DNA of 64,000 nucleotides from Tumebacillus algifaecis. GTDB taxonomy: Bacteria > Bacillota > Bacilli > Tumebacillales > Tumebacillaceae. The first letter of the stretch is position 1. Each line of letters opens with the position of its first letter. Position numbers and translations under genes: made by a program. Shown piece after piece: positions 1 to 64,000 of the stretch. The stretch is taken from positions 960,001-1,024,000 of the forward strand of contig NZ_CP022657.1 in the NCBI RefSeq assembly GCF_002243515.1. Reading direction: 5' to 3'. A model generated the notes under the pieces. The model was not told the origin of the DNA, did not search any database, and saw only the letters and a program-made list of their open reading frames with translations.

Positions 1-90
1 CAGCTTTCGATCACTCCGGAGGCGCTTGTGTTGCTCGGGATGCTCGATCGCGGGCAACACGAGTGGGATGCTGTCTTTCTGATCACGTAA
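1..90 (+). CDS. C-terminal end of an upstream gene (partial)
   Basis: The first reading frame is open from base 1 to a TAA at 88-90 and gives a 29-residue tail ending in AVFLIT. A terminator follows directly, which supports a real gene end. Too little is visible to name a family. The start lies outside the window. Confidence 0.45.
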   Translation, partial: QLSITPEALVLLGMLDRGQHEWDAVFLIT

Positions 91-122
91 AGTGACCTTT
101 TCCAAAAGGGTCGCTTTTTTTC
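88..122 (+). terminator. Rho-independent terminator
   Basis: AAAGTGACC pairs, with one G-T wobble, with GGTCGCTTT; TTTT/AAAA extends the stem and a T run follows. It closes the partial gene ending at base 90. Confidence 0.75.
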
Positions 123-181
123 TTGTAAGAGGAATGATAGAATTTATAGCGATGATTCTTGAAGAGAACGGGGCTACGTGA

Positions 182-1833
182 ATGAGCACACTAACCATCG
201 ATCAAATAGAACAAGTACAAGCCAAGGCGCAACAGGACAATCTGCCGCGCGCCTTGACCCTCCTCCGCGAACGGATGGAGGTGGCAGGGGATGAGAAAAA
301 TGCCGCGAAGGTGGCGGAGCTTGCCGCCAAGTTGGCGGGGGAGACTTTGCTGTCGCTTTCTGCGGGCATTTCTCCGCCGGAAAATCGAGCATGATCAATC
401 AACTGCTCGGTGCGGATATCTTGCCGTCCAGCCCGATTCCGACATCGGCTAACATCGTGGAGATCAAAGGCGGCGCGCACAAGCAGGCGCTCGCCTACCT
501 CACCGACGGCGATGCGATCGAGTTTGACCTCGAGACGGAGCTGGAGCAGATCAAGAACTACGCCGCTGACGGCAACAAAGTGGTGAAGATCGAGATCACC
601 CACCCGAGCAAACTGCTCAGCGAGCACGTCTCGGTGATGGATACGCCGGGGATCGACTCGACTGATGATGCGCATAAAGTATCGACCGAATCGGCTTTGC
701 ATTTGGCCGATGTGATTTTTTATGTCATGGACTACAACCATGTCCAGTCGGAGTTGAATTTTTCATTTACCAAGACGCTGAAAGACCGTGGGAAACCGGT
801 CTATCTCGTCGTGAATCAGATCGACAAGCATATGGATTTTGAGCTTGATTTTGAGGAGTACCGCGACAGTGTGCGTGAAGGGTTTGCCACGTGGGGCATC
901 GAGCCGGACGGGTTGTTCTTCACCTCGTTGATGGAAGCGGACCATGAGGAGAACATGTACGACCAACTGGAGGACAAGCTCCACCAATTGTTTGCCGACA
1001 AAGCGGCTTTGCTGTCCAACAGCGTGGTCGCTTCCGCTCTGTACCTGATCGAAGAACATGCCAAGGTGCGGGCCGCCAAAAATGCGGAACGCAAAGCGGA
1101 ACTGCGCGCTGTGCTGGACAGCTTTGGCGAAGATACTGAGGAGATTGTCGGTCAGGCTCAGGTCCTGCAAGAGGAGTACTCAGTATGGCTTGCCGCACCA
1201 GAAGCGCTCGCCGAAGATCTCAAAAAGGCGGTCGGGTCGCTGCTCGACAACGCCAAGATCACTCCGTTCCAAACGACCGAAAAGGCAGGTGCTTATGTAG
1301 CCAGCCGCCGTCCCGGCTTCAAAGTCGGCTTTCTTTTTGGCAACGCCAAGAAGACGCAAGAGGAGATCGACAACCGCCTGCAAGCGCTGTACAGCGATTT
1401 GCAAGACAAGGTGCAGACCAACATCGACTGGCACATCCGCGGAATTTTGGTGCAAGCGGTCGAACGCTTCAACCTGCATGATGAAGCGTTTCACAAAGCG
1501 GTCGCCGATACGTTCCATGTTGACTTCCAACCGGAACTGCTCGCGGCGGCGGTCAAAGAAGGCGGTCTGTCGTCCGATGAATACATGTACCAGTATGCAA
1601 AAGACATCGCAGCGGAGATCAAGTCGCTCTACCGCCGCGAAGCGCAGCGCTTCATCGAAATGGGGGTCGCCCTCGCGAAACGCCGTGCCGAAACGGATGG
1701 CGCACAGCATCGCGACCTGATCGCCAAAGCTGAGCAGATCGGGGCGGCGTTGACCGAGATCGAGGCGCTCAACCGGGCGGAGCAAGGCGATGTAGACTCG
1801 TTAATCGGTATTTTGTCAGGGAAGGGTGCGTAA
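182..1833 (+). pseudogene. DynA-like dynamin GTPase, first module, frameshifted
   Basis: This is the first GTPase module of a bacterial dynamin of the DynA type, a membrane-bound GTPase linked in Bacillus to membrane fusion and membrane protection. The frame starting at ATG 182 runs to a stop at 394; a second frame opens at 391. Adding one G to the five-G run at 337-341 joins them and restores the P-loop context AFCGHFSAGKSS. Without it the P-loop is lost. Downstream are the switch-like ILPSSPIPTSAN and the G3 motif DTPGIDSTDDAH, followed by a helical stalk rich in Glu, Lys and Ala. The frame ends in TAA at 1831-1833, in phase with the next gene. Either a real null mutation or a single-base sequence error; a programmed shift looks unlikely because the run is not a usual slippery site. 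Confidence 0.75.
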
Positions 1834-1836
1834 GTC

Positions 1837-3807
1837 ATGGAAGATTTCAAATCACAACTAGGCGCCACCGCCAACCGTCTGCGCAGCGCCGCAGACAGCA
1901 TCGGTGCGATCACTGGCTTTAAAGGTATGGCAGCGGGGATGAACCAGCGGGCGGAGCGTTTGGAGCAGAACTTGTTTACCGTTGCGCTGTTTGGTGCGTT
2001 TTCGGCGGGGAAGTCGTCCTTTGCCAACGCCTTGATGGGTGAGATGGTGCTCCCCGTCTCGCCCAATCCGACCACCGCAGCGATCAATAAGATATTACCG
2101 CCAACCTCAACCTACCCGCATGGTGCGGTGCGCGTGAAGCTCAAAGCGGAGGCGGACATCACCTTGGACGTGCAGCAGTCGCTCGCCGTCTTCGGCCTGT
2201 CTGCACCGAGCGTGGAGGAGTCGTTGGCGGTGATCGCAACGCTCGATCCGAGTCGGGTGTTGCCCAATGCCAAACCGCACTTTTCGTTCTTGAAAGCGGT
2301 GTCTAAAGGGCTGGCTGCGCTGCAGGAACAGCTCGGGCAAGAGGTGATCGTCGATCTCAAGGAGTTCAAGTCGTTCGTCGCCAAAGAGGAGAAAGCGTGC
2401 TTTGTCGAGTGGATCGAACTCTATTACGATTGCCCGCTGACCCGTCAAGGCATCACGTTGGTCGATACGCCGGGGGCGGACTCGATCAACGCACGCCACA
2501 CGGGCGTTGCGTTCAACTACATCAAGAACGCCGATGCGGTGCTCTTTGTCACCTATTACAACCATGCGTTTTCCAACGCGGACCGCGAGTTCCTGATTCA
2601 GTTGGGCCGCGTGAAAGATACGTTTGAGATGGACAAGATGTTCTTCGTCGTCAACGCGGCCGACTTGGCCAAAGACGAGGAAGAAATGCAGGGTGTGGTG
2701 CAACACGTTCGCAAGAACCTCGTCTCCTGCGGAATCTCGATGCCGCGCATCTATCCGGTTTCCTCGCAAACTGCCCTGCTCGCTCGCCTGCATGAAAAGG
2801 GCGAGTTGAAAGGATCGGCAGAAAAAGTGTACCGTCAGCGCACCGGCTCCGGAGAAGGTGAACTGCTGTCCGCACAAGCCGCGTTAAAGCTGTCTGGGAT
2901 CACCGAGTTTGAAAAAGATTTCCTATCCTTCACCATCTCCGAACTGACGCAGATTGCGGTCGGCTCGGCGGAAGCGGAGATCGGGCGCGCCCTGCACGCC
3001 TTGGAGGAACTGATCGCTTCGGCAACCGAAGATGAGTCGGTGCGCCATGAGAAACTGCGGGCGGCAGAGCAGGCCCAAGCGCAGGCCCACCTTGCGATCG
3101 AAGCGCTCGATGCCTCGCCGGAAGCAAAAGCGCTGCAAAAAGAGGTCGATGAGCTGATCTACTATGTCCGCCAGCGGCTGTTCTTCCGCTTTGGCGACCT
3201 GTTCAAAGAATCGTTCAACCCGGCGGTACTGCAAGATGACGGGCGCGACCTGAAAGCGGCGCTGAAAGGGTCGCTCGATGAGTTGGCACGCTTCATCGGG
3301 TACAACTTGGGGCAGGAGATGCGGGCGACATCGCTTCGCTTGGAGAAGTTTATCAATCAGAACGGCAAGCGCATCCGCGACCGTCTCTGCCAAAGCGTCG
3401 TCGATGCGGGCGCTAAGACCTCATTCGAAGCGTATGAGGCGCGCGCGTTTGAAACGCTGTCATTTGGCGACACGATGGAACAGTACGACTCGGCCCATTT
3501 TTCCAAAGCGCTCGGTCTGTTTAAGAGCGCCAAAGACTTTTTTGAAAAAAATGGTCGTCAGGCGGTGCAGGAAGCGTTGGAACTTGCGATGCAAGCACCG
3601 GTCGGATCGTATCTGGAAGCGGCCGCTGTGCGGTACAAAGGCGAGTACGGCGCAGAGCTTAACGGGGTGGCCGGAGCGTTGCAGCGTGAGACATCGCAAC
3701 AGGTGGATGAATATTTTGCCGGACTGTTCGAGGCGCTCTCTGCTCAGGTCGATGTGGTACAATTGAGCAGTGCGCGTGACCATTTACAAAGCTTGACCCA
3801 AGCGTAG
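1837..3807 (+). CDS. dynamin-family GTPase, DynA second module
   Basis: This 656-residue protein matches the second half of a DynA-type dynamin. An N-terminal helical part precedes the P-loop GAFSAGKSS near residue 50, then LPVSPNPTTAAIN and the G3-type motif VDTPGADSINARH, followed by long coiled segments forming the stalk. In Bacillus subtilis DynA the two GTPase modules sit in one chain of about 1,190 residues. Here they are separated by one TAA and the codon GTC, in the same frame. A GGGAAGGG sequence lies about 11 bases before ATG 1837, so separate translation is plausible. The split could be a stable two-subunit arrangement or a nonsense mutation. Expected to act at the cytoplasmic membrane. 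Confidence 0.8.
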   Translation: MEDFKSQLGATANRLRSAADSIGAITGFKGMAAGMNQRAERLEQNLFTVALFGAFSAGKSSFANALMGEMVLPVSPNPTTAAINKILPPTSTYPHGAVRVKLKAEADITLDVQQSLAVFGLSAPSVEESLAVIATLDPSRVLPNAKPHFSFLKAVSKGLAALQEQLGQEVIVDLKEFKSFVAKEEKACFVEWIELYYDCPLTRQGITLVDTPGADSINARHTGVAFNYIKNADAVLFVTYYNHAFSNADREFLIQLGRVKDTFEMDKMFFVVNAADLAKDEEEMQGVVQHVRKNLVSCGISMPRIYPVSSQTALLARLHEKGELKGSAEKVYRQRTGSGEGELLSAQAALKLSGITEFEKDFLSFTISELTQIAVGSAEAEIGRALHALEELIASATEDESVRHEKLRAAEQAQAQAHLAIEALDASPEAKALQKEVDELIYYVRQRLFFRFGDLFKESFNPAVLQDDGRDLKAALKGSLDELARFIGYNLGQEMRATSLRLEKFINQNGKRIRDRLCQSVVDAGAKTSFEAYEARAFETLSFGDTMEQYDSAHFSKALGLFKSAKDFFEKNGRQAVQEALELAMQAPVGSYLEAAAVRYKGEYGAELNGVAGALQRETSQQVDEYFAGLFEALSAQVDVVQLSSARDHLQSLTQA

Positions 3808-3824
3808 CGAAAGGGGTAACTCTT

Positions 3825-4022
3825 ATGATCAAACGTTTTGCTGCCATCTGGTTAGGATTGGCGCTGGTCTTTTTCTTGTTCAGTTTCTTTAGCTCAGATG
3901 AATTGCCGAACACATTTGGCGAAATCTACGGGATCTTGTACATCTGGTTGTTGTGGATGTTCCCGGTTGCCTGTCTGATCGAACTGGTGATCAATCTGGT
4001 GAAGAAGCGCAAGCAAAAATAA
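3825..4022 (+). CDS. small two-helix membrane protein
   Basis: A 65-residue protein with a first hydrophobic segment at about residues 5-22, a short polar loop, a second segment at about 34-58 and a basic Lys/Arg tail. The gene starts 17 bases after the dynamin gene behind AAAGGGG and ends just before a terminator, so it is very likely the last gene of the dynamin operon. I do not recognise the family. A membrane partner of the dynamin is possible on position alone. Confidence 0.65.
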   Translation: MIKRFAAIWLGLALVFFLFSFFSSDELPNTFGEIYGILYIWLLWMFPVACLIELVINLVKKRKQK

Positions 4023-4035
4023 CTGCCACAACAGG

Positions 4036-4067
4036 GCACACTTTCTAATGCGAAGGTGTGCTTTTTT
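4036..4067 (+). terminator. Rho-independent terminator of dynamin operon
   Basis: GCACAC at 4036-4041 pairs with GTGTGC at 4056-4061, extended by TTC/GAA, followed by six T. Confidence 0.85.
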
Positions 4068-4139
4068 ACTGGACAGAATCGGAATCAAAATGATATCATG
4101 TGTGTATAGAATTTAGACAATTTAGAGGAGGTTTTGTTC

Positions 4140-4991
4140 ATGCAAGAAAAGCGGACGATGGCATGGAACGGCTTCTTAGGGCTGTTGCTGATCGTGGTGT
4201 TGCTGGTAGCTGGCGTACTGGCGATTGCGACCGAAGAGCTTGCCCTAGGCATCTTGGGTGGCATTGCGATTTTCGCGGCGCTTGTGCTGTTTACTGGCGT
4301 CTTCGTCGTACAGCCCAATCAGGCCCGCGCAATGGTGTTCTTCGGGAACTACAAAGGTTCGGTGCGCGAACCTGGCTTCTACTTGACGATTCCATTTACC
4401 TCGAAACCGAACGTATCGCTGAAGGTGCGCAATTTCAATTCCAAACAGCTGAAAGTAAACGATGTGGTCGGTAACCCGATCGAGATCGCAGCCGTGATCG
4501 TCTTTAAAGTGGTCGATTCGGCCAAAGCGCTGTTTGAGGTCGATAATTATATGCAGTTTGTGGAAATTCAGAGCGAGACGGCGCTACGCCACATCGCTTC
4601 GCTCCATCCGTATGATAATTATGACACGGATGGCACGTCCTTGCGCGGCAATACGGAAGAAGTGGCGGTCGAACTGCAGCGCGATCTGCAAGCGCGTCTG
4701 GCCGTAGCAGGTGTGGAGGTGTTGGAAGCGCGTTTGACGCACCTCGCCTACTCGCCGGAAATCGCCGGTGCGATGTTGCAGCGTCAACAGGCGGCTGCGA
4801 TCGTGGCAGCTCGTGAAAAGATCGTGGAAGGTGCGGTCGGAATGGTGCAGATGGCAATCGACAAGCTGAAGGCGGACGGGGTCATCGAACTTGATGAGGA
4901 GCGCAAAGCGGCGATGATCAACAACCTGATGGTGGCGATCGTCTCCGAGAAACCGTCTCAGCCGATCGTCAACGCGGGGTCCATTTACTAG
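4140..4991 (+). CDS. SPFH/Band 7 domain membrane protein
   Basis: A 283-residue stomatin/prohibitin-type protein. Two hydrophobic segments lie at about residues 11-31 and 35-57, followed by the SPFH domain beginning VVQPNQARAMVFFGNYKG and a C-terminal helical part with the Ala/Gln-rich QRQQAAAIVAAREKIVEG typical of the family. Such proteins scaffold membrane microdomains. ATG 4140 is chosen because GAGGAGG at 4125-4131 is eight bases upstream; an in-phase TTG at 4134 is too close. A small ribbon-helix-helix gene follows nine bases later and probably shares the transcript. Confidence 0.85.
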   Translation: MQEKRTMAWNGFLGLLLIVVLLVAGVLAIATEELALGILGGIAIFAALVLFTGVFVVQPNQARAMVFFGNYKGSVREPGFYLTIPFTSKPNVSLKVRNFNSKQLKVNDVVGNPIEIAAVIVFKVVDSAKALFEVDNYMQFVEIQSETALRHIASLHPYDNYDTDGTSLRGNTEEVAVELQRDLQARLAVAGVEVLEARLTHLAYSPEIAGAMLQRQQAAAIVAAREKIVEGAVGMVQMAIDKLKADGVIELDEERKAAMINNLMVAIVSEKPSQPIVNAGSIY

Positions 4992-5000
4992 GTCCTGCCG

Positions 5001-5162
5001 ATGACGAAGAAAAAGCAGTTTCCGCTACGCCTCGACCCCAAGCTCTATGAGGCGCTGGAACGTTGGGCGAACGACGAGTTTCGAAGCGTGAACAGCCATG
5101 TCGAATATCTGTTGCAGGAAGCGGCCAAGAAAGCGGGCCGTCTGAAAGAAAAAGGGAACTGA
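5001..5162 (+). CDS. Arc-like ribbon-helix-helix small protein
   Basis: A 53-residue protein beginning MTKKKQFPLRLDPKLYEAL. The alternating FPLRLDP strand followed by two helices (YEALERWANDEF and VNSHVEYLLQEAAKKAG) is the Arc/MetJ ribbon-helix-helix pattern, so a DNA-binding dimer is likely. It follows the SPFH gene by nine bases; the last bases of the gene form the first arm of the terminator hairpin. The ribosome binding site is weak, so translational coupling to the SPFH gene is plausible. It may regulate its own operon. Confidence 0.7.
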   Translation: MTKKKQFPLRLDPKLYEALERWANDEFRSVNSHVEYLLQEAAKKAGRLKEKGN

Positions 5163-5186
5163 TCTTGTGATCAGTTCCCTTTTTTC
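5152..5186. terminator. bidirectional terminator overlapping RHH stop codon
   Basis: AAGGGAACTGATC pairs with GATCAGTTCCCTT around a four-base loop and ends in a T run on the plus strand and an A/T run on the minus strand. It serves the RHH gene and the converging haemoglobin gene; the stop codon of the former lies inside the stem. Confidence 0.85.
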
Positions 5187-5571
5187 ATTGATCTGCCGTA
5201 TTGACCATATGGTGGGCAGTTTGGATGAAGCGTTCGTACATATAGTCGGCAATCGGGCCTTCCAACCCGATTTCGTCCATCGCTTCCCGCATGCAGCCGA
5301 GCCAAAATTTGGCGCGCTCCGGGGTGATGGCAAACGGCATGTGGCGAGCGCGGAGCATCGGGTGGCCGTGCTGTTCGGAGAACAGTTGTGGACCACCGAA
5401 AAATTGGGTCAGGAACATATATTGTTTGTCGGCCGTCTCGGTCAAGTCTTCAGGAAACAGGTCTTTGAGTCCGGGGTGTGCCCCGACTCGTTTGTAAAAG
5501 GCATCGACCAGACGACGGATCGTCTCGCCGCCACCGATCATTTCATAAATCGTTTTTTGCGGATTGTCCAA
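5185..5571 (-). CDS. group II truncated haemoglobin (trHbO)
   Basis: A 128-residue 2-over-2 globin of the GlbO/YjbI type. These bind haem and handle O2, NO or peroxide. Visible signatures are the start YEMIGGGETIRRLVDAFY, the FGGPQLFSEQHGHPMLRARH stretch containing the proximal-region His, and the following ITPERAKFWLGCM with the group II Trp. The start is TTG with AAAGGAG nine bases upstream; the next ATG would remove the first helix. Single-gene unit converging on the RHH terminator. Confidence 0.9.
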   Translation of the reverse strand: MDNPQKTIYEMIGGGETIRRLVDAFYKRVGAHPGLKDLFPEDLTETADKQYMFLTQFFGGPQLFSEQHGHPMLRARHMPFAITPERAKFWLGCMREAMDEIGLEGPIADYMYERFIQTAHHMVNTADQ

Positions 5572-5686
5572 CAGGGTAGACTCCTTTCGCTAACGAGCTG
5601 ATTCCTACATTTTAACACAGTTCGAAGGGGATGATGTGAGGGGAAGGAAAGGAGCGTGGAGAATGTTTCTGGTCTCAAATATTTGA

Positions 5687-5715
5687 TTGACTAAAACATT
5701 TAGTGGCTATATCAT
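5687..5715 (+). promoter_or_regulatory. sigma-A promoter with MarR operator candidate
   Basis: TTGACT at 5687-5692 and TATCAT at 5710-5715 are 17 bases apart. A perfect inverted repeat ACTAAA-ACA-TTTAGT at 5690-5704 overlaps the -35 box and spacer. This is a typical place for a self-regulating MarR dimer to bind, and the next gene is a MarR regulator. Confidence 0.65.
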
Positions 5716-5739
5716 ATTCCAAGGGGAGGCGATGGCGCT

Positions 5740-6174
5740 GTGCGTGAGAAGCTCGAAGCACAATTTGTGAAGTTTTTCAGGCGAGCAATCGCCGAATATC
5801 GGCAAGAACTCAACCGGGACTTATCGGGCCCGCAAGTGCAGATACTCGAGCTTTTGGAGTGGTATGGTCCTTCCAATGTATCGCACTTGGCCGAGCGATT
5901 GTATGTGACGTGCGGTGCTGTGACGCTGTTGGCAGATAAGATGCAGAAAGCGGGCTATCTGACTCGGGAGCGCTCAGAGCAGGACCGTCGCGTGGTGATG
6001 GTGTCGCTCACCGAAAAAGGGCGCGAGCTGCTGACCGAGGCGAGAGAGATACGCGCGCGATTGTTTACAAGATACTTTGGCAGATTGACCGCAGACGAGC
6101 TGAACGATCTGGCCAATTTATTTAACAAAATGGAACACTACATCGAGGGGGAAGATCATGGAAGAGTTAGATAA
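5740..6174 (+). CDS. MarR-family transcriptional regulator
   Basis: A 144-residue winged-helix regulator. The order is helical dimer arm, HTH (SNVSHLAERLYVTCGAVTLLADKMQKAGY), wing with ERSEQDRRVVMVSLTEKG and a C-terminal dimer helix, which is the full MarR layout. Start GTG 5740 has AAGGGGAGG ten bases upstream; an ATG at 5732 is out of frame. Its end overlaps the MFS gene by 17 bases, so it most likely represses this efflux operon and itself through the inverted repeat in its promoter. Confidence 0.9.
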   Translation: MREKLEAQFVKFFRRAIAEYRQELNRDLSGPQVQILELLEWYGPSNVSHLAERLYVTCGAVTLLADKMQKAGYLTRERSEQDRRVVMVSLTEKGRELLTEAREIRARLFTRYFGRLTADELNDLANLFNKMEHYIEGEDHGRVR

Positions 6175-7783
6175 ACGCACAAAAATCATGATCATGCTCG
6201 CGATCATGGCGAGCATGCTGTTTGCATCGCTCAACCAGACAATCGTCGGCACCGCCTTGCCGCGCATTGTCGCAGAGCTAGGCGGCATGGAGTATTATTC
6301 ATGGGTCTTTACGATCTACATGCTGACCTCGTCGGTGACGGGGCTTCTAGTTGGTAAGCTGTCCGACATGTATGGACGCAAGCCGTTTATTTTGGTCGGT
6401 TTGCTCTTGTTTATGATTGGTGCATTTTTGACGGGGACGTCCCAAGATATCATTCAAATGATCTTGTACCGTGGTTTGCAAGGCTTTGGCGGCGGCTTTA
6501 TCATGTCCACCGCATTCTCGGCGATCGGTGACCTGTTCCCGCCCCGTGAACGCGGGAAATGGCAAGGCTTGATGGGTGCGGTGTTCGGGATGTCTGCTGT
6601 GATCGGGCCGTTCCTGGGCGGTTGGATCGTTGACAATGCAGACTGGAAATGGGTGTTCTGGGTCAACCTGCCGATCGGTGTGATCGCGTTCTTGCTGATC
6701 ATGCGCCTGTTCCCGAAAAAGACGGGGAATGTCTCCGGTCGCGTGGACTATGCAGGTGCTGTCTTCGTCTCAGGGTTACTCGTGTCGCTTTTGCTCGCCT
6801 TCTCGTGGGGCGGATCGAAGTATGAGTGGAATTCGATGATGATCATCGGTTTGTTTGCAGCTGCGGTCGTCGCTTTGCTGTTGTTCATCTGGGCGGAAAG
6901 CCGCGCCGAACAGCCGGTGCTACCGTTGTCGCTCTTTAAAAACAGTATTTTCAACATCGCGAATCTGATCGGCTTCCTGACCGGGGTGGCGATGTTCGGT
7001 TCGATCATGTATATCCCGCTGTTTGTACAAGGTGTGGTCGGCACTTCGGCGACCGCATCCGGTTTGGTGACGATGCCGATGATGATCGCGATGGTGGCCG
7101 CTTCGGCGCTGTCTGGGCAACTGACGAGCCGCACGGGCCGCTATAAGGCGATGGCGTTGGTCGGCGGCGTGGTGCTTGCGATCGGCATGTTCATGTTGAC
7201 CCGCATGTCTACCGAAACGACCAACCTGATGGCTTCGATCGACATGATCGTCGTCGGTGCAGGTCTTGGTTTCTCGATGCCGATCTTGATGCTCGCCGTG
7301 CAAAACGCTACACCGCAAAAACTGCTCGGCGTCACTTCGTCTGCCGTGCAACTGTTCCGTCAGATCGGCGGTACGGTCGGCGTGGCGATCATGGGCACGC
7401 TGATGAACAACAAGATTCAAGAGGAACTGACGACGATTATGCCTGATCAAGTCAAACAGTTCTTGGCTGCTCCTGAGATGGCTACACATGCTAAAGCGCT
7501 GACCAATCCGCAATTGTTGGTCGCACCGGCACAGTTGGAAGCGATTCGCTCCGCATTGCCAGCGCAGGTACTGCCGATCTTTGATCAGTTGATCGAGGCG
7601 TTGAAGACGGCGCTGGTCGGAGGTCTGGATGTGGTGTTTTTCGTCGGCTTTATCATCGCGCTTGTGGCGCTGGTCGTCACGTTCTTCCTGAAAGAGATTC
7701 CGCTGCGCACTTCGAATAAAGATCCGGAACCGAATGCGAAGCCAGATTTGAACAAACCGGATATGCAACCGTCCGGCTCCTGA
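6158..7783 (+). CDS. MFS drug efflux transporter, DHA2 (EmrB/QacA) family
   Basis: A 541-residue integral membrane protein with about 14 hydrophobic segments, as expected for the DHA2 proton antiporters. Family motifs visible are LNQTIVGTALPRIVAELGG in helix 1, GKLSDMYGRKP between helices 2 and 3, and RGLQGFGGG in helix 4. A long extracellular-type loop lies between about residues 420 and 480. It overlaps the marR gene and has GAGGGGG before its ATG. Likely exports hydrophobic toxicants; the actual substrate cannot be read from the sequence. Confidence 0.92.
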   Translation: MEELDKRTKIMIMLAIMASMLFASLNQTIVGTALPRIVAELGGMEYYSWVFTIYMLTSSVTGLLVGKLSDMYGRKPFILVGLLLFMIGAFLTGTSQDIIQMILYRGLQGFGGGFIMSTAFSAIGDLFPPRERGKWQGLMGAVFGMSAVIGPFLGGWIVDNADWKWVFWVNLPIGVIAFLLIMRLFPKKTGNVSGRVDYAGAVFVSGLLVSLLLAFSWGGSKYEWNSMMIIGLFAAAVVALLLFIWAESRAEQPVLPLSLFKNSIFNIANLIGFLTGVAMFGSIMYIPLFVQGVVGTSATASGLVTMPMMIAMVAASALSGQLTSRTGRYKAMALVGGVVLAIGMFMLTRMSTETTNLMASIDMIVVGAGLGFSMPILMLAVQNATPQKLLGVTSSAVQLFRQIGGTVGVAIMGTLMNNKIQEELTTIMPDQVKQFLAAPEMATHAKALTNPQLLVAPAQLEAIRSALPAQVLPIFDQLIEALKTALVGGLDVVFFVGFIIALVALVVTFFLKEIPLRTSNKDPEPNAKPDLNKPDMQPSGS

Positions 7784-7801
7784 TGGAGCCGGGCTTTTTT
7801 T
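7773..7801 (+). terminator. Rho-independent terminator of marR-MFS operon
   Basis: CCGGCTCC-TGAT-GGAGCCGG followed by GC and a seven-T run. The transporter stop codon TGA forms part of the loop. Confidence 0.9.
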
Positions 7802-7805
7802 GTTA

Positions 7806-7845
7806 TTGACAATGAAAAGTGATTTGATTATCTTCTAATTAGAAG
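7806..7845 (+). promoter_or_regulatory. sigma-A promoter with 14-bp palindromic operator
   Basis: TTGACA at 7806-7811, 17-base spacer, TATCTT at 7829-7834. The perfect palindrome CTTCTAATTAGAAG (7832-7845) covers the -10 region. Autoregulation by the ArsR-type gene downstream is the simplest reading. Confidence 0.7.
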
Positions 7846-7867
7846 TATATCGAAGGAGATGGTTGGT

Positions 7868-8434
7868 TTGCAACTCGACCGCATGCTGGAATTTCATAAG
7901 GCGCTGGCCGATGCGAATCGTTTGAAGATCGTGATGTTGCTAGCTGCGGGGCCGCTGAGCGGGCAAGAGATCGCAGTCAAGCTGGGACTGACGCCAGCGA
8001 CGGTGACGCATCACATGAACCTGTTGCGCAACGCGATGGTGGTCAAAGGTGTGCGGGAGAAGAATACGATCTATTTTTATTTGCTTGAACAAGAACTGGA
8101 AAGAAAGTCGCAGTCGATTTTGAGGAGGGTGCAACAAGTGAAGCGAACAAGCGGTGGTGAGCGGGAGAAAGTGGTGCAGAATTTTTTGGATGCGAACGGG
8201 CGGCTGAAGAGCATTCCGTCGCAGCGGAAGAAGAAGTTGATTATTTTTGAGCATCTGTTACAGGGGCTGGAAGTGGGGCATCCTTACAGTGAAAATGAGA
8301 TCAATGAGTACATCAACCAGTACCATGAGGATCACTGCACCATTCGTCGCGAATTTGTGATGAACCATTACATGTACCGTGCGGATGGGGTGTACACGTT
8401 GAACCCGCCGGAGCTGTGGACGAAGATTGAGTGA
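7868..8434 (+). CDS. ArsR-type HTH regulator with DUF2087 domain
   Basis: A 188-residue two-part protein. The N-terminal winged helix contains ALADANRLKIVMLLAAGPLS and the recognition helix TPATVTHHMNLLRNAMV, as in ArsR proteins. The C-terminal half (about residues 100-185), with SQRKKKLIIFEHLLQGLEVG, YSENEINEYINQYHEDHCTIRRE-like and MYRADGVYTLNP segments, matches DUF2087. TTG 7868 is preferred because AAGGAG (7853-7858) is nine bases upstream; the in-frame ATG 7859 touches the Shine-Dalgarno. No classical metal-binding Cys pair is visible, so the signal is unknown. Confidence 0.82.
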   Translation: MQLDRMLEFHKALADANRLKIVMLLAAGPLSGQEIAVKLGLTPATVTHHMNLLRNAMVVKGVREKNTIYFYLLEQELERKSQSILRRVQQVKRTSGGEREKVVQNFLDANGRLKSIPSQRKKKLIIFEHLLQGLEVGHPYSENEINEYINQYHEDHCTIRREFVMNHYMYRADGVYTLNPPELWTKIE

Positions 8435-8522
8435 GCTAGGTTACAGACAGAAGATCGGGGCAGGGAGAAGTGTTTCGCAAGGCGAAGGATATGGAGGGAA
8501 TGAACTACAGGAGGTGCTTGTG

Positions 8523-9491
8523 ATGACACAGATGAAGTACAGACGTTTGGGCCGCTCGGGGATGAAAGTTTCGGAAATCGCGCTCGGCTCTTGGCTGACG
8601 TACGGCGGCTACACAGAAGATCAGGCAGCGACCGCTTGTATTGACCGGGCGTATGAACTGGGCATCAACTTCTTTGACACGGCAAACGTGTATCGCCGCG
8701 GCGATGCAGAGATCGTGGTCGGGAAGGCGTTGGCCAAGTATCCGCGCGATTCCTACGTGTTGGCGACCAAGGCGTTTTGGCCGATGGGTGATGGTCCGAA
8801 CGACCGTGGTCTTTCGCGCAAACATATCTTTGAGCAGGTTCACGCGTCCTTGAAGCGTTTGAATGTGGAGTATATCGATCTGTGGCAATGCCACCGTTTC
8901 GATGTAGAGACACCGCTGGATGAAACGCTTCGCGCGATCGACGACCTGATCACACAGGGGAAAATCCTGTACGCAGGCGTTTCGGAATGGACGGCGACGC
9001 AGATTGCCGAAGCTTTACATACCGCAGATAAGCTGTTGTTGGATCGCATCGTGTCCAACCAGCCGCAATATTCGATGTTGCAGCGCTATATCGAACCGGA
9101 AATCATTCCGCTGTCTGAACGTGAAGGTGTAGGCCAAGTCGTATGGTCGCCGCTGGCACAAGGCATGCTGACCGGAAAATACAAAAAAGGTGAAGCACTC
9201 CCGACAGGCTCCCGTGCAGCGGTCGAAGATCCGAGCGTCTCCGGATCGGTACAACGGTTCTTCACCGACGAGAACTTCAGCAAAGTTGAGCAACTGCGTG
9301 CGATCGCCGAGCGCAACAACTGCTCGTTGGCGCAACTTGCGCTGGCTTGGATTCTCCGTCAGCCGAATGTCTCATCGGCCATCATCGGCGCCTCGCGTCC
9401 GGAACAGGTAGAAGAGAACGTCAAGGCGCTGGACGTCGTGTTGACCGCCGAAGATCTTGCTTCGATCGAAGCGATTTTGCAAGCGAAATAA
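8523..9491 (+). CDS. aldo/keto reductase
   Basis: A 322-residue NADPH-dependent oxidoreductase of the Kv-beta/YghZ-like branch. The catalytic tetrad can be followed: Asp and Tyr in FFDTANVY, Lys in LATKAFW and His in WQCHRFD. The cofactor end SSAIIGASRPEQVEEN is also present. ATG 8523 has AGGAGGTG six bases upstream. An open frame extends about 30 codons further upstream but without a binding site and overlaps the regulator gene. Located 88 bases behind the ArsR-DUF2087 gene, so it may be co-transcribed. Substrate unknown. Confidence 0.9.
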   Translation: MTQMKYRRLGRSGMKVSEIALGSWLTYGGYTEDQAATACIDRAYELGINFFDTANVYRRGDAEIVVGKALAKYPRDSYVLATKAFWPMGDGPNDRGLSRKHIFEQVHASLKRLNVEYIDLWQCHRFDVETPLDETLRAIDDLITQGKILYAGVSEWTATQIAEALHTADKLLLDRIVSNQPQYSMLQRYIEPEIIPLSEREGVGQVVWSPLAQGMLTGKYKKGEALPTGSRAAVEDPSVSGSVQRFFTDENFSKVEQLRAIAERNNCSLAQLALAWILRQPNVSSAIIGASRPEQVEENVKALDVVLTAEDLASIEAILQAK

Positions 9492-9500
9492 GTGCAAGCA

Positions 9501-9532
9501 GGCAGGCTACCGCAAGGGAAGCCTGCCTTTTT
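9501..9532 (+). terminator. Rho-independent terminator
   Basis: GGCAGGCT (9501-9508) pairs with AGCCTGCC (9520-9527), followed by five T. Ends the aldo/keto reductase transcript. Confidence 0.88.
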
Positions 9533-9586
9533 CTGTCTGCTGCATCTGTCAGTGTTTATTGCATCTGCCAGCCAAGGCAACCCTAC

Positions 9587-11215
9587 TCAATGCTCGCGAG
9601 TGCGAAACTGCTCCTTGAGGTAGGCGGCCGTTCTTGCGGCCAACGCCATGACGGTGTTGGTCGGATTGCCACCGCCGGAGGTGACAAAAGCGGCGGCGGA
9701 ACAGATGTAGAGGTTGGGAATGTCGTGGGTTTGGCACCATTTGTTGACGACAGACGTGTCTGGATCGTCCCCCATGCGGCAACCGCCCATCAGGTGGGCT
9801 GAGTCGTTGACCACAAACTCAGGTCTGCCGCCTGCCGCTTTGATGATCTCTTTCATCATATACACCGCATGGTCGATCAACTTCAGATCGTTGTCGCCAT
9901 ATGAAAAAGTCACCTTGGGCACGGGCAGTCCATACTCATCCTTATGATCGGTCAACGTCACTCGGTTGTCCGCATGCGGCAACACTTCCCCGACCAGCGT
10001 CACCCGAGAGTAGTAGTTGTAGTCGATCATCGTTTCGCGCAACCGTCTGCCCCACAAGCCCGCCTGCACGGCCAAGCCTTTGCCCATCGAAACGGGACGT
10101 GCTCCGTGCGCATGCAAGGTGTAGCCGCGCATGAAGCCGCGATCCAAACGCGTCGCATACATCTCCTGTGTCGTGGCAAGCACGGGCGTACCTTTGTACA
10201 GGCGAACCTCGTCCTCGAATCTCCCATACACATCATGTGACGAGTGTGGCATGATGTAGCGTCCGACCGTCCCACTGGAGTTGGCCAGACCGTCCGGGTG
10301 GCTAGGGGTGGCAGAGGCCAACAGCAGCCGCGGAGTCTCGACGACAAAGGAGGACAGGATGATCACTTTGCCGCGCTGGCGGTACTCCACGCCGTCATGG
10401 TTGAAGATCACACTCTGCGCAATGCCTGTCTGATCCAACTCGATCTGCGTGACCATGCAATCGGTCAGGATCTCCGCCCCAGCTGAAATCGCTTTGGGTA
10501 TGTGGTGCACCAACCCCGAATACTTCGCATTCGGCATACAGCCTTGGTTGCAAAAGCCGCGATTGATACACGGCGGTCGCCCGTCAAACGGGGCGGAGTT
10601 GATCGCCAGCGGAGCGACCACGCTTTTGATCCCCAGCGCTTCACACCCGATGCGAAACAGTTCCGCATTGGCAGACAACGGCTCTCGCTCCGGCATCGGG
10701 TATGGTCCGCGAAATGGCCCCCACGGAAATTTTTTCGGCCCCGACACGCCGATCGAGCGCTCGATATAGTCATAGTACGGTGCCAAATCGGCATAGCGGA
10801 TCGGCCAATCCTCGCCGACCCCATCCTGTGTTTTCGTCACGAAGTCGCTTTCATGAAATCGTAAAAACACACCTGTAAAGTGTGTCGTGCCACCGCCGAC
10901 CCCGCGACCCGAGTTGTTATGCCCCATCTGAAGCGGGTCGTTGCCGCCGACGATGCGCGTGTCTTGCCAGCTTAGTCGCGCCATCGCCAGTTCGTCCGAG
11001 GCGAAGTCGGACTGCGGATTCCAAAACGGCCCCGCTTCCAGCACGACCACACGCAATCCGGTCAAACTCAGCTCATACGCCAATACGCCGCCAGCCGCCC
11101 CGGCGCCGACGATGACTACATCCGCTTCATCGGGGTATTTGCGGTGGTCGAGGTCATCGAAACGGTGCCCTTCGTAATGACAGACATTGTGATGGATCGG
11201 ATCGTGACTACGCAT
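9587..11215 (-). CDS. GMC-family FAD oxidoreductase (gluconate dehydrogenase-like large subunit)
   Basis: A 542-residue flavoprotein. The dinucleotide fold VVIVGAGAAGGVLAYELS begins near residue 33 and the second half carries SAHLMGGCRMGDDPDTSVV and the C-terminal GGNPTNTVMALAARTAAYL signature of the glucose-methanol-choline family. It resembles the flavin subunit of membrane-bound gluconate 2-dehydrogenase. The GTRC-like stretch CINRGFCNQGCMPNAK is cysteine-rich. It overlaps the upstream subunit 3-like gene by eight bases, so it is translated as part of a three-gene operon. It probably oxidises a sugar or sugar acid and feeds electrons to the membrane; the exact substrate is not shown. Confidence 0.88.
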   Translation of the reverse strand: MRSHDPIHHNVCHYEGHRFDDLDHRKYPDEADVVIVGAGAAGGVLAYELSLTGLRVVVLEAGPFWNPQSDFASDELAMARLSWQDTRIVGGNDPLQMGHNNSGRGVGGGTTHFTGVFLRFHESDFVTKTQDGVGEDWPIRYADLAPYYDYIERSIGVSGPKKFPWGPFRGPYPMPEREPLSANAELFRIGCEALGIKSVVAPLAINSAPFDGRPPCINRGFCNQGCMPNAKYSGLVHHIPKAISAGAEILTDCMVTQIELDQTGIAQSVIFNHDGVEYRQRGKVIILSSFVVETPRLLLASATPSHPDGLANSSGTVGRYIMPHSSHDVYGRFEDEVRLYKGTPVLATTQEMYATRLDRGFMRGYTLHAHGARPVSMGKGLAVQAGLWGRRLRETMIDYNYYSRVTLVGEVLPHADNRVTLTDHKDEYGLPVPKVTFSYGDNDLKLIDHAVYMMKEIIKAAGGRPEFVVNDSAHLMGGCRMGDDPDTSVVNKWCQTHDIPNLYICSAAAFVTSGGGNPTNTVMALAARTAAYLKEQFRTREH

Positions 11216-11807
11216 CTTGTCTCGCCTCCCAAGGGTCGGTCAAGCCGCGCTCGCTGCGCACATACCCGCGCGGATAGGCCGGTCCCCCGTATCCGATCTC
11301 CGACCAGATGGTTGGGTGCGAGTAGTAGGCGCTGACCGTTTCGGAGAGCATGTTTTGAAAAAACGCCTTGGCGGGGATGGGCTGGCCTTCTTGAGCGGGA
11401 AGCGCCAAGGTCTCATTTTCCAGCCCGACCAACAGCGCGATTTGTTGCTCGGGCCGAAGCGTCGCGAACAGGTCGCCATGCTCGGCCTGTGCCAACTTGT
11501 CGAGCGCGGCCAATCCCTTTTTCACCAGCTCTTGAAAAGGCGGGACTCCTGCCTGGCGCTGCGATTCGCCGACGTCGCTGCTCAATTTCGTGTCCAGATG
11601 CTTGACGATAAAATCGAGCAGCTCCTTGCGCCCATCATCGACCAGCAGGTTGGCGATCGCGCGAATCTGCTCTGCTTCCGCCCCGGTCAAGTTGTGCAGC
11701 GTGCCGACCACCTCGAACCGCTTTTGTACGATTTCACGCGTGTGATCATCCCATTGCTCCTGCTCTTGCATCACTTGATAACGCGGATAATGCGTTCTGC
11801 GTTCCAT
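11208..11807 (-). CDS. gluconate 2-dehydrogenase subunit 3 family protein
   Basis: A 199-residue protein matching the small partner of GMC dehydrogenases: LTGAEAEQIRAIANLLVDD near residue 40, a helical middle, then FFQNMLSETVSAYYSHPTIW and GYGGPAYPRGY at the end. In relatives this subunit helps fold or export the flavoprotein, often through a Tat signal; no clear twin-arginine signal is visible here. It lies between the membrane protein gene and the GMC gene, overlapping the latter. ATG has GGAGGAT-type sequence upstream on the minus strand. Confidence 0.85.
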   Translation of the reverse strand: MERRTHYPRYQVMQEQEQWDDHTREIVQKRFEVVGTLHNLTGAEAEQIRAIANLLVDDGRKELLDFIVKHLDTKLSSDVGESQRQAGVPPFQELVKKGLAALDKLAQAEHGDLFATLRPEQQIALLVGLENETLALPAQEGQPIPAKAFFQNMLSETVSAYYSHPTIWSEIGYGGPAYPRGYVRSERGLTDPWEARQDA

Positions 11808-11833
11808 CCTCCTGCCTCCTTGTTGCGTCCGCT

Positions 11834-12232
11834 TTACGCCCAGTACAACAAAATCAGCCCGATCACACTGGAAAGGGTGATCAGCCCTGGCAGTGTCGCT
11901 GGAGGGCCGACCAGAAAATTGCGCATTTCATACCCGCCGACGCGCTCGCCGACGCCGCGTAGGTGCATGAACGAGCCAAACGCGCCAGCCAGAAGGGAAG
12001 CGGCTAGCAACACAGACAGTGCAGCCCGCAGCCATGACAAGTTGGCAAAGGTAAGCGTCACCAGTGCCAGCCCGTCGATCGGGGTGGCCAGCACGGGAAT
12101 CCACATCGACCAGTGGCGAAAATTTTGGCGGTAGTGGTACATCGTGACCTGAACAAAAATCATGAAAAACATCAGGCCCAGGAGCAGGATCACGACCCGC
12201 TCGATCGGCCATCCATACCAGCCTGTCACCAT
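11834..12232 (-). CDS. integral membrane protein of GMC dehydrogenase operon
   Basis: A 132-residue protein with four hydrophobic segments and a His-containing stretch, VTMYHYRQNFRHW, between the first two. ATG 12232 (MVTGWYGWPIERV) is chosen because GGAGGTG lies nine bases upstream; an in-phase TTG at 12268 would add twelve residues without a good site. As first gene of the operon with subunit 3 and GMC proteins, it may anchor the enzyme or pass electrons to quinone. I do not recognise the family; haem binding by the His residues is only a guess. Confidence 0.7.
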   Translation of the reverse strand: MVTGWYGWPIERVVILLLGLMFFMIFVQVTMYHYRQNFRHWSMWIPVLATPIDGLALVTLTFANLSWLRAALSVLLAASLLAGAFGSFMHLRGVGERVGGYEMRNFLVGPPATLPGLITLSSVIGLILLYWA

Positions 12233-12366
12233 CTTGAAAAACACCTCCACAACCCCTAGGATTGCCAAAAATTCATCCGAATAGAAGACTATTCCTTGCG
12301 AAGACTAGACCTACACTCTATAATTCAGGAGAATGCAGAAAAAGAGACAAAGGTGAGATCGAAAAC

Positions 12367-13044
12367 ATGCGTATTCGGGGACGTGACAAGCTCATCCGGC
12401 AGTACAACTTGCACAAAGAAGCTGGACGGATTGTAGAGATGGCAAGCAATCATCAAGGTCGCTGGCAAGAGCTGTTTGGCAACGACAATCCGATCTATAT
12501 TGAAATTGGAACGGGGCGCGGCCGCTTTATTGCGACGCACGCAGCCCAAAATCCGGACATCAACTATGTTGGGATCGAGTTGGAACACGAACTGCTTGGC
12601 AAAGTTGGCAAAAAGGCGGAAGAGCTTGCGGTCGGCAAAAATTTGCTGTTGACGCCTGCCGACGCTGTGCGCCTGACCGATTTTTTTTCACCGGGCGAGG
12701 TAGCACGGATCTACTTGAACTTCTCCGATCCGTGGCCGAAAACACGCCATGCGAAGCGACGTCTGACCTATCGCGACTTCCTACAGTCCTACCGCAGTGT
12801 TTTGCAGGCAGGGGGCGCGGTGCACTTTAAGACGGACAACCGCGATCTGTTCCAATTTTCCTTGAACGAATTTGCCGAAGATGATTGGAAAATGTCGGCG
12901 ATCACACTCGATTTGCACAATAGCCAATGGATGGAAGGCAATGTGATGACCGAGTACGAGGAAAAGTTCTCCTCGCAAGGTATGCCGATCTATCGACTGG
13001 AAGCTAGGCCATATCCGAAGCGTCCGGAACACCCCTCTGAGTAG
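12367..13044 (+). CDS. trmB: tRNA (guanine-N7-)-methyltransferase
   Basis: A 225-residue SAM-dependent enzyme that methylates G46 in the tRNA variable loop. The start MRIRGRDK is the usual TrmB beginning. Further motifs are IYIEIGTGRGRFI for SAM binding, NYVGIELEHELL, LNFSDPWPKTRHAKRRLTY, which is the family hallmark, and FKTDNRDLF near the end. An open frame extends 35 codons upstream, but AAGGTGAG nine bases before ATG 12367 fixes the start. Divergent from the GMC operon, ending in a terminator that overlaps the last codons. Confidence 0.93.
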   Translation: MRIRGRDKLIRQYNLHKEAGRIVEMASNHQGRWQELFGNDNPIYIEIGTGRGRFIATHAAQNPDINYVGIELEHELLGKVGKKAEELAVGKNLLLTPADAVRLTDFFSPGEVARIYLNFSDPWPKTRHAKRRLTYRDFLQSYRSVLQAGGAVHFKTDNRDLFQFSLNEFAEDDWKMSAITLDLHNSQWMEGNVMTEYEEKFSSQGMPIYRLEARPYPKRPEHPSE

Positions 13045-13055
13045 GGGTGTTTTTG
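13028..13055 (+). terminator. Rho-independent terminator of trmB
   Basis: AACACCCCT (13028-13036) pairs with AGGGGTGTT (13043-13051) followed by T residues; the stop codon lies in the loop. Confidence 0.85.
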
Positions 13056-13238
13056 CTTGAGCAGGCAAGGCGATTTTTATTTGCTGCAGGATCAGCATAA
13101 ATGATGGAATCACCCATATATTGAATCCTGTAAGTCGTAAAAGCGACTACATAAATAGAGAGATGGGAAGCCTGTAATGATGTAAACCTGGTGATCGTCC
13201 GAGAAAAAGCACTCCGCACACGTTGCGGGGTGTTTTTT
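13056..13238 (+). other. gene-free stretch, possible small RNA or leader
   Basis: No frame with a ribosome binding site is visible between the trmB terminator and a second terminator at 13210-13238. The stretch contains an AGTCG/CGACT hairpin near 13134-13150. A second terminator without a gene suggests a short transcript. I could not match it to a riboswitch class, and no convincing promoter was found. Confidence 0.3.
13210..13238 (+). terminator. Rho-independent terminator without an obvious gene
   Basis: CACTCCGC (13210-13217) pairs with GCGGGGTG (13225-13232), followed by six T. Confidence 0.75.
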
Positions 13239-13270
13239 CATGCCCAAATATACAATTTGAAATCATAACT

Positions 13271-13301
13271 TGACATTTGATTCTTTGTTTTATATATAAT
13301 A
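13271..13301 (+). promoter_or_regulatory. sigma-A promoter of subtilase pair
   Basis: TTGACA at 13271-13276; TATATA at 13294-13299 (17-base spacer) or TATAAT at 13296-13301 (19-base spacer). AT-rich surroundings. Drives the first subtilase gene at 13340. Confidence 0.65.
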
Positions 13302-13339
13302 AAAATGTAATTTATTAAAATAGAAAGGGAGGATTCGTA

Positions 13340-14548
13340 ATGAATTGGAACAAAAAAGCGGTAGGAGCAACTTTGGCACTTGGGTTGGCTGTATCGGTCA
13401 GCCTGCCCGCCTATGCGGGGTCTGCTACCTATGTGGAGCAGGGCCGAGTCGGTACTCCGATCAATCTGCTCGATGAGACGAAGGGGAAAATTGCCACAGC
13501 CAACGTTTTGGTAAAAGTGAAGTCGGGTAAGAAAGCCAGCAATATCGCTTTGAAGCATGGAGTGCGGCTCGGTGAACAGCTTGGCACAGGTGACTGGTAT
13601 GTCTTAGAAGTGCCGAGCGGACGACTCTCCCAAACGCTCGTCAAGCTCAAGCGGGACAAGGAGCTTGAAGCGGTGGAAGTGGACCAGCAAGTCGGCATCA
13701 CCGGGGAAGAACAGGCTGGCATCATGTTGACGCCGAACGACCCCGCTTTTTCAACTCAGCCCTATCTCAACCTGATTCAAGCCCCGGCAGCGTGGGATGT
13801 GACGACCGGCTCCTCCTCGCGCACGATCGCGATCATCGATACGGGTGTCGATCTTGATCATCCCGATCTGATCGGTAAAATTCTGCCGGGCTATGACTTT
13901 GTCAACGGTGATAGCATCGCGGACGATGATAACGGTCACGGCACAGCGGTCGCCGGAGTGGCCGCAGCCAGCTCCAACAACTTGACCGACATCACGGGTG
14001 TCGATTGGCAGGCCAAAATCTTGCCCGTCAAAGTGTTGAACGCAAGTGGAGCAGGCACTTATTCCAATGTCATCCAAGGTATCTATTACGCAGCCAATAA
14101 CGGGGCGAACGTGATCAACATGTCGTTCGGTGGTGGCGCCAGCGTATCGCTCCAAGATGCGATCAACTATGCGTACAGCAAAGGATGCATCATCGTCGCT
14201 GCGGATGATAGCTACGGGGGCACCGTCATGTATCCGGCCGCGTATGCCAACGTGGTCGGGGTCACCGGACTCAACGCGAGCGGTGTTCCGACAAGCGCGG
14301 GAAGTCACATCGACATCGCGGCTCCAGCCACTATGATCAGGACCACCCAGATGGGCGGAGGTACGGCGATTTACTCGGGTGTCTCTTACTCAGCGGCGAT
14401 CGTCTCCGGTGTGATGAGCCTCGCCTGGTCGTGCAACTTGTCCTATACGAATAGCGTTGTGCAAAACCGTGTGCTCACACAGGTTGACCCGATCCCAGGC
14501 AAGCCGTTTGGGCGTGTCAATGCCTATCAAACGGTCTTCGGATTCTAA
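13340..14548 (+). CDS. secreted subtilase-fold protein, oxyanion residue changed to Asp
   Basis: A 402-residue S8-family protein with signal peptide (about residues 1-26, ending AYA), an I9-like propeptide, and a catalytic domain from about residue 145. Asp167 (IIDTGVD), His200 (GHGTAVAG) and Ser349 can be aligned to the triad. The usual AAGNNG is AADDSYGG, which puts Asp290 where the oxyanion Asn should be, and the GTSMATP motif has become GVSYSAA. The related gene at 16074 keeps both motifs. Activity may be low, altered or lost; proprotein convertase PC2 is known to work with Asp at this place. RBS GGGAGG before ATG. Followed by a second divergent copy 43 bases on. Confidence 0.85.
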   Translation: MNWNKKAVGATLALGLAVSVSLPAYAGSATYVEQGRVGTPINLLDETKGKIATANVLVKVKSGKKASNIALKHGVRLGEQLGTGDWYVLEVPSGRLSQTLVKLKRDKELEAVEVDQQVGITGEEQAGIMLTPNDPAFSTQPYLNLIQAPAAWDVTTGSSSRTIAIIDTGVDLDHPDLIGKILPGYDFVNGDSIADDDNGHGTAVAGVAAASSNNLTDITGVDWQAKILPVKVLNASGAGTYSNVIQGIYYAANNGANVINMSFGGGASVSLQDAINYAYSKGCIIVAADDSYGGTVMYPAAYANVVGVTGLNASGVPTSAGSHIDIAAPATMIRTTQMGGGTAIYSGVSYSAAIVSGVMSLAWSCNLSYTNSVVQNRVLTQVDPIPGKPFGRVNAYQTVFGF

Positions 14549-14590
14549 ATGCTACACTGCATTGACAAACGACAAGGGAGGTCATATACG

Positions 14591-15754
14591 GTGAAAAGCG
14601 GGAACAGATGGGCAGGTTTTTTCCTCACGTTGGCGATGGTGACAGCGGTGGTGCCGGCAAGCGGTGCCTCTGCTGAGCAACCGAGCAAGGATCGAGCGGG
14701 GAATTCCTATGTGGAAGGCCAGATCCTCGTGAAAGTAAAACCGGGCAAGGATGCTGCTGTGCTTTCGAAAAAACTTGGCGCAAGCGAAGCGAAGTCGCTC
14801 GGCGGCGCGGAGTGGAAACTAGTGAAAGTGCCAATGGGGAAAACGGAAGAGTACCTTGCCAAATTCAAAGGGGACTCGGACGTGGCGGCAGCAGAACTTG
14901 ACTATATCTATACGGCACTTGCTACCACCCCGAACGACCCGCTCTATAGTAGCCAATGGCACTTGCCGAACATCGGCGCTGACGTGATGTGGGATACGAA
15001 CAGAGGCAGCGCTTCGAATGTGATCGCGATCATCGACACGGGGGTTGACCTCACCCATCCCGATCTGGTCGGCAAGATCGTACCAGGCTACAATTTTGTG
15101 GCCATGAATACGAATGCCAACGATGATCAGGGACACGGTACCTTCATGGCCACGCTCGCGGCTGCGAACACCAACAACGCGGTGCTTGGCGCAGGTGTGG
15201 ACTGGTATGCGAAAATCATGCCAGTCAAAGTGCTTGATGCTACGGGCGGCGGCACGACCTCGACGATCATCAGCGGCGTGCAGTGGGCAGCCGACAATGG
15301 CGCGAAGGTCATCAACATGTCGATCGGTGGTGGAAGCTACTCGACAGCGTTTCAAAATGTGATCGACTATGCGTGGAGCAAAGGCGTTGTGCTGACCGCA
15401 GCGGCGGGCAGTAGCGGCAGCACGTTGGCGCAATACCCAGCCGCTTACAACAATGTGGTAGCTGTGGCAGCGACCACATCTTCCGATTTGAAAGCATCCT
15501 TCAGCTCCTACGGCAGCTGGGTCGATTTTGCCGCACCTGGTTCGAGCATCGTATCGAGCAAGATGGGCGGCGGCTGGACTACCATGTCCGGTTCTTCGAC
15601 GTCCAGTGCGATCGTCGCTGGTGCTGTCACGCTGGCGTGGTCGAAGTATCCGACTTATACAAATGCAGGCATCATCAGTTATCTGGGCAGCCGAGCGACA
15701 CCGATAGCAGGCACTGGTACGTATTGGAACTACGGCAAGATCAATTTGCGTTAA
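14591..15754 (+). CDS. secreted subtilase-fold protein, oxyanion residue changed to Ser
   Basis: A 387-residue S8-family paralogue of its neighbours. Signal peptide at about residues 1-29 (ending GASA), propeptide with VEGQILVKVKPGKDA, catalytic domain from about residue 115. Triad residues Asp149, His182 and Ser336 align, but AAGNNG reads AAGSSG (Ser274 for the oxyanion Asn) and GTSMATP reads GSSTSSA. His is followed by GTFMATLA instead of GTHCAG. The start is GTG 14591 with AAGGGAGG upstream; the frame is open to 14549. No separate promoter or terminator lies between it and the previous gene, so both are probably one transcript. Confidence 0.85.
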   Translation: MKSGNRWAGFFLTLAMVTAVVPASGASAEQPSKDRAGNSYVEGQILVKVKPGKDAAVLSKKLGASEAKSLGGAEWKLVKVPMGKTEEYLAKFKGDSDVAAAELDYIYTALATTPNDPLYSSQWHLPNIGADVMWDTNRGSASNVIAIIDTGVDLTHPDLVGKIVPGYNFVAMNTNANDDQGHGTFMATLAAANTNNAVLGAGVDWYAKIMPVKVLDATGGGTTSTIISGVQWAADNGAKVINMSIGGGSYSTAFQNVIDYAWSKGVVLTAAAGSSGSTLAQYPAAYNNVVAVAATTSSDLKASFSSYGSWVDFAAPGSSIVSSKMGGGWTTMSGSSTSSAIVAGAVTLAWSKYPTYTNAGIISYLGSRATPIAGTGTYWNYGKINLR

Positions 15755-15769
15755 CAAGCAGGGTCGAGC

Positions 15770-15799
15770 AGAACACCTCTGATCAAGAGGTGTTCTTTT
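15770..15799 (+). terminator. Rho-independent terminator of subtilase pair
   Basis: AGAACACCTCT (15770-15780), five-base loop, AGAGGTGTTCT (15786-15796), then T residues. Confidence 0.88.
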
Positions 15800-15992
15800 C
15801 TTGTTTCCATAAGCGAATCATCATTTAGGAAAATAAATTTAAAACAAATTCAACGAACGAATATACAAATAAAAGGTTTGTTCCATTAGATAAGTAGAAA
15901 GTAAAATAATTAGAGATAACGAAAACGGCTGAAAATTGGCGAAACGATAAGAAAACAGGTTCAATGGTGGGTGTATTTGAATAATTCCTGAT

Positions 15993-16065
15993 TTGTATTA
16001 ATGAATTATAAGATATACAATATAGTCAGAAGGTGAAAAAACCTTCACAATATAAATAAAGGGGG
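15993..16065 (+). promoter_or_regulatory. promoter and 5' hairpin leader of subtilase gene
   Basis: The 270 bases before the third subtilase are strongly AT-rich and without a gene. TTGTAT at 15993-15998 and TACAAT at 16016-16021 are 17 bases apart and predict a start near 16028. The hairpin GAAGGT-GAAAAA-ACCTTC at 16029-16046 would then be the very 5' end of the mRNA. A 5'-terminal stem-loop stabilises the aprE mRNA of Bacillus subtilis, so a similar role is inferred. AAAGGGGG at 16058-16065 is the ribosome binding site. Confidence 0.5.
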
Positions 16066-16073
16066 CCATTAAA

Positions 16074-17264
16074 ATGGCGAAGTTCAACAAATTCGCAACT
16101 GCGTTCGTGGCAGTCGCAATGACCGCATCCCTGCTTCCGGTAGCAGGCGTTTCCGCAGCATCTGCGGACGTAAAACCGGCTGTAGTAGCAAACACCACCG
16201 GTACTGACCAACTCATCGTTACGTTCAAAGCTGGCAAAACAGACGTATCTGCGTCTGTAGCAAAAGCTCACGGCGCATCGGTGAAGAAAACCACCGCTAC
16301 TGGCAAGAAGATCCTGAAAGTTGATGCTGACAAAGCGGCTGACGTTCTCGCTCAACTGAAAGCTGACCCGAACGTTGAATCTGCAGAATTCGACCAAATC
16401 CTGTCGGTCGATGTAACTACGCCGAACGATCCGTCCTACGGCAGCCAATACCACTTGACTCGCATCCAAGCGAACTCCGCTTGGGACTTCTATACAGGTT
16501 CTACTGCAGTTAAAATCGCAATCGTTGACACCGGCGTTGACTTGACTCACCCGGACCTGTCTTCCAAAATCGTTGCTGGTTACAACTTCGTAAGCGGCAC
16601 TACGAACGCGAACGATGACCACGGCCACGGTACGCACTGCGCAGGTATCGCAGCTGCTAACACCAACAACTCCACGAACGGTGCAGGTGTTGACTGGAAC
16701 GCTCGTATCATGCCGGTTAAAGTTCTGAACGCAGCTGGTTCGGGCTACACTTCCGACATCTCCGCTGGCGTACGTTGGGCTGCTGACAACGGCGCGAAAG
16801 TAATCTCCATGTCCTTGGGCGGCGGCAGCTACTCCGCTAGCTTCCAAGCGGATATCGACTACGCATGGGGCAAAGGTGCTGTTATCGTAGCGGCTGCTGG
16901 TAACAACGGCAACACGGCTGTTCAATACCCGGCTAACTACAACAACGTTGTGTCCGTTGCTGCAACCACCAGCACTGACGGAAAAGCTTCCTTCTCCACC
17001 TACGGCACTTGGGTTGACATCGCTGCTCCGGGCAACGCGATCCTCTCCACTGCTAGAGGCGGCGGCATGACCACGATGTCCGGTACCTCGATGGCTACTC
17101 CGGTAGTTGCAGGTGTTGCAGGTCTGGTATGGCAGCGCTACGGCACTTCCGCTTCCCCGGCAACCATCGTTAACAAGATCCATTCGACTGCTGACGTGAT
17201 CACCGGCACCGGTTCCTGGTGGATCCATGGCCGCGTAAACGCATACAAAGCGGTTACTCTGTAA
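16074..17264 (+). CDS. secreted subtilisin-family serine protease (thermitase-like)
   Basis: A 396-residue extracellular endopeptidase with all canonical S8 features. Signal peptide about residues 1-29 (ending VSAA), I9-type propeptide with LIVTFKAGKTDVSASV, then catalytic domain with Asp152 (IVDTGVD), His185 (HGHGTHCAG), oxyanion Asn277 (AAAGNNG) and Ser339 (SGTSMATP). Codon use is narrower than in its neighbours, rich in GCT, GTT, AAC and CGT, as in highly expressed genes. It has its own promoter, leader hairpin, strong RBS and terminator. It is the likely active enzyme of the cluster, secreted for protein degradation. Confidence 0.95.
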   Translation: MAKFNKFATAFVAVAMTASLLPVAGVSAASADVKPAVVANTTGTDQLIVTFKAGKTDVSASVAKAHGASVKKTTATGKKILKVDADKAADVLAQLKADPNVESAEFDQILSVDVTTPNDPSYGSQYHLTRIQANSAWDFYTGSTAVKIAIVDTGVDLTHPDLSSKIVAGYNFVSGTTNANDDHGHGTHCAGIAAANTNNSTNGAGVDWNARIMPVKVLNAAGSGYTSDISAGVRWAADNGAKVISMSLGGGSYSASFQADIDYAWGKGAVIVAAAGNNGNTAVQYPANYNNVVSVAATTSTDGKASFSTYGTWVDIAAPGNAILSTARGGGMTTMSGTSMATPVVAGVAGLVWQRYGTSASPATIVNKIHSTADVITGTGSWWIHGRVNAYKAVTL

Positions 17265-17281
17265 TCGATCTATATGAGCGG

Positions 17282-17313
17282 AAAGGCACCCTGATCATCA
17301 GGGTGCCTTTCTA
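17282..17313 (+). terminator. Rho-independent terminator of subtilase gene
   Basis: AAAGGCACCCTGA/TCAGGGTGCCTTT hairpin with a four-base loop, symmetric A and T ends. Confidence 0.9.
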
Positions 17314-17327
17314 TTATGTAAACCAAT

Positions 17328-17420
17328 TTCGGCGGCATGTGCACCATGTCCGGTACTTCACGAGCAACAACCGAAAGCCACCACTTAGCCTTTCGTGGCA
17401 AGTGGGTCGTTTTTTTCTGA
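17328..17420 (+). pseudogene. relic of a fourth subtilase gene (active-site fragment)
   Basis: One frame reads FGGMCTMSGTSRATTE, nearly the active-site segment GGMTTMSGTSMATP of the intact gene just upstream. About 25 of 30 bases agree between 17331-17360 and 17063-17092. The agreement stops after this segment, and the frame ends at TGA 17418-17420. The remaining part holds a hairpin and T run that could act as a terminator. A leftover of tandem duplication is the likely origin. Confidence 0.5.
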
Positions 17421-17498
17421 TTGATTGAAGTAGTAATGACCAAACGTGCGTCTACATAGATGGAGAACTGAGATGAAACTGTGGAAGGAGGAGTCTGA

Positions 17499-18443
17499 AT
17501 GAAAGCGATCAAAATCACAGCAGCGACCGTGCTGATATGCTTGATACTAGGTGCGGCGCTCAGCGCGTACACTTGGTTCAACCGAGAAGCGCGGGATTAT
17601 GACGAACATACAACGTTTGACGGAAACAAAGTGACAGCGGTTCAAGTCCGAGCCTTTAGCACCGATGTCAACCTTTTGAAATCGAACGATGACAACGTAC
17701 ATGTGGATTTCACCGGCCAAGTGCTGCGCGGCGGAATTGGCGGCCGGGAGTACGAACTGAACACAGACCTGCAAGGAGAAACGCTGTCGATCGAACTCCG
17801 GCACAAATCGCATTTCCAGCTCGGAATCTTGGAGGAGCGCAATCTCCGCCTTGAGGTGCGCGTCCCGGAGAAATTGTACAATGAGCTGAGCGTCACCACA
17901 GCTTCTGGGGATGTGCAAGCAACAGGGCAGCAAGCTGAGACCATGACGATCAAAACGTCATCGGGCGATATTCGAGGGCGGGACCTGCAAGGCAAGCGTT
18001 TGCAGGTTAGTAGCACGTCGGGCGAACAGGATTTGCAAAATATGATCGGGGAAGTGCATCTGGAAAGCACGTCAGGCGACATCACCTTGCGCAAATGGAC
18101 CGGAGAGCGGATCGAAGTGCAGTCCAGCTCAGGTGAGCAACGCCTGCTCGATCTGACCGGGAAAGTGCGCGCGCACGCCACCTCTGGTAATCTCCGCATC
18201 GGGATGATCGCGCTACATGAAGGAATCGATCTGTTGACCACTTCTGGCGATGTCGAACTGCTTCTGCCGACCACAGCCTTTTACAAACTGAACTTCCGCT
18301 CCGCGTCAGGGAATGCGAGCGTTGCTTTCCCGATGGATGCGTCTGTCAAAGAGGATCATCGGCTGACGGCAACCATTGGCGATGGCGGACCGACAGTCCA
18401 GATCGAAACGTCGAGCGGAGATCTGCGCATTCTGAAAGATTGA
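17499..18443 (+). CDS. DUF4097-type beta-repeat membrane-anchored protein
   Basis: A 314-residue protein with an N-terminal membrane segment (about residues 5-24) and an outer domain made of repeated Ser-Gly-Asp/Glu turns: TASGDV, TSSGDI, STSGEQ, STSGDI, SSSGEQ, TSGDV, SASGN, TSSGDL. Their regular spacing suggests stacked beta strands, as in DUF4097/YvlB C-terminal domains. AAGGAGG precedes ATG. Relatives often belong to cell-envelope stress genes, but no partner is present here. Function not known. Confidence 0.75.
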   Translation: MKAIKITAATVLICLILGAALSAYTWFNREARDYDEHTTFDGNKVTAVQVRAFSTDVNLLKSNDDNVHVDFTGQVLRGGIGGREYELNTDLQGETLSIELRHKSHFQLGILEERNLRLEVRVPEKLYNELSVTTASGDVQATGQQAETMTIKTSSGDIRGRDLQGKRLQVSSTSGEQDLQNMIGEVHLESTSGDITLRKWTGERIEVQSSSGEQRLLDLTGKVRAHATSGNLRIGMIALHEGIDLLTTSGDVELLLPTTAFYKLNFRSASGNASVAFPMDASVKEDHRLTATIGDGGPTVQIETSSGDLRILKD

Positions 18444-18449
18444 GTTAGC

Positions 18450-18481
18450 AGGCGGGGACATGAGCGCCCTGCCTATTTTTA
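18450..18481 (+). terminator. possible terminator
   Basis: AGGCGGGG (18450-18457) can pair imperfectly with CCCTGCCT (18467-18474), followed by ATTTTT. Weaker than the other terminators in this window. Confidence 0.4.
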
Positions 18482-18594
18482 CTCTCGACCGTCAGATCAC
18501 ACGAGTTTACTACGTATCCATTAGTAAGAAGCGAGCAGGTATGGCAAAAAGTCAGAATATTGAGTATAATAAAACAAAGAAGGGGGGGATGTTG

Positions 18595-19230
18595 ATGGCC
18601 AAGCAGAATTGGGACGCCGAATACTGCGATGTCAGCATGGAACTGCAGAAGTCCGATCTGGAGCAATTTTTGGGAAAGCTGGTGCAAAGCGGTGCCAGCA
18701 TGCACTGGCGGGAAGGGCAGGACGGCGTGATCCTCAAGGTGATCACCGCCATCGATAAACAGGAGTTCCGCTTCGCTCAGCAAGCCGGAAAGTTTATCCT
18801 GACCGGAACGTATCACCTGCATGATATGGGGTTGATTCAAGCGTTTCAATTTACTTTGTTTCGTGCAAGAGGATGTGCCGTGATCAAACATTTTACGGAA
18901 GGGCCGATCTTGATTTCAAAAATAACGAATGGGGAGGCGCAATCGATTATGGAACTCAATGGACCACGTAAAAAAGTTGTGTACGAAAAACCGATTCATG
19001 TGTCGAGTGAAGATGTGATCAAAGCGTTTAAAAGCCAAGCGATCGCCAAACGAATTCCTGTGTTGCGGCTGGAGTTGGACTATGAACTGGTCTCGTTGCA
19101 AGATGCGATTGCAGCGGAAGATCATGTGGAGATGAATCGTGTCAAAGTTCGGCTCGAAGAACTGCGGCGCGAGATGATGATCTATGAGGTGTTTCCACAA
19201 AAAATTGCCGGAGGTACACAGCCGAAGTGA
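18595..19230 (+). CDS. hypothetical protein, 211 aa
   Basis: I do not recognise this soluble protein. It starts MAKQNWDAEYCDVSMELQ, has a mixed alpha/beta first part up to about residue 130, and a charged helical C-terminus (LDYELVSLQDAIAAEDHVEM) faintly like the IDEAL motif region of YpiB-type proteins; this likeness is weak. ATG 18595 follows a purine-rich AAGAAGGGGGGG; an ATG two codons upstream is too close to it. The frame is open to 18460 but that part has no start with a binding site. It is single-gene, with a strong terminator downstream. Confidence 0.65.
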   Translation: MAKQNWDAEYCDVSMELQKSDLEQFLGKLVQSGASMHWREGQDGVILKVITAIDKQEFRFAQQAGKFILTGTYHLHDMGLIQAFQFTLFRARGCAVIKHFTEGPILISKITNGEAQSIMELNGPRKKVVYEKPIHVSSEDVIKAFKSQAIAKRIPVLRLELDYELVSLQDAIAAEDHVEMNRVKVRLEELRREMMIYEVFPQKIAGGTQPK

Positions 19231-19256
19231 TGGAGCTTACAATTGAATGCCAGCTG

Positions 19257-19313
19257 AAAAGGTGACAGGGACGTTCCAAACTCGCGTGGAGAGGAAACCC
19301 TGTCGCCTTTTTG
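19257..19313 (+). terminator. long-stem Rho-independent terminator
   Basis: AAAAGGTGACAGGG (19257-19270) pairs with CCCTGTCGCCTTTT (19298-19311), one wobble, with a 27-base loop and a T run. Confidence 0.8.
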
Positions 19314-19477
19314 TCTGTCAGGCTTCAAGCTGTGGGATGGCCTTGTCGTGCTCGCCTAGCACGATAGCATGTTGTCGAGTACGATAGCAAGAGATAGCAA
19401 GATATGTAACAAATTTTTCGCAGAACCGGCGGGGAAACTATCCCTGTGTAGCTTTCCCAAAAGGAGCGTGTAAACAG

Positions 19478-19744
19478 ATGACGATGAAGTTTGTGAACGA
19501 TCTCTACAGCCACTACAGAGAACAACTGGTCGGTGATGAGGAAGATGCGGTCGTCATCGTCTCTGGGATCTTGGAAGAGTTAAAAAGCGATCATTTGCTC
19601 GACATCATTCGGCAGATGAATCGCCAAGAACTGTACGAAATGTTAGGGCGCTATCTGGTCGAACAACTGCGTGAGAAAATGACCAAAGAGGGGGTCGGCA
19701 AGCACCGAGGAGAAATTACCACCTCGAGCGGTGACATCCATTGA
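19478..19744 (+). CDS. small acidic protein, DUF6154-like
   Basis: An 88-residue protein: MTMKFVNDLYSHYREQLVGD, then EEDAVVIVSGILEELKSDHL, DIIRQMNRQELYEMLGRYLV and a polar tail. It resembles small Bacillus proteins grouped as DUF6154, judged from memory. AAAGGAG lies 12 bases before ATG 19478. The region upstream (19355-19410) repeats the octamer CGATAGCA or close variants three times. Function unknown; next comes a CDF transporter gene 122 bases downstream. Confidence 0.6.
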   Translation: MTMKFVNDLYSHYREQLVGDEEDAVVIVSGILEELKSDHLLDIIRQMNRQELYEMLGRYLVEQLREKMTKEGVGKHRGEITTSSGDIH

Positions 19745-19866
19745 GCGTGCAGGGACGGGAGCCCAAGGCGTTTGTTGCCCGCGCCCAACAACGTTTCCGT
19801 AGACTAAAACGGGGTTCAGAGGGTACCATCTTACATGCAGAGTCTAATGAGATGGGAGCGGGGACG

Positions 19867-20748
19867 ATGGATGACAAGCAAGCGATGATGAAACAGGGAG
19901 AACGTGGTGCATGGATCAGCATAGTGGCCTATCTGATTTTGTCTGCACTGAAGCTGTTCATCGGCTACGTGTCCGATTCGAAAGCTCTGTTTGCCGACGG
20001 GTTGAATAACTCGACGGACATCGTAGCTTCAGTCGCCGTGCTGGTGGGTCTGCGCATTGCGCGCAAACCTGCCGATGAAGACCACAAATACGGTCATTAT
20101 CGGGCGGAGACGGTGGCGACGTTCATCGCGGCGCTGATCATGGCGGGCGTAGGCATCAATGTGTTGTGGGATGCGATACAGAGCATGATCCACCGCGACT
20201 TTGCCGTGCCAGATCCGATTGGGATGTGGGTGGCTCTGTTCTCGGCTGGCGTCATGCTGTTTGTCGGGCAGTACAATCTACGCCTTGGCAAGCGGATCAA
20301 GTCCCAGGCGGTGCTGGCCGCAGCAGCGGACAACCGTTCGGACGCCTTCGTTTCGATCGGTGCGTTTGTCGGGATTTTGGGTGCCCAGTTCGGATGGCAT
20401 TGGCTCGATCCGATCGCTGCGCTGTTGGTGGCAGTGATCATATTAAAGACGGCCTATGGGATTTTCCGAGAAGCGACGCACGCCTTGACCGACGGGTATG
20501 ATGAGGAACATCTGAAACTGCTGGAAGGCATGATCCTATGCGTGCCACAGGTGCGCTCGATCATCGACATCAAAGCCCGCACGCATGGCAGCAATGTGTA
20601 CGTAGATGCGGTGATCGGTGTCGATGCAGAGCTTACGGTTGGCGAATCGCATGATATCACCGAGCAGATTGAACAGTTGTTGTTTGAAGAGGAGCAGATC
20701 GAATATGTCCACATCCATGTCGAACCGGTGGATGATTCGTTAAAATAG
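19867..20748 (+). CDS. cation diffusion facilitator family transporter
   Basis: A 293-residue CDF antiporter that exports divalent metals such as Zn, Fe, Mn or Co. Six hydrophobic segments precede a cytoplasmic domain. Metal-site signatures are FADGLNNSTDIVAS in helix 2, HKYGHYRAETVA after it and AAADNRSDAFVS in helix 5; the C-terminal domain ends EYVHIHVEPVDDS. The frame is open back to 19741, but GGAGCGGGG before ATG 19867 and the family start support the shorter form. Which metal is carried cannot be said. Confidence 0.9.
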   Translation: MDDKQAMMKQGERGAWISIVAYLILSALKLFIGYVSDSKALFADGLNNSTDIVASVAVLVGLRIARKPADEDHKYGHYRAETVATFIAALIMAGVGINVLWDAIQSMIHRDFAVPDPIGMWVALFSAGVMLFVGQYNLRLGKRIKSQAVLAAAADNRSDAFVSIGAFVGILGAQFGWHWLDPIAALLVAVIILKTAYGIFREATHALTDGYDEEHLKLLEGMILCVPQVRSIIDIKARTHGSNVYVDAVIGVDAELTVGESHDITEQIEQLLFEEEQIEYVHIHVEPVDDSLK

Positions 20749-20776
20749 GGACACCCTGAGGGGTGTCCTCTCTTTA
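20749..20776 (+). terminator. Rho-independent terminator
   Basis: GGACACCC-TGAG-GGGTGTCC followed by a T-rich tail; begins at the transporter stop codon. Confidence 0.8.
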
Positions 20777-20926
20777 TTTCGGCGGACTGCTCGTGTTGCA
20801 CGAACAATCAGACATATGATTGTAATAATTCTACAATTGCATTTTGTTCAGGTTTTGCCCATACTAAGACTGTTATCCCCATTTCGCGATATTGCGATTG
20901 GGAGAGGATCATGGGAGGTACGTCCA

Positions 20927-22291
20927 GTGCAGAAAATTCACTTCGTGGGAATCAAAGGCTCAGGGATTAGTGCGCTCGCACAAGTGTACGCACGCATGGG
21001 CTGCGAGGTGACCGGTTCGGACACAGACGCGGTTTTCTTTACGGATGAACTGCTGCGCCAGGCTGGCATCACGCAGATCTCCGGACCGTCTGCCCACAAT
21101 GTACAAGACGCAGATATCGTCTGCCACTCTCCGGCATACGGAGATGATCATATCGAGATTAAAACAGCAAGAGAACTTGGCATCGAAGTGCTGACCTACC
21201 CGCAGATGCTTGGCCGTTTGATGGAAAGTCGGATGGAATCGACCGTCACCGTCTCCGGCACGCATGGGAAGACGACGACCACTTCGATGATCGCCAACAT
21301 GCTCTTGTTTGCCGAACTCGATCCGCTGGCCATCATCGGCAGCAAGAACTACAACATCGGCACCAACGGTCGGTATGGAACTGGCCATCTGGTGGCTGAG
21401 GCGTGCGAGTATCGCCGCAATTTTCATAACTATAGCCCTAAAATTGCGATCATCAACAACATCGACTTTGACCATCCGGACTATTTTTCAGGGATCGACG
21501 ATGTGTTCGATGCCTTTCAGACCTTTGTGGACAAAGTGCCTGAAGATGGTCATTTGATCACTTGGGGAGATCAAGCGCTGTGCCGTCAACTCGTCTCCAC
21601 AGGTAAGATTCTCTATTTTGGATTGAATCATACAAATGACATCTATGCGACCGATGTGACAGAGCAGCGCGGGATGATCAGCTTCATGGCATGGGAACGC
21701 GGACAGCAGCTGGGAACGATTGAGGTGCGCGCGATCGGCGAACATAACGTATTGAATGTGCTCGCTGCGATCACCTTGTCGCGAATCTTGCAGGTTCCGT
21801 TCGAGGCGGTACAAAAGTCGTTTACCAATTTTGGCGGGGTGTATCGTCGCTTCGACTATCTCGGCCGTCTGGGCGATGTTGAGGTGTACGATGACTATGC
21901 GCATCATCCGAGTGAGATTGAGGCGACGCTCAAAGCGGTGAAGCGTTCGTTCGCACGCGATCACCTGCTCACCGTGTTTCAACCGCACACGGTCTCGCGG
22001 ACGTTAGCATTCCTCGACGAATTTGCCGACGCGCTGACGCTTTCCGATGAAGTGATGCTGGTCAAGATCTATCAATCGGCTCGTGAAGTGGGCGATCGTG
22101 CGGAAGAATTGACCAATCTGCTCGCCGAGCGAATTGCGGCGCGCGGCAAGACCGTTCATCTCGTGAACACACTGGAAGAGGGCACAGAATGGATTTTGCA
22201 ACAACGTGCCGGAAAAGCGGGCTTGGTGCTGACGATGGGCGCGGGCGACATCCGCGGCATCGGCGAACGATTGATCGCGGTACATGTATAA
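20927..22291 (+). CDS. murC: UDP-N-acetylmuramate-L-alanine ligase
   Basis: A 454-residue Mur ligase that adds L-Ala to UDP-MurNAc in peptidoglycan synthesis, in the cytoplasm. Motifs: N-terminal VGIKGSGISALAQVY with the SGxSA turn of MurC, ATP loop VSGTHGKTTTTSMIA, IINNIDFDHPDYF, and in the third domain VYDDYAHHPSEIEATL. The frame continues to 20816, but GTG 20927 with GGGAGGT seven bases upstream gives the normal MurC start MQKIHFVGIKG. It stands alone, away from a mur cluster. A Mpl-like muropeptide ligase is the main alternative because the family members are close. Confidence 0.82.
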   Translation: MQKIHFVGIKGSGISALAQVYARMGCEVTGSDTDAVFFTDELLRQAGITQISGPSAHNVQDADIVCHSPAYGDDHIEIKTARELGIEVLTYPQMLGRLMESRMESTVTVSGTHGKTTTTSMIANMLLFAELDPLAIIGSKNYNIGTNGRYGTGHLVAEACEYRRNFHNYSPKIAIINNIDFDHPDYFSGIDDVFDAFQTFVDKVPEDGHLITWGDQALCRQLVSTGKILYFGLNHTNDIYATDVTEQRGMISFMAWERGQQLGTIEVRAIGEHNVLNVLAAITLSRILQVPFEAVQKSFTNFGGVYRRFDYLGRLGDVEVYDDYAHHPSEIEATLKAVKRSFARDHLLTVFQPHTVSRTLAFLDEFADALTLSDEVMLVKIYQSAREVGDRAEELTNLLAERIAARGKTVHLVNTLEEGTEWILQQRAGKAGLVLTMGAGDIRGIGERLIAVHV

Positions 22292-22316
22292 CGAGAAGCA
22301 ATCATCTGATCATCAG

Positions 22317-22346
22317 AACCGGGGGGAACCCCGGTTTATTTTTTTG
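22317..22346 (+). terminator. Rho-independent terminator of murC
   Basis: AACCGGGG-GGAA-CCCCGGTT followed by TA and seven T. Confidence 0.88.
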
Positions 22347-22348
22347 TA

Positions 22349-22365
22349 ACGAAAATCGTTTTCGT
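22349..22365 (+). promoter_or_regulatory. perfect inverted repeat before ECF sigma operon
   Basis: ACGAAAA-TCG-TTTTCGT, two seven-base arms around three bases, 32 bases before the sigma factor start. It directly follows the murC terminator, so it belongs to the sigma operon's control region. TGTAAC just upstream and CGTG within the repeat loosely recall ECF promoter boxes but are only 12 bases apart. Binding protein unknown. Confidence 0.5.
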
Positions 22366-22396
22366 GACCACCAATAGTCAGAAAGGGGGCGAGCGC

Positions 22397-22954
22397 GTGA
22401 AAGGAGAGACGGAGAGACTCTTCCGCGAGCTGTACAACGATCATTACGGGGATGTCTACCGTTTTGTGCGGCAGTCGGTACAGCATCGCGAAGAGGTTGA
22501 AGATCTCGTGCAAGATATTTTCATTCAAGCATATCGCAATTTTGAAAAATTTCGCGGCGAGTGCGGATATAAGACTTGGCTTTTTGCCATCGCTCACAAT
22601 CAGCTCAACTCGATGTGGCGCAAGTTTTTCCGGCGAAAACGCATCGCAAAGCAGTATGAACAGGACATCAAAGCGGAAGCAGAAGCGAGCTACACGATGG
22701 AGGCCGAATGGGAGCAGCGCTTGCTCAGCAGCGAATTGCATGTGGCGCTTGAACAGTTGTCCGAGCAGTATCGGGAAGTGATCGTGCTGCGCTATCTGCA
22801 TGATTTTTCGGTGTCCGATGCGGCGATCATCATGAACACGAACGACACGAGGGTGCGTGTGCTGACCCACCGCGCCATCATCAAACTGCGCGACATTTGG
22901 GAACGAGGGGAGGAACTTGCATGCAAGATCGAGTCGAACTACCAGAAAGTTTAG
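22397..22954 (+). CDS. ECF-type RNA polymerase sigma factor
   Basis: A 185-residue group 4 sigma factor. Region 2 spans YNDHYGDVYRFVRQSVQHRE, VEDLVQDIFIQAYRNF and the promoter-melting KTWLFAIAHNQLNSMWR; region 4 has ALEQLSEQYREVIVLRYLHD and the HTH FSVSDAAIIMNTNDTRVRV. Start GTG 22397 has AAAGGGGG seven bases upstream. Its end overlaps the membrane protein gene by 34 bases, the usual sigma/anti-sigma coupling. The target regulon is not visible. Confidence 0.9.
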   Translation: MKGETERLFRELYNDHYGDVYRFVRQSVQHREEVEDLVQDIFIQAYRNFEKFRGECGYKTWLFAIAHNQLNSMWRKFFRRKRIAKQYEQDIKAEAEASYTMEAEWEQRLLSSELHVALEQLSEQYREVIVLRYLHDFSVSDAAIIMNTNDTRVRVLTHRAIIKLRDIWERGEELACKIESNYQKV

Positions 22955-24261
22955 AGCGAGCGTTCGAGCAATTGAAAACGACCCCGACCGATTTTGAACT
23001 GGCCAAGGAACGGGCGGCCGCTTGGGAGCAGGTGCGGCAAACAGGGCGGCGCCGACTGTTTTGGTCAAAATGGAATCATTTGCTGACAGGAGTTGTCGGT
23101 CTTGCCGTGGTAGCACTGGCCATTTTCATCCCCGTGCGGATGGAAGGCTTTCTGTCGAGTGGCCAGCCTCTTCCACCCGAGACCAAAGTGCCGAGCGTCC
23201 AATCGGGTGATCAGGATGATTGGAAGCAGAGGGAGACCAAGTACAAATCGCTCGGGTTCACCATGTTCTATCGGTCCCCTGAGCGCAACGTAGAGCTGAT
23301 CTATAACGCGGAAGCAGTTTTTGTCGTTCAGGATGGCGAGTGGACGCAGTTGTTTGCCTTTACGCCCGACGAGCAGATCAGTTTTTACGGGGAGCGTGAC
23401 GATTCGATCGCGCTGCTTGTCAAAAATGTTACAAAGCAGCGCGCGAATGTTGAGGATCGCCTGTATCTGCTCGATTTCAACACCTTGCAGGTACAAAAGC
23501 TGGCGACAACAGGTGAGATTCTGGTGCAACGAGAAGGGGATATGCGGACAGACAAGGTGATCTTCGCGCAACTCGACCACTCGACCCTAACTCAGCAAAT
23601 CGTGGCGGCGGAGTGGAAGAGCGGCAAGCTGGACGTTCTGCTCGAAACGAAGGAACGCTATTATAACCAACTTGTGATGGAAGACGAGTATGTGGTGATC
23701 AGCAACGGGTATCAGATTCTGTTGAAGCAGGGCGACAAAGAGTGGGTAACGCTCGCCGAGTCGAAAAATGGAACGGCTAAAGTGGTGCGCGCAGAGCAGG
23801 GTGTCCTGCATTTTCTTGCCGACTTCGTTCGCGACGAGCCGAACAAGAAAATGACGGGCTGGCAGCATACTTTCTATCAGTACCGCCTGCGAACATATGA
23901 ATTGATACCGATCATGGCGGCAGGCTCCGAGACGAGAATCATCATGACCGAGACGCCTGGGCCTTACGAGTATCTGGTCTCGACCTGGGGGGAGAATGAA
24001 CCTTACGAACCGACGACCAGTTCGAAAATGCGCTATGGGAGGTTGCAGTTGTGGCAGGTTGGCGCCGATGGAAAAACGTCGCAAAAAATATGGGATCGGC
24101 CCGACGTGAGTTATATGGATCGCGTTCCGATGATCACGGGGCCAGAGACATACCCGACTCGAGTGCTCAAACTGATCCCCGGCCCGGAGAGCAATTGGTC
24201 CCTGTCTGTGGACCTGGAGAGCGGAGTGGTCAAAGAAGAAACAAACGTGAAGCAAAACTAG
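22921..24261 (+). CDS. putative membrane-bound anti-sigma factor
   Basis: A 446-residue protein with a cytoplasmic N-terminus (about residues 1-45, ESLERAFEQLKTTPTDFELA), one membrane segment at about 49-68 and a large outer domain rich in beta strands. This layout and the 34-base overlap with the sigma gene suggest it holds the sigma factor at the membrane and senses an outside signal. No HxxxCxxC zinc motif is seen. ATG 22921 has GGGGAGG upstream; the frame is open to 22897. Family not recognised; role rests on context. Confidence 0.65.
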   Translation: MQDRVELPESLERAFEQLKTTPTDFELAKERAAAWEQVRQTGRRRLFWSKWNHLLTGVVGLAVVALAIFIPVRMEGFLSSGQPLPPETKVPSVQSGDQDDWKQRETKYKSLGFTMFYRSPERNVELIYNAEAVFVVQDGEWTQLFAFTPDEQISFYGERDDSIALLVKNVTKQRANVEDRLYLLDFNTLQVQKLATTGEILVQREGDMRTDKVIFAQLDHSTLTQQIVAAEWKSGKLDVLLETKERYYNQLVMEDEYVVISNGYQILLKQGDKEWVTLAESKNGTAKVVRAEQGVLHFLADFVRDEPNKKMTGWQHTFYQYRLRTYELIPIMAAGSETRIIMTETPGPYEYLVSTWGENEPYEPTTSSKMRYGRLQLWQVGADGKTSQKIWDRPDVSYMDRVPMITGPETYPTRVLKLIPGPESNWSLSVDLESGVVKEETNVKQN

Positions 24262-24269
24262 CAGATTGG

Positions 24270-24298
24270 CACCTCGCGTCTCGTTGCGGGGTGTTTTT
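24270..24298 (+). terminator. Rho-independent terminator
   Basis: CACCTCGC (24270-24277) pairs with GCGGGGTG (24286-24293), one wobble, followed by five T. Confidence 0.82.
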
Positions 24299-24394
24299 CT
24301 TTTGCAAGATTGAGGGAACTTTTCTATAATGAAGGGGTTGAGAGTTTACCACGGAACCTGCGGGCAACCGCTTGACAAAGGGGATAGATAATAC

Positions 24395-25930
24395 ATGCAA
24401 CAATTTAAAGAGAGCATGCTGAAACTGATCATCGAAACCTCGACCAATCTGCCGTCAGACGTTCGCAAAGCGGTGACGAAAGCGCGTCTGGAAGAGGAGT
24501 TGGGCAATCGTTCCTCGCTCGCACTCGATACGATCGCGGAAAACATCGTGATGGCGCAGGAAGAAGAGCAGCCGATCTGCCAAGACACCGGCATGCCGAC
24601 CTTCCACGTGCACGTTCCGGTCGGTGCGAACCAGATCATCATGAAGAAAGAGATAAAGGAAGCGATTGTCGAAGCGACCAAGATGGGCAAACTGCGCCCG
24701 AACTCGGTCGATTCGCTGACCGGAACCAACTCGGGCGACAACCTCGGCCCGGGCACTCCGGTGATCCACTTCGAACAGTGGGAACGCGATGAGATTGAAG
24801 TGCAGTTGATCCTCAAAGGCGGCGGCTGTGAGAACAAGAACATTCAATACTCGCTGCCGACCGAACTGGAAGGGCTCGGCAAGGCGGGCCGCGACCTAGA
24901 TGGCATCCGCAAGTGTATCCTGCACGCGGTCTATCAGGCGCAAGGGCAAGGTTGCTCGGCAGGCTTCATCGGTGTCGGCATCGGCGGTGATCGCACCTCC
25001 GGCTACACGCTGGCCAAAGACCAACTGTTCCGCCGCACCGATGATGTCAACCCGATCGCAGACCTTGCGAAACTGGAAGACTATATCATGGAGAAGGCGA
25101 ACCACCTCGGCGTGGGCACGATGGGCTTTGGTGGCAAAGTCTCTCTGCTCGGCTGTAAAATCGGTGTGATGAACCGTCTCCCGGCATCGTTTTATGTTTC
25201 GGTCGCCTACAACTGCTGGGCGTTCCGCCGTCTGGGTGTCGTGCTCGATGCAGAGACTGGTGCGATCAAAGACTGGCAGTTTAAAGAAGCGGTCGATCCG
25301 ATCGATGTGTCGAAGAAAGAAGCGGTGGAGAGCGATGATGACACGCGCACCGTGGTATTGCAAGCTCCGATCACCGAAGCGCAAGTGCGCGATCTGAAAG
25401 TGGGCGATGTGGTGATCATCAACGGTGAGATGCACACTGGTCGCGATGCGTTCCATAAATACATGATCGAGCCGGAGCACACCTCCCCTGTTGATTTGAA
25501 CGGCGGCGTGATCTACCATTGTGGCCCGGTCATGATGAAAGATCACAGCGGTGAATGGCATGTCAAGGCGGCTGGCCCGACCACCTCTTCCCGCGAAGAG
25601 CCGTACCAAGCGGACATCATCAAAAAGTTCGGCTTGCGCGCCGTCATCGGCAAAGGCGGTATGGGTCCGAAAACGCTGAAAGGCTTGCAGGAGCACGGCG
25701 CAGTCTACCTGAACGCGATCGGCGGCGCCGCGCAATACTATGCACGTTGCGTGAAAAAGGTAAAAGGCGTAGACCTGATGGAATTTGGTATTCCAGAAGC
25801 GATGTGGCACCTCGAAGTCGAAGGCTTCGCAGCGATCGTCACCATGGACTCGCACGGGAACTCGTTGCATGCTGACATCGATAACCTCTCGCTGAACAAC
25901 CTCTCCGACTTTGCAGAGAAAGTGTTCTAA
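24395..25930 (+). CDS. class I fumarate hydratase (iron-sulfur)
   Basis: A 511-residue single-chain fumarase catalysing fumarate to L-malate in the citric acid cycle. The alpha part (about residues 1-290) shows three likely [4Fe-4S] ligands in PICQDTGMPTF, LKGGGCENKN and SLLGCKIGVM. The beta part (about 320-511) contains GDVVIINGEMHTGRDAFHK and the catalytic TTSSREEPYQADIIKKFG. Length matches FumA/FumB-type fused enzymes. ATG with AAAGGGG about ten bases upstream; single gene with its own terminator. Such enzymes are oxygen-sensitive; a tartrate dehydratase function is the alternative in this family. Confidence 0.92.
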   Translation: MQQFKESMLKLIIETSTNLPSDVRKAVTKARLEEELGNRSSLALDTIAENIVMAQEEEQPICQDTGMPTFHVHVPVGANQIIMKKEIKEAIVEATKMGKLRPNSVDSLTGTNSGDNLGPGTPVIHFEQWERDEIEVQLILKGGGCENKNIQYSLPTELEGLGKAGRDLDGIRKCILHAVYQAQGQGCSAGFIGVGIGGDRTSGYTLAKDQLFRRTDDVNPIADLAKLEDYIMEKANHLGVGTMGFGGKVSLLGCKIGVMNRLPASFYVSVAYNCWAFRRLGVVLDAETGAIKDWQFKEAVDPIDVSKKEAVESDDDTRTVVLQAPITEAQVRDLKVGDVVIINGEMHTGRDAFHKYMIEPEHTSPVDLNGGVIYHCGPVMMKDHSGEWHVKAAGPTTSSREEPYQADIIKKFGLRAVIGKGGMGPKTLKGLQEHGAVYLNAIGGAAQYYARCVKKVKGVDLMEFGIPEAMWHLEVEGFAAIVTMDSHGNSLHADIDNLSLNNLSDFAEKVF

Positions 25931-25947
25931 GCTCGCTTGATCACAAG

Positions 25948-25981
25948 ACAACCCTTCCCGATTGGAGGAAGGGTTGTTTTT
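25948..25981 (+). terminator. Rho-independent terminator of fumarase gene
   Basis: ACAACCCTTCC (25948-25958) pairs with GGAAGGGTTGT (25967-25977), then a T run. Confidence 0.9.
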
Positions 25982-26075
25982 CTTATCGTAAGAAATATTG
26001 CCAATCTCGTGTCGTCCCTTTCATTTTCACCGTCCGCTTGGTTATAATGGTAGCAAAAGAGGGAGGGCGTGCGAA

Positions 26076-26315
26076 ATGGATAAGCCTGGTTTTTTCCAAA
26101 ATGTTGTTGGCATGTTTAAGGACCCACACACGCCGCGGCGTGATAAACTGTTGATCGCAGGTGGTATCGTCTATATCATCTCCCCGATCGATCTGATTCC
26201 CGATTTTCTGTTTTTGGTCGGCTATGCTGACGATCTTGCCTGCCTGGTCGGGACGGCCAGCCTGTTCTATAAGACGTACAACCGCTATGTCAAACGCAAC
26301 CGCATCGTCGGCTAA
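26076..26315 (+). CDS. YkvA/DUF1232 family small membrane protein
   Basis: A 79-residue protein. DPHTPRRDKLLIAGGIVYII followed by SPIDLIPDFLFLVGYADDLA is the unmistakable DUF1232 signature, with two membrane-associated segments. GGGAGGG lies six bases before ATG 26076; an open frame reaches 25998 without a site. TATAAT at 26043-26048 is a good -10 box with a poor -35. Family function is not known. Confidence 0.88.
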   Translation: MDKPGFFQNVVGMFKDPHTPRRDKLLIAGGIVYIISPIDLIPDFLFLVGYADDLACLVGTASLFYKTYNRYVKRNRIVG

Positions 26316-26325
26316 ACGGGATCGG

Positions 26326-26354
26326 TTGCAGGATGGAAATCTTTGCGTTATAAT
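26326..26354 (+). promoter_or_regulatory. sigma-A promoter of argS T-box transcript
   Basis: TTGCAG at 26326-26331 and TATAAT at 26349-26354 with an exact 17-base spacer, predicting transcription from about 26361. Confidence 0.75.
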
Positions 26355-26360
26355 ATGAAA

Positions 26361-26611
26361 AATATACAGTCTGTGATGAGGCGAGTATCTGCTTGCGGAA
26401 CGCCAGCGAGTCAGGGATGGTGGAAGCCTGACGGGGAAGCATGTGGAGAAGCGCACCTCTGAGACGCTGCCTGAACTTTTTTTGTAGGGTGTGCCGGGAC
26501 TGCCCGTTACAGCAGATGCAGAAGTTGGCTCGTGTCGATGAGACGGGCAACAAGAGTGGTACCGCGGGAGCAACAGCTCTCGTCTCTTTCCAAGGAGACG
26601 AGAGCTTTTTT
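26361..26611 (+). promoter_or_regulatory. T-box riboswitch, Arg (CGC) specifier candidate
   Basis: The leader senses uncharged tRNA and controls argS by termination. AGAGTGGTACCGCGGG at 26553-26568 is the T-box bulge consensus (UGGNACC at 26557-26563). It is followed by a terminator: GCTCTCGTCTC pairs with GAGACGAGAGC (26595-26605), then six T. Stem I lies upstream with GATGAGGCGAGTA. In the specifier region, GAGAAG-CGC-ACC places the arginine codon CGC at 26452-26454 before a purine, in agreement with the downstream gene. Confidence 0.93.
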
Positions 26612-26651
26612 ATTTGATTGAACTATTCTGATAAAAAGGTGTGTGTGGAAG

Positions 26652-28367
26652 ATGCCGTACAAACATAAGATTGCAGAACAGATTGCACAGGTGGTCAACC
26701 TCGATTTAGCGACCGTCACCAAAATGCTGGAAACGCCAAAAGATCAAAAGATGGGTGACCTTGCGTTCCCTTGCTTCCAATTGGCGAAAACGCTGCGCAA
26801 AGCGCCGCCTGTGATCGCGGCAGATGTGGCGGCCCAATTGACCCCGGCGTTGCAAGAGGCGGGCGTGCCGGTTTCCAACTTGCAAGTGGTCGGTGCGTAC
26901 ATCAACTTCTTCCTCGACCAGCAAGCGGTCGCCCGCGATGTGATCACAGCGGTGTTGACGCAAGGTGAGAACTATGGCGCCCAAGACCTCGGCGGTGGCG
27001 CGCATGTGACGATCGACCTGTCGTCGCCAAACATCGCCAAGCCGTTTTCGATGGGTCATCTGCGCTCGACCGTCATCGGGAACGCGCTTGCAAATCTGCT
27101 GGAAAAGATGAACTACAGCCCGGTGCGGATCAACCACCTTGGCGACTGGGGCACCCAGTTTGGCAAACTGATCGTCGCCTATAAACTGTGGGGTAGCGAA
27201 GAGGCGGTGCGCGAGAATCCGATCCCTGAACTGCTCCGCCTGTACATCAAGTTTCATGAGGAAGCCAAAGCGCATCCGGAACTGGAAGATCAAGGTCGGG
27301 AGTGGTTTAAAAAGCTGGAAGATGGCGATGCCGATGCCGAGCAGCTCTGGCAATGGTTCCGCGATGAGTCTTTGCAGGAGTTTAACAAAACGTATGAACT
27401 GATGGGCATCAAGTTCGACTCCCTGCATGGCGAAGCGTTCTACAACGACAAGATGGATCGCGTCGTCAACGAACTGGAAGCCAAAGGTCTGCTCGTAGAA
27501 GACGAAGGGGCGATGGTCGTCAAGCTCGACGAGTATGACATGCCGCCGTGCCTGATCAAAAAATCGGACGGTGCGACGCTGTACGCAACTCGCGATCTGG
27601 CCGCAGCTCTTTATCGTCAGGATACCTACAAATTTACCAAAGCGCTCTATGTGGTCGGCAATGAACAGCGCTTGCACTTCCGCCAAGTGTTTAAAGTGCT
27701 GGAAAAGATGGGCTACGAGTGGGCGCAAGAGATGCATCACATCCCGTTTGGCATGATGCTCAAAGACGGTAAGAAAATGTCAACCCGCAAAGGCAAAGTC
27801 ATTCTGCTCGACGAAGTGCTGCAGACGGCGGTAGACGATGTGAAAAAAGTGATCGCCGAGAAGAACCCGCAACTGGAGAACCAAGACAAAGTGACAGAGC
27901 AAGTCGGGGTAGGCGCGATCATCTTCCATGACTTGAAAAACTACCGCATGAACGACATCAACTTCTCCTGGGAAGAGATGTTGACTTTCGAAGGCGAAAC
28001 CGGGCCGTATGTGCAGTATACACATGCGCGCGCCAACTCGATTTTGCGCAAAGCAGGCTATGTGGAAAACACAGCGGTCACTCTGCCTGAAGGGGCGCTG
28101 GAAGGGCCGGAGTCTTGGGCGGTGGTCACGCTCTTGCTCAACTTCCCGCATGTGATCAAGCGTGCAGCAGACGAGTTCGACCCGTCGGTGCTTGGCAAAT
28201 ACATCATCGACCTCGCGCAAGCATTTAACAAATTTTACGCGAACGTTCGCGTGCTCGCCGAGGATGAAGCGGTGAAACAGGCACGCTTGCAACTGGTGGC
28301 CGCGACGGCGATCGCGCTCAAGGAAGGTCTTCGCCTGCTCGGGTTGGAAGCACCTGCTGAGATGTAA
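26652..28367 (+). CDS. argS: arginyl-tRNA synthetase
   Basis: A 571-residue class I synthetase that charges tRNA-Arg with arginine. The N-terminal Add-1 domain contains KMGDLAFPCFQLAKTLRKAP; the HIGH-type motif appears in SSPNIAKPFSMGHLRSTVIG; YATRDLAAALYR and GMMLKDGKKMSTRKGKVILL cover the KMSKS region; the C-terminal DALR domain holds the FETGPYVQY-like and ARANSILRKAG stretches. ATG 26652 is preferred to GTG 26643 because AAAGGTG ends ten bases before it. Controlled by the T-box upstream. Confidence 0.96.
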   Translation: MPYKHKIAEQIAQVVNLDLATVTKMLETPKDQKMGDLAFPCFQLAKTLRKAPPVIAADVAAQLTPALQEAGVPVSNLQVVGAYINFFLDQQAVARDVITAVLTQGENYGAQDLGGGAHVTIDLSSPNIAKPFSMGHLRSTVIGNALANLLEKMNYSPVRINHLGDWGTQFGKLIVAYKLWGSEEAVRENPIPELLRLYIKFHEEAKAHPELEDQGREWFKKLEDGDADAEQLWQWFRDESLQEFNKTYELMGIKFDSLHGEAFYNDKMDRVVNELEAKGLLVEDEGAMVVKLDEYDMPPCLIKKSDGATLYATRDLAAALYRQDTYKFTKALYVVGNEQRLHFRQVFKVLEKMGYEWAQEMHHIPFGMMLKDGKKMSTRKGKVILLDEVLQTAVDDVKKVIAEKNPQLENQDKVTEQVGVGAIIFHDLKNYRMNDINFSWEEMLTFEGETGPYVQYTHARANSILRKAGYVENTAVTLPEGALEGPESWAVVTLLLNFPHVIKRAADEFDPSVLGKYIIDLAQAFNKFYANVRVLAEDEAVKQARLQLVAATAIALKEGLRLLGLEAPAEM

Positions 28368-28404
28368 GGAATAAGCCAGCGGAACGCTACCTAGTTCCTT
28401 TTAT
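28366..28404 (+). terminator. probable terminator of argS
   Basis: AAGGAA and TTCCTT enclose an inner AGCG/CGCT stem, followed by TTATT. Confidence 0.55.
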
Positions 28405-28537
28405 TAAAAAATGCAAGGTATTTTCATTCGTTGTGTACAAAATTAAGAACAACGAAGGAGTTCTAGTAAAAAACGCCGAATTTCTTCTAAAGCGGGCCTA
28501 TACCCCTGTGGACGAACCCGCTTCTAGGAGGGATTCG

Positions 28538-29680
28538 ATGGACTTCTTAGTTCTCGGTGTGTCTTTGGCGATTGCGGTAGTTTGTGTGGCAGGATCTGCC
28601 TTCTTTTTCAATAGATACAGCCCGTATGGAAGACATGGACGCAGGCAAAAAGAAGGGGCTCTGCTCCACGCCCGCTACCATTATGTGATCGAAGCGGACC
28701 CGCGGGCGATCCTGCTGTTTCAACCTGATCTGACCTTGGTCGAGATCAACCAGCGGGGACGCGATTGGCTGAAAGGAACGCTGGCCGATCTGCAAGGCAA
28801 GACGGCGCTCGAGGTGCTCAGCCGTCTGCAGCCCGAACACCCACAGGCCTTGTTGGATCAGATCATGCAAAAGGGCGCGATCGAGCTGAAGGTTGGCGAG
28901 CGCATCTTGAGTGATTTTGAGTGGTCCGATCTGTTCGATGAACAAGGGCTTCGGGTCGGCGCAGTGCTTTGTTTCCGCGATGTGACCGAGGAGAAAAAGT
29001 TCCAGCGTGAGATCATCCAGTCTGAGAAGCTAGCAGTTGTCGGGCAGTTGGCAGCTGCGATGGCGCATGAGATTCGCAACCCGCTGACCTCGATCAAAGG
29101 TTTTTTGCAGTTGTTGCATCGGCTGAAGACGATGGAGCAGGAAGGCGAGATCAAGGAGTACACGCGCATCATGGTCGAAGAGGTCGATCGGATGGAGAAG
29201 ATCATCCGCGACTTCCTCTTGATGACGAAGCCAAGCGATGTGATTCGGGAGACGATCTCTTTAAATACGGTGATCGAACGGGTGCTGATCCTTGTGCAGA
29301 ACCAAGCGATCTTGCGCAACATTCAGGTGGTGACAGAACTGAGCGTGCTGTCGTCCGTGCAGATGCACAAAGAGGCGATCCAACAGGTCGTGCTCAACCT
29401 GATGCAAAATGCGCTGGAAGCGATGAACGTCGGCGGTACGCTGACGGTGCGCACAGAAGAGGACGAAAAGTATGTCGTCCTACAGGTGATCGACACGGGT
29501 ATCGGCATGACCGACGAGGAGCTGCACAACCTCGGCAGCCCGTTTTATTCCACGAAAACGGAAGGAACGGGGCTTGGTCTGACCGTATCCTCGAAGATCA
29601 TCAAAGAGCATCGCGGCCATCTGGACGTCCAATCGAAAAAAGGTGTCGGTACGACGATCACCATTCGCTTACCCAAATAA
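28538..29680 (+). CDS. PAS-domain sensor histidine kinase (sporulation kinase type)
   Basis: A 380-residue kinase. A membrane segment (about residues 2-21) is followed by a PAS domain (about 40-155, HYVIEADPRAILLFQPDLTL), the H box MAHEIRNPLTSIKGFLQLLH with the phosphorylated His, and an ATPase domain with NLMQNALEAM, DTGIGM and GTGLGLTVSSKII. The H box closely resembles KinA/KinE-type kinases that feed Spo0A, which fits a spore former; no response regulator is adjacent. TAGGAGGG lies before ATG 28538; the open frame from 28433 lacks a site. Confidence 0.88.
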   Translation: MDFLVLGVSLAIAVVCVAGSAFFFNRYSPYGRHGRRQKEGALLHARYHYVIEADPRAILLFQPDLTLVEINQRGRDWLKGTLADLQGKTALEVLSRLQPEHPQALLDQIMQKGAIELKVGERILSDFEWSDLFDEQGLRVGAVLCFRDVTEEKKFQREIIQSEKLAVVGQLAAAMAHEIRNPLTSIKGFLQLLHRLKTMEQEGEIKEYTRIMVEEVDRMEKIIRDFLLMTKPSDVIRETISLNTVIERVLILVQNQAILRNIQVVTELSVLSSVQMHKEAIQQVVLNLMQNALEAMNVGGTLTVRTEEDEKYVVLQVIDTGIGMTDEELHNLGSPFYSTKTEGTGLGLTVSSKIIKEHRGHLDVQSKKGVGTTITIRLPK

Positions 29681-29722
29681 TAGCGGCTGGGGGAACACGC
29701 CACAGACCGTCAAGTATACGTA

Positions 29723-29753
29723 AAGGCCGGGGAGATTCCCCGGCCTTTTTTGT
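29723..29753 (+). terminator. Rho-independent terminator
   Basis: AAGGCCGGGG-AGAT-TCCCCGGCCTT hairpin and T run. It lies between converging genes and may work partly in both directions. Confidence 0.85.
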
Positions 29754-29769
29754 CGATTATGTTGTTGAT

Positions 29770-31365
29770 TTATGCTTGTACGAATTGGGTGACGAAGTAT
29801 TGCGGGCTCAGCGGTTCTCCAGTCGCCTTGGCGATCTTTTCGTTCCAAGACCAGCGAGCACCTGGTTTGAAGAATTTTTGGGTGAGCCATTCACCGATGC
29901 GCGTGTCGCTTGTGATCGAGGTGATGTTCAGGTCGCGAGAGAGCGCCGCTTGCAATTGCGAGGCGGTCAGTTCGCCCAGCATGTAGTTTTGGTAATAGAC
30001 CGGCACGACGGCGAGGTGAATTTTTGCCGCCCAGTCGGGGAGGTTGCGGTCTTCCGGACGGGTGACAAGTTGGAAGCGCTCAACATAGTCCCACCACAGC
30101 TTGTTCAGGTCTTGTTCCGGATTCTTGTACAGGTCGCGCTCGAAGTGCGTCATGACGAGGTTCCAACGCACGAAGATCAGCATGGTGCGCGTTAGTTGTT
30201 TGTTGAACTCCGCTTCTAACGAGTGGGCTTCATCAGCCGGAACGCCGGCGATTTGGATTAGGAAGTCTGCGCTTTTGGTCAGGCGGCCGAACAGCATCGC
30301 GATCGCCTCAGTGGTTAGCGTATGCGCCGCATCACGCAGCACATACGGAAGCGACGGGTCGTTGTAGTAGTCATACACCGCATGGCCCGCTTCGTGCAAC
30401 ATCGTAGACATCCAGTAGTCGTTGTTGCGCACGTTGCACAGCATCCGCGTATCGCCTTCACGGTCGATGTTTGTGCAATAGGCATGCTGGTACTTGCCTT
30501 CGCGCTCGTACAGGTCGGAGTTGTCGATGATCTTTTGCATGTCGGTCAGACCGATGCTGTCAAAATACTTTTTGGTCAGCGCCACCACGTCCTGATCGAC
30601 AAAATACTTGTCGAGATCGAGGTCGGACATCACCGGGACCTCTTGGAAGAACGGATCGGAATAGTGCCACGGGAGCATCTGCGACGGGTCGATGCCGTAG
30701 CGCTGTGACAGTTCCGCATCCAGTTCCTGCTTCATCGCGGCATAAGGAGCCAGCGTCTGGCGCTCCAGTTCGCCAAGTAGATCGAACAGTTCGCTTTCGT
30801 TCAGTTCCTGCAATGTCAGGTTCATCGTGTAAAAATTGTCATAGCCGAGCTTCTTCGCGATCGCGTTGCGGAAGCGAACCACGTCCAGCACTTTGTCGGC
30901 AACAGCGACGCCGATCTGCTTGGAACCTTCCCATGCCGTTTGGCGTTTGGTGTTGTCCAGCTCTTGGCGCAAGATGTCGCTGATTTCGTTGTCCGATTTT
31001 TTCTCGCCGTCGATCGTGGCGCGGAACGTGTTGTAGATGCTCTCGATTTCCGTTTCCATCGCGACTAGCTTTTCGATGTCGGCATCGTCCATCTGCTGTT
31101 GCTCATATTGGTTATAGAGGATGACCAACTGACGGGCGAGCAGTGGATCGGTCACCGCGCCGCTCTCTTTCAATCGCTTCAGTTCTGCGAAATCTTCACG
31201 GTTGGCCAGCAGTTTCATATATTCTGATTTCAGCGCGCTGTAGCGTGCTTCCGCTTCTGGATTGCCGTGATTGGTGGCTTCCCAGTAGGCGATCGAAGAA
31301 TCGATCGTCAGTTTGCGATACGTTGGAATCACGCGATCCAGAAAATTTTGCATTTCGGTGTTCAA
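29770..31365 (-). CDS. HEAGH zinc metallopeptidase (M2/M3-like)
   Basis: A 531-residue, almost all-helical metallopeptidase. HEAGH at residues 324-328 supplies two zinc ligands and the catalytic Glu; Glu353 in TLTTEAIAM, 25 residues after the second His, fits the third ligand as in the gluzincins M2 (ACE-like) and M3 (oligopeptidase-like). The C-terminus has the VVPVYYQNYMLGELTASQL pattern of these families. Start is TTG 31365 with AGAGGGGG seven bases upstream. No signal peptide, so probably a cytoplasmic oligopeptidase. Confidence 0.85.
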   Translation of the reverse strand: MNTEMQNFLDRVIPTYRKLTIDSSIAYWEATNHGNPEAEARYSALKSEYMKLLANREDFAELKRLKESGAVTDPLLARQLVILYNQYEQQQMDDADIEKLVAMETEIESIYNTFRATIDGEKKSDNEISDILRQELDNTKRQTAWEGSKQIGVAVADKVLDVVRFRNAIAKKLGYDNFYTMNLTLQELNESELFDLLGELERQTLAPYAAMKQELDAELSQRYGIDPSQMLPWHYSDPFFQEVPVMSDLDLDKYFVDQDVVALTKKYFDSIGLTDMQKIIDNSDLYEREGKYQHAYCTNIDREGDTRMLCNVRNNDYWMSTMLHEAGHAVYDYYNDPSLPYVLRDAAHTLTTEAIAMLFGRLTKSADFLIQIAGVPADEAHSLEAEFNKQLTRTMLIFVRWNLVMTHFERDLYKNPEQDLNKLWWDYVERFQLVTRPEDRNLPDWAAKIHLAVVPVYYQNYMLGELTASQLQAALSRDLNITSITSDTRIGEWLTQKFFKPGARWSWNEKIAKATGEPLSPQYFVTQFVQA

Positions 31366-31475
31366 TGTATATCCCCCTCTATATAATTAGATTCTGTAGA
31401 AGTGTTACTTGGTTGTATTCCCTTATTGTACCATAGGAAGTAGAAGAATTCTCAGCAGAAACGGAGGGACGAAAG

Positions 31476-32027
31476 GTGTTCGATCCGACCATCTATGACA
31501 ATTTGAAAGTGGTGTTTGAAGGGGCCTTGTACGATCTTGACCGCGAGGGGCGAATCTTGGTCTCCGGGCGTGAGGATCTGGTCAATCTCGCCACGATGGC
31601 GCGCACGTTTGTGATGAAGGTAGAGAAACCGGAACATGCAACCTGTATCGGCAAGTTGGAGCTGACCTCGACCTTGGTCGATTTTGCTTCCGAGCTGCGG
31701 CTGATGCGGCTGGCCGATGAAGTTCCGGGCGTGCTTTTGACTATGTCATTCGAAATGCCGGAGCGGATGGTTGTGCAAAGTCCCGCCTTGGATGATCATT
31801 TTCAAGCGGTGTGGGCCGAAGTGGCGGAGGTGGTGCATGAACGCCTTGCGCCATTTGAGCCGCAGCCCGAAAAGCGCAAACATATGGAGGAGCCAGATGG
31901 GATCTACCGCATCACCTTATCTTTTCGCGGCAAGATCGATGAAGACAACATCGAGGATGTGGTGCCGCTCTTGGAGCATTTTGTCTCCTCATTAGAAACG
32001 ATTGAAGACATCGGGAACTCGCTCTGA
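31476..32027 (+). CDS. hypothetical protein, 183 aa
   Basis: An acidic soluble protein of unknown family, with mixed alpha/beta character: FDPTIYDNLKVVFEGALYDL, CIGKLELTSTLVDFASELRL and IYRITLSFRGKIDEDNIEDV can be read as strand-helix units. GTG 31476 is preceded by CGGAGGGA. Divergent from the metallopeptidase gene and followed by a terminator overlapping its stop codon. No function can be proposed. Confidence 0.7.
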   Translation: MFDPTIYDNLKVVFEGALYDLDREGRILVSGREDLVNLATMARTFVMKVEKPEHATCIGKLELTSTLVDFASELRLMRLADEVPGVLLTMSFEMPERMVVQSPALDDHFQAVWAEVAEVVHERLAPFEPQPEKRKHMEEPDGIYRITLSFRGKIDEDNIEDVVPLLEHFVSSLETIEDIGNSL

Positions 32028-32040
32028 GCGGGTTCTTTTT
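32015..32040 (+). terminator. Rho-independent terminator
   Basis: GAACTCGCT-CTG-AGCGGGTTC with one wobble, then TTTTTATTT; overlaps the stop codon at 32025-32027. Confidence 0.8.
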
Positions 32041-32158
32041 ATTTGGTCAGATGTCTGACTTCTCGAAAAATGAATTTTATTAATGATTTCTTAATGATAT
32101 TTGAACATCTCTGATATATAATTACGTTTGGGCCGATAAAACTTTTACTAGGGTCTTA

Positions 32159-32346
32159 GCAGGCGTGTGTGTTTTGATTCTGCCTGAGCCGAACACAAAT
32201 TTCACGGCCACTGAGCAAACGGTGACTCTTCCCCGCACAATGACGGAAGCGGTTTGACATCTGTGGCCAACTACAACTCTTGGCCACTATACAGCATCTC
32301 CAAACTCGCGGTGAACACCGTGGAGTGGTTGGCAAAAGACCTGTAA
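32159..32346 (+). pseudogene. decayed duplicate of the lamin-tail protein gene
   Basis: The first part reads GVCVLILPEPNTNFTATEQT, matching GVDVLVLPEPNTNFTAAEKT of the intact gene at 32383. After an internal deletion of well over 100 codons and a frame change, the rest reads NDGSGLTSVANYNSWP and KLAVNTVEWLAKDL, then TAA at 32344-32346, matching the intact C-terminus. No start or binding site. A remnant of a tandem copy whose 5' end and centre are gone. Confidence 0.85.
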
Positions 32347-32382
32347 ACACAGGCTAAATCAGAATGATCGGGAGGTAATCTT

Positions 32383-33729
32383 ATGAAAAAGAACAAGCTG
32401 TTAGGCGCTGCGATGCTGGCCGTTGCTTTGGTGGGCACGGCCGCTCTTCCTACTGGTTTCAACCATGCGAACGCGGCGAGCAACATCGTGATCAACGAAG
32501 TGATGTGGAATCAAACTTCGGGCGGGGAATGGGTGGAACTGTACAATCCGACGTCCGCTGCGATCGACGTATCCGGGCTCCTTCTGTCGGACAACGAAGG
32601 CACCGACACCGCGGAAGGTGAATATTGGATTCCGACAGGCACTTCCATTCCGGCAGGCGGCTATCTGACCATCGGGGCTTCCAATTCGTCCGCTACGCTG
32701 AAGTGGACTTCGACCGGACCTGCTTTTTCCAACTCCGGCGACGGCGTGTATCTTGTGCGCGACAGCAACAAAGACGGCATGTGGAGTGCTGCCGACAAGA
32801 TCGACGGCTTTGAATTCATTACTTCTTGGGGCGGCAATGGCAACGGCTACTCCTTGGAGCGCAAATCGGCAGACGGTACTTCTACACTGCAGGCTACCTG
32901 GGGCCAATCGACCGCGCTGAACGGGACACCGAACGCGAAAAACTCGATCAGCACCGACAGTGGCGGCGGAGATGGTGGCACGACTCCACCTCAGACTGGC
33001 GGCAACAAGGTCGTTCTGTTTGACAACGCGCACTGCAACACCTGTGGCAATGCGGACTGGGTGATCAACGGTGCGTACTCCGATTTTGCAACCGCGCTGC
33101 GCAACGCAGGCTACACCGTTCGTGAAAATACGGCGCCGATCACCTCTACCGTCTTGAGCGGTGTGGACGTGCTTGTGTTGCCGGAGCCGAACACGAACTT
33201 CACAGCGGCGGAGAAGACTGCGATCAACAACTTTGTTTTGAACAGCGGCAAAGGTCTTTACATCATTTCTGACCATATCGTGTCCGACCGCAACAATGAC
33301 GGATGGGACTCGGTGGAGATTTTCAACGGGTACCTGCAAGGTCAGTACAATGCTGCGAACGAGTGGATCGGCAAGTCGTTCGGTTTCCGCGTCAATGAAA
33401 ATGACATCACGCAAGAGCCGATGACCGATGTGCGCGCCCACGCGATTACAAATGGCGTGACAAGCGTTGCCGCTTGGAACGGAGCGACATTCACAATCAC
33501 CAACTCGACCTATGCCAAAGGTCTCGTCTACCTGACCGACACATCGGTCGGCCCGTATGTGGTGGCGTCCCAGCTTCCGTCTGGCGGCCGTGTATCTGCG
33601 ATTGGCGACTCCTCGCCCTACAACGATGGCTCCGGTTTGACTTCGGTTGCGAACTACAACTCTTGGCCGCAATACGGTCATGCCAAGCTTGCTGTGAACA
33701 CGGTGAAATGGCTGGCGAAAGACCTGTAG
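32383..33729 (+). CDS. secreted lamin-tail-domain (LTD) protein
   Basis: A 448-residue exported protein. Signal peptide about residues 1-31 (ending ANA). A lamin tail domain covers about 33-150 (IVINEVMWNQTSGGEWVELY, FSNSGDGVYLVRDSN). A Gly/Thr/Pro linker (GGGDGGTTPPQTGG) near 193-206 leads to a second domain starting NKVVLFDNAHCNTCG, with DVLVLPEPNTNFTAAE and GLYIISDH, resembling class I glutaminase-like folds, possibly DUF4350-like. Strong RBS GGGAGG before ATG. LTD domains in bacteria occur in surface proteins and nucleases; no nuclease motif is clear here. Confidence 0.8.
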   Translation: MKKNKLLGAAMLAVALVGTAALPTGFNHANAASNIVINEVMWNQTSGGEWVELYNPTSAAIDVSGLLLSDNEGTDTAEGEYWIPTGTSIPAGGYLTIGASNSSATLKWTSTGPAFSNSGDGVYLVRDSNKDGMWSAADKIDGFEFITSWGGNGNGYSLERKSADGTSTLQATWGQSTALNGTPNAKNSISTDSGGGDGGTTPPQTGGNKVVLFDNAHCNTCGNADWVINGAYSDFATALRNAGYTVRENTAPITSTVLSGVDVLVLPEPNTNFTAAEKTAINNFVLNSGKGLYIISDHIVSDRNNDGWDSVEIFNGYLQGQYNAANEWIGKSFGFRVNENDITQEPMTDVRAHAITNGVTSVAAWNGATFTITNSTYAKGLVYLTDTSVGPYVVASQLPSGGRVSAIGDSSPYNDGSGLTSVANYNSWPQYGHAKLAVNTVKWLAKDL

Positions 33730-33746
33730 GATTTGCGGAACAGCAC

Positions 33747-33780
33747 AAGAACTCCCGGCTCTGGCTCGGGAGTTCTTTTC
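33747..33780 (+). terminator. Rho-independent terminator
   Basis: AAGAACTCCCG pairs with CGGGAGTTCTT around a nine-base loop, then T residues. Confidence 0.88.
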
Positions 33781-33924
33781 GTTTGGCAGGGCCAGGGTGT
33801 TCCGTTCGTGCTCGCGCTGAGTGCTCAAGTGGAATGCAGAATGCAGATTTGAGAAAAGGAATCGCCGTTTCTTGCGCGAATTGGTCAATCTATAGCAAAA
33901 GGATGCAAAGGAGAGATACTGAAC

Positions 33925-34698
33925 ATGAGCAGAGGCAAGGGGCAAGTAGCGGTGATCACCGGGGCGTCGAACGGAATTGGTGCGGCCAGTGCGCTGGCTT
34001 TGGCGAGCGAAGGATTCCAAGTCGCGCTGGGCGCACGCAGCGTGGACAAACTGGACGAAGTGGCACAGGCGATCGCAAAGGAGACCGGAGTGCAGCCGTT
34101 TGTCATGACGCTCGATGTGCGCAACGAGGCGGATGTGAAACATTTTGTCGCCGCCGTGGTTGAAAAGTATGGGCGCATCGACGTGTTAGTGAACAACGCA
34201 GGTCTGGCCAAAGGCGTGTCGAACGTGATCGATGAAGCGGATACAACCAATTGGGATCAGATGATCGACACCAATGTCAAAGGCTTGCTGTTGATGACCC
34301 GGGAGAGCGTGCCGCATATGATCAAAGGCGGCAACGGGCATGTGATCAATCTCGGTTCGATCGCCGGGCATCAAGCGTATGCGGGTGGCGCAGTGTATTG
34401 TGCGACCAAGTTTGCTGTGCGAGCGATCACCGATTCGCTGCGTCAGGAACTGCTTGGACTGCCGATTCGCGTGACGACTGTCGATCCAGGCATGGTCAAC
34501 ACCGGATTCTCGTTGGTCCGCTTGGGCGATCAGGAGCAGGCAGATCAGGTCTATGCCGGGATGACGCCGCTAACGGCGGAAGACATCGCAGACTGTGTTG
34601 CCTTTGCGGCGACCCGTCCCAAACATGTCAACATCGACACGATCATCGTCAAGCCGACCGATCAGGCAGGAGCGGGGAAAGTGGCACGTCGCTTGTAA
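33925..34698 (+). CDS. short-chain dehydrogenase/reductase
   Basis: A 257-residue classical SDR using NAD(P)H. Cofactor motif TGASNGIGAASALALA, structural NNAGLAKG, catalytic Ser in LGSIAGHQAYAGG, Tyr and Lys in YCATKFAVRA, and PGMVNTGFS after it. GARS at the second strand end suggests NADPH. It resembles YdfG-type 3-hydroxy acid dehydrogenases in overall length and the VDPGMVNTGFS segment. AAAGGAGAG lies before ATG. Substrate not determined. Confidence 0.9.
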   Translation: MSRGKGQVAVITGASNGIGAASALALASEGFQVALGARSVDKLDEVAQAIAKETGVQPFVMTLDVRNEADVKHFVAAVVEKYGRIDVLVNNAGLAKGVSNVIDEADTTNWDQMIDTNVKGLLLMTRESVPHMIKGGNGHVINLGSIAGHQAYAGGAVYCATKFAVRAITDSLRQELLGLPIRVTTVDPGMVNTGFSLVRLGDQEQADQVYAGMTPLTAEDIADCVAFAATRPKHVNIDTIIVKPTDQAGAGKVARRL

Positions 34699-34773
34699 AT
34701 GTGGTAAATTAAGAGATAGTAGAATTTGTCGTTTTATGAAGATGATTTAGGAACGTATAAAGGGGAGACTCTT

Positions 34774-35841
34774 ATGCGCCATGTAGCGATTGATATGGTG
34801 CAGGCAGGCAATGTGCTCGCAAGATCGATCTATACAGCTGATGGCCGTCCGTTGTTGAATACAGACGTCCAGCTTACGGTCGGGATGATCAGCACATTGC
34901 GCCGCCTGGGTGTGACGATGATCTATATTCAGGATAAACGCTTCCAAGACGTTGTCGTCGAAGAGGTAGTATCCGAAGAGACGAGGCGCGAGGCGTTAGG
35001 CAATTTATCCATTGCTGTACAGTGCATCCAAGGCGGAAATGAATTCGATTCCAAGATGATGTCGCAAACGACGAGTGGGATCATCGACGAGCTGATCAAG
35101 AACAGAAAGGTTCTGGTCAACTTGACTGACATCCGCACGGTGGACAACCGTCTGTTCGTCCATTCGCTCAACGTCTGCATTCTGTCGGTGGTCGTCGGGA
35201 TCGCGATGCGTTTCAACCGCGCGCAGTTGTCCGATTTGGCGGTCGGTGCCTTGTTGCATGATATCGGCAAGGTCGAAGTGCCAGACACGGAGAAAAAGCA
35301 GGAAGAGAGCGATATGCCAAAAGGGCTCTCCAACGACGAAAAGCATACGTGGCGCGGTTACAAGCGGTTGCGCAAGAAGAATGACATCTCGATCGTTGCC
35401 GCGCACTGTGCCTTGCAACATCACGAGTTTATTGATGGCTCCGGATTTCCGCGCGGGTTGAAGGAAGAAGAAATCCATCTGTTTGCCAGGATCGTCGCTG
35501 TCGCCAACGAATTTGACAATCTGATCTCTGGTGACGAGGATCGACTGCCCATGCTCCCACATGAAGCGACCGAATATTTGATGAGTCTGGCTGGTAAGCA
35601 GTTTGACCATGAGGTGGTCATTCAGTTTCTGCGGGCGGTGGCCGTGTTCCCAACTGGGATGTCGGTGCGCTTGGATACGGGTCAGATCGGTGTGGTCGTC
35701 GGCCAGCACAAAGGGCTGCCGACCCGTCCCGTCGTGCGCGTCTTCACCAAGGAAGATGGCGACTGGGACTCGCACAATGTCAAGGAAGTCGATTTGGCGC
35801 AAGAGACTACCGTATTTATTAAAAAAGTACTGCAAGAGTAA
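34774..35841 (+). CDS. HD-GYP domain phosphodiesterase
   Basis: A 355-residue protein whose C-terminal domain is the HD-GYP type that cleaves cyclic di-GMP. HD motif is in VGALLHDIGKVEVP and the second signature in HHEFIDGSGFPRG, where GYP is GFP. The N-terminal part, about residues 1-120 with DMVQAGNVLARSIYTADGRP, is typical of stand-alone HD-GYP proteins. ATG 34774 with AAAGGGGAG is chosen; the frame extends to 34726. No cyclase gene is nearby. Activity toward c-di-GMP is inferred from family. Confidence 0.88.
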   Translation: MRHVAIDMVQAGNVLARSIYTADGRPLLNTDVQLTVGMISTLRRLGVTMIYIQDKRFQDVVVEEVVSEETRREALGNLSIAVQCIQGGNEFDSKMMSQTTSGIIDELIKNRKVLVNLTDIRTVDNRLFVHSLNVCILSVVVGIAMRFNRAQLSDLAVGALLHDIGKVEVPDTEKKQEESDMPKGLSNDEKHTWRGYKRLRKKNDISIVAAHCALQHHEFIDGSGFPRGLKEEEIHLFARIVAVANEFDNLISGDEDRLPMLPHEATEYLMSLAGKQFDHEVVIQFLRAVAVFPTGMSVRLDTGQIGVVVGQHKGLPTRPVVRVFTKEDGDWDSHNVKEVDLAQETTVFIKKVLQE

Positions 35842-35861
35842 TTTCTATGGTACGATCTGCA

Positions 35862-35887
35862 AAAGCCACCGTAACGGGTGGCTTTTT
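35862..35887 (+). terminator. Rho-independent terminator
   Basis: AAAGCCACC (35862-35870) pairs with GGTGGCTTT, followed by TT. Confidence 0.85.
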
Positions 35888-35898
35888 GCGATTCGGTT

Positions 35899-36057
35899 GT
35901 GACGGCGGCACTGTGCGATGCACTGTTGATCTTGCTGGAGGTGCTGGTGTTGCAGATCGATCTGGTGCGCTATGTGTAGCTTGGATGTGGGATCTTGTTT
36001 TTGTTTTATATAGCGTGGGTGATGTGGCGCGGAGCAGATCAAGCGGTGATTATGTAG
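35899..36057 (+). pseudogene. possible small membrane gene interrupted by TAG
   Basis: The frame from GTG 35899 gives LCDALLILLEVLVLQIDLV, an in-frame TAG, then GILFLFYIAWVMWRGADQ and TAG at 36055-36057. Two hydrophobic stretches on either side of one stop look like a decayed two-helix membrane protein. No ribosome binding site is visible. Chance cannot be excluded. Confidence 0.25.
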
Positions 36058-36106
36058 GTTAGCGCGCTCGATCTGGGCGTCAGTTTGATTTGAGGAGGTG
36101 TGCGGG

Positions 36107-36817
36107 ATGGCTGGCACGATCTTGGTGGTTGATGATGAGGCGACTTTGCGGGGGATTGTGCGCAACTATATGGAGCAGGAAGGGTTTACTGTATTGGAAT
36201 CGAGCGACGGTGCAGAGGCGCTCGCCGTGCTTCGACAGCGTGAGGTCGATCTGGTCTTGCTCGACTGGATGATGCCAGGGATGAGCGGGCTGGACACCTG
36301 TCGTAAGGTGCGTGAATTTTCGGAGGTGCCGATCATCTTTTTGACGGCGAAGACGGACGAGTTCGACAAACTGCTCGGGTTGGAACTGGGGGCAGACGAC
36401 TATATCACCAAACCGTTTTCGCTCAGGGAGTTGGTGGCCCGCGTGCGGGTCGTGCTACGTCGGCTACAAAAAGCGAATCAAGGAGGAGCTCCTACGCAAG
36501 AGAAACAGAAGGAGCAGTTGGTGCGCGGGCCCTTGCTCGTCGATCTTGGCAAGCACGCAGTTTGGCTCGATGGTGCGGCAGTGACGCTCACGCCGACCGA
36601 GTTCAACCTGCTCGTCACGCTCGCATCTGCACCGGGCCGCGTGTACAGCCGACTCCAACTGCTGGAGAGTGCGCTGGGTGAAGAGTATGCCGGATATGAA
36701 CGGTCGATCGATACGCACATTTCCAATCTGCGCAAGAAGATCGAGCGCGATCCCGGTCAGCCCAAGCTGATCTTGACCGTGTTCGGGGTGGGCTACAAGT
36801 TTGGGGAATCGATATGA
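36107..36817 (+). CDS. OmpR-family response regulator
   Basis: A 236-residue two-component regulator. Receiver domain: acidic pair in VVDDEATLRG, phosphorylated Asp in LVLLDWMMPGMSG, Lys in ADDYITKPFS. C-terminal winged helix: LTPTEFNLLVTLASAPGRV and SIDTHISNLRKKIERDPG. ATG 36107 has GAGGAGGTG six bases upstream. Overlaps the kinase gene by four bases, then the ABC exporter genes follow; the two-component system probably controls that exporter through the repeats at 37846-37862. Confidence 0.93.
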   Translation: MAGTILVVDDEATLRGIVRNYMEQEGFTVLESSDGAEALAVLRQREVDLVLLDWMMPGMSGLDTCRKVREFSEVPIIFLTAKTDEFDKLLGLELGADDYITKPFSLRELVARVRVVLRRLQKANQGGAPTQEKQKEQLVRGPLLVDLGKHAVWLDGAAVTLTPTEFNLLVTLASAPGRVYSRLQLLESALGEEYAGYERSIDTHISNLRKKIERDPGQPKLILTVFGVGYKFGESI

Positions 36818-37827
36818 AGCTGAAGAAACGGCTGGTCAACATGTACGGTGGCCTGTTCACCGGTGGTGTGCTCGTCTCGGCTTGGGTCGGGGTAGCGGCG
36901 GGACAGCGGACGTCTGGGAGCGGTGAGTTGCTCTGGGTGCTGCTGTTCGTGCTGTGGATGATCGGGATGACGGCTGTGTATCTCATGGCCCGCTGGAGCG
37001 CACGCCCGTTGGAAGCGCTGGCGGAGCAGACCACAGTGAAACTGGCGCTAGCGGATCACGCGCCGAGATGGAGCGCGGACGGGATGGAAGAGTTGGAGCC
37101 GATCGCTCAGATGCTCAACCGGATGGAGCAGGAACTGTCGCGCGGTTCGCGCTCGCGGGATCAGTTGGTCGCCGATGTGGCGCATGAACTGCGCACGCCG
37201 CTTGCGATCTTGCGCGGACAGTTGGAGTCGATGCTGGAAGGCAAGGTGGAACTGGCGCCGGAGCAGTTGGTGCCGCTGTTGGATGAAACGACTCGTCTGA
37301 CCCGGCTGGTGCAGGACTTGCAGCAGTTGTCGCTGGCCAAAGCGGGGGCGTTACCGTTGCAGCGGACGTGGGTACCGTTTGCCGAACTGCTCGCGGAGAT
37401 CACCAGCGTGCTGGAGCTGGAAGCGGAGTTGAAAGGGACGACGCTTGCCATGACCGGGTCTGTACAGGAAGAGGTCTATTGTGACCGCGTGCGGATCAAG
37501 CAGGTGCTGATCAATCTGCTCGGCAATGCGATCCGTTACACGCCGCCAGAAGGCCGAGTGGAGGTGAGCGTGAGCGTGGGTCTGGGAAAGGTGCAGGTCG
37601 TGGTGCGCGACGATGGGCCGGGTATTCCGCCAGAAAGCCTGCCCTATCTGTTCGACCGCTTCTACCGCGTCGAGGGCTCGCGCAACCGCCAGTCGGGGGG
37701 AATGGGGCTCGGGCTTGCGATCGCCAAAGAGTTTGTCGAAGCGCACAGCGGAAGGTTGCAGGTGAAAAGTGAGCTCGGTGAAGGCACTGCTTTTACGCTG
37801 ATCCTGCCGCTGTTTCCCGTATCTTGA
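36814..37827 (+). CDS. sensor histidine kinase, two membrane helices
   Basis: A 337-residue kinase with membrane segments at about residues 13-30 and 42-58 and a very short outer loop, like intramembrane-sensing kinases. HAMP-like linker, H box VADVAHELRTPLAILRGQLE, N box LINLLGNAIRYTPPEGR, G boxes VRDDGPGIPPE and GMGLGLAIAKEFV. The small sensor loop and the neighbouring ABC transporter suggest it may sense through the transporter, as described for BceS-like kinases; this is inference. Confidence 0.9.
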   Translation: MKLKKRLVNMYGGLFTGGVLVSAWVGVAAGQRTSGSGELLWVLLFVLWMIGMTAVYLMARWSARPLEALAEQTTVKLALADHAPRWSADGMEELEPIAQMLNRMEQELSRGSRSRDQLVADVAHELRTPLAILRGQLESMLEGKVELAPEQLVPLLDETTRLTRLVQDLQQLSLAKAGALPLQRTWVPFAELLAEITSVLELEAELKGTTLAMTGSVQEEVYCDRVRIKQVLINLLGNAIRYTPPEGRVEVSVSVGLGKVQVVVRDDGPGIPPESLPYLFDRFYRVEGSRNRQSGGMGLGLAIAKEFVEAHSGRLQVKSELGEGTAFTLILPLFPVS

Positions 37828-37877
37828 CAATTTCTTGATAACTTTCTGAAACGAACTGAAACCCGCTGCGCTACAGT
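37824..37877 (+). promoter_or_regulatory. response-regulator-dependent promoter candidate
   Basis: A direct repeat CTGAAAC at 37846-37852 and 37856-37862, ten bases apart, and the similar pair TTGACAATTTC/TTGATAACTTTC at 37824-37845 precede a -10-like TACAGT (37872-37877) that lacks a good -35. Tandem half-sites one helical turn apart are typical of OmpR/PhoB regulators such as the one encoded upstream. Confidence 0.5.
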
Positions 37878-37903
37878 TAGGAAAACAGGGGAGGTGCGGC
37901 ACG

Positions 37904-38605
37904 ATGTTTGAAGTACACAAACTGTGGAAGCTGTATGGCAAAGGGGAAACACAGGTCGAAGCGTTGCGCGGTGTGTCGCTGACGATCGAGCCAGGTGAGA
38001 TGATCGCGGTGATGGGTCCATCCGGATGTGGCAAGACGACGCTTCTCAATTGCATGTCGGGCATCGAAACGGTTACGTCAGGGCAGGTGCTGATCGAAGG
38101 CCAGAATCTGCAGGCGATGCGCGAGGTGCAGCGCGATCTGTATCGGGCGGAGCAGATGGGCTTTGTTTTTCAAAATTACAACCTGATTCCGGTGCTGACG
38201 GCGGTGGAAAATGTGGAGTTGCCCTTGCTGACTCAACGAGTTCCGGTCAAAGTCGCTCGCAAGCGGGCGGAGGAGGCATTGACCCGCGTAGGGTTGCACG
38301 AGCGATTTCAGCACCTTCCGAGCGAGTTGTCCGGCGGCCAGCACCAACGGGTGGCGCTGGCTCGGGCGATCGTCAACCGACCCAAAGTGATCTGGGCCGA
38401 TGAGCCAACCGGGGCGCTCGACCGTGTGACGACCGAGTTGGTGCTCGATCTGTTCGACCATCTGAATCGGGTGGACGGCATCGCCTTTGTGATCGTGACG
38501 CACAATCCAGAAGTGGCAGAGCGGGCGCATCGCGTGATCTACATGGACAGCGGGCAGATTGTGCAGGAGCGGGTGACGAAGCGTGAGAGGAGTGGGCCGC
38601 GATGA
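37904..38605 (+). CDS. ABC transporter ATP-binding protein (MacB/LolD type)
   Basis: A 233-residue ATPase. Walker A GPSGCGKTTLLN, Q loop FVFQNYNLIPVLTAVENVEL, signature LSGGQHQRVALARAI, Walker B VIWADEPTGALD and a following H-loop His in VIVTHNP. The sequence pattern is that of the LolD/MacB/YknY subfamily working with FtsX-type permeases. GGGGAGGTG precedes ATG; it overlaps the permease gene by four bases. Forms one operon with its permease under the preceding regulatory region. Confidence 0.93.
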   Translation: MFEVHKLWKLYGKGETQVEALRGVSLTIEPGEMIAVMGPSGCGKTTLLNCMSGIETVTSGQVLIEGQNLQAMREVQRDLYRAEQMGFVFQNYNLIPVLTAVENVELPLLTQRVPVKVARKRAEEALTRVGLHERFQHLPSELSGGQHQRVALARAIVNRPKVIWADEPTGALDRVTTELVLDLFDHLNRVDGIAFVIVTHNPEVAERAHRVIYMDSGQIVQERVTKRERSGPR

Positions 38606-41397
38606 TCTTCACTCTGCTCCTGAGCCTGCTGTTGTTGTGGGTGCTCTGGAAGACCTATCGCACAGCGGGCAACGCGCCGCATCTGCGGCGGATGGCGTGG
38701 CGCAATCTGGTCCAGCACAAGCAGACGACTGTGCTGACCGTGCTCGGCGCGATGATCGGAACGGCGTTGATCACCTCCGCCCTGTTGTTTCAACACTCGA
38801 TTGAACGCAGCGGTGACGACCTGTTGGAACAGCAGTTTGGCCGCATCGGGTACGATGTGCCAGCAACGGGTCAGCTCAAGCTTGGCGCTGACTTTTTTGA
38901 TGAACAGGTGGTCGATCTGTTACGCCGATCGATTGAACAGGATCAAGTGCAGGATGTGGAGCGGTTGCTTCCGACGATCGGCTTGGTGACGGAGCTTCGC
39001 AAAACGGATACGTTCGGACGAACGGTGTTGTTGCAGCCGGGCATTTATGTGCAGGGATTTGATCAGCAGTTGGCGCGGGAGTTTGATGCGCGGGCGATGC
39101 AGGACGTGCCGGACATAGGAGCGAATGAGATCGTTTTGTCTCAGCCAGTGGCGAAGCGGTTGGAGGTCGCAGCAGGCGATGTGGTGATGCTGCAAGGGGC
39201 TGCATATCGCGTACGGGCGGTGGTGGCGGAGCGCGGGTTGACCGGGTATCGCGGCATCGGGCAGGCGCAAGGGACAGCGCTGGTCGCGATGGAGACCGCT
39301 CGCAAGCTGAGCGAAGTGCCGGAGGGGCAGTATACGAATCTGCTCTTGTCCCACAAACAGTACCTGTTCAGCTCAGGGCGGATCGGAAACAGTTCGGCTG
39401 TTCTGTTCATGACGGACCGCGACCTACATGGCGTAGAGGTGCGCGGGCTTGCCGAACAGGGTCTGGATCATTCGATGAAGCTGTTGCCGATTTTCACCAT
39501 CGCGTCGTGGAATGCGATTGCGATCGGGATGATGCTGATTGTGAACATCTTTAAGATGATCGCAGAAGAACGCAGGCAGGAACTTGGCGTCTTGCGGGCG
39601 CTGGGCATGACGCGCACAGACCTCGCTGGGCTCTTGCGACTGGAAGGAACGTACTATGCCCTGCTGTCCGGCACGATAGGAGCCCTCGTCGGGATTGGGA
39701 TCTCCTATGGTATGTTGCTTACGACTGGCGACCTGTTCGCCAGCGCGTTGACTCAGTTGGAAGGCTTGCAGATCGAGTATCACTTCAAGCTAGGTTTCTC
39801 ACCGCTGATGAAGGGCTTTGCGTTGGGTGTACTCCTGATCGAATTCTGCTCGTGGCGGGTGGCTAAACAGGTGTCCGACATGTCGATCATTGACGCGCTG
39901 GATGCCACAGTAGACAAGGCGGGTGGGCGGATCGGCCATGACAGGCGCACCTTGCTTCACACCAGTCTGTATCTGGTTGCGGCTGTCGTGACGGTGGGCC
40001 TCTTTTTCCTGACGCTTACCGATTCATTTCGGACGGGGTTGCCAGAGCAGGCGCCTGGTATGTTTCCGCTGTTGCTGTTTGTTCTCGGTTTATTCTGGAC
40101 GATGGTCGGCGCGGTGTTGCTCACAAGGTCGTTTGGTACGGTATCAGTGGTAGTGCAACAGTTATTGGCTCCATTTGGGCGGACGGTTGCCTTGTTGCGG
40201 CTGGCGCTACGCTATCCGATTCTGCAACGAACGCGGACGATGTTGGTGGTCTTGATGTTTGCACTGGTGTTTTTCTTGACCGCACTGTCTGGGGTGTTTA
40301 ATGAGACGTTATCCGCGCAGTTTGCCGCCTACGATGTCCGTCCCATTTTGGGCGGGTATGATCTGATGGCATCTGTGGAAGGAAAGCGCCTGAGTTCCGT
40401 AGAACTGCGAACCGCGCTCGACAGATCGTGCGAGTTGGACGACAACAGTGTAGAGGCGGTTGCGTCGGTCTGGCAGGTGGCGTTATCCGGAGCGAGTGAT
40501 CCGGTGCCGATCGACCAAAACGATCCGAAGATCAACGGGATCGATCTTTCGTTTGCTGAGCAGACCACGCTGTCTTTGAGCGAACGCGATCCACAGTATC
40601 GGAGCGATCGCGAAGCGTGGCTAGCAGTGGCGAGCAATCCGAATGTGATGATCGTTTCACAGCGCGACGTCCGAGGGCATCAGGTGGGCGATCTTGCGTA
40701 TCAGCGATCGAGTACGGACGGTTGGATTCACAAGCGCATCATCGGGATCGCTGCGTATGATGTAAAGAGCTATACTTTCTCGAGCTTGTCAGGCGTGTTC
40801 GTCAAGCAGAGCGAGATCGAACAGTACGCGTCCGATCGGAAGTTGATCGCAAGCGAGCTACTGCTACGCTTGCAAGAGGAGCAGGCTACAGCCGAGACGC
40901 TAAGTAGTGTTGAAAAAGCGTTGGCCCTGCAAGGCATCTATCCACTGCGCATCCCGAAACAGGAATTTGCGCTCAACGCTGCGTATCCGCAGATGCTGCT
41001 CAATCTGTTCGAAAGCTTCTCGTTGTTGGCCGCTTTGATCGGGAGCGGCGGTCTGACCATCATCATGATGCGAGTGATTCGCGAACGCAGGCAACAGATC
41101 GGGATGCTCAGGGCGATCGGCGTGCGGCCGAGCTTGATCTACTGGAGCATTTTGGTGGAAGGCTTTTTGATCGGGATGCTCGGGATCACGCTGGGAACGG
41201 TGATCGGCTCCTATGTCGGATCGATCATGAGCGAACTGTTTGCCAATGGTGATGCGGTGACGATCTTGTTTCCTTACGGCAAGCTCAGCCTGTATGTTGG
41301 CGGTACTCTCTTGATCGTGTTGCTCGGAACGATGTTGCCTGCGCGTCAGGTGTTCCGAATGCCACCAGCCGAAGCGACAAAATATGTCGGATCGTGA
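38602..41397 (+). CDS. FtsX-like ABC transporter permease
   Basis: A 931-residue permease with an N-terminal helix pair (MIFTLLLSLLLLWVLWKTY and LTVLGAMIGTALITSALLF), a first large outer domain (about 70-290), three helices with FtsX signature EERRQELGVLRALGMTR, further helices in the centre, a second outer domain (about 570-800), and a final FtsX block with RERRQQIGMLRAIGVRP. Two FtsX domains make about ten membrane helices. Cargo could be lipids, peptides or antibiotics removed from the membrane; MacB-like resistance is a reasonable but untested idea. Confidence 0.88.
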   Translation: MIFTLLLSLLLLWVLWKTYRTAGNAPHLRRMAWRNLVQHKQTTVLTVLGAMIGTALITSALLFQHSIERSGDDLLEQQFGRIGYDVPATGQLKLGADFFDEQVVDLLRRSIEQDQVQDVERLLPTIGLVTELRKTDTFGRTVLLQPGIYVQGFDQQLAREFDARAMQDVPDIGANEIVLSQPVAKRLEVAAGDVVMLQGAAYRVRAVVAERGLTGYRGIGQAQGTALVAMETARKLSEVPEGQYTNLLLSHKQYLFSSGRIGNSSAVLFMTDRDLHGVEVRGLAEQGLDHSMKLLPIFTIASWNAIAIGMMLIVNIFKMIAEERRQELGVLRALGMTRTDLAGLLRLEGTYYALLSGTIGALVGIGISYGMLLTTGDLFASALTQLEGLQIEYHFKLGFSPLMKGFALGVLLIEFCSWRVAKQVSDMSIIDALDATVDKAGGRIGHDRRTLLHTSLYLVAAVVTVGLFFLTLTDSFRTGLPEQAPGMFPLLLFVLGLFWTMVGAVLLTRSFGTVSVVVQQLLAPFGRTVALLRLALRYPILQRTRTMLVVLMFALVFFLTALSGVFNETLSAQFAAYDVRPILGGYDLMASVEGKRLSSVELRTALDRSCELDDNSVEAVASVWQVALSGASDPVPIDQNDPKINGIDLSFAEQTTLSLSERDPQYRSDREAWLAVASNPNVMIVSQRDVRGHQVGDLAYQRSSTDGWIHKRIIGIAAYDVKSYTFSSLSGVFVKQSEIEQYASDRKLIASELLLRLQEEQATAETLSSVEKALALQGIYPLRIPKQEFALNAAYPQMLLNLFESFSLLAALIGSGGLTIIMMRVIRERRQQIGMLRAIGVRPSLIYWSILVEGFLIGMLGITLGTVIGSYVGSIMSELFANGDAVTILFPYGKLSLYVGGTLLIVLLGTMLPARQVFRMPPAEATKYVGS

Positions 41398-41472
41398 CCT
41401 GTGTACACGATTTGACAGAGTCTTTTGTGATATGCTAGGACAGGGGGAATAGCAACGAGAGGAGCCGCATTC

Positions 41473-42360
41473 ATGGAAGTAACGACAGGGCAGATGAAGC
41501 GGGAAACTGCGATTCAATTATATGAGGCGATTGAACACCGACACTCGGTGAGATCTTATACAGGGGAAGCACTCCCCGCGATGGAACGGGAGAAACTGGT
41601 TCAATTTTTGCAAAATGGCTGGGAAGCGTATCCTGGTGCGCGCACGAGAGTTGTGTTGCTCGAAGGCGTGGCGACGACCGGGAAAATTTTCAAAGGATTC
41701 CTCGGCAGTTATGGCGCGGTGCAGAACGCTCCGGCCATGATCTGCATGATCGCGAATGTGGAAGACCCATTTTTCTATGAGGCGACCGGCTATATGGGCG
41801 AGCAGTGCGTGCTCTACGCGACGCGACTCGGCTTTGACACTTGCTGGATCGGCGGTTTTTTCCGACCAGAAGAGGCCGGGAAACTGATCGGACTGGAAAA
41901 AGGCGAGCGGGTGCTGGCCGTGTCACCTGTTGGCTTTGCGAAAAAAGATGGCATGAGTTCGCTGTACGAAGGCTTGTTTAAGTTTGGGACGAAGCGAGGC
42001 GCCAGAAAGTCGCTGGACAAAATCTCCTATTTGGAAGATGTGGTACCGCCGCGTTGGTTTGATCGGGGCTTAGAAGCGGTGCAGGTCGCGCCGTCGTCCT
42101 ATAACAAGCAACCGTGGCAGTTGTTTTATCATCGGGATGGGCGCATTTCGATGTCGAGCTTGGAAGCGTATAAGGATAAGAAGCCAGTTTATCGTGGTGC
42201 ACCCAATTCGAGCCGCCTGTGCTGTGGGATTGCGATGTTGCATTTTAAAGCGACGGTGCGCGCGCTGGGGATTGAAGGGAAATGGATACCGGACGATGAG
42301 TTCGCCAATCCGATCGCGACCTATTTTCTGGCGGAGCATGACATGGAATTGGTGGAGTGA
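41473..42360 (+). CDS. nitroreductase family protein
   Basis: A 295-residue protein of the FMN-dependent nitroreductase fold in its longer, two-part form. AIEHRHSVRSYTGEALP at the start is the FMN-binding Arg-containing motif; APAMICMIANVEDPFFYEAT and GFDTCWIGGFF follow the family; the second part has EAVQVAPSSYNKQPWQLFYH. Physiological substrate unknown. GAGAGGAG precedes ATG. The next gene starts five bases after its stop, so the two are coupled. Confidence 0.82.
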   Translation: MEVTTGQMKRETAIQLYEAIEHRHSVRSYTGEALPAMEREKLVQFLQNGWEAYPGARTRVVLLEGVATTGKIFKGFLGSYGAVQNAPAMICMIANVEDPFFYEATGYMGEQCVLYATRLGFDTCWIGGFFRPEEAGKLIGLEKGERVLAVSPVGFAKKDGMSSLYEGLFKFGTKRGARKSLDKISYLEDVVPPRWFDRGLEAVQVAPSSYNKQPWQLFYHRDGRISMSSLEAYKDKKPVYRGAPNSSRLCCGIAMLHFKATVRALGIEGKWIPDDEFANPIATYFLAEHDMELVE

Positions 42361-42365
42361 GGTGA

Positions 42366-43193
42366 GTGGCGTTGGAACATTTATTGTTTGAGGTCAAGGA
42401 TGGCATCGCAACGATCATCTTGAATCGGCCCGAGGCTCGCAATGCCTTTTCGATCCCGATGATCGAGGCGTGGGTGCAGGCGCTTGAGGAGTGCCGCGAC
42501 CGCACAGACATTCGCGTGGTCGTGCTGACGGCGAACGGCAGGGCGTTTTGTGCGGGCGGCGATGTGAAGGCGATGCGCGAAGGGCGCGGCTTTTTGGAGC
42601 CGGGCGAGTCGGAGTTGGATACGTACAGCACAGGCTTAGCGCGGAAAAATTCGCTCTGGAAGCTGATCCAGCGCGTACCGCTGACACTGGAGCAGGTCGA
42701 TAAGCCGGTGATCGCGGCGGTGAACGGCGATGCGATCGGCGCAGGTTGTGATATGGCGCTCATGTGTGATTTGCGGGTCGCGGCCGATACCGCACGCTTT
42801 GCGGAGGCGTATGTGAAATTGGGCATCGTACCGGGAGATGGTGGGGCCTATTATCTGCCGCGTTTGGTCGGGATGCCAAAAGCGTTGGAGTTGCTGTTGA
42901 CCGGAGATATGATCGATGCGCAGGAAGCGTTGCGCATCGGCATGGTCAACCGCGTCGTTTCGGCAGACCAACTGCTGGAAGAGACGTATCGCTTGGCGCG
43001 CAAGATCGCAGACCAGCCGCCAGTGGCGGTGCAGTTGATCAAACGGGCGGCTTATCAGAGTGCCACTGCCGATCTGCGGACGGCGCTCGATCTGGTGTCT
43101 TCGCACATGGCTGTTGTGACCGAGACGGAGGACCACCAAGAAGCAGTACAGGCGTTGCTTGAGAAGCGCCCCGGCGTATATAAAGGGAGATAA
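42366..43193 (+). CDS. enoyl-CoA hydratase/isomerase family protein
   Basis: A 275-residue crotonase. Oxyanion-hole segments FCAGGDVKAMREG and AVNGDAIGAGCDMALMCDLR are clear, followed by FAEAYVKLGIVPGDGGAYYLPRLVG and ALRIGMVNRVV. Asp in GDGG stands where hydratases often have Glu, as in some isomerase-type members, so hydration is not certain. GTG 42366 is preceded by GGAG eight bases upstream, inside the end of the nitroreductase gene. Likely acts on an acyl-CoA. Confidence 0.88.
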   Translation: MALEHLLFEVKDGIATIILNRPEARNAFSIPMIEAWVQALEECRDRTDIRVVVLTANGRAFCAGGDVKAMREGRGFLEPGESELDTYSTGLARKNSLWKLIQRVPLTLEQVDKPVIAAVNGDAIGAGCDMALMCDLRVAADTARFAEAYVKLGIVPGDGGAYYLPRLVGMPKALELLLTGDMIDAQEALRIGMVNRVVSADQLLEETYRLARKIADQPPVAVQLIKRAAYQSATADLRTALDLVSSHMAVVTETEDHQEAVQALLEKRPGVYKGR

Positions 43194-43325
43194 GCTTGCC
43201 TTCAGCAGGAGGCGTGAGGATGGCGATGGCATCTACTGTGCCCGAGTTCTGCTGGCCAGCGTTTGGGGAATGCGGGCCGAAAGCGTACCCTGTTGCAAGC
43301 GATGTGAAGAGGATTCGCTTGAATG

Positions 43326-43360
43326 AACAAGACTTCCAATCGAGAACTGGAAGTCTTGTT
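43326..43360. terminator. bidirectional terminator between converging genes
   Basis: AACAAGACTTCCA (43326-43338) and TGGAAGTCTTGTT (43348-43360) form a 13-bp perfect stem. It serves the crotonase gene and the minus-strand gene ending at 43373. The 130 bases before it hold nothing else recognised. Confidence 0.85.
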
Positions 43361-43372
43361 TGCGTTTCTTCC

Positions 43373-44749
43373 TCACCAGAGGCGCAAGATGCGCTCCGCC
43401 TGCTCGCGCTTCGGGTAGGCGCGAGCGATCGCCGCCGCAGCAGCGGCGAGGTGCGTCCAGCGGTCGGGGTGAGTGGAGAGCTTCGTTTCGCGCCAGAGGC
43501 CCCAGATCATTTTGGTGATATGTAAGGCGCGAAACGGGCCGCCGACTTTGAGGCTTTGGTGCATCAGGGCTTGGGTAAGCTGATCGATGTCAAAGCCTTG
43601 TTGCAGGTAAGCCCCGGTCAACGCCGCCGCTTCAAGACCTGTTGGATCACTAGCGATGGTTGAGAGGATCGCTTCGAGCAGTTCCTCTTCGCTCCTGCTT
43701 GTGACGTCAGACGGGGTCGGCATTGCTAGCCAGTCGTGACGCGTATCTTTAAAGGTGCGAGTGCGGGCGCTCTCTAAGGAGATCAGGAGGGCCGGAAGTT
43801 TCAGTGCTGCGGGGATCGTCACGTCGCGCAGGATGTTGAGCAGGCAATGGATGCCGGTGACGATGTGCTCGTCATATGAGCCGCTTTGGATCAGGATACG
43901 AGAAGAGGCAAGTGCCAGCGCTTCGTATAAGGTCGGCAGGTTGACGCCTTGTGCCAAATGCCTAGCAAACAGACTCGCCTCCGTACCGTGTTCCGCTTCG
44001 ATCAGCTGAGGTACGAGCGTCTCGACCAATTTGCTGCCCACTTCGCCTTCCCATCTCATCTGCTGTTCGGCAAGGTTATGGGTGCTGATTTCCGCTTGTA
44101 CGCGTTCCCAATAGAGGGTGTTTTTCGGCAGGGAGGAAAGATATTGCACAGCTGGACGGAGTAACGATTCTCCGTACTTGGCAAAATCATCGATGGCTAG
44201 CAGGTCGAGAGTCCGCAGGGCGATCAACAGTTTGTGTTCGTTGCGGCCGTATTCTTGGATGCCCATCTGGAGCATAATGTCGCGGACATCGCCGTTCGTC
44301 TGACGATAGAGTCCGACGAAGAGGTTTTCGGACAGGTTTTGATACGTGCCGTCCGCAAACTGTTGGATCAGGTCTTGGCGAGTTTCTTCTGGCGTTGCGC
44401 GTTGGACGCCTGAGACTTGCGGCTGCATGTACGGACCATAGTTGGGGGCTTGAAAGAGATCGAACACGTAGACGGCCGCTTGCAGCATCGCTAATCGCTG
44501 ATGGCGTGCGTCCATCAAGGCGGAAGCGTGAATCATCGGGCCCATGTTCAGCGTCCCATGCCCGATCCACGGACCGTGGTGATCGATCCAGCGTGCAGAG
44601 GCTAGAGCAAACAGGAGGTAGATCTGATGGTCTGTCAAACCATCCGCTTGCAGACTTGTGATCAAACGCCCAGCGTCTTCAGCCGTGCCCGATTCGATTT
44701 TGGCCAAGCCCGCTTCAATTTGTTTTTCATAGCGGACAACTTGATACAT
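43373..44749 (-). CDS. hypothetical all-helical protein, 458 aa
   Basis: A soluble, Ala/Leu-rich helical protein. The most striking part is WIDHHGPWIGHGTLNMGPMI near residue 55, with several His residues that could bind a metal, followed by HASALMDARHQRLAMLQAAV. It vaguely resembles questin-oxidase-like proteins, but this is too weak to name it. ATG 44749 has AAGGAGTG eight bases upstream; an in-phase GTG at 44758 overlaps that site. Single gene under an AT-rich upstream region. Confidence 0.7.
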   Translation of the reverse strand: MYQVVRYEKQIEAGLAKIESGTAEDAGRLITSLQADGLTDHQIYLLFALASARWIDHHGPWIGHGTLNMGPMIHASALMDARHQRLAMLQAAVYVFDLFQAPNYGPYMQPQVSGVQRATPEETRQDLIQQFADGTYQNLSENLFVGLYRQTNGDVRDIMLQMGIQEYGRNEHKLLIALRTLDLLAIDDFAKYGESLLRPAVQYLSSLPKNTLYWERVQAEISTHNLAEQQMRWEGEVGSKLVETLVPQLIEAEHGTEASLFARHLAQGVNLPTLYEALALASSRILIQSGSYDEHIVTGIHCLLNILRDVTIPAALKLPALLISLESARTRTFKDTRHDWLAMPTPSDVTSRSEEELLEAILSTIASDPTGLEAAALTGAYLQQGFDIDQLTQALMHQSLKVGGPFRALHITKMIWGLWRETKLSTHPDRWTHLAAAAAAIARAYPKREQAERILRLW

Positions 44750-44831
44750 GATGATCACTCCTTAATTCGAATTTGTTATCCAAATTATAACATATACTTT
44801 TTATATCCGTATATATAAAAAGTAACAAAAG

Positions 44832-44861
44832 AAAACCAGACGCCAACTTGCGTCTGGTTTT
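44832..44861 (-). terminator. terminator of sigma/anti-sigma operon
   Basis: AAAACCAGACGC (44832-44843) and GCGTCTGGTTTT (44850-44861) form a perfect hairpin with A and T ends, downstream of the minus-strand gene ending at 44868. Confidence 0.85.
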
Positions 44862-44867
44862 GTCTGG

Positions 44868-46352
44868 TTATTGCGTGGAGAAGACGCGTAGCAAAGTCAC
44901 CTGATCCCAGATTTCTTTGGGCAGGTAGTTGATCGTGTAGTTTTCGATCTCGATCGTGGCCGAACCCATGCTGCCCGGTTGACCAAAATGTTTTCTCGCT
45001 TCTTCTTGGTTTCGAAATTCGAACATCAAGCCGCCGCGATCGATGCGCTCGGGGAGCGGGAAGAGTTTGCTTGACTCTTTGTCCGGATAGAAGAAGACTT
45101 TGTTGCCCATGAATTCGGTGGTGTCTTCAAAGTATTGGTAGCGGCCACTGACCTGCACTTTGCCAGAGAAGGCGGCGTAGACCGAGAAGTTCTGTCCGTC
45201 ATCTGTCACTTGCAGCTCCTGCAAGATCATCGTGCCGATCTTGTCCCCCACTTTGGCGGTGGATGCCTCGAAAGCGAGTCCCGCTTCGCGCTGGGCGCTG
45301 CCCGGCTGGTTGTCGGCAGGTGACGGATTGGAGGAGGAGAAGCTTTTCACAAACCAATGCCCACCATTTTTGATCACCGTCACTTTGGCGTTTTCAAGAT
45401 CTTTTTGCGCCTTGTCGTAGGCCAGAGATACGGTGTATTCCAGCACGTCATTCTTCAAGTTGATCGGTTCACCAATTTTCCAGCTTTGCACGATCTTGCC
45501 TCGGGTGTTGAGCAGCGTCCAGTTGGCCGCTTCGTATTCTTGCCTTAGTTTCTCACGGACGCTGTAGTCGAGCGTCGCCCATTGCAACACTGCATTTTGG
45601 TCGTGCAGGCTTTGCGCCCAGTACGTGAGGATCTGCTCCGGTTGATCGGCGAGATAGTGGTTGGAGAACGTTTCGACTTGTAGTTGGCCGTTTTGATCGC
45701 GCAGGAATTGCACGACTGTCGTCTGTGCGCCCATTTGAAACAGATCGCTCGACTTGCCTTCGCGATTGCTGATCTCCAAGTTGACATAGGCGACGATGCG
45801 GTTATCGCCAGGCTGGATGACCGCTTGGATGTTGTTGATCACAATTTTTTTCGTGACGGAAGGTTCCGCTTTTGTTGCGAGGTAGTCTTGGAGAGCGGTG
45901 ACCAAGTTCGTTTTGTCTTTGGTGATCAGCGATCCGACTTCGATCTCGACCTTTTGGCTCGGTGTAGGATCGGGAGTTTTTTCCGGCGTTGGTTGCTGTT
46001 CTTCTTGAAGTTGTGGTTGCTTCGGGCTAGCCGGAGTCGATTCGGTCGGTGGTGTGCTGAGCTGTTGGGTGATCAGGGCACCGGCGGTCAGCAACGCGGC
46101 CAGGCTGGCTGCGATCGAAGTCCAGCGCAGATAGGGCAGACGCTTGTTGTTGCGCACCGCTTTTTCAATTTCATCTCGGCTCGGCTTGAGCGAGCGGGAG
46201 GGTTGCGGCGTTTCGAGCGAGGAAAAGTCACGGACGATTTTATTCATCAGGGCGTGATCTCCTTGGCAGGCCGGGCAAGTGTTGATGTGGGCGGTGTCGT
46301 CCGCCGAGAGCAAAGAGGACCAGATCGCTTTTTGCACATCTTCGCATTTCAC
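44868..46352 (-). CDS. zinc-finger anti-sigma factor with large outer domain
   Basis: A 494-residue protein. The first 40 residues contain HINTCPACQGD, the HxxxCxxC motif of ZAS anti-sigma domains. A membrane segment follows at about residues 78-95, then a Pro/Gln/Thr/Glu-rich linker (to about 130) and a mainly beta outer region of about 350 residues with NTF2-like stretches such as HWFVKSFSSS. It overlaps the sigma gene by four bases, so it should bind that sigma factor and release it on an extracellular signal. Confidence 0.82.
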   Translation of the reverse strand: MKCEDVQKAIWSSLLSADDTAHINTCPACQGDHALMNKIVRDFSSLETPQPSRSLKPSRDEIEKAVRNNKRLPYLRWTSIAASLAALLTAGALITQQLSTPPTESTPASPKQPQLQEEQQPTPEKTPDPTPSQKVEIEVGSLITKDKTNLVTALQDYLATKAEPSVTKKIVINNIQAVIQPGDNRIVAYVNLEISNREGKSSDLFQMGAQTTVVQFLRDQNGQLQVETFSNHYLADQPEQILTYWAQSLHDQNAVLQWATLDYSVREKLRQEYEAANWTLLNTRGKIVQSWKIGEPINLKNDVLEYTVSLAYDKAQKDLENAKVTVIKNGGHWFVKSFSSSNPSPADNQPGSAQREAGLAFEASTAKVGDKIGTMILQELQVTDDGQNFSVYAAFSGKVQVSGRYQYFEDTTEFMGNKVFFYPDKESSKLFPLPERIDRGGLMFEFRNQEEARKHFGQPGSMGSATIEIENYTINYLPKEIWDQVTLLRVFSTQ

Positions 46353-46864
46353 AGCACTTCACCCCCCTGTAAAAATAGACCTCTCAGCCGGTCTTTGATA
46401 CGGAACACTCGCGTTTTGACGTTCGATTCGGACAGGTTCATGATCTCGGCGACCTCGCGGACGGAGAGATCGTTTTGAAAGCGAAGAATCAGGATGTTGC
46501 GGTCGGTCTCAGGTAAGCCTCGTAACGCTTCTTCAAGCATCATGCGGGCATCGGCAGCCGCTTCAAAGGAAGAGACCGGCGTATGTTCAGGCAAAGGTTC
46601 GGTCATGCGAATCTTTTTCTTGCGCAGCGAATCTTTGTATGCATTCATCAATAAGCTGTAGACCCAAGTTTGCAGCGAGGAGTCGCCACGGAATTTGGAA
46701 AGTTTGGTACAAATTTTATAGAGAACGTCCTGGGCAAGATCTTCGGCGTCCTGTTGATGGCGTGTCAGGGAAAAAGAGACTTTGAACACAAACGGTTCAA
46801 GTTCGTCGAGCAGGTCGGACATTGCATCGGCGTCGTACAGTGCTCGTTTGACGATCTCATCCAT
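46349..46864 (-). CDS. ECF-type RNA polymerase sigma factor
   Basis: A 171-residue group 4 sigma factor. Region 2 motifs are VSFSLTRHQQDAEDLAQDVLYK and LQTWVYSLLMNAYKDSLRKKK; region 4 shows LRGLPETDRNILILRFQNDL and the HTH SVREVAEIMNLSESNVKTRV. AAAGGGGGCGG is upstream of the ATG on the minus strand. Second sigma/anti-sigma pair in this window, not closely similar in the anti-sigma part to the one at 22397-24261. Confidence 0.92.
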   Translation of the reverse strand: MDEIVKRALYDADAMSDLLDELEPFVFKVSFSLTRHQQDAEDLAQDVLYKICTKLSKFRGDSSLQTWVYSLLMNAYKDSLRKKKIRMTEPLPEHTPVSSFEAAADARMMLEEALRGLPETDRNILILRFQNDLSVREVAEIMNLSESNVKTRVFRIKDRLRGLFLQGGEVL

Positions 46865-47031
46865 GGGGGCCGCCCCCTTTCTATCAAAAGCAGTTGTTTT
46901 GATCGTAGCATATCATCTGACGCAGTGGGGAAGGGAGGGGTTACAAGCCTGATCAATTTTTGACAAAAAGTTGGTGGGAGAGGGTCTGTGGTATACTAGA
47001 GCTGATACAGAGAGAGCGGAGGAGATTCATT

Positions 47032-47919
47032 GTGAAGAACTCAGACTTTTTGATCGTCGATGGTAGCTCGATGCTGGTGCGGGCTTATTTTGCTTCGGCG
47101 TTTTCGGGACGCATCATGCGTTCGAAGCGCGGGGTATATACAAATGGTGTGTTTGGCTTTTTGAACATGATGTTGAGCGCGGTGGAGAAGATGGAGCCGA
47201 CTCATCTGTTCGTGGCGTGGGATGTGTCGCGCGATACGTTTCGCCGTGAACTGTACCCGGCGTACAAAGGCACGCGCGGGGAACTGCCCGATGAGTTGCA
47301 CCCACAGTTTGACACGATGAAGGAAGTGCTGGCCGCCATCGGCGTGCCGCAACATTTTGATGAGCGCTATGAGGCGGATGATATTATCGGCACGCTGGCC
47401 CATCAAGCGGCTGATGACGGGCATAAGGTGTTGGTGCTGACCGGGGATCGCGACGCGATGCAGTTGGTGCGCGATGGTGTGACGGTGGCGATCATGAAGA
47501 AGGGCATTACGGAGATGGAGATGTACACGCCCGCTTCCTTGCTGGAGTCGTGGGGGTTGACCGCCTCGCAGATCGTGGATCTGAAAGGGCTGATGGGCGA
47601 CACGAGCGACAACATTCCAGGCGTGCCGGGGATCGGTGAGAAGACCGCGAAGAAGTTGCTGCTCGAATATGGCACGGTGGAGAATTTGATTGAGAACCGT
47701 CATCTGCTGAAAGGCAAGATGAAGGAAAAGATTGAAATGCATCAGGAGATCGCGCTGCTCAGCAAGCAACTGGCGACGATCGTGACCGAGGTGCCGCTTG
47801 TGCACACGCTGGATGAATGCAAGCTGTCGTTCCAGATGGATTCGGCCAAGGAGAAGCTGGCCGAGTTGGACCTGAACCGCTTTGTCACGCATTTGGAGCG
47901 CTTGGTACAGGTTGGCTGA
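47032..47919 (+). CDS. 5'-3' exonuclease (FEN family, YpcP-like)
   Basis: A 295-residue flap-type exonuclease without a polymerase domain. Metal-binding and helix-hairpin-helix parts are visible: LIVDGSSMLVRAYFAS, HLFVAWDVSRDTFRRELYP, YKGTR, EADDIIGTLAHQA, VLTGDRDAMQLV and the DNA-binding LKGLMGDTSDNIPGVPGIGE. It removes RNA primers or flaps during replication and repair. GTG 47032 has GGAGGAG upstream; an open frame extends to 46960. Confidence 0.92.
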   Translation: MKNSDFLIVDGSSMLVRAYFASAFSGRIMRSKRGVYTNGVFGFLNMMLSAVEKMEPTHLFVAWDVSRDTFRRELYPAYKGTRGELPDELHPQFDTMKEVLAAIGVPQHFDERYEADDIIGTLAHQAADDGHKVLVLTGDRDAMQLVRDGVTVAIMKKGITEMEMYTPASLLESWGLTASQIVDLKGLMGDTSDNIPGVPGIGEKTAKKLLLEYGTVENLIENRHLLKGKMKEKIEMHQEIALLSKQLATIVTEVPLVHTLDECKLSFQMDSAKEKLAELDLNRFVTHLERLVQVG

Positions 47920-47990
47920 GTAAGATAGAGGCAAGCACCGCGGACGGAAAATTGGGTCCGTTGTGGATGAATTGTGCAAATGCTACGGGT

Positions 47991-48023
47991 AGACCATCAA
48001 GGAAGTTGCTTGGTGGTCTTTTC
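47991..48023 (+). terminator. Rho-independent terminator
   Basis: AGACCATCAAG (47991-48001) pairs with CTTGGTGGTCT (48009-48019), one wobble, followed by TTT. Separates the exonuclease gene from the next gene cluster. Confidence 0.75.
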
Positions 48024-48070
48024 TATAGGTGTTGAGAAATGGTAAGGTGGAAGGTAGAGGTGATGAACGG

Positions 48071-48904
48071 ATGAGCGGAGAGGTTGCGAATTTGACGTTG
48101 GGCAAGGTGGCAGTCGCCGCACTGCAGATCTTATCAGAAGCTGTGGAGCAGCAGAGTTCGCGCAGGGAAGAGTTCGATTGGCCGCACGGAGCAGAGGAAC
48201 GGCTGGCAGGACAGGTCCTTTCGTGGATGGAGCAGTTTGTTGGTGGATCGCTTGGCGAGCGGCGCAAGGAGTTGGGTCTGCAAATGCGGGCAGAACTGAT
48301 GGCGTTGCTCGGCGAGATCGAACCGCAACTGGCGATGGCTCTGCTTTGCAGTTTGCCAGGCGCTGAGCGGCGTGGTTATACGTGGTCACGACTGGCTGTC
48401 AATCTTGGCGTCTCCGATGCGCAGATCGCAACATGGGAAGCAGAAGCACAGGCGCAACTGGGTGAACGAGTGACAGAACGGACGCCGTTCTTAGCCTATT
48501 TGAAGGGTCAGGCCACAGCTGTTGGCGGGCCTGCTTCTGAGCACATCGAGCAGCAGGCTTTGCGCGTTGAGCGGTTGGAGCAGGAGGAAGTCAGCTTTTC
48601 GCCTAAACGTTCTGCTGAGGAGCGCTTTTCACAGGAACAGGTGGGAAAAATGGATGCCGTAGCGCATGCAGACTCGCTTGAGGACCTCGTGGAGATGGCG
48701 CGGTCGGAGGCTTCTTTTGATCTGCGTCGCTATGTCGGGGCTGACATCGAACTGCGGATTCGGCAGGCGTTCCATCGTGTGGGCGTGGAGGAGTTGGAGC
48801 AGGTCGCGGCGCTTTTTGCAACGGAAGACCGTCTGGCCGTGACGTTGATTGGCGCGCGGTTGCAATTGGAACTTGGCGGTGAGGAGGGACGGGTGCATGG
48901 TTGA
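48071..48904 (+). CDS. hypothetical protein upstream of recQ
   Basis: A 277-residue, Glu/Ala/Leu-rich helical protein. A stretch near residue 105, GYTWSRLAVNLGVSDAQIATW, looks like a helix-turn-helix or sigma region 4-like fold; the rest is acidic coiled-coil. GAGGTGAT lies nine bases before ATG 48071. It overlaps recQ by eight bases, so it is the first gene of the operon and may help the helicase. Similar small helix-rich genes before recQ occur in Bacillus (the YpbB position), but I see no clear match. Confidence 0.65.
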   Translation: MSGEVANLTLGKVAVAALQILSEAVEQQSSRREEFDWPHGAEERLAGQVLSWMEQFVGGSLGERRKELGLQMRAELMALLGEIEPQLAMALLCSLPGAERRGYTWSRLAVNLGVSDAQIATWEAEAQAQLGERVTERTPFLAYLKGQATAVGGPASEHIEQQALRVERLEQEEVSFSPKRSAEERFSQEQVGKMDAVAHADSLEDLVEMARSEASFDLRRYVGADIELRIRQAFHRVGVEELEQVAALFATEDRLAVTLIGARLQLELGGEEGRVHG

Positions 48905-50813
48905 TTTGCAGGAACAGTTGCAACGGCTGTTTGGCTTTGCGGATTTTCGCGGGGCGCAGCGCGAGATCATCGAGTCGCTGATCGACGGTGCAGATGTGCT
49001 CGGCATCATGACGACCGGGGCTGGCAAATCGCTGTGCTATCAGTTGCCAGCGATGATTTTTCCGGGCGTGACGCTGGTCATCTCGCCGTTGATTGCGCTG
49101 ATGCAGGATCAGGTCGATCAGTTGCATCGACGGGGGCTGCTGGAAGCGACATACATCAACTCGGCGCTACCGCCATCGGAAGTTCGCAATCGAATGGAAG
49201 GCATGCGCCTCGGCGGGTACAAAATCGTCTATGTCGCGCCGGAACGTTTGAAGAGTCAGGAGTTTTTGCGATTGCTGTCCGACATTCCAATTTCGCTGTT
49301 GGTGGTTGACGAAGCCCACTGCATTTCGGAGTGGGGGCATGATTTTCGTACCGACTATCTGCAGATCGGCGCGGTTCGAGAAAAACTTGGGAATGTGCCG
49401 GTGTTGGCGCTGACCGCCACTGCAACGCGCGAGGTGCAAGAAGACATCCTGATCCACTTGCGGATGCGCGATTGTCAGCAGTTTGTGACCGGCTTTGACC
49501 GTCCGAACATCACGTTTGTCTTTCGCCGCGAAGAAACGCGGGAGGACAAGTATCGGGAAGCGTTAGCGTTTTTGCGAAAACAGCGCGGGGCGGGGATCAT
49601 TTACAGCTCATCGCGCAATGAGTGCGAAGAGGTGGCGCGCTTTTTGCAACGAGCATTGCCGGACGACCCGATCGCTTTTTATCATGCCGGGCTGTATCCA
49701 GAAGAACGTAAGCAGGTGCAGGACGGGTTCATGCAAGGGCGGATTCGGATCGTGGTGGCGACTAATGCGTTTGGCATGGGGATCGACAAGCCCGATATCA
49801 GGTTTGTGTTGCATTTGCATGTGCCGTCTTCGGTGGAAGGCTTTTACCAAGAAGCAGGTCGAGCAGGGCGGGATGGCCAGCCGTCTTTGTGCATGACGAT
49901 CTATAATGAGCAGGATCGGGCGATTCACCATTTCTTTATGAAGCGAGAGTTTCCGACCGAGCGCGAATTTGATACAGCCTGTGAGATGTTCAATTCTGGA
50001 ATTGGTGAGGACGGGCTGTTTCGCGGGTCGTGGCGGGAGATGATTCGTTGGAACGGGCTGGATGATGATAAGCTGTCACAGCTCGTGTATCATTGGGAGA
50101 ACATCGCGGGGCTTGAGATGATCGATTTTACCGGGGATCAGGTGATCGCCCGCGTCGATTTGGAGCGGATTCGCAGCAGGCGTTTGGACGTACTGCATTC
50201 GATTGAGCGTTTGAAACTGCGGCGGCATGGGAAGTTGAACCGCATGATCGAACTGTTGCGGACACCACTGTGTCATCGCGAAGGAATCTTGAATTATTTT
50301 GGTGAGCATTTGCGGGGGAGGCCGCGCAGTTGCTGCGATGTCTGCAACCCGGAGTTAAAATGGAATCCGACCTTGATCGATGCGACGCTTGCGGCGATGG
50401 ATTGGCAACGGATCTTGGATGATCTGTTGCCTGAAGAGATGCTCGATCCACGCTTGGCTGGAAAGGTGTCCTTATCGATGACCGAGGGTGAAGAGGCGTA
50501 TCGGGTCGGTCAGCAGAAAAATTTGGACGAGTTGCCGAGGCTCTATGAGCTCTTGCAAGCGCCGTCGGTGACGACCCGCAGGATGGCGTGCTCAGCGATT
50601 GGGAAAATCGGTGCCCCGCAGGCGACACCGTATCTGTTGCCGATGTTGCAGGATGGCAATCCGCAGGTCAGGCAGTATGCATTAAAGGCACTGGAAAAGA
50701 TCGGGGATCGCAGGTGTGTCCCGGCTGTGATTGCGCTTTTGCGGCGTGAGGAGAAAGAATATAACATCAGACAGGCTCGGCAGATGCTGGCAGCTTGGGA
50801 AGAGGGGTTTTAG
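48897..50813 (+). CDS. recQ: RecQ-type ATP-dependent DNA helicase with HEAT repeats
   Basis: A 638-residue superfamily 2 helicase, 3'-5', acting in repair and recombination. Motif I TTGAGKSLCYQLP, motif II VVDEAHCISEWGHDFR, motif III ALTATATREVQ, motif V-VI ATNAFGMGIDKPDIRFVLH and QEAGRAGRDGQPS. A zinc-binding region contains CHREGILNYF and CCDVC. Instead of an HRDC domain, the last 110 residues form HEAT-like helical repeats (SVTTRRMACSAIGKIGAPQA, GNPQVRQYALKALEKIGDRR). ATG 48897 with GAGGAGGGA is used; an upstream frame lies inside the previous gene. Confidence 0.92.
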   Translation: MVDLQEQLQRLFGFADFRGAQREIIESLIDGADVLGIMTTGAGKSLCYQLPAMIFPGVTLVISPLIALMQDQVDQLHRRGLLEATYINSALPPSEVRNRMEGMRLGGYKIVYVAPERLKSQEFLRLLSDIPISLLVVDEAHCISEWGHDFRTDYLQIGAVREKLGNVPVLALTATATREVQEDILIHLRMRDCQQFVTGFDRPNITFVFRREETREDKYREALAFLRKQRGAGIIYSSSRNECEEVARFLQRALPDDPIAFYHAGLYPEERKQVQDGFMQGRIRIVVATNAFGMGIDKPDIRFVLHLHVPSSVEGFYQEAGRAGRDGQPSLCMTIYNEQDRAIHHFFMKREFPTEREFDTACEMFNSGIGEDGLFRGSWREMIRWNGLDDDKLSQLVYHWENIAGLEMIDFTGDQVIARVDLERIRSRRLDVLHSIERLKLRRHGKLNRMIELLRTPLCHREGILNYFGEHLRGRPRSCCDVCNPELKWNPTLIDATLAAMDWQRILDDLLPEEMLDPRLAGKVSLSMTEGEEAYRVGQQKNLDELPRLYELLQAPSVTTRRMACSAIGKIGAPQATPYLLPMLQDGNPQVRQYALKALEKIGDRRCVPAVIALLRREEKEYNIRQARQMLAAWEEGF

Positions 50814-50814
50814 C

Positions 50815-51171
50815 GTGGGTAAGTATACGGATCAAGTGACGACAGTGGCTGAGATGAAGACGTTGGTGCAGAAGTTTATGGAAGCGCGCAAGTGGGAGCA
50901 GGGTCATACGCCGAAAAATTTGGCGATGTCGATCGCCATTGAGGCGGCCGAGTTGATGGAGCATTTTCAATGGGGCGACCGCGAAGATTTTACCGCTGAG
51001 AAGCTGGGGCCGGAAAAGATCGACGAGATTCGGCTGGAAGCGGCCGATGTGATGATCTATATGCTGAGCTTTTGCAGATCGCTAGGGATTGATCTGGCCG
51101 AGGCGGTTCAAGATAAAATGGAGAAAAATGAGATTCGGTTCCCAGCCGATGTGGAGCGCAAAGCGGATTAG
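50815..51171 (+). CDS. MazG-like nucleotide pyrophosphohydrolase
   Basis: A 118-residue all-alpha NTP pyrophosphatase of the MazG/dCTPase group. The metal-binding helices are SIAIEAAELMEHFQW with the ExxE pattern and IRLEAADVMIYMLSF with ExxD. Cleans up non-canonical or excess nucleotides by releasing pyrophosphate. GTG 50815 starts one base after the recQ stop, so translation is coupled; GAGGGG lies before it. Exact nucleotide unknown. Confidence 0.87.
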   Translation: MGKYTDQVTTVAEMKTLVQKFMEARKWEQGHTPKNLAMSIAIEAAELMEHFQWGDREDFTAEKLGPEKIDEIRLEAADVMIYMLSFCRSLGIDLAEAVQDKMEKNEIRFPADVERKAD

Positions 51172-51190
51172 TTGTGGAGGAGGTTAGGCT

Positions 51191-52711
51191 GTGAGCAAAG
51201 GGCAAACGGTTCAAGGCAGCAAGGGCAAGAGCGAACGGAATCAGCAGGATGGACGTAGGAAGCAGGGCACGAGTGCGGGCGGTGCGTCGTCGGGCGGCGG
51301 GAAGCGCGGTGGAGTACAGGCGCGGGACGATCGCGCGGGGTCGAACATCAAACTGCGTGTGGGGCAGGTCGTTGAGATTGACGTGAAGCGCATGGGGATC
51401 AATGGCGAAGGTATCGGCTATGCGGAGCGCCAAGTGATCTTTGTGCCCGGCGTGCTGCCAGGGGAACAGGTCGTGGCAGAAGTGGTGAAGGTTGAGCAAC
51501 GACATGCGATCGGCAAGTTGGTGCGGGTGAAGCAGAAGAGCAAGGATCGTGTGGAGCCGCCCTGTGCGGTTTATGACCAGTGTGGCGGCTGTACGTTGCA
51601 ACATTTGAGCTACGACGCGCAATTGGAAATGAAGCGCGAGTTGGTGCGCGAGAGTTTGTCCCGATATGCTGGGCTGAAAAAACCGCCTGTCGAGCCGACT
51701 GTGGGCATGCAAAACCCGTGGAGCTATCGGAATAAAGCGCAACTGCCGATCGTCGAGCACAAAGGCGATGTGGTGGTCGGGCTGTTTCAGGCAGGCTCCC
51801 ACCAGATCGTCGATGTGAGCGGATGTGCGGTGCAGCATCCGATGACCAATCGAATCGTGCAGGAAGTCAGAGATATCGCGAAAGAGTTGGGCATTTCGCT
51901 GTATCAGGAAAAAGTACATAAAGGCGAACTGCGCACCGTGGTAGCGCGTGTTGGATTTGAAACGGGACAATGTCAGTTGACGCTGGTGACACGAACAAGA
52001 GAATTGTCGCAGAAAAAAGAGTTGGTGAAACGAATTGTCGAGCGAGTGCCGGAGATCACGTCGATCATGCAAAATGTCAATCCGGCCAAGACGTCGCTGA
52101 TTTTTGGGGAGGAGACCCTTCCATTGTGGGGGACGGAGGATCTCTTGGAGCGCTTAGGCGAGGTCCAGTTCTCGCTGTCGCCGCGAGCCTTTTTCCAATT
52201 GAATCCGGAGCAGACACCGAAGTTGTATGACCTCGTAGCCGAGGCGGCCGCACTGACTGGGAACGAAGTCGTGGTCGATGCCTACTGTGGTGTCGGCACC
52301 ATCGGCCTCTGGCTAGCTCCAAAGGCCAAAGAAGTCCACGGGATGGACATCGTGCCAGAAGCGATCGCCGATGCGAAGCGGAACGCCAAGATGTCCGGTG
52401 TGGATAACGCCCGATTTGTGGTAGGAGCAGCGGAGAAGATTTTGGTCGAGTGGATGCAAAAAGGCCTGCGCCCCGATGTGGTCGTGGTCGATCCACCGCG
52501 AACAGGCCTGCATCAGGACTTGATCGAGGCCTTGTTGAAAACTGCGCCCAAGCGGATCGTCTACGTTTCCTGCAATCCATCCACATTGGGGAAAGATTGT
52601 GGGCAACTGTTGAAGAAATATGAGGTAAAGAAAGTGACCCCTGTGGATATGTTCCCGCAGACGGCGCATGTGGAGAGTGTCACACTACTCGTGCGAAAAG
52701 TTACTTCCTAG
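51191..52711 (+). CDS. 23S rRNA (uracil-5)-methyltransferase, RlmCD/RlmD-like
   Basis: A 506-residue SAM-dependent RNA m5U methyltransferase. Residues 1-52 are a basic, low-complexity Gly/Ser/Lys tail not usual for the family. Then a TRAM domain (VGQVVEIDVKRMGINGEGIG), iron-sulfur Cys residues CAVYDQCGGC, SAM motif VVDAYCGVGTIGLWLAP, PDVVVVDPPRTGLH and catalytic Cys in IVYVSCNPSTLGKD. GTG 51191 with GGAGGAGG upstream. Last gene of the recQ cluster; its 3' end is duplicated downstream. Confidence 0.88.
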   Translation: MSKGQTVQGSKGKSERNQQDGRRKQGTSAGGASSGGGKRGGVQARDDRAGSNIKLRVGQVVEIDVKRMGINGEGIGYAERQVIFVPGVLPGEQVVAEVVKVEQRHAIGKLVRVKQKSKDRVEPPCAVYDQCGGCTLQHLSYDAQLEMKRELVRESLSRYAGLKKPPVEPTVGMQNPWSYRNKAQLPIVEHKGDVVVGLFQAGSHQIVDVSGCAVQHPMTNRIVQEVRDIAKELGISLYQEKVHKGELRTVVARVGFETGQCQLTLVTRTRELSQKKELVKRIVERVPEITSIMQNVNPAKTSLIFGEETLPLWGTEDLLERLGEVQFSLSPRAFFQLNPEQTPKLYDLVAEAAALTGNEVVVDAYCGVGTIGLWLAPKAKEVHGMDIVPEAIADAKRNAKMSGVDNARFVVGAAEKILVEWMQKGLRPDVVVVDPPRTGLHQDLIEALLKTAPKRIVYVSCNPSTLGKDCGQLLKKYEVKKVTPVDMFPQTAHVESVTLLVRKVTS

Positions 52712-52726
52712 ATGTAGTCTTATAGG

Positions 52727-52757
52727 AAAAGCGCCTACAAGAAAAGGCGCTTTTTTA
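52727..52757 (+). terminator. Rho-independent terminator of rlmCD-like gene
   Basis: AAAAGCGCCT-ACAAGAA-AGGCGCTTTT followed by TT. Confidence 0.9.
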
Positions 52758-52870
52758 TCTACAATCATATCGATGAAACGAGTGCTTCAGCCTCGATGTA
52801 AAATCATAAGCGACATAAGTATCCTCAATGCACACCTTACTATATAATCCGTATTTAATTTTGCTAGAAA

Positions 52871-52894
52871 TTCACTGGTGAAATATGATACAAT
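52871..52894 (+). promoter_or_regulatory. promoter and inverted repeat of precursor gene 1
   Basis: TTCAC-TG-GTGAA (52871-52882) is followed by an extended -10 box TGATACAAT (52886-52894), with no good -35. The block is unchanged in the second unit although the surroundings have diverged, which suggests a regulated, activator- or repressor-dependent promoter. Confidence 0.55.
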
Positions 52895-52956
52895 AATATC
52901 ACTAACTGAGACATACATCCTAGGTCAATTCCAATTCTGAAGGGAGGTAGTTTCCC

Positions 52957-53088
52957 ATGGAAAAATTTTTTGATCTCGATGTGCAAGTGAATTCGGTCGC
53001 TCCGTCTGCTAATGTAAGTCCTGAGGTTTGGTCGGGCGGGTGCTTCAGATCGATCTTCGTCAGTGATTGCATCGAAGACCAGATGTAA
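52957..53088 (+). CDS. RiPP precursor candidate 1, lanthipeptide-like
   Basis: A 43-residue peptide with a strong RBS (AAGGGAGGTAG) seven bases before ATG. Residues 5-11 read FDLDVQV, the F(N/D)LD box of class I lantibiotic leaders such as subtilin and gallidermin. A Ser-Pro-Glu at 21-23 sits where the Pro-Gln or Pro-Arg protease site of those leaders lies. The proposed core has WSGGCFRSIFVSDC, giving Ser-x-x-Cys and Ser-x5-Cys pairs that could form lanthionine rings, and ends IEDQM. Its paralogue at 53735 keeps these positions. No LanB/LanC, transporter or immunity gene is visible nearby, so modification is inferred. Confidence 0.6.
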   Translation: MEKFFDLDVQVNSVAPSANVSPEVWSGGCFRSIFVSDCIEDQM

Positions 53089-53099
53089 GAAAAACCCTG

Positions 53100-53130
53100 C
53101 CATCACTTGTTCCCAACGGGTGATGGTTTT
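53100..53130 (+). terminator. terminator of precursor gene 1
   Basis: CCATCAC (53100-53106) pairs with GTGATGG (53120-53126), followed by four T. Confidence 0.8.
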
Positions 53131-53336
53131 ATATTTATATGGAAATTGGAGATTGGAAGCTACGCGGAAAAGGCGCGGTTGATGCTGTAGTACGATCGTC
53201 CGGCAGTAGGGAAGGTGTATTGGGTGTGGGTATTCTTTAGAGAAGACGCACTATTTTGAAAATTAATATCGAAGAGATAAAAGACTTGCAAAAAAGGATA
53301 TGATTTATCGGATTACTATAATCATTGTGGATGAAT

Positions 53337-53386
53337 CCTTATACGAAGTGTACTGGGGACTGAGGGGATGTAAGAGAGTTCTATGA
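53337..53386 (+). pseudogene. short broken frame downstream of precursor 1
   Basis: GTG 53337 opens a 16-codon frame containing DESLYEVYWGLRGC and ends at TGA 53384-53386. The same start is found in unit 2, where a longer continuation in another frame exists (54104-54353). Here the continuation is replaced by the duplicated rlmCD-like tail, in frame with VREFYERDLLRYLFE. Likely a remnant. Confidence 0.4.
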
Positions 53387-53504
53387 GAGAGATTTGTTGC
53401 GGTACCTTTTTGAGCTGAGTATGAATTGGCAACGGCATATCACACATGTGGAGAGTGTGATGCTGCTGGTGCGAAAAGTTACTTCCTAGATGTAGTCTTA
53501 TAGG

Positions 53505-53535
53505 AAAAGCGTCTACATGAAAAGGCGCTTTTTTA
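53505..53535 (+). terminator. duplicated terminator of rlmCD-like tail
   Basis: AAAAGCGTCT (53505-53514) pairs with AGGCGCTTTT (53522-53531), one wobble; copy of the one at 52727. Confidence 0.8.
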
Positions 53536-53648
53536 TCTGCAACCATATCAAGGAAACGAGTGATTCAGCTTCGATGTAAAAATGATAACGACATAAGTAC
53601 CATCAATGAGAAACTTATTATATAACTCAGATTTAATTTCTCTAGAAA

Positions 53649-53672
53649 TTCACTGGTGAAATATGATACAAT
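53649..53672 (+). promoter_or_regulatory. promoter and inverted repeat of precursor gene 2
   Basis: Same TTCAC-TG-GTGAA repeat and extended -10 TGATACAAT as before the first precursor gene, 778 bases further on. Confidence 0.55.
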
Positions 53673-53734
53673 AAAATTACTATCTGAGACATACATCCTA
53701 GGTCAAATCCAATTCTGAAGGGAGGTAGTTTCCC

Positions 53735-53866
53735 ATGGAAAAATTTTTTGATCTCGATGTGCAAGTGATTTCGGTCACTCCGGCTGCTAAGGTAAGTCCT
53801 GAGGAATGGACGAGCCAGTGCTTCAGATCGATCTTAATCAAAGACTGCATCGAAGACTCGATGTAA
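53735..53866 (+). CDS. RiPP precursor candidate 2, lanthipeptide-like
   Basis: A 43-residue paralogue of the precursor at 52957. The first 11 residues, MEKFFDLDVQV, are identical; the spacer differs (ISVTPAAK against NSVAPSAN); Ser-Pro-Glu is kept at 21-23. The proposed core has WTSQCFRSILIKDC and ends IEDSM. Both Cys residues, the Trp, Phe-Arg-Ser-Ile and the acidic end are conserved while ring residues vary, as in two-gene peptide families. RBS and promoter block match copy 1. Alternative: a small regulatory peptide whose leader resembles FDLD by chance. Confidence 0.6.
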   Translation: MEKFFDLDVQVISVTPAAKVSPEEWTSQCFRSILIKDCIEDSM

Positions 53867-53877
53867 GGATAACCCTG

Positions 53878-53908
53878 CCATCACTTGTTCCCAACGGGTG
53901 ATGGTTTT
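53878..53908 (+). terminator. terminator of precursor gene 2
   Basis: CCATCAC (53878-53884) pairs with GTGATGG (53898-53904), followed by four T. Confidence 0.8.
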
Positions 53909-54103
53909 GTATTTTTATAGAAATTGGAGATTGGCAGCTATGTGGAAGAGGCGCGATTGATACAGCCGCACGATCGTCTGGCTGTAGGGAAGGTGTATCG
54001 GGTGTGGGTATTCTTTAGAGAAATTGCACTATTTTGAATACTAACAGCAAAGAGAATAAAGACTTGCAATAAAAGGTATGATATATCAGTTTACTATATC
54101 TTC

Positions 54104-54353
54104 ATGGATGAATTCCTCAACGAAGTATACTGGGCACTGAGGGGATGTAAGAGAGTTCTATGATAGATTTGATGCGGTAAAGTGGTTCGCGAATGAAAAA
54201 GACCGTCATCGAGGTGTTTACTTGGATATTCGAGCAAGAAAGAAATATGGTCATCGTTGGTATTTTCGTGGACAAAGAATCGAAGCACTAGGCTTCCATC
54301 AAGCCATGACTAGTTTAGAAGAAATCATGTGCGACGTATCGGACGTTGCATGA
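54104..54353 (+). pseudogene. small gene downstream of precursor 2, frameshifted
   Basis: ATG 54104 opens DEFLNEVYWALRG and stops at 54163. The next frame is open through VREFYDRFDAVKWFANEK, RGVYLDIRARKKYGHRW, FRGQRIEALGFHQAMTSL to TGA 54351-54353. One extra G in the run at 54141-54144 would join them into about 83 residues. The same G run is found in unit 1. I do not recognise the protein; a link to the precursor peptide is only positional. The 334 bases from 54354 to 54687 hold no gene, only an AGCATTT/AAATGCT inverted repeat near 54460. Confidence 0.5.
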
Positions 54354-54687
54354 AGGGATAGAGTTGTAGTTAGGGCATACATGGTTTGGCATCGAGAATA
54401 TGCGGGGGTCGCCCAGGATTTTGGGATTTTTCCGTCATGCCAAGGGGAGGGATATTAGCATTTTCAAATGGAAATGCTACGGAGTGGGAATAAACACCAT
54501 ACGCATTTAATCACAACTTCTATGCATGGGTACGTATATTTCTTGCACTGATTACGTTGTCTTTTTACGAATCAATGATAAATGCAACTGGCTGAAAGCG
54601 ATCGGATCGTTTGTGACAAGTCTACCAGTTGCAAGTTCAGCCGATCGTAGACTGGCCACATCAACTTACGACAAGGAGTCAAAATGG

Positions 54688-55158
54688 ATGCAAAAAATCA
54701 ACCCGTTCTTATGGTTCGATGGCAATGCGGAAGAGGCGATAAATTTTTATATCTCCATTTTTAAAAACTCAAAGATTACGAGTATTTCTCGCCATGGAGA
54801 AGATGAGTCTGGTGCGGAAGGAGCGTTTATTTCCGCGACATTTCAACTCGATGGACAGGATTTTATGGCATTAAACGGTGGCCCACACTTCACTTTCTCT
54901 CCTGCGATCTCGTTTTTCGTGAACTGTGAGACACAAGAAGAAGTAGACGAACTGTGGGAAAAGCTCTCCGCAGATGGTGAAAAACAAAGATGTGGTTGGC
55001 TTCAGGACAAATTTGGAGTGTCCTGGCAGATCATTCCTACCGTTTTAGGTGAATTGTTGCAATCCCCGGATGCAGTGAAAGCGGAAAAGGTCATGAAAGC
55101 CATGCTTCAAATGGACAAAATTGACATCGCAAGTCTGAAGCAAGCCTACGAGGGATAG
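54688..55158 (+). CDS. VOC superfamily protein (PhnB/YdhR-like)
   Basis: A 156-residue protein of the vicinal oxygen chelate fold, of the type once called 3-demethylubiquinone methyltransferase-like. QKINPFLWFDGNAEEAINFY at the start, FQLDGQDFMALNGGPHFTFS, and RCGWLQDKFGVSWQIIPTVL near the end are family features. AAGGAG ends nine bases before ATG 54688; an open frame runs back to 54526 without a site. Enzymatic role unknown. Confidence 0.87.
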   Translation: MQKINPFLWFDGNAEEAINFYISIFKNSKITSISRHGEDESGAEGAFISATFQLDGQDFMALNGGPHFTFSPAISFFVNCETQEEVDELWEKLSADGEKQRCGWLQDKFGVSWQIIPTVLGELLQSPDAVKAEKVMKAMLQMDKIDIASLKQAYEG

Positions 55159-55219
55159 GGGCACGTGGTTCAGCAAGCGGGTCAATCTAATCACATGAAC
55201 CATTTTGATTACTAGTTGA

Positions 55220-55345
55220 AACAAGAGGGACTGTGTACAAATGTGCACAGTCTCTTTTCATTATGTACACCACCAAACCGCAGTATTTGTCCCACCAAAC
55301 AGCACCCGCGTCAATGTGGCTCCTACGCTCCACGACTGCCACATG
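55220..55345 (+). repeat. intergenic repeat, part A (copy 1)
   Basis: Starts AACAAGAGGGACTGTG and includes a GACTGTG/CACAGTC hairpin with a T run that can end the VOC transcript. The same sequence, about 80 percent similar by eye, lies at 59804-59930. In copy 2, part B follows after about 20 bases; here it is 1.7 kb away. Confidence 0.75.
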
Positions 55346-55441
55346 GAGAGAATGTCCAGCGTTCCTTTTCATCTTCCTACCGTTGCTGTTCATTGCCGTT
55401 TTGCGAGAGATTGGCAGGCGGGTATGGCGGAGATTTTTCAC

Positions 55442-55503
55442 GGGCCTATAGCTCAGTTGGCAGAAGCCTACGGTCACGGGTTCGAGTCCTGTAGACGGCA
55501 CCA
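55442..55503 (+). pseudogene. fused tRNA remnant
   Basis: GGGCCTATAGCTCAGTTGG is a tRNA 5' end with D arm; the following part contains the T arm ACGGGTTCGAGTCCTGT and ends GACGGCACCA with CCA. Only 62 bases remain, the anticodon arm is missing, and the acceptor arms (GGGCCTA and AGACGGC) do not pair. This suggests the 5' part of one tRNA gene joined to the 3' part of another by deletion. Not a functional tRNA. Confidence 0.7.
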
Positions 55504-55607
55504 TAAGAAAAGACCACCTGCCGCGAAACCGCGTATGAGATAATCCCTTTTGTGTAGACAGTAGGAAGCAAGCCCCCTTACTGTTACTACACAAGGGGGA
55601 TTTTCTT

Positions 55608-55925
55608 TTGGAAAAGACAGCGCGGAAACGAAAAACGTATTCACGAGAATTCAAGTTCATTGCGGTAAAGATGTATTTGGAAAAAGGAATGGGTTATAAA
55701 TCGGTCGCAAGTGAGCTGCAGATCCCCGACCACAGCATGGTAAGGAAGTGGGTCAAAAACTACAAAACGCTTGGGGCGGAGGGCTTAGAGGAACGCAGAG
55801 GAAAGACGAGAACACCGTTCACTGGTCGTCCGAGAACGAAAAAGCTTACGCTCGAACAAGAAGTGCAAAAGTTGAGAGCGGAGAACGACTTTTTAAAAAA
55901 GCTGTTGCTTTTGCAAAGGAGGTGA
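55608..55925 (+). CDS. IS3-family transposase OrfA
   Basis: A 105-residue DNA-binding protein with HTH (SREFKFIAVKMYLEKGMGYK and SVASELQIPDHSMVRKWVKN) and a C-terminal leucine-zipper-like helix (LEQEVQKLRAENDFLKKLL). Start TTG 55608 with AAGGGGG upstream. The slippery sequence A-AAA-AAG at 55895-55901 lies near its end, so a -1 shift would fuse it to OrfB, as known for the family. Confidence 0.88.
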   Translation: MEKTARKRKTYSREFKFIAVKMYLEKGMGYKSVASELQIPDHSMVRKWVKNYKTLGAEGLEERRGKTRTPFTGRPRTKKLTLEQEVQKLRAENDFLKKLLLLQRR

Positions 55926-56806
55926 GAGGTAAAGCGAAGATTCGTCAGTGCTACCAAGTCATCCAAGATCTTACTGGCAGCTATTCAACGTCACTGTTGT
56001 GTGAAACCGCAGGAGTATCACGGAGTGGGTATTACAAATGGGTTCAACGTCGACAAATGATTACATCCAAACAAAAGGAGGAGCGGCAGCTCAAAAAACT
56101 TATTTTGCAATGTCATAAAGCAGTCCGAGGAACCTACGGTTACTATCGTGTTCGTGCTTGGCTACGTCGAAAACACAATCTCAAGATCAATCACAAACGT
56201 GTGTACCGGCTTATGAAAGAACTAGGTATCCAGTGCGTTGCAAGGAAGAAGAAACGCTGGTTTGGCAAGAAATCAGAGAATTATACAGCACCAAACTCAT
56301 TGAACCGAAACTTTAAGGCCTCGCGGCCAAATGAAAAATGGGCGACAGATATCACCTACCTGCTTTTCAATGGACAGAGGCTATTTCTGTCGGTCATCTA
56401 CGACATGTTTAACAACGAAATTGTCGCCTACCGCATCGGAGAGCGGAACGATCTTAAACTGGTTCTTGATACCGTCAAGCTCGCCAATAAAAAAAGAGAT
56501 GTGACCGACACCCTTCTTCACAGTGATCAGGGGTTCCAGTACACATCTCACCAATATAACAAGTTGCTTCAAACATACAACATAGCGCAGAGTATGTCCA
56601 GAAAAGGAAACTGCTTGGATAATGCTTGCGTAGAGAACTTCTTTGGTCATCTGAAGTCGGAACTCATGTATCTCAACAAGTTTCGCACCAAGGCAGAGGT
56701 GATGAACGCTGTGGCTAGCTACATTCGATTTTACAACCAGCAAAGAATACAACGGAAATTAAGTGACCTGAGCCCAGTAGAATACCGAACTCAGGTCTGT
56801 GCCTAA
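55921..56806 (+). CDS. IS3-family transposase OrfB (DDE integrase)
   Basis: The frame opens upstream at 55748 but is translated mainly as the OrfAB fusion after -1 shifting; a GTG at 55921 is the possible independent start. The HTH_21-like part (YGYYRVRAWLRRKHNLKINH) precedes the rve domain with DDE residues: Asp in WATDITYLLF, Asp in LLHSDQGFQYTS and Glu in DNACVENFFGHLKSEL. It catalyses transposition through a circular intermediate in known relatives. No internal stop is seen, so it may be active. Confidence 0.88.
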
Positions 56807-57047
56807 TTCATAGGGTGGCTTTTTACCCGCTGTCTACTTGACAGGGATATGTTCACGTTTGAGCGGGGTCCTACTTGTTATGATACGATCATCGATACAA
56901 AATCCTAACACAAATCCTAACAACATCTGAATTCTTGTGTGTACCCGTGAATACATGAACCCCCGCAATCACAGCGTGTAGATACCCTTGTATCCCCCTG
57001 AATACCACGGAAATGTATGGATTGTATATGGCGCTCATGTCACAGTC

Positions 57048-57350
57048 GGTACTGTACAGAATCCCGATAGGTAATGAAAAACTTGTGCACTGTCCAAGTT
57101 TTTCGTTCTCCCGCGCGGTCGGAATCTAGTAGCTTCAAGGGCCAAGTTTGCTTGCTACCGTGCCTGTCAGGATTGTGATACGCTTGATTTAGCATACGTG
57201 GCGCAAGTAGCAGCGGAGATCGTTTCACTTCATCATGAAAGGGAGTGGCACGACCTTGTTGGCGAGTAGCACTCGACTCCAGCGTGGATGGTTGCAATTC
57301 GCTGACCCTTTGGCGCCTATAGCAGAGCGAACGTGGTGAGCGCACCACAG
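57048..57350 (+). repeat. intergenic repeat, part B (copy 1)
   Basis: Begins GGTACTGTACAG and ends GCACCACAG, with shared blocks such as GCTTGCTACCGTGCCT and GAGTGGCACGACC. Matches 59950-60333, with one length difference near its start. It contains a bidirectional-type hairpin GAAAAACTTG/CAAGTTTTTC (57076-57104) and ends in a GTGGTG/CACCAC hairpin. No gene is supported; the stretch 56845-57047 between the IS and this repeat also holds none. Confidence 0.7.
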
Positions 57351-57351
57351 T

Positions 57352-57527
57352 GCAATGTTAAAAACATGGTCTTTCTATGCGTATATGACAGAGGTACAGC
57401 ACAAAACAAAAGTCCTGATGAGGTTGAAGCCGTACATTGGATGACCTACGATGAAATAATGAATCATCCCAAAGCTCCTCCTTGGACAAAAGAGAGTATA
57501 AGAAAAGTAGCGCTAGCGAGGAGATAA
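57352..57527 (+). pseudogene. truncated Nudix hydrolase, C-terminal part
   Basis: The frame contains KNMVFLCVYDRGTAQNKSPD, EVEAVHWMTYDEIMNHP and ends RKVALARR at TAG-free stop 57525-57527. This is the strand-helix C-terminal end of Nudix hydrolases; the Nudix box itself is missing. Coding starts directly at the end of the intergenic repeat, so the 5' half was probably lost when the repeat region rearranged. Confidence 0.7.
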
Positions 57528-57529
57528 AA

Positions 57530-58081
57530 ATGATGATCAAAAATGTTTATGTTGTGCGACATTGCAAAGCAGATGGGCAGGAGCCTGATGCTAGGCTAAC
57601 TGAACTAGGTAATCAACAAGCTGAGAATATTGCTAATTTTTTCTTAGGTAAAGATATTGATTTTATCATTTCAAGCCCTTTTGAAAGGGCTTACAGGACC
57701 ATAGCACCATTGGCTGATCAAATTGGCGTTGAAGTTGTTTTGGATGATCGATTGGCTGAGAGGGTTTTATCAAGCAAGAATCATCCTGATTGGCAAGATA
57801 TGCTTCGTAAGACATTCGATGACTTAGACATCTGTTTTGAGGGTGGGGAATCCAGTAACACGGCTATGAGCCGTGCCATTCGTGTAATCATGGAAGTTCT
57901 GAATAGTGAGAACAAAAACATTGTGTTAGTTTCACATGGAAATCTGATATCACTCCTTCTTAAGCATTTTGATGACCGCATTGGGTTTAAGGAGTGGGAA
58001 TCTTTATCCAATCCTGATGTATTTCATCTTACCTTCTCAGGAGAGAACAAGCCTAACATTCATCGAATATGGGCAGAGTGA
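57530..58081 (+). CDS. histidine phosphatase family protein
   Basis: A 183-residue phosphoglycerate-mutase-like protein. The catalytic His is in VYVVRHCKADGQEP (RHC instead of the usual RHG), followed by LTELGNQQAENIANFFLGKD, SSPFERAYRTIAPLAD with conserved Arg, Glu in LAERVLS, and second His in IVLVSHGNLISLLL. GAGGAG lies seven bases before ATG 57530. Lower GC and codon use like the surrounding accessory zone. Substrate unknown. Confidence 0.88.
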   Translation: MMIKNVYVVRHCKADGQEPDARLTELGNQQAENIANFFLGKDIDFIISSPFERAYRTIAPLADQIGVEVVLDDRLAERVLSSKNHPDWQDMLRKTFDDLDICFEGGESSNTAMSRAIRVIMEVLNSENKNIVLVSHGNLISLLLKHFDDRIGFKEWESLSNPDVFHLTFSGENKPNIHRIWAE

Positions 58082-58145
58082 TATTATTTTAGAGCAAACA
58101 CAATTCCTTCGGACACGTACATGTTTGTTGCCACCGTCTACTTGT

Positions 58146-58186
58146 CACATGTGGAGAGTGTGACGCAGCTTATAAGGGAAGTGTAA
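58146..58186 (+). pseudogene. third remnant of an rlmCD-like 3' end
   Basis: The frame HVESVTQLIREV then TAA matches the C-terminus HVESVTLLVRKVTS of the gene ending at 52711; CATGTGGAGAGTGTGAC is almost identical in DNA. Only the last 12 codons are present. It follows CCGTCTACTTGTCA, similar to the right end of the IS3 element, so an insertion-sequence-linked event is possible. Confidence 0.5.
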
Positions 58187-58245
58187 TCGAGGCTGTCATG
58201 CAGACGGATACCGAAAAGATATAGTAAGAGAGCCACACGTTAAAG

Positions 58246-58273
58246 ACTCCTTTCGAATGAAAGGAGCCTTTTT
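58246..58273 (+). terminator. Rho-independent terminator
   Basis: GACTCCTTTC-GAAT-GAAAGGAGCC hairpin followed by six T. Confidence 0.85.
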
Positions 58274-58278
58274 TGCTA

Positions 58279-58710
58279 CTACGCCGACCAACTCATCGGG
58301 TCGTCGAAGCGAAGCAATTGAACACTTTCGTGTTCAACTTTCCGAATGGGTGGACTCTTTTCTGTAAAGGTGTACGACCTAAGCCATGCAGTTTGCACAG
58401 TGGTCGGAAGGGCAAGAAATAAGTCCTCTTGTACCAAAACGGTTTCCGACATGCACTGAAGTATCCTTGCCAAAGTGGAAGAAACTTCGATCATTTCCGA
58501 TTGTGCAAGACCTTTGATCAAATTGAGAATGACTGACGTATTACCTCTCGATTCTTTCTACAGTCCGCGTTGGTACATTGCACTTCTTTTGAGGAAGATC
58601 GTGAACCCTTTGAGGTTCATCCATTAATTCCCCATAGTCGGGTCTTGTATGTATGATCCGTTCAACGAGTTCCCCAAGTTGTGGTTGGGTGCCGAAAATG
58701 TAATGCTTGG
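58279..58710 (-). pseudogene. unidentified gene with frameshift, no clear start
   Basis: On the minus strand one frame is open right after the stop of the next gene, reading HYIFGTQPQLGELVERIIHT, RPDYGELMDEPQRVHDL and ending VERIER. The overlapping +1 frame goes on as RGNTSVILNLIKGLAQSE, SSTLARILQCMSETVLVQED and ends DDPMSWSA at 58279. Together about 140 residues are readable with one shift near 58553. No start codon with a binding site is present. I do not recognise the family. Confidence 0.4.
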
Positions 58711-58714
58711 GATA

Positions 58715-59530
58715 CTACATGTAATTTCCTTGTCGCTTGACTTTCTTTAGTTTCCGATTTTTCGTAACTCTATCAAGCAGGAAAATCACAGCGCAAATTA
58801 CGATTAGCTTGTAGACCCACCAAGTAAAGAAGAACGTTAGCAAAAAGCCCGCGGGGATAATTTTTTGCAATAACGTTGCCTTAGTTCGATACTCTTTACT
58901 ACTTATCAAACTGTAGGCAAAAAATACAAAAAAGCATAAAGAGATTAGGGAAAGAATGATTGATGCCCTTTGTTCATTGGGTACATCCATAGTACCCAGG
59001 ATAAAAACGGTTAAAATAGAGCCGACACACAGCCAAAATAACGTGATACCTATAGCTTTCAGTTGGGGAGCAATCATTTTAATCCAAAAAAATGTTTCAT
59101 CGAAATTTGTGTGGATCTCGGGAATTCTTTCTTCGTATTTTGTTCTGAGCCTTGGAGTTTCCTCCTGAATTTGCCCAAGGCAATAACGCAATTGTTGCAT
59201 ATCTAGCGACCTGATGTATTTTGTCAACTCTTCAAATAGAGAGTCGGAGACATATGGATACGACTCACCTATTTTTGCTAATAGTTCATTTTGAGCATCT
59301 TTATCTTTTGTATCTCTCAATACGCGAAGCATAAGAGTTTCTAGTGCACCATATATTTCAAGTGTTTTATCTGCCCGTTCGACAGTTTGGCTCGTATGAC
59401 TTACAATCGCATCGTAAATTCCCTTATATACCCATCCAATCAGCCAAATTCCCATTACTGTTGCAAGTACATATTCGGGTTCACCTACCCAATCTCTTAA
59501 GGCCGTTCCGATTGCCGCCCATGGAAACAT
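58715..59530 (-). CDS. hypothetical membrane protein, 271 aa
   Basis: A low-GC gene for a protein with a hydrophobic segment at about residues 15-35, a long helical, charged middle (about 45-150, with TPRLRTKYEERIPEIHTNFD), and four hydrophobic segments from about 150 to 260, ending in a basic tail KNRKLKKVKRQGN. ATG 59530 has AAAGGTGAGG upstream; a GTG at 59542 overlaps this site. Codon use differs from the 1-52 kb region, suggesting acquisition. Function unknown. The 270 bases upstream (59531-59803) hold no gene. Confidence 0.65.
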   Translation of the reverse strand: MFPWAAIGTALRDWVGEPEYVLATVMGIWLIGWVYKGIYDAIVSHTSQTVERADKTLEIYGALETLMLRVLRDTKDKDAQNELLAKIGESYPYVSDSLFEELTKYIRSLDMQQLRYCLGQIQEETPRLRTKYEERIPEIHTNFDETFFWIKMIAPQLKAIGITLFWLCVGSILTVFILGTMDVPNEQRASIILSLISLCFFVFFAYSLISSKEYRTKATLLQKIIPAGFLLTFFFTWWVYKLIVICAVIFLLDRVTKNRKLKKVKRQGNYM

Positions 59531-59803
59531 GAGGTTCCTCACCTTTCTAATTTTGTTTGCTCATTTCGCGGATAACATGCGTTGTCACATGCTGATCAAC
59601 CAACTAGTGTACTACTTCCATTGAATCTAGAATCATTAACTTTTCGTTGGCGAGTGTGTACTATCATCATAACAGTTTTGTAAATGTAATAATACAAACG
59701 ATAATCTCCTTCAAAATAATAATGCAATAATGGTCATTTGCAAAGGAAATCATAGTCATCGGACAGTATTCATTGCATCACTAAGGCAGCTCAATAAGGT
59801 TGT

Positions 59804-60333
59804 AACAAGAGGGACTGTGTGCATGAGGGCACAGTCTCTTATCTTTACGCATACCACCAAACCGAAGAATTTGTCGCACCAAAAAGCACGCACTTCAATG
59901 TGGCTCCTCCGCTCCAAGACTGCGATATGGTTTTGTGGCTTTCAAAGTAGGTACTGTACAGCATCGCGATCCGTTCAGCATCTGTTGGCCCTCACTGAAG
60001 ATGCCTCATCCCTGCACGGAATGGGAACGGAAACATAGGCACTGTCTAATCACACAATTGGCCCCCACGATTCCTTTTCGTTCTCCCGTACGCACGAAAA
60101 TTAACAGCTTCAAGTGCCTTCTCAGCTTGCTACCGTGCCTATCAGGTTTGTGATACGCTTTATTTAGCATAATTGGCGCAAGGAGAAGCAGAGATCATTG
60201 CACGTTCATCATGAAAGAGAGTGGCACGACCCTTGTTACTTTGACGAGGGGCGATTGACTCTGGCGTGGACGGTCGCAACTTGCTGAACCCTTTGGCACC
60301 TGTAACAGAGCGAATTTGGTGAGTACACCACAG
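59804..60333 (+). repeat. intergenic repeat, parts A and B joined (copy 2)
   Basis: Part A (59804-59930) and part B (59950-60333) follow each other here, while copy 1 at 55220-57350 is split by about 1.7 kb containing the tRNA remnant and the IS3 element. Part A begins with a terminator-like hairpin; part B ends in CACCACAG, which can pair with CTGTGGTG before the next gene. No coding frame is convincing in either strand. Confidence 0.75.
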
Positions 60334-60366
60334 CTGCCGTTTCTGAGCTTGCTTGAATGCAAAAGT

Positions 60367-60396
60367 AGCACAGACAGTACCTGTGGTGCTTTTATT
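60367..60396 (+). terminator. terminator or attenuator before acetyltransferase gene
   Basis: AGCACAG (60367-60373) pairs with CTGTGGTGCT (60381-60390) with a bulge, followed by TTTATTT. CACCACAG at 60326-60333 can compete for CTGTGGTG, so an alternative fold exists. Confidence 0.55.
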
Positions 60397-60423
60397 TCCA
60401 CTTGTAAAAAGGAGGAGCTTCGC

Positions 60424-60951
60424 ATGATCGACATCAAGTTGTTGGAACTGGAAAATGCCCATGCGCTGTTGGAGGTGCTTCTGCGAAATAGGGAGTTTTT
60501 CAAGCTCATTGAGCCTACGCAGGATGAGGAGTATTACACGCTAGAAGGACAGTTGAAGGTCTTCGAACACAGTTTTGCGCGCAGAGAGTTAGATCAATAT
60601 TACTGGTTTGGCATTTTTCTCAAGGAGAGCGGGGAACTGATCGGGACGGTGAGCTTGATGCAAGTGATGCGCGGGCCGCACCAAAAGTGCTTGATCGGTT
60701 ATTTTCTCGACCAGTCGCAAAATGGCAAGGGCTACATGAGCGAGGCGGTTCGTTTGGCGGTGGATTATGCGTTCCAAACGCTGCGCTTGCATCGGATTGA
60801 AGCTGGCGTGATGCCGCACAACATCGGGTCGATCAGAGTGCTGGAGAAAGCAGGTTTCCACACCGAAGGCATCGCCAAGAAAAACGTGAAGATCAACGGC
60901 AAGTGGGAAGATCATCAGCTGATGGCAATTCTGAACCCGAACGAATCATAA
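60424..60951 (+). CDS. GNAT acetyltransferase, RimJ/RimL type (paralogue 1)
   Basis: A 175-residue acetyl-CoA-dependent N-acetyltransferase. Family parts: LLRNREFFKLIEPTQDEEYY at the start, FGIFLKESGELIGTVSLMQV, IGYFLDQSQNGKGYMSEAVR with the Q/RxxGxG/A-type acetyl-CoA loop, and LHRIEAGVMPHNIGSIRVLE with the usual Asn. AAAAGGAGGAG precedes ATG 60424. It closely resembles the gene at 63393. Similar enzymes modify ribosomal proteins or small toxic compounds. Its last 16 codons are part of a 128-bp tandem repeat. Confidence 0.9.
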   Translation: MIDIKLLELENAHALLEVLLRNREFFKLIEPTQDEEYYTLEGQLKVFEHSFARRELDQYYWFGIFLKESGELIGTVSLMQVMRGPHQKCLIGYFLDQSQNGKGYMSEAVRLAVDYAFQTLRLHRIEAGVMPHNIGSIRVLEKAGFHTEGIAKKNVKINGKWEDHQLMAILNPNES

Positions 60952-61286
60952 GCATCGCCCCCTGCCCGGCACCGCAAAGGCGGACTAACGGCGTTCGCGT
61001 AGTCTGCGGGAGGTGGATCGGCTGCGATGAGTGGGAAGATCATCAGCTGATGGCAATTCTGAACCCGAACGAATCGTAAACATCGCCCCCTGCCCGGCAC
61101 CGCAAATGCGGACTGACGGCGTTCGCGTAGCCTGCGGGAGATGAATCGGCTGCGATGAGTAGGAAGATCATCATCTGATGGCAATTCTGAACCCGAACGA
61201 ATCGTAAGCATCGCCCCCTGCCCGGCACCGCAAATGCGGACTGACGGCGTTCGCGTAGCCTGCGGGAGGTGAATCTGCCGCGATGA
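60903..61286 (+). repeat. 128-bp tandem repeat, three copies
   Basis: Units start at 60903, 61031 and 61159 and differ at few positions. Each has the last codons of the acetyltransferase gene (WEDHQLMAILNPNES then stop) plus about 80 bases of downstream sequence with CATCGCCCCCTGCCCGGCAC. Only the first unit is joined to a gene. Recent slippage or unequal recombination is likely. No other gene is present up to 61290. Confidence 0.95.
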
Positions 61287-61290
61287 ATCG

Positions 61291-62169
61291 CTAAAACTCG
61301 GCAGTTGGCGGAGGTTGAAAGATCAGCCTCTCTGGAAACGATCCGCGCACCATGAGCTTTGCGTCGGTCGTCAATTCCAGTGCGGTATATTCGGTTTGCA
61401 ACTGATCGGGAGTAAAATACACTTCGACCCGCTCAACCGCTGTCGGCAAGCAGCTGAGAATGACAGCGAGGCTGGGAATCTGCTGGCTCACGATGTCGTA
61501 CAGGTGGAGCACTCCGTCTTGTAAGCTGTAGGCGATCGCAGCAGCTTGGTCGGGCAAATAGGCAATCTCGATCTCCGCATCAGCGAGCAGGGCGAAGAAG
61601 AACGAAGAGCTGTGATTGATCGGCCCGAGGACATCCGATACGGGGCGGCGTGTCGCAAATAGGTTTTTCAGCAGCCGACTGTCCTCTGCATTGTGCACGT
61701 TAAGCGCTCGCAGCGGTGTAAAAGAGTCAGGCGCTCGCGTGATGTTGTCACAGCAAAAATGGCTTTGCGGCACCAAGCGGAATCCGAACTTTTCATACAT
61801 TTCATGGTCGCGTGCATAGAGGAAAAACAGCTCGTACTGTGCTTCACACCTTTGAAACAGTTCATCAAACAACCGCCGGATCAGCCCTTGCCCGCGATGA
61901 TCGGGATGAGTCATCACCGATTGGATACCTGCCGCACGCACCGTTTTTCCCTCGAGGCGGATCGGGAAATCGAACAAGCTGATGTTGGCAACCGCATTGC
62001 CTTCTGCAAAAAAGGACAGCGGTCGATAGCTAGGGTTCCAAAAGCCTTTTTCCAATAAATCTGCAAAAAATTCGGGCGGGATGCCGAACGCAGATTGAAA
62101 CAGGCCGATCAAACTGGCCCGTTGTGCCGACTGATCGCTGTAGGAATGGAGAAACTCCAACTGACTCAT
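61291..62169 (-). CDS. GNAT acetyltransferase, Eis-like
   Basis: A 292-residue protein with an N-terminal GNAT domain: acetyl-CoA loop in IQSVMTHPDHRGQGLIRRLF, followed by LFFLYARDHEMYEKFGFRLV. The C-terminal half (about residues 165-292) is a second domain ending in a sterol-carrier-like strand region, as in the Eis/YkwB-like group. AAGGGGG lies nine bases before the ATG on the minus strand. Substrate unknown; the group includes aminoglycoside acetyltransferases. Confidence 0.87.
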   Translation of the reverse strand: MSQLEFLHSYSDQSAQRASLIGLFQSAFGIPPEFFADLLEKGFWNPSYRPLSFFAEGNAVANISLFDFPIRLEGKTVRAAGIQSVMTHPDHRGQGLIRRLFDELFQRCEAQYELFFLYARDHEMYEKFGFRLVPQSHFCCDNITRAPDSFTPLRALNVHNAEDSRLLKNLFATRRPVSDVLGPINHSSSFFFALLADAEIEIAYLPDQAAAIAYSLQDGVLHLYDIVSQQIPSLAVILSCLPTAVERVEVYFTPDQLQTEYTALELTTDAKLMVRGSFPERLIFQPPPTAEF

Positions 62170-62514
62170 TCAGATAGCCCCCTTGTCAGAATAAATATAG
62201 GTAGTATAGCAAGGGATGAGCGAATTTTCCAATGATAACGGCGATTTGCACATCTCGTTGTGGACGTAGCATAATTTTCACTTGGAAGGCGGGCTTGGCC
62301 GAATGGATGATCAACGGGGGGAAGCGCTTAATGGAACAGCAGAATGTTATGTAGCGGACGGCTTCTCGACCGTCATGCGATCCGCATTTGTACCAAGTGC
62401 CTCATCCAAGCAGGTCTGCACGTGGTTGCGTGCATCATGGAGTTAGCGTTATTGCGCGGGAAATGCGCGGCTCTGCACACAATGGCCGAAGACGGACAGG
62501 ATCTGTGATCGATG
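62170..62514. other. gene-free stretch
   Basis: No gene is convincing between the acetyltransferase start and the terminator at 62515. One 54-codon frame from ATG 62344 to TGA 62508 lacks a ribosome binding site and known features. The terminator downstream suggests some short transcript. From 62544 to 62746 nothing else is recognised. Confidence 0.35.
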
Positions 62515-62543
62515 AACTGCTGAGACGTTCTCGGCGGTTTTTT
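62515..62543 (+). terminator. Rho-independent terminator without clear gene
   Basis: AACTGCTGAGA (62515-62525) pairs with TCTCGGCGGTT (62529-62539), two wobbles, then four T. Confidence 0.65.
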
Positions 62544-62746
62544 AATGGGAGACAACGATCTGCATATGCAATCTGGAACCTTTTCCCTGGTGTGTGCTAT
62601 GATGAAGTTCATCTCCTGATCGGACGACCGATATGAAACGGGAGCAGTCGTTTGGGTGGCACCATTCTTTTCGGTCGCTATGCCAGTATCTAGCTGATGA
62701 AACACGATGCAAATCGGTTTGAACAAGGAAACAAAGGGTGATCAAA

Positions 62747-63064
62747 GTGAAACATCTGATCGGATTGCAAGAGGTCCAAGCACACCTCCATGCTCATGAG
62801 CAAACTCTATTGTTGATCAAAACGGTCAATTGCGGAGTCTGCGATGTTATCTATGAAAAGACGGAGCGGCTGCTTGAGCAGTTTCCTCAAGTCCAAGCGG
62901 CGGTCGTTTCTGCAGATGAATCGCCCAGTATTGCCGGGGAGTTTCTCGTGTTTACAGCCCCGACGATCTTGCTGTTTCTCCATGGAAAAGAGGTACATCG
63001 CCAGGCGCGCTTTGTGTTGGTAGATAAAGTGGAGGCGGTCTTGCAGGCTTTGAGCGAAGCGTGA
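62747..63064 (+). CDS. thioredoxin-like protein
   Basis: A 105-residue thioredoxin-fold protein. The redox site is CGVC in LIKTVNCGVCDVIYEKTERL; the cis-Pro follows in FLVFTAPTILLFLHGKEVHR. It resembles small cytoplasmic Bacillus thioredoxin-like proteins such as YtpP. GTG 62747 is preferred, six bases after AAAGGGTG; an in-phase GTG at 62738 overlaps that site. Probably a thiol reductase or bacilliredoxin-type partner. Confidence 0.85.
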   Translation: MKHLIGLQEVQAHLHAHEQTLLLIKTVNCGVCDVIYEKTERLLEQFPQVQAAVVSADESPSIAGEFLVFTAPTILLFLHGKEVHRQARFVLVDKVEAVLQALSEA

Positions 63065-63138
63065 GCAAAAAGATCGCTATTCTGAAGGTGGCGTTTATGG
63101 TACGCTGGTGTATGAAAATGGAGAGGAGGTGCTCAATC

Positions 63139-63279
63139 TTGAAGAAAAAATCGTTGCAGTCTTTGTCAAAAGGGATTGGGTACTCGACCGCCGTTTTCTT
63201 TGCATATGCGAACCACGGGAGCAGTCTGTCCAAAAACGGATACTTTTGCGACTCGTCGCCGTCTCTTCGCATGCAATAA
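63139..63279 (+). CDS. 46-codon small ORF, candidate leader peptide
   Basis: TTG 63139 is preceded by the perfect site GAGGAGGTG with a seven-base spacer. The peptide starts with three Lys, has a hydrophobic middle (GIGYSTAVFFAYANHG) and one Cys near the end (NGYFCDSSPS). It ends 19 bases before a set of four mutually pairing segments in front of the acetyltransferase gene at 63393. This arrangement is that of a leader peptide controlling attenuation; a secreted signal peptide is the alternative. No family recognised. Confidence 0.55.
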   Translation: MKKKSLQSLSKGIGYSTAVFFAYANHGSSLSKNGYFCDSSPSLRMQ

Positions 63280-63297
63280 GGTACATGTGGAGATCAG

Positions 63298-63364
63298 ACC
63301 ACGGGTTGCTGGCCTGTGGTTTTTTTCGAGCGGAACGCCACAGGCAGGTGCCTGTGGTTTCTTA
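63298..63364 (+). promoter_or_regulatory. four-segment transcription attenuator candidate
   Basis: Segment 1 ACCACGGG (63298-63305), segment 2 CCTGTGGT (63313-63320, followed by a T run), segment 3 CCACAGGC (63338-63345), segment 4 GCCTGTGG (63350-63357, followed by TTTCTT). Pairings 1:2, 2:3 and 3:4 are all possible, so alternative folds exist. It lies between the small ORF and the acetyltransferase gene. Confidence 0.6.
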
Positions 63365-63392
63365 ATTTCCACGCCAAAAGGAGGAACTGAAC

Positions 63393-63920
63393 ATGATTCG
63401 AATCAAGCTGTTGGAACTGTCTGACGCGGAAGGTTTGTTGGCGCTGAATCTGCGGAACCGGGAGTTTTTTAAGCCGTTTTTGCCGACGCGGGCGGAAGAG
63501 CTTTATACGTTGGACGGTCAGCTGAAAGGCATCGAAAACAACTTGGCGAAGCGAGAGTTGGATCAACACTACGCGTTTGGGATCTACCTCAAGGAGAGCG
63601 GTGAATTGATCGGGACGGTGACCTTGATGGATGTGCTGCGCGGGGCGTTGCAAAGTTGCTTCATCGGCTATTATCTCGACGAACAGCACAATGGTAAAGG
63701 CTATATGAGCGCAGCGGTTCGGTTGGCGGTCGAGTACGGTTTTCAGACGCTTGGCTTGCATCGAATCGAAGCTGGCGTGATGCCGCACAATCTCGGTTCG
63801 ATCAAAGTGCTGGAGCGAGCCGGTTTTCAGAAAGAGGGCATTGCGAGGAAAAACGTGAAGATCAACGGCAAGTGGGAGGATCATCAGGTGCTGGCGATCC
63901 TCAATGAGGATGATCTGTAG
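63393..63920 (+). CDS. GNAT acetyltransferase, RimJ/RimL type (paralogue 2)
   Basis: A 175-residue paralogue of the protein at 60424; the last 16 residues before the end are nearly the same (KNVKINGKWEDHQVLAIL). Family parts are LNLRNREFFKPFLPTRAEEL, YAFGIYLKESGELIGTVTLM, CFIGYYLDEQHNGKGYMSAA and LHRIEAGVMPHNLGSIKVLE. AAAAGGAGGA precedes ATG. Expression is probably controlled by the attenuator-like leader before it. Target could be a ribosomal protein or a toxic small molecule. Confidence 0.9.
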   Translation: MIRIKLLELSDAEGLLALNLRNREFFKPFLPTRAEELYTLDGQLKGIENNLAKRELDQHYAFGIYLKESGELIGTVTLMDVLRGALQSCFIGYYLDEQHNGKGYMSAAVRLAVEYGFQTLGLHRIEAGVMPHNLGSIKVLERAGFQKEGIARKNVKINGKWEDHQVLAILNEDDL

Positions 63921-63962
63921 AATGCGCGTCAGCTTGCCCGTTGCGACAGGGGACGATTTTTC

Positions 63963-64000
63963 ATGGATGTGAAGCAGGCGGAGGTTCTTGCTGGCTCTCT
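63963..64000 (+). other. possible start of a further gene (cut by window end)
   Basis: ATG 63963 opens a frame (MDVKQAEVLAGSL) that runs off the window; AGGGGA lies about ten bases upstream. Too short to judge. Confidence 0.2.

What the first reader, a model, noticed from the sequence alone, without database searches (positions are those of the whole stretch)
52957..53866. Two orphan lanthipeptide-like precursor genes in a tandem duplication
Two 43-codon genes, each with strong RBS, its own promoter block and terminator, share an identical leader containing FDLDVQV and a Ser-Pro-Glu before the core. In class I lantibiotics (subtilin, gallidermin) the F(N/D)LD box binds the dehydratase and a Pro at -2 is common. 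Cores keep Trp, two Cys, Phe-Arg-Ser-Ile and an acidic end, while variable residues still leave Ser/Thr two or three positions before the first Cys and Ser six before the second. No LanB, LanC, protease, ABC transporter or immunity gene is within about 10 kb, so enzymes would act from elsewhere, or the peptides belong to another RiPP class. Leader identity with core variation is what a combinatorial or two-peptide system would show.
Basis: partly seen in the sequence, partly recalled or inferred. Interest (0 to 1): 0.85.

Follow-up and report, generated by a model that had tools for sequence, protein, structure and literature searches.

The report
Orphan lanthipeptide precursors, distant shared enzymes
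Two tiny genes look like raw material for ring-shaped antibiotic-like peptides; they belong to a set of about twenty scattered around this bacterium's chromosome, apparently all meant for one set of modifying enzymes encoded half a million bases away.

Summary
Both 43-residue peptides pass the NCBIfam cut-off for "FDLD family class I lanthipeptide" (21.8 and 21.4 bits; cut-off 20). The genome (Tumebacillus, judged by its relatives) has one full-length class I dehydratase in a lanB-lanT-lanC operon 478 kb away and one LanC. At E<=1e-4 it has 21 FDLD-leader precursor matches in four loci; 20 lie over 15 kb from LanB. Six of the 7 family genomes show this pattern (68 of 106 precursors remote); the seventh has neither LanB nor precursors. 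Leaders are under purifying selection, the rest much less so. Of 207 core Cys, 198 have a Ser/Thr 2-6 residues before, against 137 in shuffles. Relatives of these peptides sit beside lanB in sister species. Best reading: a class I counterpart of the prochlorosin system, one LanBC serving many dispersed precursors. A T. flagellatus class I cluster with 10 precursors is in print (PMC7268733); eight searches showed no report of the remote ones. Expression, modification and activity are untested.

The parts
52957..53088 (+). Precursor gene 1 (43 aa), FDLD-leader class I lanthipeptide precursor with core ...VWSGGCFRSIFVSDCIEDQM
   Evidence: NF038155 21.8 bits, cut-off 20; profile A2 E 1.5e-14
53735..53866 (+). 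Precursor gene 2 (43 aa), same leader start, core ...EWTSQCFRSILIKDCIEDSM
   Evidence: NF038155 21.4 bits, cut-off 20; profile A2 E 7.7e-14
53099..53127 (+). Terminator-like hairpin after gene 1
53877..53905 (+). Terminator-like hairpin after gene 2
52667..53444 (+). Repeat unit 1; begins with the last 45 bases of the rlmD-like gene
53445..54179 (+). Repeat unit 2 (86.7% to unit 1 over 739 aligned positions); begins with a copy of the rlmD 3' tail
52865..52894 (+). Promoter-like site before gene 1 (TAGAAA, 18, TACAAT, TG before the second hexamer); consensus match only
53643..53672 (+). Matching promoter-like site before gene 2; consensus match only

Best explanation
The two genes encode class I lanthipeptide precursors without a local gene cluster. 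They are two of about 21 FDLD-leader precursors in this Tumebacillus genome. Proposed mechanism: each peptide is made from its own small gene; the distant LanB (G000:C1, about 1.495 Mb) binds the FDLDVQV leader and dehydrates core Ser/Thr; the neighbouring LanC closes two thioether rings, most simply S/T26-C29 and S32-C38; LanT exports the product; and a protease not encoded in the operon removes the leader. Duplication followed by change of residues outside the ring positions gives a set of different cores. Shown here: the genes, their leader family, the single class I LanB and single LanC, the conservation pattern and its recurrence in sister genomes. Inferred: leader binding, dehydration, ring pairing, export, cleavage and biological role.
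For: NF038155 over its cut-off for both peptides. One class I LanB with both Pfam parts, one LanC and an ABC exporter in one operon, with an FDLD precursor divergent beside it. LanB aligns with NisB over residues 63-1045 and LanC with NisC. 21 precursor matches in G000, 20 of them over 15 kb from LanB. LanB and precursors occur in the same 6 of 7 family genomes. Peptides of similar layout beside lanB in G003, G004 and G006. Leader pN/pS 0.05, 0.06 and 0.13 in three comparisons, against 1.03, 0.87 and 0.75 for the rest. 198 of 207 core Cys have Ser/Thr 2-6 before, shuffles 137.2, sd 6.6, 0 of 2000. S/T26, C29, S32 and C38 are kept, by alignment, in all five window-type peptides of the genus group.
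Against: No cluster gene within the window region; LanB is 478 kb away. Only 1 of 7 genomes lacks LanB, so the co-occurrence rests on few cases. The second G000 peptide beside lanB is weak (profile E 0.0057). The LanB of G000 is only 44-46% identical to the LanBs of G003, G004 and G006, beside which the similar peptides lie. No dedicated leader protease seen in the operon. The Cys test and the selection counts use related sequences. No expression or chemical data.
Confidence: 0.8

Rival explanations
1. The pair are relics: duplicated precursor genes cut off from their cluster and no longer expressed or modified.
For: They lie 478 kb from LanB. One G000 copy elsewhere (G000 1793226) has an in-frame stop, so some copies decay.
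Against: Both frames, ribosome sites and terminators are intact. The 11-codon leader start is identical base for base while the flanks differ by 12-18%. Among five window-type genes the leader has 15 silent and 4 changing differences over 54 and 276 sites, pairs not independent.
Confidence: 0.1
2. A two-peptide lantibiotic: peptides 1 and 2 are complementary halves that act together.
For: Tandem pair here and a pair in G002.
Against: T. avium has one of this type. The two cores share ring positions and most motifs, whereas two-peptide halves usually differ in ring layout (recalled).
Confidence: 0.05
3. Substrates of another RiPP system, for example the thiopeptide-type enzymes of the same genome.
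For: A second PF04738 protein lies beside a pyridine-synthase-like protein (265.7 bits, under its cut-off of 325) and a SagD-type protein (over its cut-off).
Against: A thiopeptide-type precursor beside those enzymes has a different leader and a Cys/Ser-dense core (L031). The FDLD leader matches class I models, and precursors with it sit beside class I lanB in all six LanB genomes.
Confidence: 0.04

Closest known systems
FDLD family class I lanthipeptide (NCBIfam NF038155)
   Same: Both peptides score over the curated cut-off.
   Different: The model is a short leader domain; it says nothing of the core. These two genes have no enzyme gene near them.
Tumebacillus flagellatus class I cluster with 10 precursors (Walker et al. 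2020, PMC7268733; passages seen)
   Same: Same genus, class I enzymes, many precursors. T. flagellatus GST4 (G004) here has 13 profile matches within 15 kb of LanB.
   Different: That study looked within seven genes of LanC. Here 8 more matches in G004, and 20 of 21 in the window's genome, are farther away.
Prochlorosins (ProcM/ProcA, cyanobacteria; passages of the review PMC12328550, and of PMC7268733)
   Same: One enzyme set, many precursors with like leaders and varied cores, many encoded far from the enzyme.
   Different: Prochlorosins are class II (LanM). Here the enzymes are class I LanB and LanC; the only LANC_like match in the genome is the stand-alone LanC.
Elgicin/penisin family lantibiotic (NCBIfam NF033457)
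   Same: Weak similarity across the peptide (E 2e-5 and 9.7e-5).
   Different: 24.5 and 22.3 bits against a cut-off of 40: not members.

Membership tests
Class I lanthipeptide precursor (FDLD family) | Leader matches NF038155 over its cut-off | tested here: met
   21.8 and 21.4 bits, cut-off 20
Class I lanthipeptide precursor (FDLD family) | Core with Cys and Ser/Thr placed for thioether rings | tested here: met
   S/T26-C29 and S32-C38 in both; family-wide 198 of 207 Cys
Class I lanthipeptide precursor (FDLD family) | LanB and LanC encoded in the same genome | tested here: met
Class I lanthipeptide precursor (FDLD family) | LanB/LanC genes adjacent to the precursor (usual, not strictly defining) | tested here: not met
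   about 478 kb apart
Class I lanthipeptide precursor (FDLD family) | Dehydration and lanthionine formation in the product | not testable with these tools
   needs mass spectrometry
Prochlorosin-type combinatorial system | Many precursors, like leaders and varied cores, many far from the enzyme | tested here: met
Prochlorosin-type combinatorial system | Class II LanM enzyme | tested here: not met
   PF05147 gives one match in the genome, a stand-alone LanC
Prochlorosin-type combinatorial system | One enzyme modifies many of the precursors | not testable with these tools
   needs co-expression
Elgicin/penisin family lantibiotic | NF033457 cut-off of 40 bits | tested here: not met
   24.5 and 22.3 bits
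Two-peptide lantibiotic | Two different peptides needed together | not testable with these tools
   needs activity tests; one peptide of this type found in T. avium

The most novel reading that the evidence does not exclude
Tumebacillus runs a class I counterpart of prochlorosin biosynthesis: a substrate-tolerant LanB-LanC-LanT set processes some 10-21 precursors per genome, many of them encoded far away in dispersed arrays. New precursor cassettes arise by duplication, and at the window's locus may be seeded through an attachment-like site in the 3' end of rlmD that serine-recombinase elements use.
Probability: 0.5. Interest if true: 0.78.

Novelty: new variant of a known kind. Interest (0 to 1): 0.66.

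Why it matters
Lanthipeptide systems in which one enzyme serves many precursors are described mainly for class II enzymes of cyanobacteria (review passages, PMC12328550). A class I system with dispersed precursors would offer a naturally tolerant LanB/LanC pair for peptide engineering. It would also show that mining bound to gene clusters misses many precursors: 68 of 106 matches here lie over 15 kb from a full-length LanB. Because the leader is short and nearly fixed while the cores differ, the limits of LanB and LanC could be tested directly with natural substrates.

Tried and rejected
Plasmid records: 110 records matched precursor 1 at E<=10; the 20 shown have E 4 or 7 and lie in an alpha/beta hydrolase, judged chance; 90 were not seen. 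Pfam has no match for either peptide at E<=10. Class-wide search: 6 of 398 genomes match at E<=1e-5, all in this family, but at most 19 candidates per genome were scored, so this does not prove absence elsewhere. Order-wide: 0 of the 7 genomes outside the family match at E<=1e-4. The second PF04738 protein as partner was set aside because of its thiopeptide-type neighbours. The two-peptide idea has little support. Diversifying selection on the window pair alone is not claimed: 1.5 silent and 15.5 changing differences over 20.3 and 75.7 sites are few. No FDLD precursor was found by my script near three further LanB genes, L068, L069 (G002) and L070 (G001); the looser profile gives a weak match near two of them (G002:C2:590552, E 7.8e-4; G001:C1:655633, E 0.0029), not pursued. 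Clostridium and Bacillales mining papers looked at for a like system (passages only) gave none. Structure prediction was not used: it folds single chains and would not test leader binding.

Literature searches. Their listings showed no report of remote class I precursors in Tumebacillus. The library holds open-licence papers only, and I read passages of five papers, no whole text.

Full report
Observation. The two ORFs are at 52957-53088 and 53735-53866 (+), 43 codons each, with GGGAGG before the start. They lie in a direct repeat of spacing 778 nt, 86.7% identical over 739 positions. Each gene is followed by the same 13-pair hairpin and T-rich tail. Promoter-like sites lie at matching places, but the region's count (8) is not far above the shuffled mean (4.7, sd 1.9), so they are weak evidence. 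The first 11 codons are identical base for base. In the rest, 12 codons change the amino acid and 1 is silent; W25, C29, FRSI, C38 and IED are kept. The flanks differ by 12.4% upstream and 16-18% downstream.

Family. Neither peptide matches Pfam. Both pass the NCBIfam cut-off for NF038155, FDLD family class I lanthipeptide; both fail the elgicin/penisin model. In the own genome NF038155 gives 25 matches at E<=10, 10 of them marked over the cut-off. Of 14 control genomes, 6 have a match at E<=10 and 0 over the cut-off.

Enzymes. G000 (4,516,965 bases, one contig) has two PF04738 matches and one PF05147 match. The full-length LanB (PF04738 and PF14028), an ABC exporter and LanC form an operon, with one clear FDLD precursor divergent beside it and a second, weak one (L029 13119-13253; profile E 0.0057). 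LanB aligns with NisB over residues 63-1045. LanC aligns with NisC and with a closer solved LanC-like protein and has WCYG and CHG; that these hold the zinc ligands is recalled. The other PF04738 protein has as neighbours a pyridine-synthase-like protein (under its cut-off) and a SagD-type protein (over it), so it looks thiopeptide-type. From precursor 2 to the lan operon is 477,619 bases.

Organism. A scan of named genomes gave six loci, all Tumebacillus: T. avium, T. permanentifrigoris and T. flagellatus. G000 is in the genus group of G001. The species of the window is not shown; T. algifaecis is a guess from recall.

Precursor set. My script (F[DE]LD near the start, ribosome site, 28-75 aa, Cys not required) found 86 precursors in 21 stretches: 22 in five G000 stretches, 64 in sixteen from relatives. 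One G002 precursor with a weak ribosome site was added; 85 sequences are unique. A profile of 50 of them (A2) finds, at E<=1e-4, 21 in G000, 10 in G001, 20 in G002, 21 in G003, 21 in G004, 0 in G005 and 13 in G006. Of these 106, 38 lie within 15 kb of a full-length LanB and 68 do not; in G000 it is 1 and 20, in four loci. Three of G000's relatives are in many contigs, so a contig end could hide a LanB nearby. The 106 include frames with a stop inside the match: in G000, 1793226 is decayed, while at 3731836 the match only runs past the end of an intact frame. LanB occurs in the same 6 of 7 genomes as the precursors. In 398 genomes of the class only these six match at E<=1e-5.

Selection and chemistry. 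Leader pN/pS is 0.05 among five window-type genes, 0.06 between neighbours of array L027, and 0.13 between array L028 and T. avium. Between L028 and the G002 array the leader has 0 silent and 3 changing differences, so no ratio. For the rest of the peptide the four values are 1.03, 0.87, 0.75 and 1.03. The last value leans on one dissimilar pair (17.2 of 29.2 changing differences). Some orthologous cores hardly differ between G000 and G002, one peptide being identical, so not every core changes fast. Cores are 8.6% Cys, each of the 85 has at least one, and leaders have 0 Cys in 944 residues. Of 207 core Cys, 198 have a Ser/Thr 2-6 residues before, against 137.2 (sd 6.6) in shuffles, 0 of 2000. 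The sequences are related, so these tests overstate the evidence.

Close relatives. Orthologues with W(S/T)xxCFxSI and a second Cys lie in G002 (a pair) and T. avium (one). Peptides of similar layout lie beside lanB in G003, G004 and G006. This is the most direct link between the pair and class I enzymes, although those LanBs are only 44-46% identical to that of G000.

Neighbourhood. The locus follows an rlmD-like gene. In G002 the pair is 4.8 kb downstream of rlmD, with no rlmD tail copy seen before it. In T. avium it is about 16 kb downstream of rlmD, with a serine recombinase between and a copy of the rlmD 3' tail just before the precursor unit. A like tail copy starts unit 2 in the window. 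So the 3' end of rlmD looks like an attachment site. That the cassette itself moved this way is speculation; plain tandem duplication would explain the window as well.

Mechanism and limits. Leader-guided modification by the distant enzymes is the best-supported mechanism; a combinatorial layout as in prochlorosins follows from the numbers. No protease was found in the operon. The genome has 6 PF00082 matches, any of which might remove leaders. Expression, modification, cleavage and activity are untested.

Known or new. Walker et al. 2020 (PMC7268733, passages) note a Tumebacillus class I cluster with 10 precursors and searched within seven genes of LanC. Eight searches showed no report of remote class I precursors in this genus. 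I rate it a new variant of a known kind.

Noticed in passing
window 52667-52711 and 53445-53489; L056 around 10219: The rlmD 3' tail is repeated at the start of unit 2, and again before the T. avium precursor, where a serine recombinase gene lies next to it: an attachment-like site.
   Followed up: partly
L031 (G000:C1:2642001-2660000): A thiopeptide-type cluster: PF04738 protein, pyridine-synthase-like protein, SagD-type protein and a short Ser/Cys-rich precursor at 10711-10896.
   Followed up: partly
L027 7100-7480 (G000 1793226-1793327): A decayed FDLD precursor with a TAA in frame inside the array.
   Followed up: partly
L030 8368-8502 and 9002-9154: Two peptides with WFDLDLQ leaders beside a gene with adenylation, carrier and reductase domains; the flanks of this locus are withheld and read N.
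   Followed up: no
window 55608-56803: Two overlapping frames with transposase HTH and rve integrase domains, IS3-like, about 1.7 kb from precursor 2; a different transposase lies beside the array in L028 (8064-9467).
   Followed up: no
window about 13823-17192: Three of the genome's six Peptidase_S8 matches lie together here; any could be a leader protease, none is shown to be.
   Followed up: no
L029 13482-16751 (+): A thioesterase and a penicillin-amidase-like gene follow the precursor beside lanB. Similar starts of translation are seen for both near the G001 cluster and for the thioesterase near the G002 cluster.
   Followed up: no
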